Shown here piece after piece: positions 1 to 64,000 of a stretch of DNA of 64,000 nucleotides. Both the position numbers and the translations under genes were made by a program. Origin of the DNA: Lentisphaerae bacterium RIFOXYA12_64_32 (GTDB taxonomy: Bacteria; Verrucomicrobiota; Lentisphaeria; Oligosphaerales; YB12-FULL-65-16); contig MHBL01000433.1 of NCBI GenBank assembly GCA_001803235.1, positions 28,594 through 92,593 on the forward strand. The letters run 5' to 3'. Position 1 is the first letter of the stretch. Each line of letters begins with the position of its first letter. The notes beneath the pieces were generated by a model. The model was not told the origin of the DNA, searched no databases, and was given only the letters and a program-made list of their open reading frames with translations.

Positions 1-256
1 GCTGCTCCCATGCGCACGCCTGCCCCAGCTTGAACGCCAACGGTCCCAGCACGTAGCCCTGGCGCCGCGAAGACTGACGCAACAGTCCCGCCGCCAGCAG
101 GTCGCGCATGATGCGCACCGTGGTGGCCGGGTTGATGTCGCACGCCGCCGCGATCTCGCCGGGCAGCACCGGCCCCGGTGCGGCGTTCGCCACGTGCTCC
201 AGGATCGATGTCGCTTTGACCAAGACTTTGATGGATGGCATTGTCAGTAACTTCAT
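1..256 (-). CDS. IclR-family transcriptional regulator, N-terminal part (cut by window edge)
   Basis: The reverse complement encodes about 85 residues beginning MKLLTMPSIKVLVKATSILE and running off the left edge. The segment is a winged helix-turn-helix of the IclR type: a first helix, then PGEIAAACDINPATTVRIMRDLLAAGLL as the helix-turn-helix, then the wing GYVLGPLAFKLG. Family members bind a small effector through a C-terminal domain that lies outside this window, and often control sugar or aromatic-acid catabolism. The upstream direct repeat of TATTGTGAA is a plausible autoregulatory operator. The target genes cannot be seen. The family call is firm; the ligand is unknown. Confidence 0.8.
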   Translation of the reverse strand, partial: MKLLTMPSIKVLVKATSILEHVANAAPGPVLPGEIAAACDINPATTVRIMRDLLAAGLLRQSSRRQGYVLGPLAFKLGQACAWEQ

Positions 257-285
257 ATTGTGAATCACTAGAAATGTATTGTGAA
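256..285. promoter_or_regulatory. Direct repeat TATTGTGAA spaced by two helical turns (candidate IclR operator)
   Basis: TATTGTGAA occurs at 256-264 and 277-285, exactly 21 bp apart, beside the IclR start codon. The tract is AT-rich within a GC-rich region. The first copy overlaps a small inverted repeat, TTCA-N5-TGAA. Spacing on one helix face suggests a protein-binding site; autoregulation by the adjacent IclR gene is an inference. Confidence 0.45.
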
Positions 286-415
286 GTAAGAGTAACACGC
301 CGGGGCTGATAAGTCAAGCGGCATTCGCCCGGTGGAGTAGGGCGCGCTCGGCATCGAGCGCATCTGCACGCTGCAGGCGATCCGTCAGAAGCGGGCGACT
401 TTTCCGTGCCGTCAC

Positions 416-817
416 TCAGCGTGTCGGGGCGGCGGTCGCGCCGGACCGCTGCCGCATGACCGTCGGGCGTGGCGGCTGGCAGGCGGGGGTGAATTCGCGG
501 CGGTATTCGAGGGGCGAGAGGCAGTAGGTCTGCTTGAACAGCCGGGAGAAGTAGAACTCGCTGTGGAAGCCCGTCTGTCCAGAGATCTGGCGGACCAGGT
601 CGTGGGTCTCGACGAGCCGTTCCGCGGCCAGGCGCAGGCGGCGCTGGATGAGGTACTGCTGCGGCGAGAGCCCCGCGATCTGCCGGAAGAGGCGGCGGAA
701 GTGGGTGAGCGACACGCCCAGGCGCCCGGCTTCCGAGGCCAGGTCCCACGCACGCTCCGGAACCGCGCGATCGAGATCTATGGCGACCGCGCCACCGCGC
801 TGTTCGACCAGCAACAA
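416..817 (-). CDS. AraC-family DNA-binding domain, N-terminally truncated
   Basis: The 133-residue ORF holds essentially only the AraC/XylS double helix-turn-helix. The first helix-turn-helix is LGVSLTHFRRLFRQIAGLSPQQYL, and the second is VRQISGQTGFHSEFYFSRLFKQTYCLSPLEYRRE. A usual AraC regulator has about 280 residues with an N-terminal cupin sensor, which is missing here. An in-frame TAG lies just upstream of the TTG start, inside a dispersed repeat (822-848) found again near 26.7 kb. The gene therefore looks cut by a repeat insertion or rearrangement. It is divergent from the GH42 gene, so it may once have regulated it. A functional stand-alone DNA-binding domain cannot be excluded. Confidence 0.65.
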   Translation of the reverse strand: MLLVEQRGGAVAIDLDRAVPERAWDLASEAGRLGVSLTHFRRLFRQIAGLSPQQYLIQRRLRLAAERLVETHDLVRQISGQTGFHSEFYFSRLFKQTYCLSPLEYRREFTPACQPPRPTVMRQRSGATAAPTR

Positions 818-821
818 CTCC

Positions 822-848
822 TATCTCCACCCGCCACTGACGCATTAC
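822..848. repeat. Dispersed repeat TATCTCCACCCGCCACTGACGCATTAC
   Basis: These 27 bp match exactly, in inverse orientation, 26701-26727. The 21-bp core recurs at 26837-26857, and a degenerate copy lies near 44480. The copy sits at the broken 5' end of the AraC gene. Confidence 0.7.
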
Positions 849-960
849 GACTCGTTGCTGCCCTTTGCGTGCAGCCTGGCCGTGCGGTGCTATCTTCCCT
901 CCTGTCCGTTCGCGCCCAAGGTCTGTCAGCGGGGCGCGTCACATTCAGCAGGGGAGCGAC

Positions 961-3078
961 ATGAAAAGAATCAGTGACCGGCTGCGGTTCGGCGTGAGTT
1001 ACTGCCCGTACGCCAAGAGCGGTGACGTGGACATGGCGGTATGGGACCGCGACTTCCGCACCATGAAGGAACTGAACTTCAATGCGGTGCGGGCCTTTGT
1101 CGCCTGGGACCGCATCGAGCGCGAAGAGGGGCAGTGCGATTTCGGCAAGACCGACCGTCTGTTCGAACTGGCGAAGACGTACCAGATGGAGGTCATCCTG
1201 AACGTCGGCGGCGTCTTCTCCTGCTACGGGGGCGTCTACCCGCCGCGCTGGCTGATCCGCGACTATCACTGCCAGGAAATGGTGGAGAACCCGCGCGTTG
1301 TGGAGCGATCGTTCGGGCCGTTCCGCACCCTCTGCATGGACGATCCGGTGTACCAGGGGAAGGCGGCGGCGTTCACGGTCCGGATGATCCAGCGCTACGC
1401 CGATGTCCCCGAACTGTTCGGCTGGAATGTCTGGAACGAAGCGTTCATCCGCGCCTACTGCTACTGCCCGATCACGCTGGCGAAGTTCCGGGACTGGCTC
1501 AAGGCGAAGTACCGGGACGACCTGGGCCGGCTCAACGCGCTTTGGGGTACGGAGTTCCCGGTGGACTACAAGACCTGGGATGAGATCGAGCCCGGTCTGG
1601 GCACCGGGTTCTTCAGCAGCGGCTATGTCGCGCGGCTGGACTGGCTGGCGTTCAACCAGGCGCAGGTGGCGTCGTGGATCAGCGGGGTCAACCGTCTGGT
1701 GCGCGAGCATGACCGGCGCCAGCGTCCGACGACCAGCAACGTGGTTCTCACCGCGGTCGTGGGCAACGGGCACAATCACCCGGACATCTGGAGCCAGTCC
1801 CGCGACTTGAGCATCACGGGCATTTCCGCTTACACCACCGTGGGCAACGCGGCGCAGATCTCGTCCGGCTGGGCCAGTGTGCGCGGCAGTTCCAGCGATC
1901 CGGGCGGCGGTTTCTGGGTTCTGGAGACCGAGGCGGGGCAGGTGGCAAACCCGAATGTGCCCCCCGAAGTGGTCGATGGCCCGCGCCGCGAAACGATGCA
2001 CTGGCTGTCCGTGCTGCACGGCGCCAAAACTATCCTGCTGTGGAAGTTCGGTGGCCGGGTCACGGACAATCAGACCGAGATCTTCAACCTCACCGCGTGG
2101 GATGGCAGCGTTACGGAACGGGCCCGGCGCAACGCGCAGTTTGCCCGGACGTTCCGCGACCACGAAGACCTGTTCCTCGACACGCGGTACCAGGCCCGGG
2201 CGGCTGTCCTGTACTCGACCCGCAATGCACTCTTTGCGCAGGTGCACAGCAGCCACGAGAGCTGGCGCCAGCACAACTACGGCGCCTGGCGGGTCCTGCG
2301 CGACCTCTACATCCCGGGCGATTTCGTCAGCGATGTCCAGGTCCAGGTGGACGAGGGAAGGCTGTCGGCCTATGACCTGCTGATCCTGCCGGCGACGTAC
2401 AGCATGGACGCGGGACTGGCCGCGCGCCTGACCGATTTCGTCCGGAACGGCGGCACCCTGATCGCCGACCGTTGCACGGCCGTGACCGACGAGAACGGCC
2501 GGATCTTCCCGCAGGCGCCCGGCCACCGACTGGCCGCGGTGTTCGGCGGCTGCATCAACGACTTCCTGCTGAGTGCCAAGGAGGAGCCGGTTCTGTTTGC
2601 CGCCCCCGCCGCGACCCTGACGACCTACGCCAGGTACCACGCGGAGATCGTGCCGGCCGCGGACGCAGCGGTGCTCGGAACGTACGCGAACGGCAAGCCG
2701 GCCGCCATCTCGCACCGGTTCGGGAAAGGCCGCGTGGTGTGGTTCGGGTTCGACGCGTTCAGCGACTACGACAGCCACCCGGCGGCCACGCTGCGGACAC
2801 TCCTGCGACCGGTCCTTGCGTCTGCCGGCATCGAGAGCGATTACGAGGTCGGCGGGACCGCGACCGATCTGGAGCTCGGCGCACTGACCGGCGCGGATGG
2901 CGCGAAGGTCCATTTCCTGCTCAACCCGACGAACCAGAAGCAGGATTTCACGCTGCGGATCAAGTCCGCGCAAGGCCGGCAACTCCGCGACCTGCTCGGC
3001 GATTTCGTCTTCGACGGCGGCAAGACCGACGGGGTCGGAATCACGTTGGCCCCCTGGCAGACCCGGATCCTGTCGTGA
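961..3078 (+). CDS. Glycoside hydrolase family 42-like beta-galactosidase
   Basis: The 705-residue protein starts at ATG 961, preceded by AGGGGAGCGAC, so the ORF-track start is 32 codons too early. It shows a GH42 TIM barrel: GVSYCPYAKSG near the N-terminus, the acid/base region GWNVWNEAFIRAYCYCP (glutamate of WNE), and a nucleophile candidate in WVLETEAGQV. A Rossmann-like trimerisation domain (DLLILPATYSMDAGLAARLTDFVRNGGTL) and a small C-terminal beta domain follow. Length matches the family. No signal peptide is evident, so hydrolysis of imported galactosides or related beta-glycosides in the cytoplasm is likely. The substrate cannot be read from the sequence. The neighbouring AraC remnant faces away from it. 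Confidence 0.85.
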   Translation: MKRISDRLRFGVSYCPYAKSGDVDMAVWDRDFRTMKELNFNAVRAFVAWDRIEREEGQCDFGKTDRLFELAKTYQMEVILNVGGVFSCYGGVYPPRWLIRDYHCQEMVENPRVVERSFGPFRTLCMDDPVYQGKAAAFTVRMIQRYADVPELFGWNVWNEAFIRAYCYCPITLAKFRDWLKAKYRDDLGRLNALWGTEFPVDYKTWDEIEPGLGTGFFSSGYVARLDWLAFNQAQVASWISGVNRLVREHDRRQRPTTSNVVLTAVVGNGHNHPDIWSQSRDLSITGISAYTTVGNAAQISSGWASVRGSSSDPGGGFWVLETEAGQVANPNVPPEVVDGPRRETMHWLSVLHGAKTILLWKFGGRVTDNQTEIFNLTAWDGSVTERARRNAQFARTFRDHEDLFLDTRYQARAAVLYSTRNALFAQVHSSHESWRQHNYGAWRVLRDLYIPGDFVSDVQVQVDEGRLSAYDLLILPATYSMDAGLAARLTDFVRNGGTLIADRCTAVTDENGRIFPQAPGHRLAAVFGGCINDFLLSAKEEPVLFAAPAATLTTYARYHAEIVPAADAAVLGTYANGKPAAISHRFGKGRVVWFGFDAFSDYDSHPAATLRTLLRPVLASAGIESDYEVGGTATDLELGALTGADGAKVHFLLNPTNQKQDFTLRIKSAQGRQLRDLLGDFVFDGGKTDGVGITLAPWQTRILS

Positions 3079-3085
3079 GCCAGAC

Positions 3086-3117
3086 CTCACCTTATGTTGC
3101 GCGCAACATAAGGTGAG
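3086..3117. repeat. Perfect 32-bp palindrome after the GH42 gene
   Basis: CTCACCTTATGTTGC and its complement meet with no loop, 8 bp after the GH42 stop. The inner part GCGCAACATAAG resembles the end of the 13.45-kb repeat (CACGCAACATAAG). It could form a cruciform or an RNA hairpin acting as a terminator, though no T-run follows. Confidence 0.6.
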
Positions 3118-3198
3118 TTCTGGGCCGCATCGCTCACACCGGGCCGCATTCGGTCTGCCCCGCGGAACCCGTTCCCGATGACCTTGGGGGACACCTGT

Positions 3199-6180
3199 TC
3201 AGGGCTTCAGTGCCGAGACGGGTGTGGCGTCGCCGGCCAGAGCCGCGAGCAGGCCGTCGAGTCGCGTGTCGGCGCCGGCGTTCTGGGCCTTGGCCAGCGC
3301 CTGGAGCGCCGCCTCGTTCACCGGATCGACCAGTTCGACGACCCGCCACAGCAGGAGCTGGCGGGGGCCGGGCTTGGTCTTCCTGATGACGGACTGCACG
3401 AAGTCGACGTAGTCCCTGCCGGCGTCAGGCAGGTCCAGGCGGGGGATCTCCTGGTTCCGCTCCAGCTTGGCTTGGAGGAGGAGTGCGTCAGCGTTCCCCG
3501 GATCGGCGACCAAGGCGAATCGCAGCAGGTTCAGTCCACGCTTCTCGGCCGGATCATGACTGAGGAGCGACCCGGCTACGACGACCGCGCCGCCCGCCAG
3601 TCTGGCGCCGATACTTGACCCCTTCGCGGCAGTGGTGCGGGCGCGCGACGTCGTGCCGCTGCGGTTCGCAACCGTGGCCGCATCGGCGATGACGGCCGTG
3701 CTGCCTGACAGTGAGCCGGGATGTTCCGTGCCGATGGTGTGGAACGTGGACGGGGAACTCTGGTTGCGGAAACAGGCGTTCAGCCAGGCAGCGCTGCGGA
3801 CGCTGCTCGACACGCGCACTTCGTCGATCCGGCCGGCGAACCCGTGCTCGCCATTGCGCTCGCCGATGGTGACGACCAGGTCGTTCGTCGTGGCGGTCCA
3901 GGTGCCCTCCACGTCCTGGACATTGACGCCGTCCACGTACAGGCCGATCCGGCTGGTCGTGATTGTGGCGGCGACAAAGTGCCAGTCGCCGTCCCGCAGG
4001 TCCGGGCCGGTGCTGCCGCCCGTGTCGATCTTCGACGTGCCGCGCACGCCCATGCGCAGCCGCCCGGCGGTGAGGATCAAGTCCCAGCCGGTGTAGCCGG
4101 CGTACTTGCCGATGATCGCGTTGTAGGTGGCCGCGCCCTCGGGCTTGATCCAGGCCGAGAGCGTGAACTGCTGCGTGAAGTCGAAGTTGCTCTCCGTGGC
4201 AACCTCCACGACGTCGTCCTCGCCGTCGAACCCATCGGCGCCGCCGACCTTGCCGGCAACGCCCTGAGTCACGCCGTTCTCGGGCGCGCCCGTGTTCCCA
4301 TTGCCGGTGGAGTCGGCGTGACTGCCCGACGCCTCGCCCATGTGCAACACCACGACGTAGTTGCCGTCCCACACGCCGGACGCGTTCGCCATGCCGCCGC
4401 AGGCGGGGTTCCCGTAGTGCATGTCGAGGACCGTGTCGGACGACGCGTGCAGCGTCGTCACCCGCACCCACGCCTGCAGCGCGCCGGTTGTCTTGTCGTA
4501 ACGTTCGACCTCGCAATCCAGGATCGCCGTCTTCCCATGCAGGGTGAAGACGATGTCGCCGCCGTCCGCCTGCGCCTTGGCCCTCAGGCCGGGGTCCGTC
4601 ACGCTGACCAGGACCGGGAAGTCGGTCAAATCCGCCTCGACCGCGCCCGCGGCGATGGTCACCGTTCTTGTGTACTTCCATCTGCCACTGAGGCGCGCCG
4701 CCCGGGATGGTTTCGCCACTGGCGCGATGGGTTCACTGCGGTCCGCTGGAGTTGGCGCGCGACGGACAGCCGCCGCTCGCTCGCCGCCGTCCGCCGATGG
4801 TGGCGGTTTCGGCATGGGGGGTGGTTCCGGCATGGGGCCGGCCTTGGCAGCCGCCTGCGCTCTGCCGATCGCTTCCTTGACCTCACGCAGACGCACGTAC
4901 ACGGCGTCCGGCGTCTGGTCGCCGTGCTCGTCCCGGAAGGCCTCAAGCAGTCGCAGTTGCTCGTCCAGGCTCTGGAGGCCTTTCAGCCGCGCTTCGAGTT
5001 GGCGCCACGCGGTCTCGGCCTGGGCTTGCGGCGATGGCGTGGCAGCCGGGACCGCTTTCGGTGCGGCGGCGCGACGATCCGCAGCCACGGCGGTCACGGG
5101 TTCGGGTGGGGCCTCGGGCACAGACGCGCCGGGATGCAGCCGTCGCCAGAGAAGGAACCCGGGCGCAATGGCGCTCGCGATGATGATGCCGACCACGAGC
5201 GCACGGGTGCCCGCGGACGCCGGCTTGGGCGCCCCGTGCCTTCCCGCCTTGTCCCGCTCCAGTGGGCTGGACAGCGACGCCGCGACCTCCGGCGTCAGGT
5301 GCAGCTTCTTCACTTCCTTCTTCTTGCTCGTGCCGCCGCTGAGGAACCCCTTGAGCCGGCCGGCGACCTCCGCCCAGCTCCCGGGCCGGGCGTCCGGCGA
5401 CTTCTGCAAGAGGCAGCCGACGTAGTCCGAGACCGCTGCGGGGACCGCGGGGTTCCGCTCCCGCACCGGTTGTGCCGGCTCGGACAACTGTCGGGCCATG
5501 ACCGTCTCCGGGTCGTTGCCCGGGAAGGGCGGCTGGCCGCAGAGCATGTGGTACAGGGTGGCCCCGAACGAGTAGATGTCCGCACGGCAGTCCCCGGCGA
5601 CGTGTGTTCCCCGGATGACCTCCGGCGCGCCGTAGAGCGGGGTGAGCATGGCGCCTTTGCCGGCGAACTCGTGCCCGGCGACTTTGGCCAGACCGAAGTC
5701 GGCCAGCTTCGTCATGCCGGCCGAGCTGATCATGATGTTTTCGGGCTTGATGTCGCCGTGGGTCAGGGCCCTGGCCTGCCACCCGTACTGCAGCGCCTGC
5801 GCCACGTCGAGCCCGACGCTCAAGGCCCGGGTTACCTCCATAACCCGCTCGCGGGCAAGGCATTGCTCCAGACTCTCGCCCTCGACGTACTCCATGGAGA
5901 GGAAATAGATGTCGTCCTCGGACACCCCGGCGTCATGGACCTGGATGATGTTCGGGTGGGACAGCGCGGCAGCGGCACGCGCCTCGTTGAAGAAGCGGCA
6001 GACGTATTCCTCGTCACTGGCGAGCGCGGGCGCGAGGACCTTGAGCGCAACCGGACGCATCAGATTCATCTGCGTGGCCAGGTAGACCACGGCCATATTG
6101 CCGCGGCCCAGCTCACGCTCGATGCGGTAGCCGGCGACCAGCGACCCGGGAGTCAGCCCTGCTTCCCCTTGAGATCCCAT
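3199..6180 (-). CDS. Membrane-anchored Ser/Thr protein kinase with DUF2341 and LamG-like ectodomain
   Basis: This is a 993-residue PknB-type kinase. The kinase domain is at about 18-280, with glycine loop GRGNMAVVY, VALKVL lysine, catalytic loop HGDIKPENIM and ADFGLAK. The usual HRD arginine is replaced by glycine. One transmembrane helix (ALVVGIIIASAIAPGFLLW) lies near 327-345. A proline/alanine-rich and coiled stretch leads to a DUF2341 domain (WKYTRTVTI, about 501-600) and a concanavalin/LamG domain (about 610-800, AWIKPEGAATYNAIIG). The C-terminus is probably helical. The layout implies cytoplasmic phosphorylation linked to an external sensor that may bind carbohydrate or protein. RBS GTGGAG precedes the ATG, 19 bp after the small secreted-protein gene, so the two form an operon. 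Confidence 0.88.
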   Translation of the reverse strand: MGSQGEAGLTPGSLVAGYRIERELGRGNMAVVYLATQMNLMRPVALKVLAPALASDEEYVCRFFNEARAAAALSHPNIIQVHDAGVSEDDIYFLSMEYVEGESLEQCLARERVMEVTRALSVGLDVAQALQYGWQARALTHGDIKPENIMISSAGMTKLADFGLAKVAGHEFAGKGAMLTPLYGAPEVIRGTHVAGDCRADIYSFGATLYHMLCGQPPFPGNDPETVMARQLSEPAQPVRERNPAVPAAVSDYVGCLLQKSPDARPGSWAEVAGRLKGFLSGGTSKKKEVKKLHLTPEVAASLSSPLERDKAGRHGAPKPASAGTRALVVGIIIASAIAPGFLLWRRLHPGASVPEAPPEPVTAVAADRRAAAPKAVPAATPSPQAQAETAWRQLEARLKGLQSLDEQLRLLEAFRDEHGDQTPDAVYVRLREVKEAIGRAQAAAKAGPMPEPPPMPKPPPSADGGERAAAVRRAPTPADRSEPIAPVAKPSRAARLSGRWKYTRTVTIAAGAVEADLTDFPVLVSVTDPGLRAKAQADGGDIVFTLHGKTAILDCEVERYDKTTGALQAWVRVTTLHASSDTVLDMHYGNPACGGMANASGVWDGNYVVVLHMGEASGSHADSTGNGNTGAPENGVTQGVAGKVGGADGFDGEDDVVEVATESNFDFTQQFTLSAWIKPEGAATYNAIIGKYAGYTGWDLILTAGRLRMGVRGTSKIDTGGSTGPDLRDGDWHFVAATITTSRIGLYVDGVNVQDVEGTWTATTNDLVVTIGERNGEHGFAGRIDEVRVSSSVRSAAWLNACFRNQSSPSTFHTIGTEHPGSLSGSTAVIADAATVANRSGTTSRARTTAAKGSSIGARLAGGAVVVAGSLLSHDPAEKRGLNLLRFALVADPGNADALLLQAKLERNQEIPRLDLPDAGRDYVDFVQSVIRKTKPGPRQLLLWRVVELVDPVNEAALQALAKAQNAGADTRLDGLLAALAGDATPVSALKP

Positions 6181-6199
6181 GGTTTCTCCACGGCGGCGG

Positions 6200-6424
6200 T
6201 TACTTCCCCGCCTTCTCGATCATGCCCTGAATGGCCTTGTACCTGGAGTCGTCCTTGTCGGTCTCGATCTGGCCGAAGTAGGTCCTGGCCTTGTCCGGTT
6301 TGCCGTAGGCCGTCGAGTCGCGGGGTTGTTGCGGCGCATCCTCGTCCGCCGTGCGTGCGGGTCCAACAGACAGCACCAGCGACAGACACACGACGAGACC
6401 GCCGAACACGGTGGGACGTCTCAT
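6200..6424 (-). CDS. Small secreted protein upstream of the kinase
   Basis: A 74-residue ORF starts at ATG 6424 behind AGGAAGGGG. MRRPTVFGGLVVCLSLVLSVGPARTADED is a clear Sec signal peptide with an ARTA-type cleavage site. The remainder, about 48 residues, is charged (YFGQIETDKDDSRYKAIQGMIEKAGK) and has no domain I recognise. It is the first gene of a two-gene unit with the kinase. A role as ligand or partner of the kinase ectodomain is possible but rests only on adjacency. Confidence 0.6.
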   Translation of the reverse strand: MRRPTVFGGLVVCLSLVLSVGPARTADEDAPQQPRDSTAYGKPDKARTYFGQIETDKDDSRYKAIQGMIEKAGK

Positions 6425-6791
6425 GGGTTTTCCCCTTCCTCCTGCTGCGGGGTGAGCGCCCGTCCTCGGAACCCATTCGCTCACCACTGGTTACAAAGAT
6501 AGTCACCAGCGGGCGGATTTCCAGCCTGTTGCGGTTCGGGGCTACGGCAGACCGCAGGCATACCAGCCTGTCACCGAAGGCCAGGGACAGCCCGAGAGAG
6601 ACGGCGCGACAATTGCCCGGCGGGGCGATTCAGGGTATATTCGGGATAACGGAGGACGGTAATTCAGCACTTTTGCGGATAGCGGGCGATTTTCGCCAGT
6701 TATGCAGACACGGCTGAGCACGGACCCGGTGGCGACACGGCTGCGCAGGGGGGCTTTCTGGTCAAGACTCCCCGAAAACGACTTTTGTGCT
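6425..6791. other. Gap between divergent units, no convincing gene
   Basis: These 367 bases separate the kinase operon from the plus-strand small-gene cluster. The overlapping ORF 6542-6955 on the minus strand has no RBS and no recognisable domain and crosses a better-supported gene. I see no RNA gene here. Confidence 0.5.
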
Positions 6792-6805
6792 GAACAATAT
6801 TGTTC
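6792..6805. promoter_or_regulatory. Perfect palindrome GAACAATATTGTTC before small membrane-protein gene
   Basis: A 14-bp perfect inverted repeat lies 10 bp upstream of the ATG at 6816. It resembles a repressor half-site pair, GAAC-N6-GTTC. The spacing is two bases longer than the Bacillus LexA box, so I do not assign it to LexA. Confidence 0.35.
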
Positions 6806-6815
6806 GGTCGGATAG

Positions 6816-7142
6816 ATGCATTTGGTCCTGACATGTATCACGATCGGCGTAGTAGGAGCCGCATTGCTCTGTGCGGTGTTCTGGCTACGGTATCTGTGGC
6901 TCAGACTACTGCCGATTCCGCCATGCCCGGTGTGCGGTGGCACACGTTTTATCAAAGGCGAGGGCGGTCTGTGGCACGGTGAGGATCCGGCAACGGGAAG
7001 AGAGACGAGCGGCTCTTGGGCCGAGGCCTATTGCGTCGAGTGTAACTCATACCTGAAGCGGATATACGGGAGCCGATTCGTTCCCCCCGAGAATCCGCCC
7101 TGGGAAGTCGATGGTCACCCGGTCTGGAAAGCGCAAGGATAG
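6816..7142 (+). CDS. Small membrane protein with zinc-ribbon motif
   Basis: The 108-residue protein opens with one hydrophobic segment (LVLTCITIGVVGAALLCAVFWL) and continues with CPVCGG and CVEC pairs about 40 residues apart, which could bind one zinc ion. The rest is polar and ends EVDGHPVWKAQG. No RBS of note is visible, but the TM plus paired-cysteine architecture recurs in the next gene, which supports it as real. The function is unknown. It opens a row of five short plus-strand genes. Confidence 0.6.
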   Translation: MHLVLTCITIGVVGAALLCAVFWLRYLWLRLLPIPPCPVCGGTRFIKGEGGLWHGEDPATGRETSGSWAEAYCVECNSYLKRIYGSRFVPPENPPWEVDGHPVWKAQG

Positions 7143-7226
7143 ACCGAACAAGGCGGCCGTAGCGGACGGAGTACCGCCGCTAGGCCGTGACGTTCGTGTG
7201 GATGATCTGAGGTGACAGCAGTGGCC

Positions 7227-7616
7227 ATGGCAATTGCCACGATCGTCGGGGGCCTGGCGGTCCTGTGGGTCGTTAGATCGTTCCGCAGGGCACCGACTCG
7301 ACCAGACCCCTGGGATTCCGAGGTCAGCCGTGACGAGCTTCAGGCGATGGACACGCCGGTTTGTGTCAAGTGCCTTACTCCCGTTGAGGACGCAAACCAG
7401 CACTACTGCCCCAAGTGCGGGAGTGTTACGGGAGAATTCACGCGCTACATACCATTCGTGAACATCCGCTTCAACTACTCAAGCCTGGACACGCTGTGGC
7501 GCAAGGTCCGTGCGAAGGAAACGCCACTTGCAGGCAGAGTAACCGCTGCCATCCTGATCATTGCGCTCCTGGCATGTGGCCTGGGGGTCCTGGCCGGGTG
7601 GCTGATTCTCTACTGA
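7227..7616 (+). CDS. Zinc-ribbon membrane protein
   Basis: About 129 residues, with ATG 7227 placed 11 bases after GAGGTGA; the ORF-track GTG lies inside that motif. An N-terminal TM helix is followed by a CVKC-X12-CPKC zinc ribbon, then TRYIPFVNIRFNYSSLDTLW and a C-terminal TM helix (VTAAILIIALLACGLGVLAGWLIL). This two-helix zinc-ribbon layout with the 'YIPFVNIRF' segment recurs, as I recall, in planctomycete and verrucomicrobial proteins of unknown function. The first gene of the row shares the TM/zinc-ribbon theme, so the two may act together at the membrane. Confidence 0.65.
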   Translation: MAIATIVGGLAVLWVVRSFRRAPTRPDPWDSEVSRDELQAMDTPVCVKCLTPVEDANQHYCPKCGSVTGEFTRYIPFVNIRFNYSSLDTLWRKVRAKETPLAGRVTAAILIIALLACGLGVLAGWLILY

Positions 7617-7695
7617 CAGGGCGATTGGGGCCGAGTGGCTTCTCCGGACGGAAATCCGCCGCAGAGTCCAGCGTTCGGGATGGAGATCGGCAGCG

Positions 7696-8142
7696 ATGTA
7701 TCACTGGTACCTGTTGGTCAAGACAGATCGCGCCCGGACGCGTCGTACCGACGCGCACGCATCGCATTTCGTTGCGTGGGGAGGCCCAGACCCGATGGGC
7801 GACCTCAGTGCGGGCGAGAGATGGACGATGGCCGGCCTGGGGGCCGTCGAGGTCGTCCCCTTCATCGGTTGTCCCGCCGTTGGCCCGTTGCTGTCAGAGC
7901 GCGTGCCGCTCCCCGTCTGGTTCCTTGCGGGAGCCGCCCTGATGGCCTTCGTGTGCTGGCTGCTCAGAAACCAGGTCCCCCAGCTCCCGATCCATGCCGC
8001 CGCCGCGGCCCGGGACGAGGGGGGCGCAGCGAACGTCGGCAGGACCGCCCCCGCGTGTCTCACGCCCACCGAACCATCGCCGCCCACGGCGGCCCCCGCG
8101 AAGCGTGGAGATGCAGCCCCTGACGAAAGGTGCCGCCGATGA
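7696..8142 (+). CDS. Hypothetical membrane protein
   Basis: A 148-residue ORF starts at ATG 7696 with GGAG about 11 bases upstream. It has one weakly hydrophobic stretch (AGLGAVEVVPFIGCPAVGPLL) and one clear TM helix (VWFLAGAALMAFVCWLL), then an alanine/proline-rich tail. I do not recognise a domain. Its TGA overlaps the next ATG (ATGA), which suggests translational coupling and supports both ORFs. Confidence 0.5.
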   Translation: MYHWYLLVKTDRARTRRTDAHASHFVAWGGPDPMGDLSAGERWTMAGLGAVEVVPFIGCPAVGPLLSERVPLPVWFLAGAALMAFVCWLLRNQVPQLPIHAAAAARDEGGAANVGRTAPACLTPTEPSPPTAAPAKRGDAAPDERCRR

Positions 8143-8507
8143 CGGATGAACGCCAGCGGCTCATGGCATGGCGACCCGGTGCGCCGGGCTATGCTCGGAA
8201 TGACATCATCCTCGCCGTGGGCCTGCAGTGTCGCGACCGGCGGTTCGGTGTGGCCGAGGCGCTTGCCTGGCTGGGCATCCCCGACAAGGCAACCGGCAAT
8301 TCGGCCGGAGGGCACCTCGCTTACTACTTTGACGGCGATGCCGAGACGGTGGCCATGTTCGACGTGGCGGCCGGCAAGGTGGTTGACTTCGGCACCATGG
8401 CCAGGTTCCGGGACAACGCAGAACGAGCGGACAGACCGGGCGGCAAGCGGGTCTTCTTCAACATACTGGACGAGATGGAGTCATTCGACGAGTCGAAGTT
8501 CAGATGA
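8139..8507 (+). CDS. Hypothetical soluble protein
   Basis: The 122-residue protein starts at ATG 8139, four bases inside the previous gene, with GAAAGG upstream. No TM segment or known motif is visible. It contains YFDGDAETVAMFDVAAGKVVDFGTMARF, which looks like a compact alpha/beta fold, and the acidic tail LDEMESFDESKF. Its TGA overlaps an ATG at 8504 that is in frame with the lipoprotein gene, although a better start for that gene lies at 8576. The function is unknown. Confidence 0.5.
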   Translation: MTDERQRLMAWRPGAPGYARNDIILAVGLQCRDRRFGVAEALAWLGIPDKATGNSAGGHLAYYFDGDAETVAMFDVAAGKVVDFGTMARFRDNAERADRPGGKRVFFNILDEMESFDESKFR

Positions 8508-8575
8508 GCACGTCCAGCGTCGCCGGTGACTTGCGACGTTCTCTACCCACGAAATCTCAACCGGAGGAGGCATCC

Positions 8576-9286
8576 GTGAAGAAGACAGTCCTTACTCTCG
8601 TCGTGTTGGCGGTCGTGGCGGTCGGTGCGGGCTGCAGGACGTGCAAGAGCATTGACCCCACGGGCATACGGGGAACGCTGCCGCCAGCCTTGGGGGCGGC
8701 GTCGGCGGTTGGCGGCGAGGCGAGCGACAGGCAACCCGTCCAGCCCGACAGGATGCTCATCTGGAAAGCGTCGCTCGGCATCGAGGTCTGGAGCGTGGAG
8801 ACGGCCGTTGCTGACGCGGTCGCCATGGCGGAACGTCAGGACGGCTATGCCGAGCGCAAGTCGGATTCGGGCGCCGGGTACGCGAGCCTGACGATACGCA
8901 TCCCCGCCAAGGTGTTCAAGGACGCCGTCAGCGAGTTCGAGACACTCGGGACGGTCACGCGCCGGGATGTCGAGGGCCAGGACGTGACCGAGGAGTACAT
9001 CGATGCCGATGCCCGGCTGAAGAACAAGATCGTGCTGCGGGACCGGCTCAAACAGCTTCTCGACAAGGCCACGGACGTCAAGGACATTCTGGCGATCGAG
9101 ACGGAACTGAACCGGGTGCAGGGGGACATCGACTCGCTGGAGGGCCGGATCAAGTCCCTGAAGGGGCAAGTGGACTACGCCACGGTGCAACTGGACCTGC
9201 GCCGCAAGCCGATTCTCGGACCGCTCGGTTACCTGTGCAAAGGGCTCTGGTGCGGGATCGAGAAGCTGTTCGTCTTGCGCGACTGA
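8576..9286 (+). CDS. DUF4349-type lipoprotein
   Basis: A 236-residue protein starts at GTG 8576, directly after CCGGAGGAGGCATCC, giving the lipoprotein signal VKKTVLTLVVLAVVAVGAGC with Cys20 as the lipidation site. The ORF-track start at 8504 overlaps the preceding stop but would bury this signal. The body matches DUF4349: a beta strand region (LIWKASLGIEVWSVETAV), then a long coiled coil (DVTEEYIDADARLKNKIVLRDRLKQLLDKATDVKDILAIETELNRVQGDIDSLEGRIKSL). The family often ends in a TM helix; here the C-terminus is short. The role is probably in the envelope, and the exact function is unknown. Confidence 0.75.
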   Translation: MKKTVLTLVVLAVVAVGAGCRTCKSIDPTGIRGTLPPALGAASAVGGEASDRQPVQPDRMLIWKASLGIEVWSVETAVADAVAMAERQDGYAERKSDSGAGYASLTIRIPAKVFKDAVSEFETLGTVTRRDVEGQDVTEEYIDADARLKNKIVLRDRLKQLLDKATDVKDILAIETELNRVQGDIDSLEGRIKSLKGQVDYATVQLDLRRKPILGPLGYLCKGLWCGIEKLFVLRD

Positions 9287-9392
9287 ACCACCCCGCCTGT
9301 CCGCAACGCCGACTCCAGAACCGGTGCAGGGCCAGACCTGCTTCGGTGAGCACGTCTGGACAATCCTCCTCCCCGGTTTGGAGGGGCGCAGC

Positions 9393-9618
9393 GCGCAGAT
9401 GAACTTGCCAAAACAGGTCTGACCCGAATGCCCCCCAACTTAAGCCAAACGACGGAGACGGCGTGAACACGGGACTGTCAACGCCTCGGCAAGGTGGCAC
9501 CCAGGCGGCCTCACCTGGGTGGCTTCCCGGAACATTTCAGATTTCCGCCAGGCCGGGAGACCTGGCGACCACCCTGGCAAGGCAGCCGCTTAAGTTGGGG
9601 GGCATTCGCTCTGACCCT
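9393..9618. repeat. Repeat block left of the ietAS-like pair (A1 arm plus inverted B1 arm)
   Basis: A1 (9393-9444) is GCGCAGATGAACTTGCC...CAACTTAAG. It aligns over 52 bp at about 77% identity with A2 at 13442-13493, same orientation. B1 (9589-9618, CTTAAGTTGGGGGGCATTCG...) is the inverse of the 3' half of A1, so the block can fold with about 30-bp arms around 144 bp. B1 ends 7 bp before the subtilase stop codon. Confidence 0.7.
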
Positions 9619-9624
9619 ACGCGC

Positions 9625-12168
9625 TCATAGACCGCTCGGGACCGCGATGGGAACCTGGATCTTGGCTTGGACCTCGGAGTAGAGGTCGACCTTCACCCCC
9701 AGAGCGTGCAGCGAGACGATCAGGCTGTAGCGAATCTTGGCGTTCGACCTGCCCAAGGCAGGGCGGGTCTTCCACCAGCCGGTGGTCGGGAACACGGCAA
9801 TGTGCTTCATGCTCAGGAGCTTCGCCGCCGGGCCTTCCCAGAAGTCAGAGTGCACCGACCCCTTGAAGACCATCGAACCCAACTTCCACTCGTCTATAGA
9901 CCCCTTGACCACCTCACGATGCTCTGCCTTCGCCTCGTCCTGCGCGTGCTGGTTGACCTGAGCCCTCAAGTCCTCAACCGGTTGACCCGGCGAACTGACT
10001 CTGAACCGTAGGCGGCAACCTGGATATCCGTACCTCGAAGCGGTTCGGTTGCCCGGGTTCGGGTCAATGAAGTACGAAAGCGTGACTCGCATTCGGACAT
10101 CCTCACGCCCCGCGATCGTGCTGAGCACATCGTCGGGCCATGGCAACGTATAGACGTGGTACTCGTTGTAGTGCGCAGAGCGGCCGTCTTCGTCAGCGGC
10201 AAACGGCTGTAGTTCGGCTTGGGCAATCATGGTGACACGTTCACGGGCACACTCGACGGCGGCTTTATACCGCGGTATTCCGTACCCTACCGTCTTGAGC
10301 AGCCACTTCCGCCGCTCTTTGCCCGTCAACGCATTGCCATCCGCGTCAAACCTAGGAATGGACTCCTCCATCGCCGGCGTCCACTCGGCGGAATGAACCA
10401 TCAACCCCCGCACTGTCTCCGGCCAAAGGTCCGGGTGCGATGCGAGTAGGTAACCCGCCATCTGCGACGCCAGCGCCGTTGCCGCACTCGTGCCGTCAAA
10501 GAGTTCGAAGAAGGTCTTGGGAAAGTCAGCGCTGGTCGAGAGAGGCAGCACCTCTGGGAAACACTGGACGCTCTGGTTCGGCCCGAGCGCGCCATTCCCG
10601 CCCTCAAGGACGATATCGGGTTTCGCGGGCCACTCGTCCTCCCATGCGAGCGACGTGCGATTGCTGGGTGCCATGCCGTACGCCGACGCGAGCGTACGGT
10701 ATCCCTTGCGGTCCGGCAGCGCCCGCAGTCGATCCATCAGTGTGCAACTGCCAACGCAGAGCGCGTTCCACGCCTGTCCCGGGTTCTGCACCGGCGATTC
10801 GTGATTGGGGGCCGGGTACAGCGACCAGTCCTGTTTCGGGACATTGCCGACGCTGATGCAGAAGAGACGTCTGACCGCTCCGTTGGCGTCGGTCCCAGCG
10901 GCCAGGCGATCAATCTCCGCCGACCATGAACTCGGCCTGCCGACACTCCTGCCGTCCATGGTGCTTGCCATGCACCAGACACGGGTTCGTTGGGCGTCCG
11001 CTATCTCGGCCGTGGCAACGCCCTGGGCCGTGTAGGCTGCTGCTGCCTTCTCGTCCCGGTTCACTTCCGGCGGCGGTGGCACAATCTTCACGCCCTCGAG
11101 AATGTACGGAACTGGGATCTGTTCGTTCTTGGCCAGAACGGTGGTCAGGTTCCCATAGGCCGCCATCCCCGCCATGGGGGTACCATGGCCCTGGTCGTCC
11201 CCGGTGTTCCATGTCGCCTTGATCGTGTGGTTGTCTGCGGCGGCGAGAACCGGAGAGAGTAAGGGGTGCCCACGGTTGACCCCGGTGTCCAGAACACAGA
11301 CCGCAAGCTCGCCCGTCCCGAGCGGGCGCAGACGTCGCAGCGCATCCTCCTGCCACTTGGCCTGTTCCTCGGGCGTGAGATCCACGAAGAAGTCGGCGTA
11401 GTCTCCGACTCGCCGGATCTCTGCCAGGCAGTTCATCAGGGCAAAGGACTGTCCGAACTGGCCAAAGCGCCCGCGCACATGGAGAATGGTGTGCTCGGGA
11501 AGCTTCTCGACCGCTTGGCCTACTTCAAACTTGCACCGCACCGCCTCGCCGCCAAACTGGCGCAGGATCCCCTGGCGGTCCTCCTCGCTGTCGCCCCGGC
11601 GCAACCACACCTCGTACCAACCCTCATCCTCAGGCTGGGGACATGGGCTTACGTCCGTCCACAACTCGTCCAGAACGGCCGCGCGAAGCCGGCTGATGCT
11701 GTCCACAAGCTCCCGGCGTTTGGGTTCGGTGGATTGCGCGCTTTTCTGCTTGGTCAGGTACTGCTCGAAGATCCGCACAAACTCATCCAGCGCGCCGTCA
11801 CGGATGAACCACCGTTGAAGTTCGACCGTCTTCCCTGACACGTCCGCCGCGACAGAATGATTGAGCAGCACGAACTTCGGGACCACGTGGTCCGCCCACG
11901 CGTCCGTTTGCAGCGGAATGCCTGGCTGCCCCTCAATGGTGACGATGATCCCCTTGGAGCGGATCTCCGCCTCCCGGTCAGCCCAACTCGGCACGCGGGT
12001 CCGGTACTCGTTCCGGATCAGCTCCGCTTCACGTCGGAGAGCCGCGCCATGCTGCCGCCGGTCTTGAGGGGGGATGACGACCGCCTCGATGCGCCTTCTT
12101 CTGGGCTGGAACTCACCGCGCTCATGCCAGCGGTCCCCCAGGCGCAGCAGCGGGTATTGGTTCGGCAT
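9625..12168 (-). CDS. ietS: Subtilisin-like serine protease (IetS-like)
   Basis: An 847-residue S8 peptidase. Catalytic Asp is in VCVLDTGVNRGHP (about 295), His in DDQGHGTPMAG (about 328), the oxyanion Asn in SVGN (about 442) and Ser in FDGTSAATALASQ (about 560). About 280 residues of mixed charged sequence precede the protease and about 230 beta-rich residues follow. There is no signal peptide, so it acts in the cytoplasm. It begins 6 bp after the AAA ATPase stop, so the two are co-transcribed. AAA ATPase plus cytoplasmic subtilase is the ietAS arrangement, reported as a plasmid-stability toxin-antitoxin pair and as a phage-defence system. Assignment rests on architecture, not on a database match. 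Confidence 0.82.
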   Translation of the reverse strand: MPNQYPLLRLGDRWHERGEFQPRRRRIEAVVIPPQDRRQHGAALRREAELIRNEYRTRVPSWADREAEIRSKGIIVTIEGQPGIPLQTDAWADHVVPKFVLLNHSVAADVSGKTVELQRWFIRDGALDEFVRIFEQYLTKQKSAQSTEPKRRELVDSISRLRAAVLDELWTDVSPCPQPEDEGWYEVWLRRGDSEEDRQGILRQFGGEAVRCKFEVGQAVEKLPEHTILHVRGRFGQFGQSFALMNCLAEIRRVGDYADFFVDLTPEEQAKWQEDALRRLRPLGTGELAVCVLDTGVNRGHPLLSPVLAAADNHTIKATWNTGDDQGHGTPMAGMAAYGNLTTVLAKNEQIPVPYILEGVKIVPPPPEVNRDEKAAAAYTAQGVATAEIADAQRTRVWCMASTMDGRSVGRPSSWSAEIDRLAAGTDANGAVRRLFCISVGNVPKQDWSLYPAPNHESPVQNPGQAWNALCVGSCTLMDRLRALPDRKGYRTLASAYGMAPSNRTSLAWEDEWPAKPDIVLEGGNGALGPNQSVQCFPEVLPLSTSADFPKTFFELFDGTSAATALASQMAGYLLASHPDLWPETVRGLMVHSAEWTPAMEESIPRFDADGNALTGKERRKWLLKTVGYGIPRYKAAVECARERVTMIAQAELQPFAADEDGRSAHYNEYHVYTLPWPDDVLSTIAGREDVRMRVTLSYFIDPNPGNRTASRYGYPGCRLRFRVSSPGQPVEDLRAQVNQHAQDEAKAEHREVVKGSIDEWKLGSMVFKGSVHSDFWEGPAAKLLSMKHIAVFPTTGWWKTRPALGRSNAKIRYSLIVSLHALGVKVDLYSEVQAKIQVPIAVPSGL

Positions 12169-12174
12169 ACGGCG

Positions 12175-13167
12175 TTAGGCCTTTGTCGGTCGACTCAGAC
12201 GTCGTCGGTCGGCAAGGGCGCTCAGGAGAAGGGGCGTGCTCACGCAAGGCAGGCCTTCGATGATCCGTTCCTTGATCGCTTCGCTGGCCACACGTTCCGC
12301 CTCGGCAAAGGTCATTCCCTGCATGGCCCCCAGCACCTTTGACCAGTTGATGTCAGAGTCCTTCTCCTGCAGGAGACGGCGCTTCATCAGAAGCTCAACC
12401 TCCTTGCGGGACGGCAGTCCGTACTCGATGATGTCATCGAAGCGCCGGAACAGCGCCACGTCCAGTGCGTCCGGGTGATTCGACGCCGCAATCACAATGC
12501 TGTTCCCGCGCATGCTGTCGATGAAGACGAGGAAACTGTTCAGCACCCGCCGCATCTCGGCCACGTCGTGCTGTGAGCCGCGCGCCAAACCGAGCGAATC
12601 GAACTCGTCGAACAGAAACACGGCGTGCTGGCGCTCGATGGTCTCAAACACGAGCCGGAGTTTCGTCGCCGTCTCGCCCAGGTACTTGGTGAACAACGCG
12701 TCCAGACGCACCACGTACAGCGGCAACGCAAGGTCATGCGCCAGGGCATGCGCGGTCATCGTCTTCCCGCACCCGGACGGGCCCAACAGCAGCAGGCGAT
12801 GGCGGGGCGTGAGGTTGTACTCGCACAACTGGTTCGCGTGCTGCTGCTCCTTGACGATCCGCTCGAGCCGGCGCCGAAGCGCGGCCGACAGCACCATCTG
12901 CTTCAGCCCGAAGGCCGGTTCCACGGCATCCATCAACCCGGCAAGCTCATTGGCGGCAAATGGACCGTCCCCCAGGCTGGCCCGCATACGGTTGGCCTGC
13001 TGCGCTTTGTTCCCCTTCTCCAGCAGCCGCTGAATGGTGGCCGCAGCCTCGTCATGCCCCATGCGCGCCTCGTTCGCGGCAAGTTGCAGCACGGCCGTGC
13101 GGAATCGCTCGTCGTCACCTTCGAAGTGACTTCGCAACATTTCGACAATCTGATTGATGGCAGCCAT
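12175..13167 (-). CDS. ietA: AAA+ ATPase paired with the subtilase (IetA-like)
   Basis: A 330-residue AAA+ protein. Walker A GPSGCGKT is near 129-136, Walker B VFLFDEFDSLG near 182-192, a sensor region at VIAASNHPDALD, and the arginine-finger region ALFRRFDDIIEYGLPS. The N-terminal 100 residues are helical, with no protease or DNA-binding motif. ATG 13167 (MAAINQIVEML) is preferred to the GTG eight codons earlier, though neither has a strong RBS. In related two-gene systems the ATPase is thought to control or deliver substrates to the protease. A sigma70-like promoter lies upstream at 13215-13243. Confidence 0.82.
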   Translation of the reverse strand: MAAINQIVEMLRSHFEGDDERFRTAVLQLAANEARMGHDEAAATIQRLLEKGNKAQQANRMRASLGDGPFAANELAGLMDAVEPAFGLKQMVLSAALRRRLERIVKEQQHANQLCEYNLTPRHRLLLLGPSGCGKTMTAHALAHDLALPLYVVRLDALFTKYLGETATKLRLVFETIERQHAVFLFDEFDSLGLARGSQHDVAEMRRVLNSFLVFIDSMRGNSIVIAASNHPDALDVALFRRFDDIIEYGLPSRKEVELLMKRRLLQEKDSDINWSKVLGAMQGMTFAEAERVASEAIKERIIEGLPCVSTPLLLSALADRRRLSRPTKA

Positions 13168-13214
13168 CGTATGAACCCCAATCACTTGCACCGCAACATC
13201 GCACCTCTATCCGT

Positions 13215-13243
13215 ACTATACTGCCCGCGCGACGCGACCCCAA
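13215..13243 (-). promoter_or_regulatory. Sigma70-like promoter for the ietAS-like pair
   Basis: Read on the minus strand: TTGGGG, 17 bp, then TATAGT, placing initiation about 40 bp before the ATPase start. The -35 is a weak match and the -10 is good. Confidence 0.4.
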
Positions 13244-13441
13244 CGCCGGGACGTGGGACGGATGCCGCGCTTGGTCAAGACGCCCGCGGACATCCCCCGT
13301 CACGCCGATACCGCCGACCGCAACACAGGCAGAAGGGGCTGGCGTGACTGGCTCGACTTGCCCAAGAACCGCAACAGATCAGACCTGGGGGGGCGGGAAG
13401 CAAGGTCGGACAACTTTCGAGCCCGTGTGGCTGCTCCCTGA

Positions 13442-13675
13442 GCGCAAATGAGCTAGCCAAGACAGGTTTGACATCAATGACACGCAACATAAGAAATGCT
13501 GAACGCTGAATGCTGAGTACTGAATGTCGGATGTTGAGTGCCCAACCGAAACCCGGTCTCGTCGAACCACGCGATGGAGCGTACCCAACATCCCGGCCCC
13601 CAGCTCAGCATTCAGCGTTCAGCATTCAGCACTTCCGGGCTCGGCCCCGCCTTAAATTGGGGGGCATTCGGTTTG
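13442..13675. repeat. Repeat block right of the ietAS-like pair (A2 arm plus B2 arm and heptamer repeats)
   Basis: A2 (13442-13493) is the direct-repeat partner of A1 at 9393. B2 (13651-13675, CTTAAATTGGGGGGCATTCGGTTTGAC) is the partner of B1 at 9589. Between them are inverted runs of heptamer-type repeats: GCTGAACGCTGAATGCTGAG at 13499 and CTCAGCATTCAGCGTTCAGCATTCAGC around 13606. The interior differs from the left block, so only the arms are conserved. Confidence 0.65.
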
Positions 13676-13708
13676 ACATCACCCCCACATCACGCCCCCC
13701 CACACACA

Positions 13709-14396
13709 GGTCAGAAGAAACGCGTTGTCCATGGAACCGAACGCCATCAAGGTGTGTCTCACTCGGTAAGACGGGGACTGGTAGGACAGTCCGAGGATAG
13801 GAAGCTGGCAGTCGAGGTAGGAAGGCAGAGTCAGAGATCGAGACAGCTCGAGAGTTGCTCGGAGTGGGTCGAGAAGGCTGCCAGGCACGAGGAAGCGAAG
13901 GTCGCATCAACAGGCAGAAGGCAGAGCGGGTTGAGAGAGCCTGGTGATGGCAAGAGGGTCCGATCCAGTCCCCGCCTCGCTCTTTTCTTTGCTTCCGGCG
14001 CGACAGCGTTGACCTCCGTTGTGCAACACCACGCATTGACGTTGTCTTGACGTCGATCCGACGCGCCTCACCCAAAGCGGTACTTCGTCTGCCCGCAGCG
14101 CTTGCGCCTGTGGCGCCAGCGACAGGCGCTGCAGGCGGGTACACGCAATCCAAAGCGGAAGCCTCGGGGACAGGCACATAGTGGCGGGGCTGGCCAAAAT
14201 GCGCCAGTGCTCCGCCCGCGGCATGGGGCGCACGAACGTGTGGCACGCCGCGAACGGCCGCGACGCGGACCTGCAACACAGATAGCCCGTCCCGTCCCCA
14301 GGGTCTTCACGGTCCGGCTGACTCTGCTCTGGCCTTGTTGTGCCGAGGCGTGGCGGGTATTGTCCAAAGGCGACACAGATAGCCTGTCCCCAAGGA
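13709..14396. repeat. Long dispersed element, copy 1 (5' segment plus 235-bp core)
   Basis: It begins with a segment around CGCGTTGTCCATGGAACCG that recurs at 20334. It ends with a core (14163-14396) bounded by CCTCGGGGACAGG and CCTGTCCCCAAGG, which are inverse to each other. By eye the core is over 90% identical to 19726-19963 and 20802-21036, all in the same orientation. The core ends exactly at the stop codon of the TPR-ATPase gene. ORFs across it are shadows; no transposase is recognisable. Confidence 0.75.
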
Positions 14397-17300
14397 CTAC
14401 CCATTCGCCAGCAGTCCGGTCGGTCGCGGCCGTCCCAGGCGCTCCGCGATCTCCATGACGACCTCGCGGACCTCGGGGAACAGGCGTTCAAGGATGGTCA
14501 CATCGCCCGTGCGGAAGTACTCAACCGCCTGAATAAAGGGGTCTACAAGGCGGAGCACGTCTGCGTTCCGCACCGTGGCTCTCACCATGTCCACGGCGTC
14601 CGCGAACCGCTCCGGTACGAGCTGCAGCACGTGACGCAGGAAGGTGCCCATTTGTGCCCCGTACCAGTCCAGTTCGTGCCACGCTTCCATTGCCAAGACG
14701 GCGCGGAGAAGGTTCAGACCGACGTCTGCCTCGCCTTTTCGGAGTGCACCTGACGCGACTCCCAGGATGTACTCGCACACCCCCGCGAGGTCTCTCGGCG
14801 GGATCGGCACAGCCGCCAACGCTACAGGCAAGGCCTCCATGCGTTTGCCGTGGCGGCCTAGGCAGGCCAGCGCGATCTCCCGATCCGCGGCGGGGCTCCA
14901 GTACTGCGGTTCAACCGTCAGGGCGGCGTCGAGATCCTCGAGGGCCTCGGCATACCGTCCGGCCAGAAGCAGAATGTCGCCCCGGAAGCGGTGTACCTCA
15001 CGAGGGCTGGCCCCAATCGTCTCGGCTTGATCGACCGCGGTCAGCGCGTCGTCCGCGCGTTGCAGACGGACCAGACACCACGCTTTCCTCAGAAGCAACT
15101 CCGGCGTGTTCGCCGCCTGTGGCGCCGCTTCCAGACGCGCAAGTGCATCTTCGTGTCGTCCCAACTTCCAGAGGGACAGGACGACGGTCAGGATCATCTC
15201 GGGGTGGTCGGGTACCAGATCGCAGGCCTGTTCGGCCGCTGCGAGCGCCTCGGGGTGGCGCCCCAGGCTGCGAAGCGCGACGGACTGCAACCGCCACAAC
15301 TCCGCAGTGGGCTCGCCGACGTCGGCGGCCTTGCGGAAGGCCTCAAGCGCTTGCTTGTAGTCACCGGTCAAACCTGCCGCCCGGCCCAGTACTCTCCAGG
15401 CGGTGGCGCTTTGCGGGTCCATTTCCACGGCGTGTTGTGCGCACTCCGCAGCTTCCGGGAAGTGCTCAAGTTCGAACAGCGCCATCGATTGCGCCAGCCA
15501 CAGCTCCGCTGTGGGTCCGCCGACTTCGGCTGCCTTGCGGAGCGCGGCAAGCGCTTGATCGTGGTCACCGGTCAAGCCAACCACCCGGCCCAACTCCTCC
15601 CAGACCCCGGCGTCTTGCGGGGCCACCTCGGTAGCGCGTCGCGCGCACTCTGCGGCCTCAGGGTAGCGCTTGAGTGCCCGCAGTGTCATCGACTGCAGCC
15701 GCCACAGTTCTGCCGTGGGGGCAGCGAACTGAACAGCCTTACGGGCGGCATCCAGCGCCGGCTCGTCTTGGTCAGCGAAGTGCAGTGTCAGGACCAGTCT
15801 CTCCCACGCCGTGGCGTCTTGCGGGGCCATCTCGGTGGCGTGTCGTGCGCACTCCGCAGCCTCCGAGAAGCGCTTGAGCGCAAGCAGCGCCACGGATTGC
15901 CCTTTCCACAGTTCCACGGTGGGCCCACCGAGTTCGGCCGCCTTGCGGAAGGCCCCGAGTGCCTGCTCGTAGTCACCGCTCCCGAATGCCGTCCGACCCA
16001 ACTCCTCCCAGGTTGTGGGATTCTGCGGTGCCATCTCGGCGGCATGCCGTGCGCATTCCGTGGCTTCAGGGAGACGCTTGAGTGCAAGCAGTACCCTCGA
16101 TTGCCCTCGCCAGAGATCCGCGGTGGAGCCGCCGAGTTCAGCCGCCTTGTGGTAGGCCTCAAGCGCCGGCTCGTTCTGATCAGCCAAGCACAACGCCCAA
16201 CCCAGTCGCTCCCATGCGCCGGCGTTGTCGGGTTCCAACTCGACGGCCTTGCGCGCACACTCCGCCGCCTCCGGGAAGCGTTTCAGTGCCTGCAGTACCA
16301 TGGATTGCCGCCGCCATCGCTCTGCGGTGGGACCGCCAATGTCGGCCGCCTTGCAGAAAGCCTCAAGCGCAGGCTCGTTCTGGTCAGTGAAGTGCAATGC
16401 CCAACCCAGTCCCTCCCATCCGCCCACGTTTCCGGGCTCCAACTCGATGACCCTGCGCGCGCATTCCGCGGCCTCCGGGAAGCGCTTGAGTGCAAGCAGC
16501 GCCCTCGATTGCCGTTCCCAGAGATCCATCGTGGGGCCGCCGATCTCGGCCGCCTTGCGGTAGGCGTCCAGTGCCTGCTCGTGGTTACCTTGGCGAACGA
16601 CGGCGATACCCAGGAGTCTCCACCCGTCCGCGTCGGACGGTTTCTGTGCGGTCAGCGCACGTGCGTGCTTCTCCGCTTCTGCCGCGCCACCCAACTTCAG
16701 CAGTTCGGAGACGTCGTCCGCGGCATCCTTGTAGCGCCCGGACTGAAGGTGGAGTTGAGCCTGAACGTCATAGGCTGACCTGGTGCCTTCGGCATCCCCC
16801 TGGTCCAGGGTCTCGCGTAGGAAGGAAGCGGCTTCCTGCTCTGCCCGCCGCCCCATCCCGACGGTGACGAGCGCGTCTACGCGAGAACGGAAGATGTCGC
16901 ATCGCAAGTCGGCAGGCGCTGCGGCCTGAACGTAGTACATCTCCTCAACGTGATGCAAGATTCCCTGCTTGTCAGCGCCGGGGAGGCGGCGCAAGCCCCG
17001 TGTGTGTTCCTCATACAGGGAGCGTATGTCCTCCGGAGTGTAGTACAACTTGAGGAAGTCCACGAGGAAACGGAATCGCTGCTGTCCCGCGACACTTGCG
17101 GTTTGGCGCCAGATCCGGAAAAGACGTTCCGAGACGTCGTATCGCGTGGCGCGCTGGCGCTGGAGCTTGATTGGCCGGACATAATGCTGCTGTTTCAGGC
17201 GCTGGAGCTGGGCGTTGACCTTGGCGACCGGCAGGCGGGTGGCGAGGGCGATCTCGGAGGGCGTGGCCGGTCCCGGCATCTCACACAATGTGTCCAGGAC

Positions 17301-18245
17301 CTTTCGGGGTTGTTCCGCCAAGTCGTCGAAACGGCGGACGAAATACTCTCGCAGGTCCTCCATGAGTTGAGCAAGAGCAACCTCGATTTCGAGGAACGTG
17401 TTGCGGGTGGCGACCTGCGCAACGAACAGAATCAACCGGGGATTGCCCCCCGTCAGCGCGAGGATGGCCGGAAGTTTGCGGCTCAGCTCCTCCTGGCGCG
17501 CGTTGAACTCATCGATCCTGCCCTCTTCGGCAAACCATTTCCCGACCAACTCGAGTACTTCAGGCTCTCGCAAGTCCTCGATGGGGCGAACATCGAAGAA
17601 ATCATGGAATGCTGCCTGTTGTCCGAGAATCTGCTTGAAGACAGTTGGCGCGCTGGCAATGATCAGCACGAAACCTTGACCACTCAAGAAAGCGCGGAAG
17701 CGTTCGTGGTCACTGTGCCGCCACCCCGAGAGAACCTTCTGCACATTGTCGACAAGCAGCAGAATGCGTTTGTGGCGTTCGTCGTGGTAACGTGTCAGGC
17801 GCTCGAAACAGCAGCCGCATACGGCCGCATCGTCCTGCCGAGGCAGATCAGGCGGCAGTTGCCAGAGAGACTCAAGGACATTCTCCTGGCGCAGTTTGGC
17901 GATGACGTTGAGCAGGAAGTTGGCGAGTGAGTTCTGTCCCGCATACTCCTCCTCGGTGAAGAGCACGGGCGTCCACGCCGACAAGTCGGTGGAGACGGCA
18001 AACGGCGGGGCGAGGCGTCCGGCGACATAGTGGCGGACCAGGCTGAGGAGGTGGGTCTTGCCTATTCCGCGTGGGCCGACCAGAACCGTGTGATTCGCCA
18101 CACAACCGGCTGGAGAAGACAACAAACCGAGCAGGTCGGAGAGCACACTGTCCCGGCCAACCAGGGTCCGCCCGAGCTGTTCCGGAACGGCCTGCCAGGG
18201 TGCGAAAGGATGCCGGCGTACTCCCGACGTGTCAAACGGACGCAT
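14397..18245 (-). CDS. STAND-like ATPase with winged helix and TPR array
   Basis: A 1282-residue protein starting at ATG 18245 (MRPFDTSGVRRHPF), 14 bp inside the end of the upstream ATPase gene. The NTPase domain has Walker A GPRGIGKT (57-64) and Walker B RILLLVDNVQKVL (about 160-172). A winged helix follows (SEIALATRLPVAKVNAQLQRLKQQHYVRPI, about 330-370). From about 538 come seven copies of a 68-residue double-TPR unit of the pattern LG...ALEA.RKAAE.GGPTAELWR.QS.ALLALKRFPEAAECAR, then less regular TPRs to about 1120. NTPase-wHTH-superstructure proteins act as signal-transduction switches in immunity or regulation. No effector domain is visible, so the partner or the TPR tail may provide it. 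I know no named system with this exact pair. Confidence 0.8.
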   Translation of the reverse strand: MRPFDTSGVRRHPFAPWQAVPEQLGRTLVGRDSVLSDLLGLLSSPAGCVANHTVLVGPRGIGKTHLLSLVRHYVAGRLAPPFAVSTDLSAWTPVLFTEEEYAGQNSLANFLLNVIAKLRQENVLESLWQLPPDLPRQDDAAVCGCCFERLTRYHDERHKRILLLVDNVQKVLSGWRHSDHERFRAFLSGQGFVLIIASAPTVFKQILGQQAAFHDFFDVRPIEDLREPEVLELVGKWFAEEGRIDEFNARQEELSRKLPAILALTGGNPRLILFVAQVATRNTFLEIEVALAQLMEDLREYFVRRFDDLAEQPRKVLDTLCEMPGPATPSEIALATRLPVAKVNAQLQRLKQQHYVRPIKLQRQRATRYDVSERLFRIWRQTASVAGQQRFRFLVDFLKLYYTPEDIRSLYEEHTRGLRRLPGADKQGILHHVEEMYYVQAAAPADLRCDIFRSRVDALVTVGMGRRAEQEAASFLRETLDQGDAEGTRSAYDVQAQLHLQSGRYKDAADDVSELLKLGGAAEAEKHARALTAQKPSDADGWRLLGIAVVRQGNHEQALDAYRKAAEIGGPTMDLWERQSRALLALKRFPEAAECARRVIELEPGNVGGWEGLGWALHFTDQNEPALEAFCKAADIGGPTAERWRRQSMVLQALKRFPEAAECARKAVELEPDNAGAWERLGWALCLADQNEPALEAYHKAAELGGSTADLWRGQSRVLLALKRLPEATECARHAAEMAPQNPTTWEELGRTAFGSGDYEQALGAFRKAAELGGPTVELWKGQSVALLALKRFSEAAECARHATEMAPQDATAWERLVLTLHFADQDEPALDAARKAVQFAAPTAELWRLQSMTLRALKRYPEAAECARRATEVAPQDAGVWEELGRVVGLTGDHDQALAALRKAAEVGGPTAELWLAQSMALFELEHFPEAAECAQHAVEMDPQSATAWRVLGRAAGLTGDYKQALEAFRKAADVGEPTAELWRLQSVALRSLGRHPEALAAAEQACDLVPDHPEMILTVVLSLWKLGRHEDALARLEAAPQAANTPELLLRKAWCLVRLQRADDALTAVDQAETIGASPREVHRFRGDILLLAGRYAEALEDLDAALTVEPQYWSPAADREIALACLGRHGKRMEALPVALAAVPIPPRDLAGVCEYILGVASGALRKGEADVGLNLLRAVLAMEAWHELDWYGAQMGTFLRHVLQLVPERFADAVDMVRATVRNADVLRLVDPFIQAVEYFRTGDVTILERLFPEVREVVMEIAERLGRPRPTGLLANG
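15206..16634 (-). repeat. Tandem 204-bp coding repeat (double-TPR units)
   Basis: Within the TPR-ATPase gene seven consecutive 204-bp units encode 68-residue double TPRs sharing the phrase LALKRFPEAAECARxxxE. The similarity extends to the DNA: GGGTCCGCCG and CGCAAGCGCTT-like strings recur at this period. This suggests recent duplication and scope for copy-number change. Confidence 0.75.
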
Positions 18246-19422
18246 GGTAGATCCTCCACCAGTCCCGGAGCCACTTGCTCTTGAACACGACCTCGCGTCG
18301 CTCCGGCAGCACCTCCTCGACGTAGAAATCGTCATGCAGCCAGCTCAACAGCAGATCGAATGCGCCCCCGTTCGCGGTGCCCAGTTCCTCATGGTACAGA
18401 GCCTGCAGCCTGGCCCGGGCGACCGGGCCTCCCGCAATCGCCAGCTCGCGCAGGAGCCGTTTGGCCGCGCGGGCCTCGTCGGGTGTGTAATAGCGATCCA
18501 GGCGCTCGTAGTAGTCCTCGAACCGGTTCCGGTACTGCGGTCCCAATGCGCGTTCCTCATAGCACATGCGGACGAGTTCGGGCGTGAGTTCCGCGCCGCG
18601 GTCCCGGACCTCACTGGCCACTGCGGACGCGAGGATCTGCATGAAGATGGGGATGAAGGTCTCTACCTGCTCCAGGAAGGTCTCCGTGATCAGGACATTG
18701 GCCTCGATCCCCCGGGAGGCGAGCAACTGCCGCACGAAGGTGGCGGCGGCCTCACGAGTGAAAGGACCCACGGGAATCTGGGCCAGGTCATTGATCTTGT
18801 GCGTGGCGCCGATATGCGCGGCGACGCGCGCCATGCCGACTGAACCGGCGACGAGTTGCCGCAAGCCCGGTCGGATCTCCGGCTCATGGCGCAGATGGCG
18901 AAGCCAGTCAAGTAGTGACAGGGCCTTCTCCTGTCCTTCCTCTCCGGAGTCGGCCATTCGGTGCAGCAGGAGTGGGAGTTCATCGAGAATAACGAGCAGT
19001 TTCGGCCCGGATGCTACGGCGGCGCGAACGGCGCTTTCACCTTGTTCACGCCATCCTTGCGCGAGTTGTTCCCGCAACGTTAACTTGATCTGCCAGATCT
19101 CAAGCTCCTCGATGTTCCGACGAGCCCCCGTCAGAATCCCCTGGGTAAACTTACGGACGTCGCCGCTGACCTTGCCAACCCTGACAACCAGATCGGCGAC
19201 GAGATCCTCGGGCGATTCGTAGTTCTGGCCATCCAGGTACACCGGCCGGAACCCGTTGGCGGGCCGCTCCATGAGTCGAAGCATGATGCTGCTCTTCCCC
19301 ACTCGCCTGGGTGCAGCGAGCAGAACGCTATCGCCCTCAAGCGTCTGCCACAGGTTGGCGATGAGTTGCTCGCGGTCGAAGAAATCCTCTCCGGTGACAG
19401 GGTTACCGGTGACAATATGCAT
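18232..19422 (-). CDS. ATP-binding protein, first gene of the two-ATPase pair
   Basis: A 396-residue P-loop NTPase of the AAA/STAND type. It opens MHIVTGNPVTGEDFFDREQLI, a phrase typical of ATPases that begin NP(V)..FFGRE, then Walker A APRRVGKSS (37-45) and Walker B KLLVILDELPLLLH (about 141-153). The C-terminal half is helical and contains a winged-helix-like stretch (YYTPDEARAAKRLLRELAIAGGPVARARL) ending in DFYVEEVLPERREVVFKSKWLRDWWRIYH. The partner protein carries a similar YYTPEDIRSLYEEHTR phrase. RBS CAGGAGATGGGCC precedes ATG. The overlap with the downstream gene implies coupled translation and a joint function, perhaps a heteromeric NTPase sensor. Confidence 0.78.
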   Translation of the reverse strand: MHIVTGNPVTGEDFFDREQLIANLWQTLEGDSVLLAAPRRVGKSSIMLRLMERPANGFRPVYLDGQNYESPEDLVADLVVRVGKVSGDVRKFTQGILTGARRNIEELEIWQIKLTLREQLAQGWREQGESAVRAAVASGPKLLVILDELPLLLHRMADSGEEGQEKALSLLDWLRHLRHEPEIRPGLRQLVAGSVGMARVAAHIGATHKINDLAQIPVGPFTREAAATFVRQLLASRGIEANVLITETFLEQVETFIPIFMQILASAVASEVRDRGAELTPELVRMCYEERALGPQYRNRFEDYYERLDRYYTPDEARAAKRLLRELAIAGGPVARARLQALYHEELGTANGGAFDLLLSWLHDDFYVEEVLPERREVVFKSKWLRDWWRIYHASV

Positions 19423-19468
19423 GGCCCATCTCCTGTATCAAGATTGCTATATAACACAACCGTTACAT

Positions 19469-19496
19469 AACATAAAATGCTTGGCGATGCTGTCAA
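19469..19496 (-). promoter_or_regulatory. Sigma70 promoter of the two-ATPase cassette
   Basis: Minus strand: TTGACA, 16 bp, TATGTT, about 47 bp before the start codon, within an AT-rich stretch (TTATGTTATGTAACGGTTGTGTTATATAG) that stands out from the GC-rich surroundings. Internal GTTA-TG-TAAC symmetry could serve as an operator. Confidence 0.5.
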
Positions 19497-19725
19497 GCGC
19501 AGCCCGGCAAGATTCCCTTGGACAGACAGAACGGAATGCCTTGTGTCCACAACCCCTGCCTCCCATGAAACTGAAGGTTCCCAGAGCCCGTGAGGACGCG
19601 GGCGCTGGAAACGTCGTTGTCAATTTCACCTCGGTGTGGCCGGGTGATGCACCGCCCGGAAAACTCGGGGACAAGAGCCACAGGGGAACCTCGGGAGAGC
19701 CTCGGGGACAGAGCCTCGGGGCGAG

Positions 19726-19963
19726 CCTCGGGGACAGGCACATAGTGGCGGGGCTGGCCAAAATGCGCCAGTGCTCCGCCTGCGGCATGGGGCGCACGAA
19801 CGTGTGGCACGCCGCGAACGGCCGCGACGCGGACCTGCAACACAGATAGCCCGTCCCGTCCCCAAGGTCCACATTCACGGTCCGGTTGACTCTGCTCTGG
19901 CCTTGTTGTGCCGAGGCGTGGCGGGTATTGTCCAAAGGCGACACAGATAGCCTGTCCCCAAGG
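19726..19963. repeat. 235-bp core repeat, copy 2
   Basis: Nearly identical to the core at 14163-14396 and in the same orientation, so the two ATPase genes lie between direct repeats. Several GCCTCGGGG(A)CAG repeats precede it (19698-19740), as in copy 3. A gene remnant starts 13 bp after its end. Confidence 0.75.
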
Positions 19964-19975
19964 TCCCTGCCCGCC

Positions 19976-20236
19976 ATGCTCTACCACGGCGTGAATACCG
20001 AAGCCGCCGTGCTCATGCGCATGAATGCCGTGCCCCGGAGTATTGCCCCCGCGCTCGGGCAGAGGTTCGCGGTTGCGACCAAGGGTCGCCCTGACGTCCA
20101 CAGCACCCGTGCCGCCCGCGAGTACCTTCGGCGCCTCTCTCCCGACGACTGGCAACGCGCCGCCCCGCGAGGCGCCAAACTCACCGGCCCCGACTACCAG
20201 AATGTCTGGCGACTGCTGGCCGGCGAACGCCTCTGA
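19976..20236 (+). pseudogene. C-terminal remnant of an unrecognised gene between repeats
   Basis: An 86-codon reading frame, MLYHGVNTEAAVLMRMNAVPRSIAPALGQRF to DYQNVWRLLAGERL, begins directly after repeat copy 2. There is no RBS, and the frame runs open back into the repeat. Its composition (mixed hydrophobic, arginine-rich, well-formed C-terminus) looks like genuine coding sequence whose 5' part was lost. I cannot name the family; a helicase-type C-terminus is a guess only. It shows that genes have been removed at these repeats. Confidence 0.4.
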
Positions 20237-20333
20237 CCTACCCCGCCGCCACCCCGGCCCGCAAGATGCTCTTCACCGAACGGATAGGTATCAGTCAACC
20301 CGAAACGGTCAATGCCAAGGCCCTTGGCCTGCA

Positions 20334-21036
20334 GGTCGGAAGAAACGCGTTGTCCATGGAACCGAACGCCATCACGGTGTGTCTCACTCAGTACGACGGG
20401 GGCTGGTAGAACAGCCCGAGACTCCCGCGCTGGCAGTCGGAGTGAAGGAGAGAAACAGAGGGAGTTGAGAGTGAAGGCAACAAGCTCGCGGTGTCTCGCG
20501 AGGACTGCCAGGCAAGAGGAAGCGAGGGTCACCACCAACAGGCACAGAGGGTCGGTAGAGCCTGCGAGTGGGAAGGGCTTAAAGCCCGGTCCCCGTCGCG
20601 CCTCTTTTTCTCCCCGTCGCGCCGCGGATCGAGTGCGCGTTCCCCGTTTCTTTCGCCTGCCCGTGGAGCGCCGTGCAGCTCTCTTGAGTCCCTCGCACTG
20701 CGATCCGCCTGTTCCTTGTCGTCCCGGCAAGAAGCCGGCGGAAGGCGGGTGTTGAGCGTTGCCTGTTGGACCAAAGCCTCGGCCAGAAGCCTCGGGGGGA
20801 GCCTCGGGGACAGGCACACAGTGGCGGGGCTGGCCAAAATGCGCCAGTGCTCCGCCTGCGGCATGGGGCGCACGAACGTGTGGCACGCCGCGAACGGCCG
20901 CGATGCGGACCTGCAACACAGATGGCCCGTCCCGTCCCCAGGGTCGTCACGGTCCGGCTGACTCTGCTCTGGCCCTGTTGTGCCGAGGCGTGGCGGGTAT
21001 TGTCCACAGGCGACACAGATAGCCCGTCCCCAAGGA
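20334..21036. repeat. Long dispersed element, copy 3
   Basis: Same order as copy 1: the GTCCATGGAACCGAACGCCATCA segment at the left, a diverged middle, and the 235-bp core at 20802-21036. Both strands carry only shadow ORFs. It lies 100 bp from the end of the beta-helix gene. Confidence 0.7.
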
Positions 21037-21136
21037 CTCCCCGATCTATGCGCACATCGCAATCTCATGATACTGAAGGCGGGACCGCGTTCCTGGCGCG
21101 GGTGTGCCGGTCGCGTCTGCGCTGGCAGGAACAGGG

Positions 21137-23884
21137 TCACGGCTGCTTGTCGGGCTTGAAGCAGAGGTTGTCGAGGTAGAATACGGCCGGGTCGTTGCCG
21201 TAGCTGACGAAACCCAACCATTGCACACTGGTGAACTCCGGGTCGCAGGGGATGTCGCTGCGCTCGAAGAGCGTCTCGTCCCCCACCGTGATCGTCACGG
21301 CCCACTTGCCGTCGCACAGCTTGCCGAGGCCGTCGGCCATGCGGAAGTGCACCCACTTGCCGTCCGGGATGATGCACTCCGTGGGGATCTGGTCGAGCAG
21401 GAGCTTGCCATCGGCCTGGATCCGGATGCTGGGTCCGTTCTGGCGCATGCCGACGCAGTCGCGCCACTCGACCCACAGCATGGCGCCGGGTTCGCGGTAC
21501 AGGTCGAAGTCCAGGCGCATGTTGATGCTGTCGCTCAGGTTGGGACGGTAGAAAACGTGTGGCAGGTGATACTGCGCCAGGCCGGCGGCGTCGACGAACT
21601 TCAGGCTGTGCTTGCCGGACGCCGCCTTCTCATCGGTGACGACGACGAAGCCTTTCTCCGCTTCGACGATCTCGACCATGGCCGGTTTCTCACCCGGCGC
21701 CTCGAGCTCGAACCCCTCCTCGTAGAACTTGGCGAACAGCGCGCCGAGGTCGGTTTCGGTCGGGAGCAGTGGCGCGATCGGGCATGACGCGGGCAACTGC
21801 CGCCACTCCGCCGGACCGACGAGGCCGACGTCGGTCATGTCGAGCGCCGTGAAGCCGAGCGCGAACGCCGGGGATTCGGGCTTGAGCCGGAAGTCGCGAT
21901 TCTTCGCGTCCACGAACAGGGGGTCGGCAATGCGCGACCGCTCGTCCATGCGCGGCGTGTACCAGATGTCCTTGATCCCCTCCAGTTTCTGCCACTCCTC
22001 GAAGCTGTACTTCAGGAACTTGATCGGCTTGCCGTCCTCGTGCCAGTACAGGTTGTGCTTGATGATCTTGTTGTAGCTCTGCCACTGCTGTTCGGGCCGG
22101 AACGGCGTTCCGTCGCCGGCCATGTAGACGATGTTGTAGGCAAAGATGTTCGTGCGTTCCGAATCGATGCCGAGGCCGAACCCGCAGTAGGCGCAGAGGT
22201 TGTTCAGAACCGTCAGGCAGGCGGTGCCGTGCTGGCACCGGACCCCGCCGGCGCCGGCGTCGTGGACCAGGTTGTTCTCGCACAGGACGCCGGAACTGCC
22301 GCCGTCCAGGTAGATGCCGTGCCCGACGGCGTCCTCGGCCCGACCGACGTCGTGGATGTGGTTGTTGCGGATGACCGAACCCGGGGTGAGGCCGAGGCTG
22401 TAGATGCCGCCGCCGTCGTCCAGAACGCGCATGACATGGTGCACGTGGTTGCGTTCGACGATGTTGTCGCGCGTGCCGGACTGCGTGATGTCCCAGGTCC
22501 AGCCGAGCGAAATGCCGGTGTAGCGGAAGTCGCAGACCTCGTTGTGCGAAATCGTGTTGCGGTGCGCGTAGCCGACGCAGATGCCCACCGCGCCCGCGTG
22601 AATGTGCCCGCCGTCGTGGATGAAGTTGTTGTCGATGAGGTTGTCGTGGCTGAGCAGGCGCGGGATCGGCCGCGTGTGCACCCCGATACGCACACCGCCG
22701 CCACCAAGATCATATAAGTGGTTTCTCACCATACGGTTACCACTACATCCGTCTCGGAACCAGATGGCGTAGTGGCCGATGTGCGCCACCTCGCAACCTT
22801 CGATCGCGATGTCGCGCGCGCCGTCGAACTGCAAGGCGGCATCGAGTGTCGACTCCGCCTGCGGATCGCCGTGACCCTCGGGTGGCAGATGCCAGGCGGC
22901 GTACTGGAACGAGAGGCCCTCGAAACGGATGTGCTCGACGAATCGGTCCTGCGCCGGGTCGCCCCGACCCACGACCAGGTTCTGCACGACCGGCGCCACG
23001 ACCGTCAGTTCGTCGAGTTTCTCATCCGCAAACGGGATGACGGTCAGCACGCCTGTGACGCGGTCGAGCTGCCACTCGCCCGGTGCGTCGAGAGCGCCCG
23101 GATGGTTCTCGACCAGGTAGCACTGTCCGGACGAGCGCGGCATGGGCCACACCGCGGGGCCGCCGAGGAACGCCACCTGCGTGCTTTCGTCGACCGACTT
23201 CAGAGGGTACAGGCCCGAATTCCAACTGAAGTAGAGCTTCAGGTTCACGTCCGGCAGGTTGTCCCAGGCCTTGAGGTCGCCGGGGAAGAACCCGAACGCC
23301 GTCTTGGACTTGCCCGCCCACTCGCCGGTCTTGGCCACGTCGCCCTGGAGCACGGCCTTGCGGATGAAGAACTGGCCGCTGTTCGGCGAACGCGCCAGAA
23401 TGTAGCGCCGCCCGTTGGCGAAGAGTTGACGGAACACCCAGGCGTGGTCTCTGGCCGCATCCAGGGTAACGGAGTATGAGCCGTTGGCGTTGCGTTGGAA
23501 CCCGCGCACTTCGCGGCCCCCCGAGATCACCGGGTGTTCACCCTCGTACGCGGCGTAGACAATGGGGCCGGCGCTCGTCCCCGAGTCCTCCGGCAGCAGC
23601 TCGAACGACGCCTCGAGCCGATAGACGCCGTCGCGCAACAGGACCCGTGCGCCACCGTCCGGAACACGGCCGGCGCTCTTCATCTCGCGCAGAGCATTTC
23701 GCGCCCGGTCGAGCGTAGCGAACGGGCCGTCCGTCTTTTCCGCGTTCGGTGCCGCGAGCGTGCCGGACCACGCGTCCTGACCCTGGGGCGACACATACAG
23801 CACGGCCGTGTCGGCCGCCAGGATGCTCAAGCCGACCAGGCACCCGCTCACCAGCAACGCGTTGCGGAGGAAAGAATGCGCCAT
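21137..23884 (-). CDS. Secreted right-handed beta-helix protein, GH141-like
   Basis: A 915-residue protein starting at ATG 23884 behind GGAGGAGACC. It has a signal peptide (MAHSFLRNALLVSGCLVGLSILAADTAVL), then YVSPQGQDAWSGT...PFATLDRARNALREM, the usual opening of parallel beta-helix glycosidases and lyases. Many beta-helix coils follow, including GYAIWF-like FRDGCSGNRMVRNHLYDLGGGGVRIG and N-rich turns (NNHIHDVG). The last 200 residues form a jelly-roll-like domain (INMRLDFDLYREPGAMLWVEWRD). The layout resembles GH141-type enzymes or polysaccharide lyases that act on plant or algal glycans outside the cytoplasm. The substrate is unknown. Confidence 0.75.
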   Translation of the reverse strand: MAHSFLRNALLVSGCLVGLSILAADTAVLYVSPQGQDAWSGTLAAPNAEKTDGPFATLDRARNALREMKSAGRVPDGGARVLLRDGVYRLEASFELLPEDSGTSAGPIVYAAYEGEHPVISGGREVRGFQRNANGSYSVTLDAARDHAWVFRQLFANGRRYILARSPNSGQFFIRKAVLQGDVAKTGEWAGKSKTAFGFFPGDLKAWDNLPDVNLKLYFSWNSGLYPLKSVDESTQVAFLGGPAVWPMPRSSGQCYLVENHPGALDAPGEWQLDRVTGVLTVIPFADEKLDELTVVAPVVQNLVVGRGDPAQDRFVEHIRFEGLSFQYAAWHLPPEGHGDPQAESTLDAALQFDGARDIAIEGCEVAHIGHYAIWFRDGCSGNRMVRNHLYDLGGGGVRIGVHTRPIPRLLSHDNLIDNNFIHDGGHIHAGAVGICVGYAHRNTISHNEVCDFRYTGISLGWTWDITQSGTRDNIVERNHVHHVMRVLDDGGGIYSLGLTPGSVIRNNHIHDVGRAEDAVGHGIYLDGGSSGVLCENNLVHDAGAGGVRCQHGTACLTVLNNLCAYCGFGLGIDSERTNIFAYNIVYMAGDGTPFRPEQQWQSYNKIIKHNLYWHEDGKPIKFLKYSFEEWQKLEGIKDIWYTPRMDERSRIADPLFVDAKNRDFRLKPESPAFALGFTALDMTDVGLVGPAEWRQLPASCPIAPLLPTETDLGALFAKFYEEGFELEAPGEKPAMVEIVEAEKGFVVVTDEKAASGKHSLKFVDAAGLAQYHLPHVFYRPNLSDSINMRLDFDLYREPGAMLWVEWRDCVGMRQNGPSIRIQADGKLLLDQIPTECIIPDGKWVHFRMADGLGKLCDGKWAVTITVGDETLFERSDIPCDPEFTSVQWLGFVSYGNDPAVFYLDNLCFKPDKQP

Positions 23885-24347
23885 TGGGGTGGTCTCCTCC
23901 AAATGTCTCTCTTCCCCTTGCCCGTGCCTTTGCCCGTCCTCGCGGCTGTGCCCGTTTCATGCCCGGCTGTGCACCGCGCGGCAATCCCTTACCAATACGC
24001 CCAACGTCCCCCCGGTTTCAAGTACGCTCCGGCATGGCTCCCCGTTTTCCGTGTATACCGATATGCCATCGCGCGGCCGGCGCCGCGCTGGTGAGGCGAG
24101 GTCTTTCGTGCAATTGGGTGCGAGCTGTACAACCCCGGCGACCGGGTGGTGGTCTTGTCGCCAACGGCGACAGGCATGTCCAGCCCAAGGTTGGCAAACC
24201 CTGGGATTCGGCGTACCTCAACCGATTGCACGCCAACGGGGTACCGCATGCCGCACCACGGTGGTGAACACACGGCGTGCACCTGCGCGTCCCCTTCAGG
24301 GACGGACGAATGGGGCGCCGGGCAGCGCTCCCACACGCTTCGGCGCG
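23885..24347. other. Non-coding gap with degenerate repeat-like sequence
   Basis: About 460 bases without a credible gene. Short ORFs here lack RBS and domains. The stretch TTGGCAAACCCTGGGATTCGGCG with TTGTCGCCAACGGCGACAGGCATG contains small inverted repeats (CGCCAACGGCGA) and looks like a decayed dispersed element, but no second copy is in the window. Confidence 0.35.
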
Positions 24348-25667
24348 CTACTGTGCACTCGCCGCCGAGACGCGTTGTACCACGCGGTGCACGGCGCCGG
24401 CGACGCGGTCCTCGACGTCGCCCGCCCAGCGCCAGGCCGGTCGTCCGTACTCATCCAGGTGCGGGCCGCCCTCGTACCCGCCCTCCTCCCACACCCGGCG
24501 CGAGGGGATGTACGCGGCCATGTCGTTGGCATACCCACACACCCAGGTCCCGGGTCCGAACTCGCGCTTGAAGCGCAGCGAGTAGTCGACCACCGCCTCG
24601 CCGCCGATACCGAGCAGCAGCAGTTCATCGCCGATCCGCCAAGCCTGCACCGGATAGGGATACGCGGTGGGGAAGATGACCCCGTCGTCGATCATCTTGA
24701 TCATGCGCTTCGCCCAACGTGCGTGCAGTGCGCTCTTGCCATGGGCGATCGGCAGCAGTTTCTCGCGCGTCACGATTTCGCCATAAGGCAGGTCCACGAA
24801 CTCGAACGCCGTGCGCAGCCCGAGGCCGGTCGAGACCGGCTGCATCGGCTTGGCCAGTACTGCGTTCACTGCGGCGGCGAGCATCTGCCCGTAGCACGCG
24901 GCCAGTTCAAGCGTGCGGCGCGGGATCGGGTTCTGATCCGCACCGCACGCGTTGAAGAACATGGCCGCGGCGCCGGGGTGCGCGGCCTCGATGCCGATCT
25001 GCGCGAAGCCCGGATAGTCGCCACACCACTGATTGAACGCGAGCGTGGTCGGGTGACAGGCATACCCGAAGAGGACCCCGAGCAGTTCGCCACCGTCGTC
25101 GCGAATCGCCAGGACCGGCACGTCATGATCCACCACGCCCTTCAGCTTCAGCGGCTTGCCCTCGGCCAGCATCTGCGCCACCTCAGCTTCGGTGTTCTCG
25201 CGGCGGTTGACCGCAAACGTGCACGTACCCTCGCCCTTGCTCAGCAGTGCCGGGCGCCAGTCCCCGAGCGCCTCCTCGACGGCCTCGACCACCCGGTCCT
25301 CCATCCACAGCGAGTATTCATTCACCAGCCGGTGCTGCTCTTCGTCCAGCGGGTAGTAGTCCACCAAGTCGTCCGTGAGGATTGGCCCGCAGTGATTGTG
25401 CGAGAAGGTGAGCATGAACTCGGCGCGGTCCAGGCCGCACCGCGCCCGCAGCCGCGCGTACAGGCGTTCATAGATGGTCTTGGACATTCCCATATGATCC
25501 GTCGTGACCATCACGACGCGCTTGCCGGCGTGGTCCCGCAGGGCGAGGACCTTGAGCCAGAGATCGTGGACCTTGCCCTCCGGTGCACGCTCGGTCCCAT
25601 ACCCCGCCAGCCACACGGGCGTCTCCGGAGTCATCACGCGCCGCGCCATGCCAACTTGCCAGGTCAT
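24348..25667 (-). CDS. Neutral/alkaline ceramidase N-terminal-domain protein
   Basis: A 439-residue protein; ATG 25667 follows GGAGCAAGAAC, which is better than the ORF-track start ten codons upstream. Family features are the N-terminal MTWQVGMARRVMTPETPVWLAGYG, LWLKVLALRD, VMVTTDHMGMS, the metal-site string FSHNHCGPILTD, GYACHPTTL and FNACGADQNP, and the late string GGEAVVDYSLRFKREF. Planctomycete-type members are annotated as ceramidase-like but are probably hydrolases of varied substrates. There is no signal peptide. It lies downstream of the frameshifted secreted gene and upstream of the beta-helix gene on the same strand, consistent with a degradative cluster. Confidence 0.78.
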   Translation of the reverse strand: MTWQVGMARRVMTPETPVWLAGYGTERAPEGKVHDLWLKVLALRDHAGKRVVMVTTDHMGMSKTIYERLYARLRARCGLDRAEFMLTFSHNHCGPILTDDLVDYYPLDEEQHRLVNEYSLWMEDRVVEAVEEALGDWRPALLSKGEGTCTFAVNRRENTEAEVAQMLAEGKPLKLKGVVDHDVPVLAIRDDGGELLGVLFGYACHPTTLAFNQWCGDYPGFAQIGIEAAHPGAAAMFFNACGADQNPIPRRTLELAACYGQMLAAAVNAVLAKPMQPVSTGLGLRTAFEFVDLPYGEIVTREKLLPIAHGKSALHARWAKRMIKMIDDGVIFPTAYPYPVQAWRIGDELLLLGIGGEAVVDYSLRFKREFGPGTWVCGYANDMAAYIPSRRVWEEGGYEGGPHLDEYGRPAWRWAGDVEDRVAGAVHRVVQRVSAASAQ

Positions 25668-25793
25668 GTTCTTGCTCCTTCTCCGTAACGGACCCAACGG
25701 ACACGAGGGATTGGGTTGGCACCTATACCGTACGGGTATGGCCTCTGCGAGCGTCGGGGCTCAAAACGGTTCTCCTGTCGGTGCGACGTCCGC

Positions 25794-26158
25794 TCAGTCC
25801 TGGCGCCGCGGGGCCAGGTTCACGACGCCCGCGAGGTCGCCGTCGCGGACGGAGATCATCCAGGTGAGCGCCTTGGCCGGGACGACGGCTTCGCTCACGA
25901 AACCGCGGTTGCTCACCTGCCGCACCTCCCACTCAATGCGATCCGCATACACGCGGAACACGCGGTACATGTTCGGCCACTCGGCGTGACGCGCAGCGAC
26001 TGCGCGCCGCCGTGCGCGCGGGCGGTGTCGGCCGCATAGGTCGCCTGGTAGGTGTGGAAGTCCGGCAGCGCGCCCTCAAACCCCTCGTCAATGCCCAACT
26101 GCGCCCAGGCCGACCCAACAGCGACAAGCAGCGATACGACGAGAGTCACAAGCTTCAT
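25794..26158 (-). pseudogene. Secreted beta-sandwich protein, frameshifted and shortened
   Basis: Frame one begins at ATG 26158 with signal peptide MKLVTLVVSLLVAVGSAWAQ, followed by GIDEGFEGALPDFHTYQATYAADTARAHGGAQSLRVTP. This is a typical start for a carbohydrate-binding-like beta-sandwich. At the CCGAGTGG junction the reading frame switches: WPNMYRVFRVYADRIEWEVRQVSNRG...LTWMISVRDGDLAGVVNLAPRRQD continues in another frame to a TGA at 25794. Either an indel broke a ~120-residue gene or an internal deletion joined the two ends of a longer gene out of frame. It is not a functional ORF as written. Confidence 0.6.
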
Positions 26159-26621
26159 CGGAACAGGTCTCCGGTTCGTGGGGCTCGGACATGTTGCCTT
26201 TGCTCGTATCGTGCCTACCATAGCCTGTCTTCCCGAAATCATGCTGTCGGAGGACAATGGATCAAGGACGGATGAACGTCGAACGCTGAACTCCGAACTT
26301 CGAAGCACCGGAGGGGGGAATTCGGACGCGGTATGTCACTGTGACTGGCGCGGCAGCGTCCCTACTTCGAGGTTCGGCGTCTGTCCCGGATCGGGGGCCT
26401 TGGGGTCATCCGTCCTTACCCGCACATCCGCCGGTGGTTCCGTCAGACCGGCCAGACCAGCGTGCTCCCCCAGGCAGGTCCCCGCGGCCCCCAGGTCGGC
26501 GGCGGAAGGAAAGAGCGGGGATGGACCGTCTCCGGGCGCGTTTCAACCGAATGTCCGGCCCCAATCTCACCTCGCGACCGGGCAAATGTGCTCAAAAAGG
26601 TAGGCGCGACCCCGGTGCCCC
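26159..26621. other. Intergenic tract with heptamer-type repeat
   Basis: No supported gene. Around 26275 GAACGTCGAACGCTGAACTCCGAACTTCGAA repeats a seven-base unit like those at 13.5 and 32.9 kb. The rest is GC-rich sequence with shadow ORFs. Confidence 0.45.
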
Positions 26622-26695
26622 AGGCCGCCCCTACCAGGTGTGCGCGGAGGTGTGGCCTTCCGAGACGCGGCGCCAGATCTTGAAACAGCCCTGGG
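26622..26695. repeat. Partial copy of the 43.2-kb TIR element
   Basis: The tract from CAGGCCGCCCCTAC to ATCTTGAAACAGCCCTGGG matches 43287-43361 with only a few differences. The left terminal repeat found at 43204 is absent here, so this copy is truncated. Another element abuts it at 26701. Confidence 0.75.
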
Positions 26696-26700
26696 TGGCC

Positions 26701-26857
26701 GTAATGCGTCAGTGGCGGGTGGAGATAAGGTCGAAGGTTGACCGGGGCTGGCGTCTAAAGTGGTCGGAGCGGCTCGCTCCGACACCCGCGGGACCGAGCC
26801 GGTCCCGCCACTTTTGGCGAGCCCCCCCCAGCCCAGCACCCGCCACTGACGCATTAC
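26701..26857. mobile_element. 157-bp MITE-like element with 21-bp terminal inverted repeats
   Basis: GTAATGCGTCAGTGGCGGGTG at 26701-26721 is the exact inverse of 26837-26857. Inside, 26757-26814 is a 58-bp twin hairpin, AAAGTGG...CCACTTT, seen again at 51815 and at the right window edge. No coding capacity exists. One arm is also present at the AraC breakpoint (822-848). Confidence 0.7.
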
Positions 26858-26877
26858 TGGGTGGCCCGGCGCCCACC

Positions 26878-26906
26878 TTGAAAAGCGGGTGCATTACATC
26901 TATAAT
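26878..26906 (+). promoter_or_regulatory. Strong sigma70 promoter of the prepilin gene
   Basis: TTGAAA, 17 bp, TATAAT, ending 58 bp before the ATG. It is the best sigma70 match noticed in the window and lies just outside the MITE-like element. Confidence 0.65.
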
Positions 26907-26964
26907 GGTACAGTGTCCTGCTGGGCTGTAAGCTTGGCAATTTCCATATGGAGGGAGCGGGCCC

Positions 26965-27708
26965 ATGGAACACCGACGACGCTTCACGCTCACGGCCCCC
27001 TCTGGCCTTCCCCCCCTTCGACGCGGTCAGGGGCCGACGTCCGACTCGGGGGTTGACGTCCGGCGCAGGGCTCATTGGTTTACACTCATTGAACTGCTGG
27101 TCGTCATCGCCATCATTGCCATCCTCGCGTCCCTGCTCCTGCCGGCGCTTGCCGAGTCCCGGGAGCGGGCGCGCCGAAGCATTTGTGGCAATAACCTCAA
27201 ACAGATGGGCACGGGGATGATCATGTACACCGATGACTACGACGGGCTCGGGCCGTACAATCATCGCGACCCGCCCTGTGAGAACATGGGCTGCGGGAAC
27301 TGGCGGTGCACGCTGCACGCGCCGAACCAGTACTTCCAGTTCGGCCTGCTTTTCTCTTACCTCGGCTGTCCCGACCTGTGGGAAACACCGCAGATCATGA
27401 TCTGTCCTTCGGACCGCGCGCTGCGCCTGACCCCGTCCAAGTTCGGCAGCGACACGTCGTATTGGATCAACCCCCAGGCCGGCAGCAGCAGTGTCCAGGC
27501 CAAGCGCCTGACGTACTGGCCTCCGACCCGCCTCGCCGTCGTGGACCAGGACACGTGGTGGGAAATGGGCTATCTGGGCTGGCCATCCAATCACAACTCG
27601 CACGGATTCAACACGCTGCGGATGGGGGGAAGCGTCAGTTGGATTCCCTGGACGCACAACATGGGCAACGTCTGGGATTGGGCCACCTTCGACAAGATCT
27701 GCCCGTGA
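26965..27708 (+). CDS. DUF1559-type prepilin-like (PulG-like) protein
   Basis: A 247-residue protein starting at ATG 26965 with GGAGGGAG upstream. An unusually long leader of about 37 residues precedes the type IV pilin N-methylation/transmembrane motif [55 protein letters not shown] is the typical continuation. The C-terminus has [18 protein letters not shown], a variant of the H-X9-DG signature with GG in place of DG. Such proteins are abundant in Planctomycetota and Lentisphaerota and are probably surface pseudopilins. It has its own promoter and no pilus-assembly genes nearby. Confidence 0.85.
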
Positions 27709-27945
27709 TCGGGCAGAGAGCCTGCGGGGCGTCAGGTCCAATCCAGGGTTGTTCAGATTGGCCGGGGAGTGCAGGTCGTGCGGCGCGCCGAGGCGACCTA
27801 CGCCGTTGCAGTTACGCATGATCCAGGCCTTGCGAGTCTTGCCGACCGGGCTATGATACCTGAAGGCGGCAGGGCGCTAACCTCTCTCCTGCCCGCCCGC
27901 ACGATGCCAGCCCTGAATCCGTTGTCGATGAAGGAGACACGTCTT

Positions 27946-28779
27946 GTGGCCCAGTTAGGAATTGTCAAACAGCGGGATCCTGCGCTCTGTGCGTTGCGCC
28001 TCAGGACGGTTGGTGGCGATCTGACCACGGCGCAGTTGCGAACCATCATCAGCGTTGCGGAGCGCTTCGGTCAAGGCAAAGTTCACCTGTCGACCCGCCA
28101 AGGGGTGGAGATCCACGGTGTCCTGAAGTCCGACGCCGAGGCGGCGATTGCCGAGTTGGCTGCCGGCGGCGTTTCCATGGGGGCGGGGGGCTCTCGGGTC
28201 CGGGTCGTGGGCGCCTGCCCGGGGAACAGTTGGTGTCGCTACGGCGCCATCAACACCAAGGACTTGGCCGCCGCACTTGACCGCGAGCATTTCGCCAGCG
28301 AGATGCCGTACAAGGTCAAGATGAATGTCACCGGCTGCCCGAACAACTGCGGCAAAGCGCGCGAGAACGACATCGGCCTGATGGGTGTAACCGTTCCCGC
28401 CTGGGCGGAAGACAAGTGCAGTGACTGCGGTAAGTGCGTGGAGCTTTGTCCGACCCACTCCATCACCAAGGACGGCGACCGCTATCTTTCCGACAAGGAC
28501 ACCTGCATCAAGTGCAGCGTCTGCACGACGCTCTGCCCCACCGGCGCCTGGAAAGCCGAGACCACCGGGATCCGCGTGCTTGCCGGCGGAACGATGGGCA
28601 AGAAGCCGCGTCTCGGCACGGTGATTGCAGACCTGATTGAAGATCCCGAGGAAGCGTTGGCACTGGTTCGCAAGGTGCTGGCCGTGTACCGTGCCGAGGG
28701 ACGCTCGAACGAACGCCTGGGGCACACGATGGATCGCATCGGTCTCGACGAGTTCAATCGCCGAGTCGCCGCTCAGTGA
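27946..28779 (+). CDS. AsrC-like siroheme/[4Fe-4S] sulfite-nitrite reductase family protein with ferredoxin domain
   Basis: GTG 27946 is chosen because AAGGAG stands 9 bases upstream, giving 277 residues (MAQLGIVKQRDPALCALRLR). Residues 1-60 match the half-domain of nitrite/sulfite reductases (FGQGKVHLSTRQGVEIHGV). The siroheme/[4Fe-4S] cysteines are GACPGNSWCRYG and MNVTGCPNNCGKA. Two ferredoxin motifs follow: CSDCGKCVELCP and CIKCSVCTTLCP. This matches the catalytic C subunit of anaerobic sulfite reductase in order and size. No asrA or asrB is present, so the electron partner is unknown and the substrate could be sulfite, nitrite or neither. Confidence 0.78.
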   Translation: MAQLGIVKQRDPALCALRLRTVGGDLTTAQLRTIISVAERFGQGKVHLSTRQGVEIHGVLKSDAEAAIAELAAGGVSMGAGGSRVRVVGACPGNSWCRYGAINTKDLAAALDREHFASEMPYKVKMNVTGCPNNCGKARENDIGLMGVTVPAWAEDKCSDCGKCVELCPTHSITKDGDRYLSDKDTCIKCSVCTTLCPTGAWKAETTGIRVLAGGTMGKKPRLGTVIADLIEDPEEALALVRKVLAVYRAEGRSNERLGHTMDRIGLDEFNRRVAAQ

Positions 28780-28827
28780 CACGGATTGCCTGCCCCCCTC
28801 TTTCGATGGCTCGGTTGAAGAAAACCG

Positions 28828-29119
28828 ACCTGTGCGGGTAGATTCGCCCTCGAGGAGCAATGGCGTGCGCCGGCTGGGATGCGATTGAGCGCGGTGGCTC
28901 GGCGCGCCTGCCTGTGCGCCGCACGCAGACAGGTCCCGCGCCGAAGCGGGGTGCGTCGGCCGGTCCCCGGCCGAGGGCCTCGGGCCGGGACGGCCCCGAG
29001 CACCCTGCCGCGGTCCCGGAGGTCCCGCGCCACTGCCCGTTACGGCACACAACCGCGAACGGGCGTATCCTGGCGCCCATTGCACCGCCTTCTGTCTCTG
29101 TGGATTTACCCGCACAGGT
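28828..29119. mobile_element. 292-bp element with 16-bp terminal inverted repeats
   Basis: ACCTGTGCGGGTAGAT at 28828 is matched in inverse by 29104-29119 (15 of 16). The interior (28892-29033) is the inverse of 54783-54900 over more than 100 bp (GCGCGGGACCT..., CTCGGCCGGGGACCGGCC). It has no gene. Confidence 0.6.
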
Positions 29120-29258
29120 TGAAAAAAACGCCGGGCTGAGCGTCTACAGTATGACGGCGAAACGCACCCGGCAGACGGCTGCAGGCGGAGCGCTCCGGGG
29201 GAGTCCCGTGGGATACTGGCCTAGGGTCGAAAGTGCAGCGGACGAGGATGGCCACACC

Positions 29259-30425
29259 ATGACGCACCTTGGGATCCGGGTTGTCAGGCGACGGGCAAGC
29301 GCGGTCCTGCGCATTCTTACGGGGTTCGCATTGCTGGGCGTGGCGGCGTCCGGGGCGTTTCTGAAGGAAGGCGACACGGGCGGACCGAGCCCTCGGCCCC
29401 CCGAGCCGCGCCCTCCGGACGTGCGCCCGGTCGAGCCACCGATCGTCATCGTGCCGCCGCGACCGTTTCCGGTGCCAGGCGGCCAACTGATCCGTCTGGT
29501 AGACGCCGTGCGCGTCGAGGCGCCGTACACTCACGGACAACTCACCGTCTTCCCGTTGTCGCTGCGGAACCCGGAGCGGCACGACATCCGCACCCTGGAC
29601 GAAGCGCTGCGGAACGACTGGGTCCGCATCTACGAGAAGCCGAGCGCCGCGGTCCCCGAGCTCATCGGCCGGAACGAGTCTCCGCACTACATCTTCCTGA
29701 TGGCCGGCGAGATCCTGCAGGGCGGCCGGCAGAATCGGTTGGTGCGCCACGACCTGCTGCTGCCGCCGCGCTCGGGAGATGTCGACATCCCGGTGTACTG
29801 TGTCGAAAAGGGCCGATGGGAAGGCAAGGACCCGATCTTTGACCGCGGCCCGGGGCTGGCCGACCACGAACTGCGCATGAAGGCGGCTGGCGGCGCGTCG
29901 CAGGACGCGATCTGGAGCGAAGTCCGCAGCCGTTCCGAGCAGTTCGGGGTGAAGTCGGCCACGGAGGACTACCAGTCCGTTTTCCAGGCGCCCGCAGTGC
30001 GCCGTGAGCTAAGCGGCCTGGTCGCGCCGTTCCGCAAACTCTGTCGCCCGGAATACGTTGGCGCGGTGATCGTGGCGGACAACCGCATTGTCGGCTGCGA
30101 TCTATTCTCAAGCTCGATCCTGTTCCGGAAATTGTGGATGCGCATCTGCGAGTCGTACGCCATGGACGTGATCTGGCGCGGGTACTCGGAGCGCCTGACG
30201 ATTCGGGAAGAGGACGTGCGCCGTTTCCTGGATGGAGTGCACTACGCGGCGTTCACCGAACAGGGCTCGCCGGGCGAAGGCACGCGGGTGGAGATCAGCC
30301 GCAACGTCGACGGCCAGGCACTGTTCTGGCGCGACACGGTCGTGCACGCGGTGCTGCGACCGGGGTACGACGTGCGGCCCATGCCGGTGCCGCAGCCCAT
30401 GCCGGGACCGTTGTACCGCGAGTGA
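29259..30425 (+). CDS. ARPP-1 (DUF6569) domain protein, secreted or membrane-anchored
   Basis: ATG 29259 follows GAGGATGG, giving 388 residues; the ORF-track start runs back through a repeat. An N-terminal hydrophobic segment (VLRILTGFALLGVAASGAFL) and a proline-rich linker lead to the ARPP-1 core: YTHGQLTVFPLSLRNPE, TLDEALRNDWVRIYEKPSAAVPELIGRN, FLMAGEILQGGRQNRLVRHDLLLPPRSG and CVEKGRW. The domain is named for its association with ADP-ribosylglycohydrolases and rhodanese-phosphatases; its biochemical role is unsettled. An external or periplasmic version is notable. No such enzymes are nearby. Confidence 0.72.
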   Translation: MTHLGIRVVRRRASAVLRILTGFALLGVAASGAFLKEGDTGGPSPRPPEPRPPDVRPVEPPIVIVPPRPFPVPGGQLIRLVDAVRVEAPYTHGQLTVFPLSLRNPERHDIRTLDEALRNDWVRIYEKPSAAVPELIGRNESPHYIFLMAGEILQGGRQNRLVRHDLLLPPRSGDVDIPVYCVEKGRWEGKDPIFDRGPGLADHELRMKAAGGASQDAIWSEVRSRSEQFGVKSATEDYQSVFQAPAVRRELSGLVAPFRKLCRPEYVGAVIVADNRIVGCDLFSSSILFRKLWMRICESYAMDVIWRGYSERLTIREEDVRRFLDGVHYAAFTEQGSPGEGTRVEISRNVDGQALFWRDTVVHAVLRPGYDVRPMPVPQPMPGPLYRE

Positions 30426-30484
30426 ACGGTGGGAGTGAGGCAAAGGAACGCTGTGTCAGGTTTCGGGTTTTAGGTTTCAGCAGC

Positions 30485-30525
30485 TCACTGAGTCACTGCG
30501 TCACTGAGTCAGCGTTGTCACTGAG
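30485..30525. repeat. Short tandem octamer-like repeat CACTGAGT/CACTGCGT
   Basis: CACTGAGTCACTGCGTCACTGAGTCAGCGTTGTCACTGAG lies just before the VIT/vWA gene. It resembles the short-period repeats at 13.5, 26.3 and 32.9 kb in style but not in sequence. Confidence 0.55.
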
Positions 30526-30555
30526 CTGGGGACGGAAATCACGAGGGTTACTCTG

Positions 30556-32862
30556 ATGAGAACACTGCGAGTGCTCGGGAGTGTGTTGCTGCTGGCGCCG
30601 TCGATGGCCTGGGCGACGGGCGTGCTGTTGCCCAAGGATACGAGCTTGCCGGCGCTCGGGATTCGGCACCAGCGGGTCGACATCAACATCCGGGACGGTG
30701 TCGCCAACGTGCGCGTCGACCAGGTATTCTTCAACAGCACGGACCGCGACCTGGAGGCGGTGTACGTGTTCCCGCTGCCCGAGGACGCGAGTATTTCGGA
30801 CTTCGCCATGACCATCAACGGCAAGCGCGTCAGCGGCGAACTGCTGCCAAAGGAGAAGGCGCGCAGCATCTACCAGGACATTGTCCGGCGCATGCGCGAC
30901 CCGGGCCTGCTCGAGTACATCGGCGGCGCGCTGTTCCAGGTCAGCGTCTACCCGGTACAGAAGCGCAGCGACCAGCGTATCGAGATCGCCTACTCGCACA
31001 CGCTGCAGTACGACGCCGGGTTGTACCGATTCGTGTTTCCGCTGCGCACCGGCGACGAAGCGTCGCGGACGCTGGAGGACTTCACCGTGCGCGTCGGCCT
31101 CAACTCGACCGTGCCCATCCGCACGCTGTACTCACCGTCGCACGATGTCGGGATCAGCCGCAAGGGTGACCACGAGGCAGTGATCGGGTTCGAGGAGAAC
31201 AAGTCGCTGCTGAACCGGGATTTCGTGCTCTACTACGGCGTGTCCGAGAAGGAGTTCGGCATCAATCTGCTCGCACACGCGCCCAAGGGCGAGGACGGAT
31301 TCTTCCTGCTCATGCTCGCGCCCACGGCGGACCCGGCACTGGGCAAGGTCATGGACAAGGACATCACGTTTGTCATCGACACCTCCGGCAGCATGGCGGG
31401 CGACAAGATTCAGCAGGCCCGGAACGCCCTCGACTACTGCATTCGCAAACTGAACCCCGGCGACCGGTTCAACATCGTACGGTTCAGTACCGACGTTGAG
31501 CCGCTGAGCTCCGAGCTGTTGCCGGCGGACGCAACCGGCCGCAACCGCGCCTTGGAGTTCGTGAAGAAGCTGGAGGCGCGCGGTGGCACGGACATCAACG
31601 GTGCACTGACGCAGGCGCTCGGCGTAAAGACGGACGGCAAGCGTCCCTACCTGGTGGCGTTCCTGACCGACGGCATGCCGACGGTCGGCACCACGGACAA
31701 CGCCACGATCCTGGGCAACCTGGTCAAAGGCCGGCAGGATGACACGCGTATCTTCGTGTTCGGCGTTGGCAACGATGTGAACAGCCACCTGCTCGACCAG
31801 GTGGCCGGGAACACCGGCGCCATGGCCATGTACGTTGCGCCGGGCGAGAACATCGAGACGGCGGTGTCCTCCTTCTACGACAAAGTCAGCCACCCGGTGC
31901 TCGCCCGGCCCGAACTCGTCATCGACAAAGTCCAGTGCCGCGACGTGTACCCGAAAGCGCTGCCCGATCTGTTCTGCGGTGGCCAGGTGCGCGTGTTCGG
32001 CCGCTACCATGGCAGCGGCCACGTCGCCGTGCGCCTGACCGGGCTGGTGAACGGCGAGAAGCGCGAATTCGTCTACGAAGGCACCTTCCCCGAAGAGAGC
32101 CGCGACAACGATTTCATCCCGCGGTTGTGGGCCACGCGCAAGGTCGGGTACCTGCTGGACGAAATCCGGCTGCACGGCGAGAATGCCGAGCTCAAGGACG
32201 AAGTCGTCCGCCTCAGCCGCGAGTACGGCATCATGACGCCGTACACCTCGTACCTGGTCGTGGAGGACGACAAGCAAGTGGTCCGTGCCGACAACGGGGG
32301 TCCGCAACCACAGGTGATGCCGGCACCGGCGCCCACACGTTGGTTGCTGGGCGCGCGGCGCAGCGAGGAAGCTAGGGGGAAGGAACTGGCGGGCGGCCTG
32401 AGGAAGGCGCGCGGCGCATATGGCGGCGCGGTCGCGCACGATGCAGAGGTGGCCCCGGCCGTGATCCCGATGGAGGCGAAGGCGGAACCTGAGTTGGCCG
32501 TCGCTGCCGGGAAGCCAGCGACCGAGGCAAGGATTCTCAGCGCGCAGGCCCAGTCCCAGATGAAGCAGCAGGAAGGTGCGGCGGCGATTGCCGTCAGTGA
32601 GGCCATCTCGGACTACAAGGAAACGGACCGGGTCGCCCAGGCCGCCGCGGAGCGCCACATCGGCACGCGCACCTTCTATCTCTTGAACGGCGTCTGGGTC
32701 GACCGCGCCTTCAACAAGAAGATGGAGATGAAGAAGTTCGCCTACGCCAGCGACGAGTATTTCAAGTTCGTTGAGGCGCACCCCGAGCTGCGGCCCTGCT
32801 TCGCACTGGGCGTGAAGGTCATCATCTGTCTGGACGAGAAGACCGCCGTGGTGGTGGAGTGA
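30556..32862 (+). CDS. Secreted VIT and von Willebrand A domain protein
   Basis: A 768-residue protein with signal peptide MRTLRVLGSVLLLAPSMAWA. Residues about 25-150 form a VIT domain (VNVRVDQVFFNSTDRDLEAVYVFPLPEDASISDFAMTINGKRV). A vWA domain spans about 268-440 with an intact MIDAS motif DTSGSM (near 275) and FLTDGMPTVG. After a beta-rich region comes MTPYTSYLVVEDD, a phrase usual in this family, then a variable alanine/glutamate-rich stretch and a C-terminal domain (RTFYLLNGVWVDRAF). The architecture recalls inter-alpha-trypsin-inhibitor heavy chains. Metal-dependent protein binding at the cell surface is likely. An alpha-2-macroglobulin gene lies 1.8 kb downstream on the same strand. Confidence 0.85.
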   Translation: MRTLRVLGSVLLLAPSMAWATGVLLPKDTSLPALGIRHQRVDINIRDGVANVRVDQVFFNSTDRDLEAVYVFPLPEDASISDFAMTINGKRVSGELLPKEKARSIYQDIVRRMRDPGLLEYIGGALFQVSVYPVQKRSDQRIEIAYSHTLQYDAGLYRFVFPLRTGDEASRTLEDFTVRVGLNSTVPIRTLYSPSHDVGISRKGDHEAVIGFEENKSLLNRDFVLYYGVSEKEFGINLLAHAPKGEDGFFLLMLAPTADPALGKVMDKDITFVIDTSGSMAGDKIQQARNALDYCIRKLNPGDRFNIVRFSTDVEPLSSELLPADATGRNRALEFVKKLEARGGTDINGALTQALGVKTDGKRPYLVAFLTDGMPTVGTTDNATILGNLVKGRQDDTRIFVFGVGNDVNSHLLDQVAGNTGAMAMYVAPGENIETAVSSFYDKVSHPVLARPELVIDKVQCRDVYPKALPDLFCGGQVRVFGRYHGSGHVAVRLTGLVNGEKREFVYEGTFPEESRDNDFIPRLWATRKVGYLLDEIRLHGENAELKDEVVRLSREYGIMTPYTSYLVVEDDKQVVRADNGGPQPQVMPAPAPTRWLLGARRSEEARGKELAGGLRKARGAYGGAVAHDAEVAPAVIPMEAKAEPELAVAAGKPATEARILSAQAQSQMKQQEGAAAIAVSEAISDYKETDRVAQAAAERHIGTRTFYLLNGVWVDRAFNKKMEMKKFAYASDEYFKFVEAHPELRPCFALGVKVIICLDEKTAVVVE

Positions 32863-32956
32863 GGCTCTGGACGGGTTTCAGTGTTCGGTGTTCAGTGTTC
32901 AGATGTGAGGCAGCTCCGGATAGCGGACCACCCGGTGATCTCGAAGTCAAACACGC

Positions 32957-33044
32957 GTCACCGCGCCCAGACCGCCTGAAGGCGGCACTACGAACCTGGG
33001 ACGGCGACAGGCTTGTAGTTCCGCGTTCACGCGGTCTGGGTGAC
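32957..33044. mobile_element. 88-bp hairpin element with ~30-bp inverted repeats
   Basis: The left arm GTCACCGCGCCCAGACCGCCTGAAGGCGGCACTAC pairs with a right arm reading, in inverse, GTCACCCAGACCGCGTGAACGCGGAACTAC. The remaining sequence in 32863-33175 is heptamer repeat (TTCAGTGTTCGGTGTTCAGTGTTCAG at 32876) and C-rich filler. Confidence 0.6.
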
Positions 33045-33175
33045 ATGTCGCCTGCCGGGTTGGCGGCGGTGGAAACCGAGGTGAAGTGTCATCGTGTGTA
33101 GCTGCCCCACCCGTCCCCGTAGCCCGCGTCACGCCTCCCCCCCCGACACTCGTCACCCGCCCCTGGCCGCGGCCC

Positions 33176-33721
33176 TCACTCGCCGCCCTTGGCACGGGCC
33201 AGGCGTGCGGCCTGGTGGTCGTAGACCAACCACACAACCCAGGCGTCGTCACCGCCGCGGGTGCGGCGGCCGGCCACCCACACGCAACCGTCGCCGATGA
33301 ACGCCTGCTCCGGGGTGCAGATGCCCGACAGGAACGGGTCTTCCGCGGCGGGCAGTGAGCCACGCCCGACCCTGAACGTCACCATGACTCTTTCGAAATC
33401 CAGCGGTTCAGTCGAGATGCGACTGCGGAAATCGTTGCTGTCGATAAACTTGTCCATCCGGTCCAGCGGGATGGTCAGGGTCACCCAGGACATGCGCTCC
33501 GTCTCCAGGCGGAAATACCCCTCCACGTCACGAGCGCCAGAGAAATCTATCGGGACGAAGCGTTCGACATCCTGGCGATCGCTGTAAGCCAGAGGGCTTT
33601 CGGTTTTTCCGGCCGAGAAATGGAACAAGAGCAGCGCCAGGACCACGATGGCACCCGTAATCCCAAGCCATTTGCCGTGGACTGCGAACCAGTTCTGCGC
33701 GCTCTGCTCGCCGGTGCTCAA
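33176..33721 (-). CDS. Hypothetical single-pass membrane protein
   Basis: A TTG start at 33721 sits 9 bases after AGGAGGT, giving 181 residues; the longer ORF upstream has no RBS and crosses repeats. One TM helix (WLGITGAIVVLALLLFHFSA) near 20-40 is followed by an external beta-rich domain (VEGYFRLETERMSWVTLTIPLDRMDKFIDSNDF) and HQAARLARAKGGE at the end. I recognise no family. The gene converges with the VIT/vWA gene. Confidence 0.6.
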   Translation of the reverse strand: MSTGEQSAQNWFAVHGKWLGITGAIVVLALLLFHFSAGKTESPLAYSDRQDVERFVPIDFSGARDVEGYFRLETERMSWVTLTIPLDRMDKFIDSNDFRSRISTEPLDFERVMVTFRVGRGSLPAAEDPFLSGICTPEQAFIGDGCVWVAGRRTRGGDDAWVVWLVYDHQAARLARAKGGE

Positions 33722-34000
33722 AACTCGATGACCTCCTGTTGGCGCCTGTCCTCGTACAGCCAGCCGCCATTGCAGACGTGTGGCAGCCTGCACTGGCCGT
33801 CGCTCCTGCCCAGTCGGCGGGAGACTCAGAGTGCCTCCATCCAAGAGCAATGTACCGACCCGGCCCGGTTTCGGCAAGTGCAAACCCACTTCCCGCCAAA
33901 CGTTGAGTTGGTTTGGGTCAATCGCGGGGGGCGCGGGCAATGCCACCCAGGTTCTCGTCGACGGCACCCTATGGAGTGCGGCGGCAAGTCCGCCACGGGC
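33722..34000. other. Start of a 900-bp gene-free stretch before the alpha-2-macroglobulin
   Basis: From 33722 to 34638 there is no supported gene. The stretch holds an inverted repeat (34001-34066), CCCTGAGCAAGCGTAGCGCGTCGAAGGGC near 34087, a promoter (34324-34352) and a dispersed repeat (34457-34517). Confidence 0.5.
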
Positions 34001-34066
34001 GGCGCGACACCGCTTTGGCTGAGGCGCATTGCCCGCGCAACGTACTCCAGCCAAAGCGGCGTCGCC
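34001..34066. repeat. Inverted repeat around ACCGCTTTGGCTG
   Basis: GGCGCGACACCGCTTTGGCTG pairs with CAGCCAAAGCGGCGTCGCC across about 26 bp. It looks like a palindromic dispersed element; no second copy is in the window. Confidence 0.5.
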
Positions 34067-34323
34067 GGGCGCTGACTTGGTCAGCCCTGAGCAAGCGTAG
34101 CGCGTCGAAGGGCTCACTCGCCCTCTGCCGCCGCACTCCACATGCCGCTGTCGATAGCCACGATTCGCCGCGGTACCGACGCGTTTGTTAAGTGCATTGA
34201 ACACGCAGCACCGGAGAACCTTGGCAGCATTGGGGGCGCGGACCCCGCTTTCTCCCGGCGGACTGTTGAAAAAGCATCCCCGGTTCGCGTCTATTGTGCA
34301 ACGGTTCCCGTCGAGAAGACGGA

Positions 34324-34352
34324 TTGCCGGTTGACGACAAACCGAGTATGAT
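34324..34352 (+). promoter_or_regulatory. Sigma70-like promoter for the alpha-2-macroglobulin gene
   Basis: TTGCCG, 17 bp, TATGAT. It implies a leader of about 280 bases that includes the repeat at 34457-34517, so the repeat would be transcribed. Confidence 0.45.
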
Positions 34353-34456
34353 AAACGGGACGCACATCCGTGACGGACGCAGGTCCAGGGGAATCCGGGT
34401 CAAGGGCAGAGCGTCGTGACGAGAGCGTCCGCCCGCGACGCCCCCTGACCACTCTT

Positions 34457-34517
34457 GGCTCGCGGCATACCGCCACGCCACGGGAAGGCAGCCGGCGAGA
34501 CGCCGGCGCTCCAGGGA
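34457..34517. repeat. Dispersed repeat, inverse copy of 54692-54752
   Basis: GGCTCGCGG...GCCACGCCACGGGAAGGCAGCCGGCGAGACGCCGGCGCTCCAGGGA is the inverse of the tract at 54692-54752, with only a few differences. It contains a strong hairpin (GCCGGCGAGACGCCGGC). Confidence 0.7.
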
Positions 34518-34638
34518 CATCGCGTACTGAGGTGGCGTTGCGCCGAGTAAGTCGACGGCCCCTGAAGGCGGAACTTCGGGAACCCGTCGCGTCGCCGGTC
34601 CGGGCGAACGGATCCGGAACAACAGCAGGAGAAGCACC

Positions 34639-37600
34639 ATGAGCCGAACTCACACCGCCATGTTGATTGCCATGCTGACCATCGGGTTGGCCACCGCCGC
34701 GCATGCCGGCCAGGCGGAGGACCGCCAGAAGGCGACCAAGCTGTACCAGGACGGCAACTACCAGGAGGCGCACGACCTGTTCCGCACGTTGGCGCTGGCG
34801 CCGGACGACGACCCCGCCCAGGTCGGCAACGACCTCAACATGGCCGTCACCTGCCTGTGCAATCTTAACCGCATCAACGAGATGGACGCACTGCGCGAGG
34901 GTGTGATCGAGGTGCACGCGAAGAACTGGCAGCTCCTGCGCACCGCGGCGCAGAACTATCTCGGCCAACAGCATTTCGGGTTCACGATCGCCGGCAAGTT
35001 CGAGCGCGGCCAGCACCGCGGCGGCGGCAAGATGTCGAATGCCGAGGAGCGCGACCGTGTCCGTGCCCTGCAGCTCTATGTGATGGCATTGCCGCTGGTC
35101 GCCAAGGACCCGAACCGCGGCAGTACCGGGTACTTCTACCTCGAGTTCGCCAACGCGTTCCTGTCGAACCGCGGCTACACCGAGGCGTGGCGGCTGCAGG
35201 CGACGACCGACCTGGCGACACTCCCCGACTACGACGAAGGCTACGGCATGTACTACTACGGCGGCGGTCAGGTGCGCGGCGCGCCGGTCGACGAGGACGG
35301 CAACCCTGTCTTCCACAGGATCCCGAAGAGCTTCGAGGACGCCGGGTCTGACGGCGAGCGCTGGCGCTGGCTGCTGATGCAGGCCGCGGAGACGGATGCC
35401 AGGCTGCGGCACCAGGTCGCATTCGAGTTCGCGAACTTCCTCGATCAACAGTTCGGCACGCAGACCCTGGCGCAGTATTCCTGGTTCCAGCGCACGCCTG
35501 ACGAGGACGCGAAGGACAGCGTGTTCGCACTGCACTCGCTCGCGGAGGACGAGACCATTGCGCGGCTGGCCAACGGCGTGAAACGCTTCAAGCTCCCGGA
35601 CGAGTTCAATTTCGTCCGCATCTACCAGCAGCTCGCGGCCGACCGCCAGACCGGCTACGGCGAGCAGTCGCTGAACACGCTGGCCCAGACCTTCGAGAAC
35701 CGGCAGCAATACAACGCCGCAGCCAAGTACTGGCAGCGCAGCATCGACGAGTACGGCACGAACGACATGAAGCGCGAGCGGCTCGAGCAGATCATGGGTA
35801 ACTGGGGCCAGTTCGAACCGGCGCGGCCACAGGCGGCCGGCGCCGGGGCCGCGGTCGACTTCCGGTTCCGCAACGCCCGGAAGCTGAGCCTGCAGGCGTA
35901 CGAGGTGAAGGTCCCCGAGCTGCTGGCCGACATCAAGGCATATCTCAAGAGCAACCCGCGCGAACTGGACTACAACAAGGTGCAATTGGGCGAGATCGGC
36001 TACCGGCTGGTGACGCAGAATCAGACCAAGTACATCGGCGCCAAGGTGGCGGACTGGACACTCGACCTGAAGCCGCGGCCGGAGCACTTCGACCGCCGCA
36101 TCACGGTCAGCACGCCGCTGCAGAAGCCCGGCGCATACCTCGTAACCGGCACGGTTGCGGGCGGCAACACCAGCCGCATCGTGCTCTGGGTCGCGGACAC
36201 CGCCATCGTCAAGAAGCCGCTGGACAAACAGACGCTGTACTTCGTGGCGGACGCGAAGACCGGCGCGCCGGTGGTCAAGGCGAACCTCGAGTTCTTCGGC
36301 TACCGCATGGTCTACCGCGAGACCAAGCGCGGCCTGCTCGGCCGGCCGTTCGACATTGTGGTGAACCAGTTCGCCGAGTCCACCGACGCGAACGGCCAGG
36401 TGATTCTCGGGCCGAAGGAGCACTCGGACCAGTTCCAGTGGCTGATCATCGCCACCACACCGGACGGACGGTTCGCCTACCACGGCTTCACCGGCATGTG
36501 GTACCCGAACTACTACGACAACGAGTACAGCCAACTCAAGCCGTTCTTCGTCACCGACCGGCCGGTCTATCGCCCAGGGCAGACGGTCAAGTTCAAGGCC
36601 TGGGTCCGGCACGCCAAGTACGACGAGGAGGACGTGTCGGCAACGGCGGGGCAGTCGTTCCGCATCGAGATGCACAACCCCCAGGGCGAAGAAGTCTTTC
36701 AGAAGGACTTCCAAGCCGACGAGTACGGCGGGTTCGACGGCGAATACGTGCTGCCCAAGGATGCGGCACTGGGCGTGTTCCAGCTCCAGATCCCGGGTGT
36801 TGGCGGCAGTTCGTTCCGGGTCGAGGAGTACAAGAAGCCGGAGTTCGAGGTCACCGTCGAGGCGCCGACCGAGCCGGTCATGCTCGGCGAGATGATCCCG
36901 GCGAAGATCCAGGCCAAGTACTACTTCGGCGCACCGGTCGTCAAGGCCAAGGTCAAGTACAAAGTGCTGCGGTATTCGCACACGGCCAACTGGTATCCGC
37001 CCATGCCGTGGGACTGGTTCTACGGCACCGGCTACTGGTGGTTCGCCTACGACTATCCCTGGTATCCGGGCTGGGGCAAGTGGGGTTGTTTCCGGCCGCA
37101 CTGCTGGTGGATTCCGTGGTCCCCTGCCCCGCCCGAGGTCGTGCTCGATCGCGAGGTCGAGATCGGCGCTGACGGCACGGTCAACGTCGAGATCGACACG
37201 CGCCTGGCCAAGGAGATTCACGGCGATCAGGACCACCGCTACGAGATCACCGCGGAGGTGGTCGATGAATCGCGCCGCACCATCGTCGGCACCGGCCAGG
37301 TGCTGGTGGCGCGCGAGCCGTTCAAGGTCTACACCTGGGTCGACCGCGGCCATTACAGCACCGGCGACGTCATCCATGCCGCCGCCAACGCGCGCACGGT
37401 CGCCGGCAAGCCGGTCAAGGCCAAGGGCCCGCTGTGCCTGTTTCGGGTCACCTACGACAAGGACGGCAATCCGACCGAGAAAGAGGCGCAGCGCTGGGAC
37501 GTCGAGACCAACGACGACGGCCAAGTCGAGATGCAGATGAAAGCATCCGCGGCCGGGCAGTACCGGCTCGCCTGCAAGCTCACGGACGCAGCCGGGCACA

Positions 37601-40600
37601 CCATCGAGGGCGGGTACGTGTTCGTCGTCACGGGACAAGGCTTCGACGGTGCCAAGTTCCGGTTCAACGACATCGAGTTGGTTCCGGACAAGCGCGAGTA
37701 CGCGCCCGGCGAGACGGTGAAGCTGATGATCAACACCAACCGTGTGCAGGGCACGGTGTTGCTGTTCGTGCGGCCAGCCAATGGTATCTGCCTGCCGCCG
37801 AAGCTGATCCAGATGACCGGCAAGAGCGTGATCGAGGAGATCGCGATCACCAAGAAGGACATGCCGAACTTCTTCGTCGAGGCGCTGACGGTCAGCGACG
37901 CGCGCATCTACTCGGAGGTGAAGGAGATCGTGGTGCCGCCCGAGAAGCGCGTGCTGAACGTTGAGGTGCTGCCGTCCGCGACCACGTACAAGCCGGGCGA
38001 AACGGCGAAGGTCCGGCTCAAGCTCACCGACTTCCTCGGCAAGCCGTTCAAGGGCTCGCTGGTGATGACGGTGTACGACAAGGCGGTCGAGTACATCTCG
38101 GGCGGCTCGAACGTGCCGGAGATCAAGGCGTTCTTCTGGAAGTGGCGCCGCAACCACCACGCGCAGCAGGAGACGAATCTCGACCCGTACTCGCAGAACG
38201 TGCTGAAGGAACGCGAGCGCGGCATGCGGCCGGTCGGCGTGTTTGGCGACAATGCGGACATGGAAGGCGCCGCGGAGGAGACGACATTCGGTGGTCCCGG
38301 TGGTGGCCGCGGCGGGTTCGGCGGCAAAGGCGGTGCCCGGTTGGGTGCCGTGCGCGCCTTCAAGTCCAAGGCCAACATGCAGATGGCAGATGGCATGGCC
38401 ATGGCAGCATCCGCGCCCATGGCGGAAGGGGAAGAGGCGAAGAAGGAAATGGTCGCTGATGAGGCGAACGGGGCGGCGGCGGGCGGCGGCGGGCCGGAGG
38501 CGCCTCAGGTGCAGCCGGTGGTGCGCACGCAGTTTGCGGACACCGCATTCTGGAAGGCCGTGATCGCGACCGACGCGGACGGGTTTGCGGAGGTCGAGTT
38601 CAAGATGCCGGAGAACCTGACCGGCTGGAAGATCAAGGTCTGGGGCATGGGTCACGGCACCAAGGTCGGCGAAGGTGATGCGCTGGTGACCACGGCCAAG
38701 AACCTGATGCTGCGCTTGCAGGCGCCGCGCTTCTTTGTCGAGAAGGACGAGGTGGTGCTGTCCGCTAACATCCACAACTATCTCACGACCGCCAAGGACG
38801 TCGAGGCGGTGCTCGAACTGGACGGCGGCACGCTCGAGGCCATGGGCGAACTCCGCAGCAAGATCAAGGTGGACGCGAACGGCGAGCAGCGCGTCGACTG
38901 GCGCGTCAAGGTCGTGAAGGAAGGCGAGGCCGTGGTGCGCATGAAGGCGCTCACCGACGAGGAGTCGGACGCCATGGAGATGAAGTTCCCCGTCTACGTG
39001 CACGGCATGGACAAGATGGTGCCGGTCTGCGGCCTGATTCGGCCGGACAAGGACAGCGCCACCGTGACGCTCGACGTGCCCGAGCAGCGGCGCGTCAACG
39101 CCTCGCGCCTCGAGATCCGCTACTCGCCGACACTCGCCGCCGCCATGGTCGACGCGCTGCCGTACATGGTCGAATACCCCTACGGTTGCACGGAACAGAC
39201 GCTCAACAAGTTCCTGCCCACGGTCATGACGCAGAAGATCCTGCTCGACATGGGCGTGCCGCTGAAGGCGATCCGCGACAAGCGCACCAACCTCAATGCG
39301 CAGGAGATCGGCAACGACCAGAAGCGCGCCGCGGACTGGAAGCGCGTCTCCGGCGACTACCGCTGGGACGGCGAGGCCTGGGTCCCGCGCAACCCGATCT
39401 TTGACGAAGACACGGTCCGCGACATGGTCAAGGTCGGGGTCAACCGCCTGACCTCGATGCAGTGTTCGGATGGCGGCTGGGGCTGGTTCAGCGGCTGGGG
39501 CGAGTCCTCGTCGCCGCACACGACCGCGTACGTGGTGCACGGCCTGCAGGTCGCGCGCGACAACGACGTGGCGCTGGTGCCGGGCGTGCTCGAGCGCGGG
39601 GTCGAGTGGCTCAAGAACTACCAAGCCGAACAGGTGCGGCTGCTGAAGCGCGCGCCGAAGAAGGCGCACCCGTGGAAGGAGTATGCCGACAATCTGGACG
39701 CGTTCGTGTACATGGTCCTGGCCGATGCGGACCAGCAGGACGAGGACATGCGCGAGTTCCTGTACCGCGACCGCACCCAGCTCGCCGTGTACGGCAAGGC
39801 CATGTACGGGCTGGCGCTGCACAAGCAGGGCCACACCGAGAAGCGCGACATGATCGTGCGCAACATCGAGCAGTACCTGGTCACGGACGAAGAGAACCAG
39901 ACCGCGTACCTGAACCTCGGGAATGAGGGGTATTGGTGGTACTGGTACGGCAGCGAGTACGAGGCGCACGCCTACTACCTGAAGCTGCTGGCGCGTGTCG
40001 ACCCGAAGGGCACGAAAGCCCCGTACCTGGTCAAGTACCTGCTCAACAATCGCAAGCACGCCAGCTACTGGAACTCGACGCGCGACACCGCCATCTGCCT
40101 CGAAGCGTTCGCCGACTACATCCGCGCCAGCGGCGAGGACAAGCCGGACATGACCGTCGAGATCCTGGTCGACGGCAAGAAGCAGAAAGAGGTCCGGATC
40201 ACGCCGGACGTGCTGTTCACGTTCGACAACAAGGTGGTGCTCGTGGGCGACGCCATCGAGTCGGGCAAACACACCATCGAGTTCCGCAAGAATGGCACCG
40301 GGCCGCTGTACTTCAACGCGTACCTGAGCTACTTCAGCCTCGAGGACTACATCAAGAAGGCGGGGCTCGAGATCAAGGTTGACCGGCAGATCTACAAGCT
40401 GAACAAGGTCGACAAGAGCGTCAAGGTCGCCGGCTCGCGCGGCCAGGCGGTGGACCAGAAGGTCGAGAAGTACGCGCGCGAGTTGCTGCCGGACCTCGCC
40501 ACGCTGAAGAGCGGCGACCTGGTAGAGGTCGAACTGGTCATGGAGAGCAAGAACGACTACGAGTACATCGTGTTCGAAGACATGAAGGCGGCCGGGTTCG

Positions 40601-40839
40601 AACCGGTCGAGGTGCGCAGCGGCTATGGCGGCAACGACATGGGCGCGTACATGGAACTGCGCGACGAACGGGTCTGCTTCTTCGTCCGCGCCCTGGCGCG
40701 CGGTAAGCACAGCATCAGCTACCGCCTGCGCGCCGAAATCCCCGGCACGTTCAGCGCCCTCCCGGCCCGCGGCTACGCCATGTACGCCCCCGAACTGCGC
40801 GCCAACTCCGACGAGATCAAACTCAAGATCGAGGACTGA
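34639..40839 (+). CDS. Bacterial alpha-2-macroglobulin with thioester motif
   Basis: A 2066-residue protein with signal peptide MSRTHTAMLIAMLTIGLATAAHA; RBS AGGAGAAGCACC. The first ~400 residues are helical and TPR-like (ATKLYQDGNYQEAHDLFRTL). MG domains follow, with the MG2 signature DRPVYRPGQTVKFKAWVRH near 650. A glycine/methionine-rich unstructured stretch near 1215-1290 (GGPGGGRGGFGGKGG) precedes the A2M domain (FWKAVIATDADGFAEVEFKMPENLTGWKIKVWG). The thioester motif PYGCTEQTL is intact near 1515, followed by the helical thioester domain and receptor-like C-terminal beta domains. Members trap proteases in the periplasm or at the surface. No penicillin-binding-protein partner (pbpC) is adjacent. 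Confidence 0.88.
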   Translation: MSRTHTAMLIAMLTIGLATAAHAGQAEDRQKATKLYQDGNYQEAHDLFRTLALAPDDDPAQVGNDLNMAVTCLCNLNRINEMDALREGVIEVHAKNWQLLRTAAQNYLGQQHFGFTIAGKFERGQHRGGGKMSNAEERDRVRALQLYVMALPLVAKDPNRGSTGYFYLEFANAFLSNRGYTEAWRLQATTDLATLPDYDEGYGMYYYGGGQVRGAPVDEDGNPVFHRIPKSFEDAGSDGERWRWLLMQAAETDARLRHQVAFEFANFLDQQFGTQTLAQYSWFQRTPDEDAKDSVFALHSLAEDETIARLANGVKRFKLPDEFNFVRIYQQLAADRQTGYGEQSLNTLAQTFENRQQYNAAAKYWQRSIDEYGTNDMKRERLEQIMGNWGQFEPARPQAAGAGAAVDFRFRNARKLSLQAYEVKVPELLADIKAYLKSNPRELDYNKVQLGEIGYRLVTQNQTKYIGAKVADWTLDLKPRPEHFDRRITVSTPLQKPGAYLVTGTVAGGNTSRIVLWVADTAIVKKPLDKQTLYFVADAKTGAPVVKANLEFFGYRMVYRETKRGLLGRPFDIVVNQFAESTDANGQVILGPKEHSDQFQWLIIATTPDGRFAYHGFTGMWYPNYYDNEYSQLKPFFVTDRPVYRPGQTVKFKAWVRHAKYDEEDVSATAGQSFRIEMHNPQGEEVFQKDFQADEYGGFDGEYVLPKDAALGVFQLQIPGVGGSSFRVEEYKKPEFEVTVEAPTEPVMLGEMIPAKIQAKYYFGAPVVKAKVKYKVLRYSHTANWYPPMPWDWFYGTGYWWFAYDYPWYPGWGKWGCFRPHCWWIPWSPAPPEVVLDREVEIGADGTVNVEIDTRLAKEIHGDQDHRYEITAEVVDESRRTIVGTGQVLVAREPFKVYTWVDRGHYSTGDVIHAAANARTVAGKPVKAKGPLCLFRVTYDKDGNPTEKEAQRWDVETNDDGQVEMQMKASAAGQYRLACKLTDAAGHTIEGGYVFVVTGQGFDGAKFRFNDIELVPDKREYAPGETVKLMINTNRVQGTVLLFVRPANGICLPPKLIQMTGKSVIEEIAITKKDMPNFFVEALTVSDARIYSEVKEIVVPPEKRVLNVEVLPSATTYKPGETAKVRLKLTDFLGKPFKGSLVMTVYDKAVEYISGGSNVPEIKAFFWKWRRNHHAQQETNLDPYSQNVLKERERGMRPVGVFGDNADMEGAAEETTFGGPGGGRGGFGGKGGARLGAVRAFKSKANMQMADGMAMAASAPMAEGEEAKKEMVADEANGAAAGGGGPEAPQVQPVVRTQFADTAFWKAVIATDADGFAEVEFKMPENLTGWKIKVWGMGHGTKVGEGDALVTTAKNLMLRLQAPRFFVEKDEVVLSANIHNYLTTAKDVEAVLELDGGTLEAMGELRSKIKVDANGEQRVDWRVKVVKEGEAVVRMKALTDEESDAMEMKFPVYVHGMDKMVPVCGLIRPDKDSATVTLDVPEQRRVNASRLEIRYSPTLAAAMVDALPYMVEYPYGCTEQTLNKFLPTVMTQKILLDMGVPLKAIRDKRTNLNAQEIGNDQKRAADWKRVSGDYRWDGEAWVPRNPIFDEDTVRDMVKVGVNRLTSMQCSDGGWGWFSGWGESSSPHTTAYVVHGLQVARDNDVALVPGVLERGVEWLKNYQAEQVRLLKRAPKKAHPWKEYADNLDAFVYMVLADADQQDEDMREFLYRDRTQLAVYGKAMYGLALHKQGHTEKRDMIVRNIEQYLVTDEENQTAYLNLGNEGYWWYWYGSEYEAHAYYLKLLARVDPKGTKAPYLVKYLLNNRKHASYWNSTRDTAICLEAFADYIRASGEDKPDMTVEILVDGKKQKEVRITPDVLFTFDNKVVLVGDAIESGKHTIEFRKNGTGPLYFNAYLSYFSLEDYIKKAGLEIKVDRQIYKLNKVDKSVKVAGSRGQAVDQKVEKYARELLPDLATLKSGDLVEVELVMESKNDYEYIVFEDMKAAGFEPVEVRSGYGGNDMGAYMELRDERVCFFVRALARGKHSISYRLRAEIPGTFSALPARGYAMYAPELRANSDEIKLKIED

Positions 40840-40884
40840 GATCGGTGGCCGACCCGGTTCGGCGCGCGATTCTCCAGGCCGGCC

Positions 40885-41076
40885 ACGACAGACCGCACCC
40901 TGCTGGGCGATGGTCGGTTCTGTCCGACGATCCGCCGCACCGCCGCCTTGCGTGCATTCGAGAAAGCCGACCTCCCGGCGCGGTGCCGGAGGATCGTCGC
41001 CCGCTACTCGCCGCGGTTGCTGAAGCGCGCCAGTGTCACGCAGGCGCTGCTTCGCGACCGGGAGGAAGGGCGATGA
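40885..41076 (+). pseudogene. Possible antitoxin remnant upstream of the PIN-domain remnant
   Basis: A frame reading TLLGDGRFCPTIRRTAALRAFEKADLPARCRRIVARYSPRLLKRASVTQALLRDREEGR ends at a TGA that overlaps the PIN ATG (ATGA), the usual vapB-vapC junction. It has no start codon or RBS, and its 5' part lies in another frame (GTGGCCGACCCGGTTCGG...). The call rests on position and on the basic, helical composition. Confidence 0.35.
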
Positions 41077-41296
41077 GGTTCTGGGATTCGTCCGCCATTG
41101 TGCCGTTGTTGGTGCACGAGCCCACCAGTAGGCGTCTTCTGGCGCTGCTGCAGGAGGATCCGCGGATGATCGCGTGGGGGGGGGCGTCGCTCGAGTGTGT
41201 GTCAGCCATCGCCCGGTGTCCCTGGCATTGGTCTGCAGCGATGAACGCCTGAGTGTCGCTGCGCACCGGGAAGGATTCGCGGTCCTGCGTGTGTGA
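41073..41296 (+). pseudogene. VapC-like PIN-domain toxin, internally deleted
   Basis: MRFWDSSAIVPLLVHEPTSRRLLALLQEDPRMIAWGGASLECVSAIAR is the N-terminal third of a PIN domain, with the first acidic residue in WDSSA. The sequence then jumps, out of frame, to SLALVCSDERLSVAAHREGFAVLRV, a typical PIN C-terminus. The middle, with the other metal-binding acidic residues, is gone. RBS GGAGGAAGGGCG is retained. The nuclease should be dead. Confidence 0.6.
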
Positions 41297-41353
41297 GCGG
41301 TCGCGCCGGTCGCCGGAAACAGAACGTCAGCCCTGCCAAGAACTGGACCGTCC

Positions 41354-41491
41354 TCAAGGAGTCCTGCGCTTGGCCGTCTCGGGCGTGGTGGAGGCCATGT
41401 CCGCAATGGCCCGGGCGATGCGGCCGTTGCCGTCTTCAAACGGATGAATGGTAACAAACCAGAAGTGGGCTACCGCGGCGCGCGCCACGCC
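41354..41491 (-). pseudogene. Fic-domain remnant
   Basis: A 45-codon frame, GVARAAVAHFWFVTIHPFEDGNGRIARAIADMASTTPETAKRRTP, contains the complete Fic catalytic motif HPFxDGNGRxxR. Nothing else of the usual ~250-400-residue protein remains. It lies directly after the stop of the beta-helix gene and next to the vapC remnant. Confidence 0.65.
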
Positions 41492-43066
41492 TTACGGGGC
41501 GGGTGCGCGGACGATGCCGGTCGGTGTCGCGGTGTCGCCGCGCGTCTTCGCGTACAGGTCCCATACGGATGCGGGCAGGACCGCGCCGACGCGCTTGGGC
41601 GGCTTCGCCTTGCGCAGGGCGAGCACGGGTGAGTCGGCGCCCAGGTTCACCTCGAACGTGCCGCCAAGCTGCGGGTCCAGCCAGGTTGAATCCTTGTCGA
41701 GCCCGGACAGTTTCTGGTACTCGACCCAGTCCGCTTCGGTGAAGACACGGTCGCCGAACTGCACGCCCGGGCCGGCGAAGTACACGTTGTTCAGGAGCTG
41801 CACTCGCGCGACCGTCCCAGCCGGAATGCTCAGGAACGGCTCGGCGCAGCGCGCCAGGACGCAGTTCAGGATGGACAGCGAGCCGCACTGCTTGTCGTTG
41901 AGCCGGCACACGAACGGGGCGTCCACCAGCGTGCACTCGCGGAAATGCAGCGCGCCGTTCTCGAGCAGCACCAGGCCCGGCTTCCCCTCGCGACTGCCGG
42001 CAATGACGCAGTTCACGAAGGTCATGCCGGAGAAGTTCTTCTGCCAGACCTGTTCGAACGGCTGGTTGCCGACGATCAGGCAGCTCTCGTAGACGTGGCG
42101 CGAACTCTCGGTCGCATACACGCCGGCCTCAAAACTGTTGTTGACGAACACGCAACGGCGGTAGAGCGAGAAGCACTCGTTGACGTCGCACGCCCCGGAA
42201 CTGGCGTTGCGTTCCGCGAGGCAGTCCTCGTACAGTGCGGTGGTGGTGTCGTGCACGGAGAAGCCCTGGCCGCAGTTGTCCGTCGCGATGCAGTGCTGGT
42301 AGACGATGTTCTTGCCCGTGCCGTGCGTGTCGAAGCCGTCGTTCCAGGACAGCATGGCACGCAGGTCACGAACGGTCACGAAATCCGTGTTGATGCAGAT
42401 GCAGGTGCCGTGTACCGGGATCTGGATGACCGCGTCGTCCAGCGTCTTGCCGGAGGGGAGGCGGACCCAGACCTGCTTGAGCGGTTTGTTCCAGTAGAAG
42501 CCGCCCTCGGTCCGCTTCAGTTCGTCCTCACGGGTGCAGTTGGGCGCCGGTTTGCCGTCGAGCCACCAGATCTGCGGCGTGCCGATCCAGTGCTGGATGG
42601 GCGCGTAGCCCTTCAGCATGTTCGACATCGGCCAGAACTCCGTGGCGACAATGCCATCGCGGACCGGCGTCCACTTTTCCTTCGGCACACGGTCGAGCCC
42701 CGAGATGAGCGCGCCGTTGCCGTTGACGATCAAGGGCTGCTCCGCGGTTCCGCCGGCGGCGGCCAGCGTGTTGCCGCCCCGGTATGGCGTGCCCGTGTTG
42801 GCGATCTCGATGCGGTCCGATGTGCGTGCGGCCGCAAACGCCTTGGCGATGTTCGCAAACGGGCCGGCCTTGCCGTCCCCGTCCGGCTCGGCACGCAGTC
42901 CGTCGAACTCGTCGTTGCCGGTCACATTGTTGACATAGAGGACGCGGCCGGGCGCGGCGGATGCGATCTGCGCCGCGGCCAGGCGCCACGTGACGCCCCA
43001 GCCAAGGATGAGACTGAGGCTGACCAGGAGCAGGCAACGGCGCCGGGGGCGTGTTCTCGTCGGCAT
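41492..43066 (-). CDS. Secreted right-handed beta-helix protein
   Basis: ATG 43066 (MPTRTRPRRRCLLLVSLSLILGWGVTWRLAAAQ) follows GAGGGTTGAACAC and gives 524 residues with a signal peptide or anchor. VLYVNNVTGNDEFDGL...GPFANIAKAFAAARTSDRIEI opens a parallel beta-helix, followed by repeated coils (YQHCIATDNCGQGFSVHDTTTALYEDCLAERN). No catalytic signature is evident. Carbohydrate binding or lyase/hydrolase activity is likely for the fold but cannot be specified. The GC3-rich codon use matches its neighbours. Confidence 0.72.
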   Translation of the reverse strand: MPTRTRPRRRCLLLVSLSLILGWGVTWRLAAAQIASAAPGRVLYVNNVTGNDEFDGLRAEPDGDGKAGPFANIAKAFAAARTSDRIEIANTGTPYRGGNTLAAAGGTAEQPLIVNGNGALISGLDRVPKEKWTPVRDGIVATEFWPMSNMLKGYAPIQHWIGTPQIWWLDGKPAPNCTREDELKRTEGGFYWNKPLKQVWVRLPSGKTLDDAVIQIPVHGTCICINTDFVTVRDLRAMLSWNDGFDTHGTGKNIVYQHCIATDNCGQGFSVHDTTTALYEDCLAERNASSGACDVNECFSLYRRCVFVNNSFEAGVYATESSRHVYESCLIVGNQPFEQVWQKNFSGMTFVNCVIAGSREGKPGLVLLENGALHFRECTLVDAPFVCRLNDKQCGSLSILNCVLARCAEPFLSIPAGTVARVQLLNNVYFAGPGVQFGDRVFTEADWVEYQKLSGLDKDSTWLDPQLGGTFEVNLGADSPVLALRKAKPPKRVGAVLPASVWDLYAKTRGDTATPTGIVRAPAP

Positions 43067-43203
43067 GTGTTCAACCCTCGGTTCGGTTTCCCCCGTTTCC
43101 GGCTCGCTCCCTTCGGACGCGCGCCGTTGACGCGTGCGTCGGCAGGACACGCGGCAATCTTAGCCCGTCGAACGCAGGACTGCAAGGAGACCGTGGACCC
43201 GGG

Positions 43204-43359
43204 CAGGGCTGTTTCAAGATTCGTGACCGTCGCGTGCGGCGAGTACCCCCGGCGTGTCCCCACGCCGGGGGGGGGCGGCCTGAGGACAGGCCGCCCCTAC
43301 TTGGTGTGCGCGGAGGCGTGGCCTTCCGAGACGCGGCGCCGGATCTTGAAACAGCCCTG
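43204..43359. mobile_element. 156-bp MITE-like element with 17-bp terminal inverted repeats
   Basis: CAGGGCTGTTTCAAGAT at 43204-43220 is the exact inverse of 43343-43359. Both ends are flanked by GACCCGGGC, which may be a target duplication. A truncated copy lies at 26622-26695. The interior includes a G9 run and the hairpin CCCCGGCGTGTCCCCACGCCGGGG. No gene. Confidence 0.7.
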
Positions 43360-43456
43360 GGACCCGGGCGCCTTTCACGCATTGCCTTTCCCGGCACGTA
43401 CGGCTACGTTGGTCGCTGCTGGTGACGACCGGTGATGACACGGAGAACGAACCGAC

Positions 43457-44215
43457 ATGGACTTGTTTGCCTTGGACTTTGACGGGGTACTGTGCGACAG
43501 CGCGGCGGAGACGGCCGTCAGCGCCTGGCGCGCCGGCGCACGACTCTGGCCGGCCTGGACCGGCGCGGAACCGCCGCCGGAATTCCTTGCGCGGTTTGTG
43601 CGCCAGCGGCCGGTTATCGAGACCGGATACCAGACCGTGCTGCTGATGTACCTGATCGCCGAAAGCCAAGCCTCGGACGCGGATATCGAACGCGACTTCG
43701 TTGGGCTCTGCGACCAGGCCATGGCACGGCACGGACTGCCGCGCGAGGAACTCCTGGCCCGGTTCGGCGAGACCCGTGACCGGTGGATGGCCGACAACCT
43801 CCAGGACTGGCTCGGCAGGCACCGGTTCTACCCAGGTGTCATCGAGAAGGTGACGCGACGCCTCCAGGCCGGCCCGGTGTTCATCCTGACGACAAAGCAG
43901 GAACGGTTCGCCGCCGCGCTGCTGGCCGCGCACGGACTGCCGTTCCCTCCCGAACGGCTGTTCGGTCTGGAACGGGGACTGAGCAAGGAACAGGGATTGC
44001 GCGACCTCCGCGGTCGTGCGGAGTTCGCACACGCCCGAGTCCATCTGGTGGAAGATCGCCTTGAGACTCTGCTCCGGGTCCAGAATTGCCCGGACCTGGT
44101 CGACGTCCGCCTCTATCTGGCCGACTGGGGCTACACGACCCGTTCCGCCCTGGCAACCGCACGTGCCAACCCACGGCTCCAGGTTTGCAGCCTGAACACG
44201 TTCCTGGACGTCTGA
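43457..44215 (+). CDS. HAD-superfamily hydrolase
   Basis: A 252-residue protein with HAD motif I DFDGVLCDS at the N-terminus, motif II in VFILTTKQER and the motif III/IV region at VHLVEDRLETLLRVQNCPD. The cap is helical and inserted after motif I (C1 type). This is the phosphoglycolate-phosphatase-like branch, but the substrate cannot be assigned. It stands alone, 510 bp before pdxS. Confidence 0.78.
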   Translation: MDLFALDFDGVLCDSAAETAVSAWRAGARLWPAWTGAEPPPEFLARFVRQRPVIETGYQTVLLMYLIAESQASDADIERDFVGLCDQAMARHGLPREELLARFGETRDRWMADNLQDWLGRHRFYPGVIEKVTRRLQAGPVFILTTKQERFAAALLAAHGLPFPPERLFGLERGLSKEQGLRDLRGRAEFAHARVHLVEDRLETLLRVQNCPDLVDVRLYLADWGYTTRSALATARANPRLQVCSLNTFLDV

Positions 44216-44725
44216 CGCACCATGCCCGGCCCCGGCGGCGGCACTGGCTTGGCGAAAGGTCGGGGGCGGAACGACTGCGTGTTGGCCGATGCGTGAGACC
44301 CCCGTGGCCTTGTGCCACGGGTGAATCGGGTTCGCCCGCCAAACGTGCGCGTCCCCCCTCTCTTCCCTTTCCCCCGTCCGCCGCCGGCGGACGGGGGAAA
44401 GGGAAGAGAGGGAACGAGGTGCAGTGAAGTAGCCAATGAACCCATTCACCTGCCACGCGAGGTGGCAGGGGTCTGTGCTCCACCCTGAGCTGACGCATTA
44501 CAACAGTACCGGCGGCGACCATTTCCCTGGCGTCAAATCGAGGTTATAGTATTGCATAGATGCATGCACGTGGCGGGCGCCGGCACGGTAGGCATGGCAG
44601 ACACGGGCGGCCGAACGCGGAGTGGGCGGCGAGACGAATCGCCGACCGCTGGCCGCGAAGGTGGGTTTACGCTTTGCATCAAGCCCTGCTGGATGGGCTG
44701 GCCTGATCGAGGAGGTCTTGAGACG
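44216..44725. other. Intergenic stretch before pdxS
   Basis: It contains the long hairpin at 44356-44412 and a degenerate copy of the 822-848 repeat (GAGCTGACGCATTACAAC, 44484). TTGCATAGATGCATGCA is a small palindrome near 44550. No gene is supported. Confidence 0.45.
44356..44412. repeat. 57-bp perfect hairpin of strand-asymmetric pyrimidine/purine arms
   Basis: CCCTCTCTTCCCTTTCCCCC plus GTCCGCCG pair perfectly over 28 bp around a single C. The arms are nearly pure pyrimidine then pure purine. It lies 140 bp after the HAD stop. It could act as a terminator for either direction or be a dispersed palindrome. Confidence 0.65.
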
Positions 44726-45607
44726 ATGGACAAGAAACGGTTTGAACTCAACGCCCAGCTCGCCCAGATGCTCAAGGGCGGCGTCATTATGGACGTGGTT
44801 TCCGTGGAGCATGCCGTGATCGCCCAGGAAGCCGGTGCCGTGGCCGTCATGGCGCTGGAACGTGTTCCGGCGGACATTCGCCGACAGGGTGGCGTGGCGC
44901 GCATGTCGGACCCGGGCTTGATCAAGGCCATCAAGAGCGCGGTGACGATTCCGGTCATGGCCAAGGCGCGGATCGGTCACTTCGTCGAGGCGCAGGTGCT
45001 GCAGGCGCTGAAGATCGACTACATCGACGAGAGTGAAGTGCTGACCCCGGCAGACGAAGAGTGCCACATCGACAAGAGCACGTTCACCATCCCGTTCGTG
45101 TGCGGCGCCCGCAACCTGGGCGAAGCGTTGCGCCGGATCTCCGAAGGTGCGGCCATGATCCGGACCAAGGGTGAGGCGGGGACGGGTAACGTCGTCGAAG
45201 CGGTGCGGCACATGCGCACCATGAACCGCGAGATCCGGCAGTTGCTCAACATGCCGGTCGAGGAAGTCGTCGGCTTCTGCAAGACGAATGGCTGCCCGTA
45301 CGAACTGGCCATGGAAGTGCGGAAACTCGGCCGCCTGCCGGTGGTGAATTTCGCCGCCGGCGGCATCGCCACGCCCGCGGACGCGGCGCTGATGATGCAG
45401 TTGGGCTGCGACGGCGTCTTTGTCGGTTCGGGCATCTTCAAGTCCGCCGACCCGGCCACGCGGGCCCGGGCGATCGTCAAGGCAACCGCTTTCTACAACG
45501 ACCCACAGAAGGTCCTGGAAGCCTCGGTGGGCCTGGGCGAGGCCATGCCCGGCCTGGAGATCGGCAAGATCCCGCAGGAAGAGCTTCTGGCCGGACGCGG
45601 CTGGTAG
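44726..45607 (+). CDS. pdxS: Pyridoxal 5'-phosphate synthase, PdxS subunit
   Basis: A 293-residue (beta/alpha)8 synthase that forms PLP from ribose 5-phosphate, glyceraldehyde 3-phosphate and ammonia. ATG 44726 follows GAGGAGG. Signatures are [54 protein letters not shown] with a catalytic lysine, [24 protein letters not shown], and [31 protein letters not shown]. All are conserved. It is followed by pdxT after 13 bp. Confidence 0.96.
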
Positions 45608-45620
45608 CGGCGGGCGAACT

Positions 45621-46316
45621 ATGGAACCGCGGCGCAATGCGACCGGGGGAATCGGTGTCCTCGACCTGCAGGGCGGCGTGCAGGAACACCTTGACCACTT
45701 GCAGCGCGCCGGCGTGGCCGGCCGGCCGGTCCGGGACGTTGCGGAGTTCGCAGGGCTTGCCGGTTTGATCATCCCCGGCGGAGAGAGCACTTGCCTGTCG
45801 CGCCTGCTCAGGATTTTCGGCTTGGACCGTGGCCTGATCGCGGCACATCGTGAGGGGATGAAACTCTGGGGTACCTGCGCCGGCGCCATTCTGCTGGCCG
45901 CCGAGAACGTCGGGGAAACGCCGCACCTGGGCCTAATCGATATCGCCGTGCACCGCAACGCGTTCGGCAGTCAACTCGACAGTTTCCACTGTACCGTACA
46001 GGTTCCGGCCGTGTCCGCGATGCCGTTGCCCCTGACGTTCATCCGTGCGCCCAAGATCACCCGCGTCGGGCCCGGTGTCCGCGTGCTCCTGGCCATGGAC
46101 GGCTATGTTGCGGCAGCGGAGACGGACGACATCCTCGTGACGGTATTCCACCCGGAGTTGACTCCGACCTTGGCCTTTCACCGGTACTTTGCTCGCAAGT
46201 GCGGATTGAACCTGCCCGAGGGCGATGTTGCGCCGCCCGTGGACGCCTCCTGGGACCGCAGGAGCTGGATGGACGCCCGACGTTACGGTGAACCTCAACC
46301 CAGGGACGGCTCGTGA
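45621..46316 (+). CDS. pdxT: Pyridoxal 5'-phosphate synthase, PdxT glutaminase subunit
   Basis: A 231-residue class I glutaminase that feeds ammonia to PdxS. IGVLDLQGGVQEHLDHL opens the domain. LIIPGGESTCLSRLL carries the glutaminase loop, WGTCAGAILLAA the nucleophile Cys, and VFHPELTPT the His-Glu pair. It is about 30 residues longer than usual at the C-terminus (SWDRRSWMDARRYGEPQPRDGS). Its stop overlaps the GTG of apbE. Confidence 0.93.
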   Translation: MEPRRNATGGIGVLDLQGGVQEHLDHLQRAGVAGRPVRDVAEFAGLAGLIIPGGESTCLSRLLRIFGLDRGLIAAHREGMKLWGTCAGAILLAAENVGETPHLGLIDIAVHRNAFGSQLDSFHCTVQVPAVSAMPLPLTFIRAPKITRVGPGVRVLLAMDGYVAAAETDDILVTVFHPELTPTLAFHRYFARKCGLNLPEGDVAPPVDASWDRRSWMDARRYGEPQPRDGS

Positions 46317-47395
46317 GCCCATCCAAGGCATCCCGGCGACGACGTTGGGCGGCCGCAACGCTGCTGGCCGTCCTCGTCGGCTTGGCGCTGGCAACGCAAC
46401 TGGTGTTGCAGCGCGGTTCCCGCCCCGAACCGGCCGCCGGCCAGCCGGACGCGAACCCGTTCGTGCGCGAGTTCTCGATGTTCGGCACTTACGGGCGGGT
46501 GACCTTCTGGGCGCCGGCCGCCGTGGCGGAGGTCGCCTGGGCGCGCATCCTCACCGAACTGCAGGCCATTCACGACATTCTCAACAACTTCGACCCCAAG
46601 AGCGAACTGTCCCGCCTCAACCGGGAGGCGCACCAGAGTCCGTTCCGTTGCAGCGATCGGCTCTGGGACGTGCTGCTCCAGTGCCGTCGCGCCTGGTCCG
46701 AGACAGACGGTGCGTTCGACATTTCGGTCGGTCCGTTGATGCATCTGTGGGGCTTTCACCAGAAGCGCACCACCTACCCGGCGCCGGCCGAGGTCCAGGA
46801 AGCGCTGGCGGCAGTGGGCCTGAGCAAGGTGGTGGTGTTTGACGATGCGCAGAAAACCGTACGCCTCCTGCATCCAAAGGCATGCCTTGACATGGGTGGC
46901 ATGGCCAAGGGCTACGCATTGGACCGCGCCATGAAGACCGCCCGAACCTGCGGAATCCGTTGCGCCCTCATCGACTTGGGCGGCAACGTTGGGTGCCTCG
47001 AAGAGCCGCCGCCCGGGCGGCGGCACTACTCGGTGGGCATCCGCAACCCGGTTGGCAACGAGGCCCTGCTGGGCACGGTGCGCATCACCGACTGCGCGGT
47101 CGCGACCAGTGGCAACTATGAGAACTACCTCCAACTCGACGGAAAACTGGTGCATCACATCGTCGACCCGCGCACCGGCTATCCCGTGCCGGACGTGGCC
47201 AGCGTCACCGTCATCACACCGCTGGGGATCGACTCCGACGTGTACTCGACGGCCGTATTTGTCGCGGGCGACGCACTGGTGAGCAAGCTGCGCGAAACGC
47301 ACCACCGCACCAGTGTGCTGATCGTACGGCTGAACGCGCCGGGAAAATCGGAGGTCAGCCGCTACGGCTGGGTGTGGGAGGAATACACCGAGTGA
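46313..47395 (+). CDS. apbE: FAD:protein FMN transferase
   Basis: A 360-residue ApbE-family protein that attaches FMN to threonines of electron-transfer proteins outside the cytoplasmic membrane. GTG 46313 overlaps the pdxT stop (GTGA). The N-terminal TM/signal region is AAATLLAVLVGLALATQLVL. Family motifs are FGTYGRVTFWA, NNFDPKSELSRLN, SETDGAFDISVGPLMHLWGF, LDMGGMAKGYALDRA, LIDLGGNVG, and the C-terminal VDPRTGYPV...TAVFVAG. Coupling to PLP synthesis by overlap is unusual. No flavinylated partner such as RnfG or NqrC is in the window. Confidence 0.9.
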   Translation: MSPSKASRRRRWAAATLLAVLVGLALATQLVLQRGSRPEPAAGQPDANPFVREFSMFGTYGRVTFWAPAAVAEVAWARILTELQAIHDILNNFDPKSELSRLNREAHQSPFRCSDRLWDVLLQCRRAWSETDGAFDISVGPLMHLWGFHQKRTTYPAPAEVQEALAAVGLSKVVVFDDAQKTVRLLHPKACLDMGGMAKGYALDRAMKTARTCGIRCALIDLGGNVGCLEEPPPGRRHYSVGIRNPVGNEALLGTVRITDCAVATSGNYENYLQLDGKLVHHIVDPRTGYPVPDVASVTVITPLGIDSDVYSTAVFVAGDALVSKLRETHHRTSVLIVRLNAPGKSEVSRYGWVWEEYTE

Positions 47396-47497
47396 GGAAG
47401 AAGGGGGGAATCAGTGATCCGTAATCCGTGTGTCGAAGTCCAGAGGCGCTCCCCCCCCCCTCGACACCCGGCACCCGGCCCTGGGCCTGCCCCCGTG

Positions 47498-48202
47498 CTA
47501 ATCCCCCCTCACGCTCACTTCGTCGGCACACCCCTGCATGAGCGCGTGAAGCTGCTTCAGGCGGTCGGGTGGGGTCCGTTTCTCGGTGCGCAGTCCGGGG
47601 TCGGGCAGATCTTCGCGGGGAAGAAAGGGCTGCAGGAAGTACCGGCGCGCACCGTGGACGAGTTCCGCAATGCCGCGCATCTCGGCGTCCGAGTCGAACC
47701 CCGGAACCAGCGTGGTCCGGAACTCGTAGTCACGGGCGTGCGTTTTCAGCAGCGCGATGGAGCGGCGGATGCAATCCGTGTCTGCAAACCCGGTGAGGGC
47801 GGGGTAGCTGGGCAGGCTGCACTTGATGTCCATCGCGACGTAGTCGACGCGCGGCAGAACCTGTTCCAGGACCTCGGGACACGAGCCGTTCGTGTCCAGC
47901 TTGATCGCCAACCCGAAGCGGCGCAGGAAGTCCAGCAACTCGGGGAGTGCGGGCTCCAGCGTCGGTTCGCCGCCGGTCACCACCGCACCGTCCACCCACT
48001 GTTCGCGGAAGCGTTGGCAGATCTCCCCCAACTTCGACCAGGCATAACCGGGCTTGCGCTGGGCGAGCATGCCGGCATTGTGGCAGAACCCGCAGCCGAA
48101 GTTGCAGCCGGTAGTGAAGAACACGACGGCCAACCGCCCCGGGAAGTCGACCATCGAAGGGTTTGCAAGGTGTCCGTAAATGGGCGAGAGGTTCATCGTC
48201 AT
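47498..48202 (-). CDS. nrdG: Anaerobic ribonucleotide reductase activating protein
   Basis: A 234-residue radical-SAM enzyme that generates the glycyl radical on NrdD. The cluster motif is CNFGCGFCHN (CxxxCxxC), with GGEPTLEPALPELLDFL as the glycine-rich SAM-binding stretch. It is slightly longer than the E. coli enzyme and resembles the ~230-residue NrdG form. It is the last gene of the nrdD / thioredoxin-like / nrdG group on this strand, after an 86-bp gap that holds a long hairpin. Confidence 0.9.
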   Translation of the reverse strand: MTMNLSPIYGHLANPSMVDFPGRLAVVFFTTGCNFGCGFCHNAGMLAQRKPGYAWSKLGEICQRFREQWVDGAVVTGGEPTLEPALPELLDFLRRFGLAIKLDTNGSCPEVLEQVLPRVDYVAMDIKCSLPSYPALTGFADTDCIRRSIALLKTHARDYEFRTTLVPGFDSDAEMRGIAELVHGARRYFLQPFLPREDLPDPGLRTEKRTPPDRLKQLHALMQGCADEVSVRGD

Positions 48203-48216
48203 GAAACGTCCATCGC

Positions 48217-48279
48217 GGGGTCAGGCCTTGTCATTTGCAATTGGCCTGGACCCAATTGCAAATGACAAGGCCTGACCCC
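48217..48279. repeat. 63-bp hairpin GGGGTCAGGCCTTGTCATTTGC...
   Basis: Two perfect 28-bp arms (GGGGTCAGGCCTTGTC/ATTTGCAATTGG and complement) surround CCTGGAC, between the thioredoxin-like gene and nrdG. The GGGGTCAGGCCTTG string resembles ends of REP-type elements known from many bacteria. Transcribed as RNA it could attenuate or protect the nrdG message. Confidence 0.7.
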
Positions 48280-48288
48280 GACGGCCGT

Positions 48289-48687
48289 TCAGGCGCAGCG
48301 GGCTTCGCTCAGCAGGTGCGTCAGCATGTCCGGCGTGATCAAGCCCTTGCCAGAGCCGCTGTAGTCCGTCTGAAGGCCCAGGTACGTGTAGAGTTTGGAC
48401 TTCTTGCAGACCGAGTCCTGGCTGCCCGGTTGCGGATTCCGCAGTTTCAGGTACTTGCCCGTCTGCTCGTCCTTGCGCGTCACGACGATGGCGGGGACGC
48501 GACTGGGGTTTACGCACTCCGCCTGGCAGAAAGGCACCAATCCGTCCTCGGTTTCCAAGTCGCAGTAGAGCTTTTCAAAATCCTGCCACTCCGGCTTGGC
48601 CAGGAGCGCGTCGAGCCGCTTGTTGAGCATTTTGCACTTGTCGCAGCCCGCTTTTCCGAACACAAGCACACGATACGGTTTTTCCAT
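48289..48687 (-). CDS. Thioredoxin-like protein of the anaerobic ribonucleotide reductase cluster
   Basis: A 132-residue protein beginning MEKPYRVLVFGKAGCDKCKMLNKRLDALL, with a CDKC pair in the thioredoxin position. Two further cysteines occur in VPFCQAECVNPSRVPAIVV, the latter with a cis-proline region (SRVPAIVV) as in thioredoxins. The C-terminal third (SGKGLITPDMLTHLLSEARCA) is extra. Its place between nrdD and nrdG suggests that it delivers electrons to NrdD, as NrdH or thioredoxin does in related class III systems. That role is inferred from context. Confidence 0.72.
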   Translation of the reverse strand: MEKPYRVLVFGKAGCDKCKMLNKRLDALLAKPEWQDFEKLYCDLETEDGLVPFCQAECVNPSRVPAIVVTRKDEQTGKYLKLRNPQPGSQDSVCKKSKLYTYLGLQTDYSGSGKGLITPDMLTHLLSEARCA

Positions 48688-48760
48688 AATGTGACCCTAT
48701 CCCTCTTCGTCGACAGAATTGTGAGACTTGGCGCGCCGACCGTTGAGCCGGCGTCAGGCT

Positions 48761-51508
48761 TCAGGACGCGGCGGCGGTCGCGACCGCGGGGGCCGGTGCC
48801 CCGGGCAGGGGCGCGACCACGACGTTGTCAGCGGTTTCCACGGCGTATCTTCCCTTGTGGCGCGCGACCAGCTCGCCATAGCGCTTCGACTTGTTCCAGT
48901 TCTGGACCTTGCTGAAATACCCCACCACGCGGGTCTCGCCCACCACTTTCTCCGAGTTGCACCTCGGACACTTTTCCTTCAGTCCGCGCGCGATGTGGGC
49001 GCAGGAAGAGCAATACGTGAACTCCGGCGAAATGGTCACCTGCGCGGACTGGGTCCGGCAAAAGACCTCCCGGATCAGTCGCGCGACACTCTCCGGCGAA
49101 GGCCGTTCTTCGCCCACGAACGCATGCGTGATGGCGCCGGACTCGATCACCGAGTGGAAACGCCCCTGGGCGACGATCCGCTCGACGAGCGAAACATTGG
49201 CCTCGGCCGCCAGGTGCACCGAGTTGGTGTAGTACGCCACGTCCTCGGTGTCACCCTTCACCGTGCCCTTCGCCTGGTCGTAGTAGTACACCAGATCGGT
49301 CCGGGCCAGGCGCCGCGCGGCGCTCTCCGCGGGCGACTCCTCGAGGCTGAATTTCATGTTGTGCTTCATTGACAATTTCTTCGCCTTCAAGTACATGTGC
49401 GCTGTGATACGCAACGCCATTTCCATGGCCGCGCCACTCTCGTGCAACTCCTCACCCGTGAGGAACTTGACCGCGTCGTTGACCCCGATCAGGCCCAGGA
49501 TGTAGGTCGCCTTGTCCAGTTCCACGTAGCGTCGCCCGTCGCAGGCAGTGCGCCCGATCTGGTACAGCGGATGCCCCGGCCCGGACATCATTTCCTCGAT
49601 TCGCTCCCGCTTCTGCAGGTGCGCCTGGACGGCGATCTCCATAGTGCTGTCAACCTCTTCGAGCAGCCCTTCGACGGTTTTCTTGCCGTTGCGCGCCGCA
49701 CGGTAGGCTGCCTGCGGGATGTTGATGGTCACGTTCTGGAACCCGCAGAAACGCATCGACTCCGGGTGCCGCAGCATGCGCGTGTCGCTGATGGTCGTGC
49801 GCAGCCGGCAGCAGGCGGAGAGCGTCACCTCGTCGCGGTCGAAGATGAAGTAGGTCGAGCCGTTCTTGCTGGCCAGTTCGCATGCCTTCATGAAAATGGC
49901 GTACTGGCTCGGGTCCTCGAAGGTCTCCTCGCTGACGTGGAAATCGCACTTCGGGAACTCGAAGATGTGGCCGTTCCGGTCGCCGTCACCCCATACTTCC
50001 AGCAGGGCGACGGTGAATTTCTTGGCCTGCTCGACGTAGTCGCCGTAGGTGACGATGCGTTCTCCGCGCGCGGCAAGCTGCTTCTCGATCTCCGGGTCAT
50101 AGTAGAGGTGGACCAGCTTGTCCTTGACCTCGAACAACTCACGCAGCACCAGCCGCTCCGTGCCGTCCGCTTGACGGTAATACAGGTTCATCATGGCGTT
50201 GCCGTTTGGATCGACGTCGTCCCGACGCTGCTCCTCCAGTTCGACCTTGCTGCCGTCCGCCAGGCGCAGCATGTAGTGGCCGCCCGGACCCACGGCCGGC
50301 ACGGTCTGCAGGTACTTCGGCACGCCGGTGTGAATGTTGAAGTCCAGGAACAGTGTCTGCGCCCCGCGCGAGAACGCGTTCTGCGAACCGTTGAAAATCA
50401 GCTCCTGCGCCACCTGCTTGAGTTCCTTGTCGGTCTTGCCTTCCAAGTAGGGCGCGTAGAAAATGTTGATATAGGCGATGCCCAGCGCACCGGCGTAGTT
50501 CGCCTGCATTGAGGCCAGAAAGGTGTTCAGGTGTCCGGTCAGCACCGAGGCGCTCCGTGCCGGATGGGACTCGGTGTTCAGGTTGGACAGTTCGCGCAAC
50601 CCGTACTTCTTGATGTACTCAATCGAATGAGACGAGCAATAGACGCGGTGCGGGTAGCCCAGGTCGTGCAGATGCACCGCGCCGGTGTCGTGCGCCCGCT
50701 TGACCTCAGGAGTGAAAATGGTGTCCAAGGCCCATTGCTTGAGAACCAACTCGGCCAACCCGAGGTTCACGGCCTCCGGGTTGTTGCTCACAATGTTGCT
50801 GTTCTCCACCGACTTGGTGCACATCAGCGACTCGATGAAGTCGCGCGACACCCGGTACAGCGACAGGTCGCGCAACTCATGATAGCCGCGCGAGACCAGC
50901 TCGTTGTTTACCATCTCCCGGATCAGCGAGGTGTTTACCGTCGACACCTCGCTGTTGATCACCTGGTTCTCCACCGCCTTGGCAATACTGAGGGCGACCT
51001 CGTTGGGCAGCTTCATCTTCTCCAGAAGCTGATTCACAATGCGGATGCGGTCCCAGGGAAACGCCACGTTCCCGGTGTTGGACTCGACCAGCAGCAGGCT
51101 CTGGTCGGTAATGTCGACCTTCTTCGTGTCCTTGGGATCGCGAACCTTGATCTTGCGGCGGGCCATCTCGCGCTGCTTACGGTAACGCTTGTAAACCGCC
51201 ACGATCGCCGCTTGCCCCTCTTCAGCCAAGACCACCTCGACCAGATCCTGTACGTCCTCCAGGTTCGGGCACCGTTTCCCGTCTTCGGCCGGATGTACGT
51301 AGTACTCGCACAGCGGGTTGTCCAAATGTTCGATGACCAAATCCGCGATCCGGCGGGAAATGGACCGGTCCGGTTCGCGACCCTCCTGGCGAGCCGCCAC
51401 CTCGGCTGCCCGTGTCACGGCCGATTCGATCTTGTCTTTGCGAAACGGGACCAGAACCCCATCACGCTTCCGGAACCCGTCAAATACCACCGCCGTTGCA
51501 CTGGCCAT
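48761..51508 (-). CDS. nrdD: Anaerobic ribonucleoside-triphosphate reductase (class III)
   Basis: A 915-residue glycyl-radical enzyme reducing ribonucleotides to deoxyribonucleotides without oxygen. RBS AGGAGGG precedes ATG 51508. Two ATP-cone domains are visible (about 15-110 FRKDKIESAVTRAAEVAARQ; about 120-215 NTGNVAFPWDRIRIVNQLLEKMKLP). The barrel contains AVHLHDLGYPHRVYCSSHS and GSQNAFSRGAQTLFLDFNI. The zinc site is CSSCAHI...KCPRCN, and the C-terminal glycyl-radical loop is TRVVGYFSKVQNWNKSK. It is longer than the E. coli protein because of the duplicated cone. Upstream NrdR boxes and a promoter indicate NrdR repression. Confidence 0.93.
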   Translation of the reverse strand: MASATAVVFDGFRKRDGVLVPFRKDKIESAVTRAAEVAARQEGREPDRSISRRIADLVIEHLDNPLCEYYVHPAEDGKRCPNLEDVQDLVEVVLAEEGQAAIVAVYKRYRKQREMARRKIKVRDPKDTKKVDITDQSLLLVESNTGNVAFPWDRIRIVNQLLEKMKLPNEVALSIAKAVENQVINSEVSTVNTSLIREMVNNELVSRGYHELRDLSLYRVSRDFIESLMCTKSVENSNIVSNNPEAVNLGLAELVLKQWALDTIFTPEVKRAHDTGAVHLHDLGYPHRVYCSSHSIEYIKKYGLRELSNLNTESHPARSASVLTGHLNTFLASMQANYAGALGIAYINIFYAPYLEGKTDKELKQVAQELIFNGSQNAFSRGAQTLFLDFNIHTGVPKYLQTVPAVGPGGHYMLRLADGSKVELEEQRRDDVDPNGNAMMNLYYRQADGTERLVLRELFEVKDKLVHLYYDPEIEKQLAARGERIVTYGDYVEQAKKFTVALLEVWGDGDRNGHIFEFPKCDFHVSEETFEDPSQYAIFMKACELASKNGSTYFIFDRDEVTLSACCRLRTTISDTRMLRHPESMRFCGFQNVTINIPQAAYRAARNGKKTVEGLLEEVDSTMEIAVQAHLQKRERIEEMMSGPGHPLYQIGRTACDGRRYVELDKATYILGLIGVNDAVKFLTGEELHESGAAMEMALRITAHMYLKAKKLSMKHNMKFSLEESPAESAARRLARTDLVYYYDQAKGTVKGDTEDVAYYTNSVHLAAEANVSLVERIVAQGRFHSVIESGAITHAFVGEERPSPESVARLIREVFCRTQSAQVTISPEFTYCSSCAHIARGLKEKCPRCNSEKVVGETRVVGYFSKVQNWNKSKRYGELVARHKGRYAVETADNVVVAPLPGAPAPAVATAAAS

Positions 51509-51644
51509 CGAAAAAACCCTCCTGAGAACACCTCGGCGCGCGTGCGCTCGACAGGCAGCAACCGACCGCTACCGAGGTCCCTTAAGGTGAATAAATCCCG
51601 CCCAGGGGAAACAACTACCACATCCACGCAAAACCTATGAAACT

Positions 51645-51692
51645 ACACTATATATTGTGGTCCCCACCTTTGTCAACCACTGAATATAGTGT
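51645..51692 (-). promoter_or_regulatory. Tandem NrdR boxes overlapping the nrdD promoter
   Basis: Box 1 ACACTATATATTGTGG (51645-51660) and box 2 CCACTGAATATAGTGT (51677-51692) both fit the NrdR consensus acaCwAtATaTwGtgt and lie 32 bp apart, three helical turns, the usual NrdR spacing. On the minus strand TTGACA (51676-51671) and TATATA (51654-51649) are 16 bp apart, so box 1 covers the -10 and box 2 abuts the -35. Repression by NrdR when dATP/ATP is bound is the known mode. Confidence 0.85.
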
Positions 51693-51814
51693 CCTGAACC
51701 TTTTTTTTCGGCCCGCTCTAGAATCGCTTCGGGACCCGGCCGGCGGCGGCGTCTGAACCCGCTTCCGCACCGGTCCACGCGGGGACCACTCCCATGTTAC
51801 TCGCGGGGCCCGGT

Positions 51815-51872
51815 AAAGTGGCCGGAGCGGCTCGCTCCGGCACCCGCGGGAGCGAGCCGCTCCCGCCACTTT
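51815..51872. repeat. 58-bp twin-hairpin REP-like element
   Basis: AAAGTGGCCGGAGCGGCTCGCTCCGG and CGGGAGCGAGCCGCTCCCGCCACTTT: two 8-bp hairpins inside an outer inverted repeat. Copies lie at 26757-26814 and, inverse and cut by the window edge, at 63956-64000. The rest of 51720-52110 has no supported gene. Confidence 0.75.
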
Positions 51873-52112
51873 GGCCAGAACGCTCCGAAGGAAGCGAGCA
51901 ACGTCCGCACATGATCGGGCGGCAATCCGCCCGGGAACCGCGGACGCATTACCCCGCCGCGCCGCCGAAACCGTGTAAACGCAACCGTTAATGCTATATT
52001 TCCGTCTGTTTTTCGCCGCCTGGAGCCGAACACCCGCGCCGACATCTGGGAATGTAGGGCCCGACACCGGCTTCGGCAACGGCGATTGACGGTATTCCGG
52101 AAGATTTCGTGG

Positions 52113-52145
52113 ATCATGTTGATCATCAACATGATACGGTATCAT
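52113..52145. promoter_or_regulatory. Overlapping palindromes before the leuB-like gene
   Basis: ATCATGTTGAT-C-ATCAACATGAT (52113-52135, 11-bp perfect arms) overlaps ATGATAC-G-GTATCAT (52131-52145), 40 bp before the start codon. The symmetry and the AT content suggest a regulator-binding site; the regulator is unknown. Confidence 0.5.
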
Positions 52146-52185
52146 GAACTCGTTCGAACGCCCCATCATCGAGGAAAGACAAGTC

Positions 52186-53316
52186 ATGAAGAAATCCGCA
52201 GCGCGCGCCAAGACGTACAAGATCGCGGTCATCCCGGGCGACGGGACCGGTCCGGAGGTCATCCGTGAGGGGCTGAAAGTCGTTCAAGCCGCCGCCGGCA
52301 AGTACGGATTCAAGCTTGACGCGCACATGTACGACTTCGGCGGAGCGCGCTACCTGGCCACCCACGAAGCGCTTCCTGACAGCGCGGCCGCGGAGATGAA
52401 GACCTTCGACGCCATCTACCTGGGCGCCATTGGGCACCCGGACGTGAAGCCGGGCATTCTGGAAAAGGGCATTCTGCTGCGGTTGCGGTTCGAGCTGGAC
52501 CAGTACATCAACCTGCGTCCGGTCAAGCTGTATCCCGGCGTCGAGACGCCGCTGGCGGGCAAGAAGCCGGAGGACATCGATTACGTGGTGGTGCGCGAGA
52601 ACACCGGCGGGCTCTACACCGGCGTGGGCGGCATCAGCATGAAGGGCACTCCGCACGAGGTGGCGATCCAGGAGATGGTGTACAACCGTTTCCAGGTCGA
52701 GCGCTGCCTGCGGTACGCGTTCGAGCTGACGCGGGCGCGGCACAGCAAGGCGGCCCCGTGGCGCGGACTGTCCGAGGCGGACCGCAAGGCGGGCAAGACG
52801 GGCAAGCTGACGCTGTGCGGCAAGACGAACGTGCTGACGTTCGTGTTCGACCTGTGGGAGCGGGCCTTCTACGAGGTCGCCAAGGAGTACCCGGAAGTGA
52901 AGACCGACTACGCGCACGTTGACGCCACCTGCATGTGGATGGTCAAGAACCCCGAGTGGTTCGACGTCATCGTGACGGAAAACATGTTCGGCGACATCAT
53001 TACGGACTTGGGCGCCATCTGCCAAGGCGGCATGGGCATTGCCGCGGGTGGCAACATCAATCCGTCGGGCGTGAGCATGTTTGAGCCGATCGGCGGCTCG
53101 GCGCCGAAATACACCGGCCTGAACGTCATCAACCCGCTGGCTGCCATCTGCAGCGGCGCCATGCTGCTGCGTGAACTCGGCCAGGCAGAGGCGGGCGACG
53201 ACATCGAGACGGCGGTCGCCTACGTGACGGCAAAGAAGCTGAAATCGCTCGGCGCCGGGAAGATGGGTTACAGCACCTCGGAAGTGGGTGACTTGGTGGT
53301 TGCACAGATGGCGTAG
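52186..53316 (+). CDS. 3-isopropylmalate/isocitrate-type dehydrogenase (LeuB-like)
   Basis: A 376-residue member of the beta-decarboxylating dehydrogenases. ATG 52186 follows GAGGAAAG; the earlier ATG 52144 lies inside a palindrome. Motifs: [47 protein letters not shown], the YNRF...[14 protein letters not shown] region, LCGKTNVL with the catalytic lysine, [32 protein letters not shown] and [12 protein letters not shown]. The NTGG loop and [17 protein letters not shown] resemble isopropylmalate or tartrate dehydrogenases more than isocitrate dehydrogenase. The substrate is most likely 3-isopropylmalate, also because asd follows, a neighbour of leuB in other bacteria. Confidence 0.82.
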
Positions 53317-53388
53317 AGGAGCGATGAGGCCGTTTGGTGTCGCCCGGCGGGGTCGCGCCAGAGCAGAAAAGCAGACGAGGTAGGGATC

Positions 53389-54396
53389 ATGGCTTCAGGT
53401 TTCAATGTCGCGGTTGTCGGGGCAACGGGTGCGGTGGGCGTGGAAATGGTCGAGACGCTTGCCAAGCGCAACTTTCCCGTCCGCAATCTCAGACTGCTGG
53501 CGTCGAGTCGGTCCGTGGGCAAGACGATGACGTTCAAAGGCGAAGCGCTGCCGATCACCGAACTCGGGCAGGATTCGTTCAAAGGCATCGATATTGCCCT
53601 GTTCAGTGCCGGTACGGCGCGCTCCAAGGAGTTCCGTGCGGCCTGCGTGCAGGCCGGTGCGGTCATGATTGACAACTCCAGTGCCTTCCGCATGGATGCC
53701 GATGTGCCGCTGGTTGTCCCGGAAGTCAATCCCGAGGACGTGAAACTGCACAAGGGTGTGATCGCGAACCCGAACTGCTGCACCGCCATCATGGTGGTGG
53801 CGGTCTATCCGCTGCACAAGGTGAACCCGGTGCGGCGGCTCGTGGTGGACACGTACCAGGCGGCCAGCGGCGCCGGTGCCAAGGCCATGGCAGAGCTTGA
53901 AGAGCAGACTGCCGCAGTGCTCAAGGGCAGCAAGGACTTGAAAATCGAGGCGCTGCCGCAACGGATTGCTTTCAACCTGTTCCCGCAGGTGGACGCCTTC
54001 CTTGACAACGGCTACACCAAGGAAGAGATGAAGTTCCTCAACGAGACGCGCAAGATCATGCATCACCCGACGCTGCTGGTCAGCGCCACCTGCGTCCGGG
54101 TCCCGGTCCTGCGCGCCCACAGCGAGGCGGTGCACCTGGAGTTCGAGCGGCCCATGACTGCGGCCGAGGCGCGCGCCGTCCTGGCCAAGGCGCCAGGGAT
54201 CCAGGTGGTTGACGAGCCGGCGAACAAACGCTACCCGATGCCGATCGACGCGTCGGGCATGTACGACTGCCTGGTGGGCCGCATCCGCCAGGACCTGTCG
54301 CTGCCGGACGGCCGTGGCATCGCCTTGTTCGTCAGCGGCGACCAGCTCTTGAAGGGCGCCGCTCTGAACGCCGTGCAGATCGCCGAGCTGCTCTGA
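53389..54396 (+). CDS. asd: Aspartate-semialdehyde dehydrogenase
   Basis: A 335-residue enzyme making aspartate semialdehyde for lysine, threonine, methionine and diaminopimelate synthesis. It has NADP-binding VAVVGATGAVGVEMVETL, the FSAGTARSKEF loop, NSSAFRMDADVPLVVPEVN, the nucleophile Cys in IANPNCCTAIM (NPNC-S is usual; here C-C), the QAASGAG glycine loop, ATCVRVPVLRAHSEAV with catalytic His, and a conserved C-terminus. RBS GAGGTAGGG precedes ATG 53389. It lies 72 bp after the leuB-like gene, so co-transcription is likely. Confidence 0.95.
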   Translation: MASGFNVAVVGATGAVGVEMVETLAKRNFPVRNLRLLASSRSVGKTMTFKGEALPITELGQDSFKGIDIALFSAGTARSKEFRAACVQAGAVMIDNSSAFRMDADVPLVVPEVNPEDVKLHKGVIANPNCCTAIMVVAVYPLHKVNPVRRLVVDTYQAASGAGAKAMAELEEQTAAVLKGSKDLKIEALPQRIAFNLFPQVDAFLDNGYTKEEMKFLNETRKIMHHPTLLVSATCVRVPVLRAHSEAVHLEFERPMTAAEARAVLAKAPGIQVVDEPANKRYPMPIDASGMYDCLVGRIRQDLSLPDGRGIALFVSGDQLLKGAALNAVQIAELL

Positions 54397-54500
54397 GCCC
54401 CGGCCCGCGTGTCGTGTCGCGGTGCGCTCCCGAGGAAAAATAGGGCAAGGCTCCTGCCTTGCCGGCCGAGGGCGGGCATCCGCTTCGAGGCGGCGGCGGC

Positions 54501-54691
54501 TCACCTGGCCGGCGGCGGCGGCAGGTCCACGTACTCGACCGCCACCGCATCGGGCTGCACGCGCACCTCGATGAACCCCGGAGGCTCGTTGTCGTAGTTC
54601 CACAGCGACGAGCGTGCCACATACACCGGGCTGCCCGCCACGGCGAATTCCCGCTTCCGGTGCATGTGCCCGAAGAACAGGTCCCGCCGTC
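54501..54691 (-). pseudogene. C-terminal stub of a metallophosphoesterase
   Basis: The frame RRDLFFGHMHRKREFAVAGSPVYVARSSLWNYDNEPPGFIEVRVQPDAVAVEYVDLPPPPAR ends at TGA 54501. FFGHMH is the last metal-binding motif (GHxH) of calcineurin-like phosphoesterases, followed by the usual beta strands. Everything before it is gone: the frame meets a dispersed repeat at 54692. The first metal motifs are not found elsewhere in the gap. A dead gene. Confidence 0.65.
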
Positions 54692-54900
54692 TCCCTGGAG
54701 CGCCGGCGTCTCGCCGGCTGCCTTTCCGTGGCGTGGCGGTACCCCGCGAGCCAGGATGCACCCGGTCGCGGTTGGGCGGGCCGTGGCGCGGGACCTCTGG
54801 GACCGCAGCAGGGTGTGTCGGTTCGTCCCGAACCGGGGTCCTCGGCCGGGGACCGGCCGGCGAACCCTGCTTCGGCGCGGGACACGCCGAGCCACTGCGG
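54692..54900. repeat. Two abutting dispersed repeats replacing the phosphoesterase 5' part
   Basis: 54692-54752 is the inverse of 34457-34517, and 54783-54900 is the inverse of the interior of the 28828-29119 element. Both are hairpin-rich. They fill the space between the phosphoesterase stub and the end of nadE. Confidence 0.7.
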
Positions 54901-54939
54901 CCGTACTTCCGCGAGGCTGGACCTATCCCGCACGGGGCG

Positions 54940-56982
54940 TCAGCGTTTCGCCGGGCGCGCGGCGCGCTTCGGCTTGCGGGCGGGGCTAGCGGCGGCGGCC
55001 ACGGCAGGCTTGGCCGGCGCGTCACCGTCCAGTTCACGGAGCCACTCGGCAGCGTCCGCGTCACTGGGCATGCGCCAGTCGCCGCGCGGCGACAGCGCCA
55101 GGGACCCGACCTTGGGTCCATCCGGCAGACAGGAGCGCTTGAACTGCTGCTGGAAGAAGCGCCGGTAGAAGAGGCGCAGCCACTTGCCGATCTCCGCCGG
55201 TGCGTACTGCCCGGCAAACGCCGTCTCCGCCAGGAACCGCACCTTGGCCGGGGCGAACCCGCAGCGCACCGCCTGGTACAGGAAGAAATCGTGCAACTCG
55301 TACGGACCGACCACGTCCTCGGTCTTCTGTGCGATCCGGCCGTGCTTGTCCGGGGGCAGCAGTTCCGGGCTGATCGGGGTCGCGACAATGTCGTTGAGCG
55401 TGGCCGCGCAGTGCTGATACGCCGGCGTCTCGGCCACGTACCGGATCAGAAACCGCACCAGCGTCTTGGGCACACCCGCGTTGACACCGTACATGGACAT
55501 GTGGTCGCCGTTGTAGGTGCACCAGCCCAGCGCCAACTCCGAGAGGTCGCCGGTGCCTACCACCAGCGCGCCGAGCATGTTCGCCTTGTCCATGAGGATT
55601 TGCGTGCGTTCGCGGGCCTGGACGTTCTCGAACGCGATGTCGCCCGTCGTGCCGTCGTGCCCGATGTCGCGCAGGTGCAGCCGGCAACTCTCGGTGATGT
55701 CGATGAGCGTCAGTTCGACGTGCAGCGCCTGGCACAGGGCCTTGACGTTGCCCAGCGTGCGCGCGCTGGTGCCGAACCCCGGCATGGTGAAAGCATGGAT
55801 GCCGGCCGGGGCCAGTTCGAGCCGCGCGAACGCCTCGCGCGTCACCAGCAGCGCCAGCGTCGAATCCAGGCCGCCGGACAGGCCGATCACCGCGTGCTTC
55901 GTACCCGTGTGCTGCAGGCGCGTTGCCAGCCCGGTGCTCTGGATGGCGAAGATCTCCTGGCAGCGCTCGTGACGCTTCGCCGGGTCTTGCGGCACGAACG
56001 GGTGCGCGTCCACGCGCCGCCGCAAGGCGGCTTGGCGGAGCAGGCGCGCCTGGACCGGTACGGTCCGGAACTCGCACCAGGGCGACCCGTCGGCGCCAGC
56101 GCCCTCGCGCGCCACCGCCTGGCTGTAGGTCGGACTGGCCAGCCGCTCGTGTTGCAGGAACCCGACATCCACGTCGGCCGTGGTCAGGTGCGGAGTCCGC
56201 TCGAAGCAGGCGCTTTCCGCCAGCAGGATCCCGTTCTCCGCGATCAGGCAGTGCCCGCCGAACACCATGTCGGTGGTCGACTCGCCCACACCGGCCGAGC
56301 AGTAGGCGTAGGCGGCCAGGCAGCGGGCGGACTGCTGACCGACGAGTTGGCGCCGGTACTCCGACTTGCCGACCAGGTTATCGCTGGCTGAAAGGTTCAG
56401 CAGGATCGTGGCGCCGGCCAGCGCCAGCCGCGAGCTCGGCGGGACCGGGGCCCAGAGGTCTTCGCAGAGCTCGATGCCGAAAGAGAACTCCGGCCGTGCG
56501 GGGTCCGCAAACACGAGGTCGGCGCCGAACGGCACCGTGCTGCCGCAGAGCCGCACGTCCGGCGCGGCGTTCGCGTCGGCGCCCGCGAACCAGCGCGGTT
56601 CGTAGAACTCGCGATGCCCGGGGATGTACGTCTTGGGTACCACCCCCAGGATCTGCCCCGCCTGCACGACCACCGCGCCGTTGAACAATCGCCCGCCCTG
56701 CGCCACCGGGCAGCCGAGCACGTGCACCGTCATGCCGCTCTCGGTAGCGTAGAGGAAATCGGCCAGGCCCTGCTGCGCCGCGTCGAGCAGCACCGCCTGC
56801 TGGAACAGGTCCGCACACGTGTAGCCGGTCAGGGACAACTCCGGGTACACGACGATGTCGGCGTGGTCGCGCTCCGCCTGGTCGGCCAGGGCGATCATGG
56901 ACGCCGCGTTGTCCTTCACCGCGGCCGCGCGCACCGCCGGCACCGCCGTCGCTACCCGAACATAGCCGAAACGTGTAATCAT
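54940..56982 (-). CDS. nadE: Glutamine-dependent NAD+ synthetase
   Basis: A 680-residue enzyme amidating nicotinate adenine dinucleotide. ATG 56982 ([14 protein letters not shown]) with GTGGAGAGG upstream is preferred to the GTG four codons earlier. The N-terminal nitrilase-like glutaminase has the triad glutamate in [11 protein letters not shown], lysine in VPKTYIPG and cysteine in [11 protein letters not shown]. The synthetase has the P-loop [14 protein letters not shown], then [17 protein letters not shown] and [17 protein letters not shown]. Length matches the long two-domain form. A basic tail ([12 protein letters not shown]) closes it. All catalytic residues are present. Confidence 0.95.
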
Positions 56983-57012
56983 GAGCCTCTCCACTTTCGC
57001 AGGTGCTTTTCA

Positions 57013-57025
57013 GGGATTACCTTAC
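57013..57025 (+). promoter_or_regulatory. Shared 13-mer GGGATTACCTTAC, copy 1
   Basis: It sits in CTTTCGCAGGTGCTTTTCAGGGATTACCTTAC, about 95 bp before the periplasmic thioredoxin gene. A similar 32-bp context recurs before mnmG at 58939. It may be a promoter or a shared regulatory site. Confidence 0.35.
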
Positions 57026-57121
57026 ACTCGCAGCCCTGCCCAGCCAAACGGAGAGGTTGCCGGCAAGGGCCTGGCCCGGAGGACAGCCACGCCGAGTGAA
57101 ACAAGACAGAGAGGACAATCA

Positions 57122-57754
57122 ATGCGCAACCATGTGTGCCTAATCGTGTCCGTGGCGGTTCTGTGTCTGGCCCCGATGAGTCTGATCGCCGGCGGGGGGT
57201 GGGAAGAGGACTTCGAGAAGGCCGCGGCGACGGCCAAGGCGCAGAACCGGTTCATGCTCCTGGATTTCTCCGGCTCGGACTGGTGCGGCTGGTGCATGAA
57301 GCTGGACAAGGAAGTGTTCGGCAAGAACGACTTCAAGAAGTACGCCAAGGACAACCTGGTGTGCGTCATCGTCGACTTCCCGCGCGGCAAGTCGCTGGCC
57401 AAGAAGCAGAAGCAGCAGAATGAGGCGTTGGCGGGGAAGTACGAGGTCAAGGGCTATCCGACCGTGATCATCCTCAGCCCGGACGGCAAGCAGGTGCACC
57501 AGACCGGCTATCAGGAAGGCGGCCCCGCGAAGTACGTGAAAATGCTGGACTCGGTCATCTCCGAGTATCGCAAGGAGAACAACATCGGCGACCCGGTCCC
57601 GGCCGCCGGCGGCAGACAGGCCCGGCCCGCCAGCCGCAGGCCCGGAACGGCCAAAGCCGGCAAGGACAAGCCTGCCGAAGCCGCGGCTGAAGAGAAACCC
57701 GCCGAAGACAAGCCGGACAAGGACAAGCCCGCCGCCGAGGAAGACAAGGAATAG
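57122..57754 (+). CDS. Periplasmic thioredoxin-fold protein
   Basis: A 210-residue protein with RBS GAGAGGAC and signal peptide MRNHVCLIVSVAVLCLAPMSLIAGG. The thioredoxin-like domain shows FMLLDFSGSDWCGWCMKLDKEVF with a CGWC active pair and KGYPTVIILSPDGK with the cis-proline, as in DUF899/thioredoxin_7-type proteins. The last 60 residues are a low-complexity tail of Lys, Pro, Ala and Glu (KPAEDKPDKDKPAAEEDKE). Disulfide exchange in the periplasm is likely; the partner is unknown. Confidence 0.82.
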   Translation: MRNHVCLIVSVAVLCLAPMSLIAGGGWEEDFEKAAATAKAQNRFMLLDFSGSDWCGWCMKLDKEVFGKNDFKKYAKDNLVCVIVDFPRGKSLAKKQKQQNEALAGKYEVKGYPTVIILSPDGKQVHQTGYQEGGPAKYVKMLDSVISEYRKENNIGDPVPAAGGRQARPASRRPGTAKAGKDKPAEAAAEEKPAEDKPDKDKPAAEEDKE

Positions 57755-57801
57755 CCGCCAGGCCTCTGGACCGAACTGAGGAGGGGCACCGGGGTAAGGC
57801 C

Positions 57802-58623
57802 TTACCACCATGCGTCGATCTCAGCATAGAGCCGGTTGGTGCGGGCTTTGATGCCGAACGAAGTTTCGGCAGCGTGGCTGAGCAGGTACAGCGTTTGCAT
57901 ACCGCCGCCCGGTTCGTCGTGCCAGGTGACGGCAATGACCTTCACGCCCACCCACGCCATGGTATCGCCCCGCAAGCGCGCCCGGTCGACACTGGAGATG
58001 CGGCAACGCGGGATGAGTATATCGCTGACGTTGGTGTGCAGGACGCACGCCTCGGGGGTGAGCCGCAGGAACCCGATCATGTCCGAACCGCTACCTATCC
58101 CTTCTCCGGTACAGACCTCCGAAACCCCGATGGCGTATCGGTCATCAAGGTCTGCCGGATCCACGCCTCGTCTGGCGACAGCCTGACGTGCGAACGACAG
58201 GGCCCGGATGCGGGTTGGGGCCTCCCACACCGCCTGGCAAGCGAGTCCCACAAGAATGCCGAACAGTAGAGAGAAGCCGAACGGATCGTGTTCCCATGGC
58301 CAGACCGGCAACAGGATGGCCAGGCTCAGGAAGCAGACCACGCAGCCAAGGCTGATGTGCAGCAGCATTCCCATCAGTCGGCACGACCAGCGGAACTCCC
58401 GCCAGGCCGACACGTCGTCGTTGCTCGCAAGTTCCAGGGACGCGTACGGGTTCTCGAAGTCCAGGGCCGCCGCGGTTGTGTCACGGGAAGCGCGCTTCGG
58501 ATCCGCCGTGCCGTGGGGCCGACGCGTCGCCAGAACCGTAACCGCGAACACGGCCAGCGAACCCAACGCGCAGGCACCGAAGTACACTGCGTCAGAAGAG
58601 GTATTGTTGCCATCAACCATCAT
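57802..58623 (-). CDS. Hypothetical membrane protein
   Basis: About 273 residues if started at ATG 58623 (MMVDGNNTSSDAVYFG); a GTG-led start further upstream (58722) is possible, and neither has a strong RBS. Three hydrophobic segments are visible: VYFGACALGSLAVFAVTVLA, LLHISLGCVVCFLSLAILLPVW and FGFSLLFGILVGLACQAVW. A C-terminal beta-rich cytoplasmic domain (VLHTNVSDILIPRCRISSVDRARLRGDTMAWVGVKVIAVTWHD) resembles PH-like membrane-associated domains. I recognise no named family. Confidence 0.6.
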   Translation of the reverse strand: MMVDGNNTSSDAVYFGACALGSLAVFAVTVLATRRPHGTADPKRASRDTTAAALDFENPYASLELASNDDVSAWREFRWSCRLMGMLLHISLGCVVCFLSLAILLPVWPWEHDPFGFSLLFGILVGLACQAVWEAPTRIRALSFARQAVARRGVDPADLDDRYAIGVSEVCTGEGIGSGSDMIGFLRLTPEACVLHTNVSDILIPRCRISSVDRARLRGDTMAWVGVKVIAVTWHDEPGGGMQTLYLLSHAAETSFGIKARTNRLYAEIDAWW

Positions 58624-59021
58624 GGCAAGGGCCCCGGCGTTTGTCTGGAACGTAATGTGTGGGCGACCACGGCTGGAATCCTCTCCTCGCAACAATCTGC
58701 TGCCACTGAACATACTGTACACCTTGCCGTTCGGTGCACCGCAGCGTCAGCACTCGACGCGGTGCCGTTGCGCAGCAGAGCGTCTGTGGTCTCCCGGCAA
58801 CGCGCCCGACGGAATGGACGTGTGCCGATGCGGCAGTGCGTCCGTCGCGGGTGGCGCGTTGCAGAACGTGGCGCGTTGCCCCAAGGGCACGGACGCATGA
58901 ACCGATGCGAGTCTGTCCGCTTTCGCTGGCCCTTTCCCGGGATTACCTTACGCTTCCGGCTCGCCACGCTTCCGGCTCGCCTCGAATCGGGCTGGCGCTG
59001 GACCGGACAGGACAAGGACCT
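58624..59021. other. Gap between divergent genes upstream of mnmG
   Basis: No supported gene. It carries GGGATTACCTTAC at 58939-58951 and repeated TTCCGGCTCGCC at 58954-58985. The mnmG ORF is open back through this stretch, but without codon features or an RBS. Confidence 0.45.
58939..58951 (+). promoter_or_regulatory. Shared 13-mer GGGATTACCTTAC, copy 2
   Basis: The context CTTTCGCTGGCCCTTTCCCGGGATTACCTTACGCTTCC parallels the copy before the thioredoxin gene. It is about 71 bp before the mnmG start. Confidence 0.35.
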
Positions 59022-60851
59022 TTGAACCCCGTTGACTTCAGTTTTGAGGTGATCGTGGTGGGCGGCGGCCATGCGGGCTGCGAGGCGGCCCTGGCGTCGG
59101 CGCGCCTGGGTGCGCGGACGCTGCTGCTGACGATCAATAACGACCATATCGCGCAGATGTCGTGCAACCCGGCGGTGGGCGGGATTGCCAAGGGCCAGGT
59201 GGTGCGCGAGATCGACGCGCTCGGCGGCGAGATGGCGCTGAACACCGACGCGTCAGGCATCCAGTTCCGCATGCTGAACCGCTCCAAGGGCGCGGCCGTG
59301 CTGTCGCCGCGCGCGCAGTGCGACAAACTGGTGTACCAGCGGCGCATGAAGCTGGTGCTCGAACGCCAGCCGAACCTGGTCGTGCACCAGGCGCAGGCGG
59401 TGCGGTTCACCACCGATGGCGCGCGCATCACCGGGGTTGTTACCGAATTCAAGGACCATTTCCAGGCCAAGGCGGTCGTGGTCGCGACCGGCACGTTCCT
59501 GGCCGCGAAGCTGCACTACGGCCTCGAATCGTTCGCGGGCGGCCGCGCCGGCGACCCGCCGGCCGTGGCGCTCTCGACCTCGCTGCGGGAGGACCTCGGC
59601 CTGGAGATTGGCCGACTCAAGACCGGCACGCCGGCGCGCATTCTGGGGCGGACGATCGATTTCGGGTCGCTCGAGCGCCAGGACTCGGACCCGGAACCGT
59701 GGCGGTTCTCGTTCCGCGACGCACCTGCCGACCTGCCGCGCCTCGGCGGCCGCGAGATGCCGCGCCAGCCGTGCTACCTGACCAGTTCGACGCCCGAGAC
59801 GGCGGCGATCGTGCGCGCGAACCTTGACCGCTCGCCGCTCTACACCGGTCGCATCCACGCCATCGGCACACGCTACTGCCCATCGTTCGAGGATAAGGTG
59901 GTGCGCTTCCCGGAGCGCGAGACGCATCAGATCTTCCTCGAACCGGAAGGCGCGTTTACGGACGAGTATTACCTCAACGGCATCTCGACCAGCCTGCCGG
60001 TGGACGTGCAGTGGAAGATGATCCGGTCCTTGCCCGGACTCGAGCGCGCCGAGATCTCGCGCTACGCCTACGCCATCGAGTACGACTTCGTGTTCTCGCA
60101 CCAAACCGAGGCGACGCTGGCGGTGCGGCGCTGGCCGAACCTGTTCCTTGCCGGCCAGATCAACGGCACCAGTGGCTACGAAGAGGCGGCGGGTCAGGGG
60201 TTGCTGGCCGGCGTCAATGCCGCGCGTCTGGCCGCCGGCGGGGCCGCGCCGATCGTGCTCGGCCGTGACCAGGCCTACATCGGCGTCATGATCGACGACC
60301 TGGTCACCAAGGAGGTTGTCGAGCCGTACCGGCTCTTTACCAGCCGCGCCGAGTACCGACTGCTCTTGCGCCAGGACAACGCCGACCTGCGGCTCATGCC
60401 GCTCGGGCACGAGCTCGGGCTGATCGCCACGGCGGACTTCTCACGCGTCCGGGCCCTGCAGGAGAGCATCGACACGGCCACGCGCACTCTCCGCACGCAC
60501 CGCTATGAGGGCGCGCTGCTCTGGGACCTGCTGCGCCGCCCCGGCGCGCGCTACGCTGAAATACCCGGCGCGCCACCGGTCGAAGCGCGCGCGGCCGAGC
60601 AGCTCGAAATCGCGGCGCACTACGAGGGCTACGTCGAGCGGCAACTGGCCCAGGCCGCCAGCCTGCGCCAACTCGAGGAATGGACCATCCCGCCCTCGTT
60701 CAGCTACGCCATCAAGGGCCTGGGCACCGAGGCGCGGTTGAAGCTCGAGAAAATGCGGCCGCGCCACCTCGGCCAGGCCGCGCGCCTGGACGGCGTTACG
60801 CCCGCGGAGATCGCTCTGCTCCAGGTGCACCTGCGGCGGATGAAGGGGTGA
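59022..60851 (+). CDS. mnmG: tRNA uridine-5-carboxymethylaminomethyl modification enzyme MnmG (GidA)
   Basis: A 609-residue FAD protein that with MnmE modifies the wobble uridine of tRNAs. The start is taken as TTG 59022 (LNPVDFSFEVIVVGGGHAGCEAALA) with AAGGACC just upstream; the ORF-track start is 96 codons longer and atypical. It has the dinucleotide-binding GGGHAGCEAA, CNPAVGGIAKGQVVREIDALGG, MLNRSKGAAVLSPRAQCDK, LKTGTPARI, PCYLTSST, the GTRYCPSFEDKVVRF region, FLAGQINGTSGYEEAAGQGLLAGVNA, and the C-terminal helical domain ending RPRHLGQAARLDGVTPAEIALLQVHLRR. All family hallmarks are present. mnmE is not in the window. Confidence 0.95.
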   Translation: MNPVDFSFEVIVVGGGHAGCEAALASARLGARTLLLTINNDHIAQMSCNPAVGGIAKGQVVREIDALGGEMALNTDASGIQFRMLNRSKGAAVLSPRAQCDKLVYQRRMKLVLERQPNLVVHQAQAVRFTTDGARITGVVTEFKDHFQAKAVVVATGTFLAAKLHYGLESFAGGRAGDPPAVALSTSLREDLGLEIGRLKTGTPARILGRTIDFGSLERQDSDPEPWRFSFRDAPADLPRLGGREMPRQPCYLTSSTPETAAIVRANLDRSPLYTGRIHAIGTRYCPSFEDKVVRFPERETHQIFLEPEGAFTDEYYLNGISTSLPVDVQWKMIRSLPGLERAEISRYAYAIEYDFVFSHQTEATLAVRRWPNLFLAGQINGTSGYEEAAGQGLLAGVNAARLAAGGAAPIVLGRDQAYIGVMIDDLVTKEVVEPYRLFTSRAEYRLLLRQDNADLRLMPLGHELGLIATADFSRVRALQESIDTATRTLRTHRYEGALLWDLLRRPGARYAEIPGAPPVEARAAEQLEIAAHYEGYVERQLAQAASLRQLEEWTIPPSFSYAIKGLGTEARLKLEKMRPRHLGQAARLDGVTPAEIALLQVHLRRMKG

Positions 60852-61080
60852 GGGGGAATGCCACGGGGCGCGGTCCCACTGTCATGGGCGCCCGGCGGCA
60901 CTGGCGCCGGGTCAGAAGGAGATGGTCCCGCCGCCAGGGGGGAATACCGCCCGTCAGGACTCGACTCGACCGTGGCGTTGTTCCTCGAATGTCTTGTCCC
61001 GGCTGCCGGCAGGAGCTACCGCATTCGTAGGACTTCGGCGGAGGGAACGCCACGGCACCCCGTTCGCCCTCGAGGGTAGC

Positions 61081-63678
<2,598 letters not shown>

Positions 63679-63735
63679 CGTGTGGTCCTCCAGGCAAGCG
63701 TCTCGTGGCGTCGGCCCGCCTATCCGCTACACAAT

Positions 63736-63754
63736 TTAGCACTCGCGCTGCCAA
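63736..63754 (-). promoter_or_regulatory. CIRCE-like half site upstream of clpB
   Basis: TTAGCACTC, a perfect CIRCE half, followed by GCGC and TGCCAA, gives the imperfect inverted repeat TTAGCA-N7-TGCCAA about 58 bp before clpB. A full CIRCE would need GAGTGCTAA nine bases further, which is absent. HrcA control is possible but weakly supported. Confidence 0.35.
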
Positions 63755-63955
63755 TGGACATGAGATATTCTGTAACATGTTGCTGGAGAGCGTTAAAAGA
63801 AAAACGGCTCTCCACGACCGCCCCGCGGCAAGTGCGTCATTGTGGCGCATTTCGGTTTGCCGGGCGGGCAGTCTGGCGCAAGCGGGCGGCGGCGCAGAGT
63901 GACACGCGAGTAACATGGGAGTCGCGGGTGCACGGTTGGGCGGTAGATGGCCAAC

Positions 63956-64000
63956 GTGGCGGGAGCGGCTCGCTCCCGCGGGTGTCGGAGCGAGCCGGTC
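63956..64000. repeat. REP-like twin hairpin, inverse copy cut by the window edge
   Basis: GTGGCGGGAGCGGCTCGCTCCCGCGGGTGTCGGAGCGAGCC is the inverse of the 51815 and 26757 elements and continues beyond the window. ACTCCCATGTTACTCGCG, present before the 51.8-kb copy (51788), occurs here in inverse at 63905-63922. Confidence 0.7.

Follow-up and report, generated by a model that had tools for sequence, protein, structure and literature searches.

Gene A and gene B, two overlapping genes within a 64,000-nucleotide stretch of DNA from Lentisphaerae bacterium RIFOXYA12_64_32 (the window), form a real and conserved module that is obligately linked and horizontally spread. With a probability of about 0.5, the pair is a mobile two-part STAND-type switch, in which gene B provides the sensor and gene A the catalytic partner, most likely for a conflict (anti-phage or anti-plasmid) response. 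The analysis establishes linkage, co-inheritance and horizontal spread of the pair, asymmetry between the motifs of its two proteins, their STAND/ORC-type folds and turnover of the TPR repeats.

Both open reading frames are present on the minus strand, and with the ATG at 18245 as the start of gene B they share 14 bp, the overlap given in an earlier note on this DNA (Table 1). The P-loop NTPase motifs that it singled out, read here as APRRVGKSS and LVILDELP in gene A and VGPRGIGKT and LLLVDN in gene B, are likewise present, and they are kept in relatives. Its proposal that the pair has its own promoter agrees with a promoter-like TTGACA-16-TATGTT candidate and an AGGAG ribosome binding site ahead of gene A; four sigma-70-like sites occur in the region versus 1.0 expected, and all four fall within 19412-19496. 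The YYTP phrase said to be shared by the two proteins fared worse. It stands before the winged helix in gene A and after it in gene B and is unconserved in either family, so the likeness is probably due to chance. The adjoining genes, previously called ietAS-like, are recognized by PADLOC as IetAS; the definition of that system (an AAA ATPase plus a subtilase) does not suit gene A and gene B and fits the neighbours at 9625-13167 instead. It is very improbable that the pair regulates or adds to IetAS here, with A, B, ietA and ietS making up one four-gene unit. IetAS does lie on the same strand, 1.2 kb downstream of the pair, but a repeat element and that 1.2 kb separate the two, the pair has a promoter-like site of its own, and IetAS is not recognized beside any other pair.

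Table 1. Features of the two-gene cassette and its surroundings (positions are those of the window).
Feature	Position	Strand	Description or basis
Gene A	18232..19422	minus	396 aa; NTPase, ATPase_2/STAND-like; winged helix at the C-terminus; Walker A, APRRVGKS; Walker B, ILDE
Gene B	14397..18245	minus	1282 aa; NTPase, ORC/STAND-like, then a winged helix and a TPR array; Walker A, GPRGIGKT; Walker B, LLLVDN
Gene B winged-helix domain	17133..17333	minus	~residues 305-371; Pfam, PDB profile, fold
Gene B TPR region	14847..16733	minus	~residues 505-1133; Pfam TPR_2, TPR_16 and others
204-nt tandem DNA repeats within the gene B TPR region	15179..16582	minus	60-78% identical; TRF period 204
Candidate sigma-70-like promoter upstream of gene A	19469..19496	minus	TTGACA-16-TATGTT
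Ribosome binding site of gene A	19430..19434	minus	AGGAG, 7 nt before the ATG
Direct repeat copy 1	14157..14402		touches 3' end of gene B
Direct repeat copy 2	19698..19966		240-246 bp element at 19721-19966; 276 bp ahead of gene A; 97% identity with copy 1
Direct repeat copy 3	20775..21042		240-246 bp element at 20797-21042; 96% identical to copy 1
Second repeated block	13707..13795		collinear with 20332-20420, 92%
Partner of the 13707-13795 block	20332..20420		
ietA (neighbour)	12175..13167	minus	IetA AAA ATPase, separate system; PADLOC E 2e-75
ietS (neighbour)	9625..12168	minus	IetS subtilase, DTG/GHGT/GTSA motifs present; PADLOC E 3e-29

Direct repeats bracket the pair, as had been noticed before. 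An element of 240-246 bp is present in three copies that are 95-97% identical, one at the 3' end of the pair and two upstream, and if copy 1 recombined with copy 2, almost exactly gene A and gene B would be lost. The 10.6-Mb assembly, which is fragmented, contains no other full copies of this element. Flanking direct repeats were rejected as a trait of the family, since among the loci with both flanks testable few have any, mainly the loci L054 and L100.

The linkage of the two genes is kept well beyond the window. Relatives of gene A were drawn from the class, the phylum, another order, the class of Dechloromonas, and plasmids; a first single-protein scan of genome contigs had given matches in Dechloromonas only. 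Gene B lies directly downstream of gene A in 36 of 39 gene A loci, which belong to several phyla and distant bacteria, at spacings of -14 to +41 bp (a 4-bp overlap in 13). These 36 include two that are incomplete at a contig edge (L058 and L106), two with a frameshifted or interrupted gene A (L060 and L063) and one with a short, weakly matching gene B (L062); the exceptions are L047 (no gene B), L110 (a gene A fragment) and L061 (a broken gene B). Within a draw of 387 genomes, gene B was found in 14 (15 genes), each time beside gene A (15/15), while gene A was found in 15 genomes, one of which is without gene B. The earlier description of a self-contained, two-gene module of STAND-kind ATPases with a sensor-like TPR tail holds up, and the linkage is retained in distant genomes. 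At the broken locus, on a Methylomonas plasmid (CP157006.1, L061:10150-10700), gene B is interrupted just past the start of the P-loop; the apparent cause is an insertion or rearrangement.

The two genes have also travelled together. Over 30 pairs, the distance matrices of A and B are strongly correlated (Mantel r 0.94, p 1e-4), and in both trees well-supported nodes bring together members of the Dechloromonas class and of the phylum to which the window belongs. Cross-phylum clades with support of 0.95-1.0 join, for example, L102 with L053/L056, L100/L101 with L049, and L108 with L055. The matching distances and the intermixing of phyla in both trees indicate that the pair is transferred as a unit. 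It is rare, being present in ~4% of genomes of the phylum and in 11 of the 369 drawn from the Dechloromonas class. Plasmid relatives are few, and neither the phages searched nor the viral contigs searched with A and B profiles contain any.

Gene A encodes a compact ATPase for which Pfam yields sub-threshold ATPase matches only; the window protein scores 14.9 bits against an ATPase_2 gathering cut-off of 33.2 bits, and some relatives fit this family better (E 3.5e-7). A profile search of the PDB matches gene A to 2fna (E 1e-11) and 2qen, two archaeal structures of the ATPase_2 family. The lid and winged helix of the predicted gene A model superpose on 2fna (Z 13.0, 150 residues), with the model being weak over the P-loop, and further fits are to plant NLR resistosomes (Z 11-12 over 151-166 residues) and archaeal ORC2 (Z 10.1). 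The winged-helix-like segment previously seen in gene A is thereby borne out by the predicted fold. Because the AlphaFold alignments drew on window and Dechloromonas sequences only, the P-loop halves of both proteins are modelled poorly and with low confidence. Across the 30 pairs, gene A always has RRxGK[ST] as its Walker A and the canonical DE as its Walker B (30/30 each), and at the GxP position P258 is kept in 27/30 with no fixed G before it. Gene A shares with archaeal ATPase_2 proteins (PF01637; 2fna, 2qen), its best structural match, the RRxGK[ST] P-loop, lid and winged helix, but it differs in having a full-length family profile of its own, an obligate partner and, in the window, a score under the Pfam cut-off. 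The gene A of L011 carries an extra N-terminal domain of 119 aa without a Pfam match.

In gene B, Pfam recognizes a core of the AAA_16 family, followed by a winged helix and then by an extended TPR region. Its profile matches ORC4/RuvB-type and TnsC P-loops and ArsR/MarR winged helices in the PDB. The winged helix, also picked out earlier, is recovered by Pfam (HTH_IclR/MarR_2), by PDB profile (ArsR/MarR) and by fold (Z ~10 over 68-97 residues), the remainder of the model being poor. The STAND-type arrangement after the NTPase is seen as a helical lid plus winged helix in gene A (from the 2fna and plant NLR fits) and as a winged helix in gene B. The gene B core aligns end to end among homologues at 23-29% identity. 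Its Walker A reads GxRGxGK[ST], with R, G, G and K in 30/30, and its Walker B has [D/E]N rather than DE in 30/30 pairs, the second residue being non-canonical. Glu98, separate from the Walker B, is invariant in the 30 pairs and might act as a catalytic base. At the GxP position (GGNPR), G is found in 30/30 and P in 18/30, with H in 9. The earlier suggestion that one ATPase gates the other is compatible with this fixed Walker B difference between the two proteins.

The long TPR array reported to close gene B is present (TPR_2 E 1e-64), with seven copies of a 204-nt unit that encodes 68 aa, or two TPRs. TPR families are found in the window protein and most homologues, and the tail is nearly absent in L003 (523 aa) and L055. 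Between homologues, the tails align as generic repeats only. In-frame tandem repeats (TRF score >= 300, repeats >= 90 bp) occur in 17/36 gene B sequences versus 1/97 control ORFs, the controls being other ORFs of at least 500 aa from the same loci. The repeat periods vary among homologues from 96 to 456 bp, and the match between units reaches 96% in L102; together, these features point to recent expansion. Several gene B proteins, including tail-less ones, have a motif resembling L-x-x-[LA]-PE-[IV]-R in their last 60 residues, after any TPR array, which is possibly a conserved cap. At L014:3820-9066, the gene B product also contains NACHT and FGE-sulfatase domains, a fusion that counts among the links to defence; the flanks of this locus (601-3792 and 10796-13948) encode two large, mutually similar proteins, each starting with a cyclase-like stretch.

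The ORC-like signals raise the alternative that an A-B heteromer loads on DNA, as an ORC/TnsC-like pair, and controls replication, partition or insertion of an element, with the direct repeats marking a mobile cassette. The gene B matches to ORC4, RuvB and TnsC P-loops, the gene A fit to archaeal ORC2, the locus-specific repeats around the cassette and the three integrases among the proteins flanking pair loci all lean this way. Nevertheless, this alternative is improbable, as there is no recurrent transposase, relaxase or origin-like partner, flanking direct repeats occur at few other loci, chiefly the two named above, and the TPR array is left without a role. The ORC/Cdc6-like ATPases BrxC/BrxD of BREX (PMC12839542) resemble the pair in being ORC/STAND-type AAA+ proteins with a winged helix in a defence setting, but the pair has no linked PglZ, methylase or helicase and differs from them in size and tail. 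MoxR-vWA/iSTAND ternary systems (PMC7159879) were set aside, no MoxR or vWA partner being seen at pair loci.

The pair does not figure as a catalogued system. PADLOC 2.0.0 assigns the pair to no system, giving only mad8 (E 0.013) for gene A and weak CARF3/PDC matches (E 0.001 or worse) for gene B, and NCBIfam does not name it as a system. Literature searches, whose coverage left out most subscription papers and preprints, returned no description of such a pair. STAND ATPases with TPR sensors are already known. Whether the pair sits near defence genes elsewhere had been asked before; it does so in a minority of loci, most pairs standing alone among housekeeping genes. By raw tally, the defence neighbours, in few loci, are IetAS (in the window), PD-Lambda-4, an Hma-type HmaC gene and DarG (of DarTG). 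On a Moraxella osloensis plasmid (AP031474.1, L068:3823-13217), A and B are followed by a PD-Lambda-4_A gene, which overlaps gene B by 17 bp, and by a further large NTPase gene; at L011:6002-8364 there is a 4-bp overlap between a RelA/SpoT-domain gene and the start of gene A. The PD-Lambda-4 and RelA/SpoT neighbours are single cases; a conserved third gene was sought and none was found, and no effector domain is common to the gene A/gene B family. B-like genes without gene A lie beside a Pycsar pair on a Sphingobium plasmid and, on Agrobacterium plasmids (L064:2172-10081 and L069), encode a TPR ATPase whose gene has two nucleotide-cyclase genes and one ThiF gene for neighbours; on a Mycobacterium avium plasmid (L067:6641-9336), the gene for a short B-like ATPase (~384 aa), also without gene A, shares 4 bp with that of a Ser/Thr kinase.

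These surroundings bear on whether the pair is a non-defence STAND regulator of the MalT/GutR kind, which would sense a metabolite or chaperone client and control transcription or assembly of a host pathway, its winged helices binding DNA. The gene B winged helix is like those of MarR/ArsR regulators, housekeeping genes surround most copies of the pair, and STANDs with a TPR sensor, MalT among them, activate transcription (PMC6468293). It was argued before that a conserved housekeeping neighbourhood would tell against a defence module; each Pfam family seen in the 103 flanking proteins is present in 3 of them at most, a pattern that indicates neither a conserved pathway nor a third partner and that speaks against a pathway regulator. 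The sporadic distribution and cross-phylum transfer of the pair tell in the same direction. Additionally, Pfam detects no further domain in the window gene B, hence no C-terminal DNA-binding output domain of the MalT type, and no extra DNA-binding domain is seen in the window gene A either, the winged helix belonging to the STAND core. A regulator is, on balance, unlikely.

The two-part conflict switch accommodates these observations better in our estimate, a conflict role being suggested by the rarity of the pair, its transfer, the turnover of its sensor and the minority of defence neighbours. Against it stand the housekeeping surroundings of most pairs, outside defence islands, the lack of an effector domain shared across the family, and the finding of few relatives on plasmids and none in the phages searched. 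Ligand sensing, heteromeric assembly, the defence role and the output are the parts of this reading that we infer. The rapidly rebuilt TPR array of gene B would bind a ligand, most likely an invader- or stress-derived protein. Binding would then free the NTPase/winged-helix core from autoinhibition, as in MalT-type STANDs; TPR sensors are known to govern STAND opening in MalT and PH0952 (PMC6468293). Gene B shares with these proteins (PMC6468293) the order of NTPase core, winged helix and TPR solenoid, but the pair links two separate NTPases, has a [D/E]N Walker B in gene B and lacks a LuxR output domain. Once opened, gene B may assemble with its obligate partner, gene A, whose Walker B is of the canonical catalytic form and which has no repeat tail and no effector at its N-terminus, and the resulting A-B hub could work through host or neighbouring effectors. 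Antiphage STANDs of the Avs/bNACHT and PD-Lambda-4 types likewise combine a STAND NTPase with a repeat sensor, and one pair overlaps a PD-Lambda-4 gene, as described above; however, an effector is fused in those systems and none is fused in the window pair.

Plant paired or helper NLRs and NAIP-NLRC4 consist of two STAND proteins, one of which bears sensor repeats. By analogy, gene A and gene B, also two STANDs of which one has sensor repeats, might co-assemble, although the pair has no homologous effector or sensor domains. A stricter and rather doubtful version of the two-part switch would make the pair a bacterial sensor-helper equivalent of NLRs. In it, the STAND that bears the TPR sensor and a non-canonical Walker B would have to co-assemble with a separate catalytic STAND as a heteromeric immune hub, effectors would be recruited in trans, and specificity would be shifted by in-frame gain or loss of near-identical TPR units.

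If the two-part switch reading is true, bacteria possess a two-part NLR-like switch that divides sensing and catalysis between two STAND ATPases inherited together, with tandem duplication rebuilding the sensor. Such a pair would offer a simple system for studying the assembly of heteromeric STAND hubs and the evolution of their specificity. It would also be one more candidate, widely transferred and effector-less, of a kind that searches of defence islands would largely miss.
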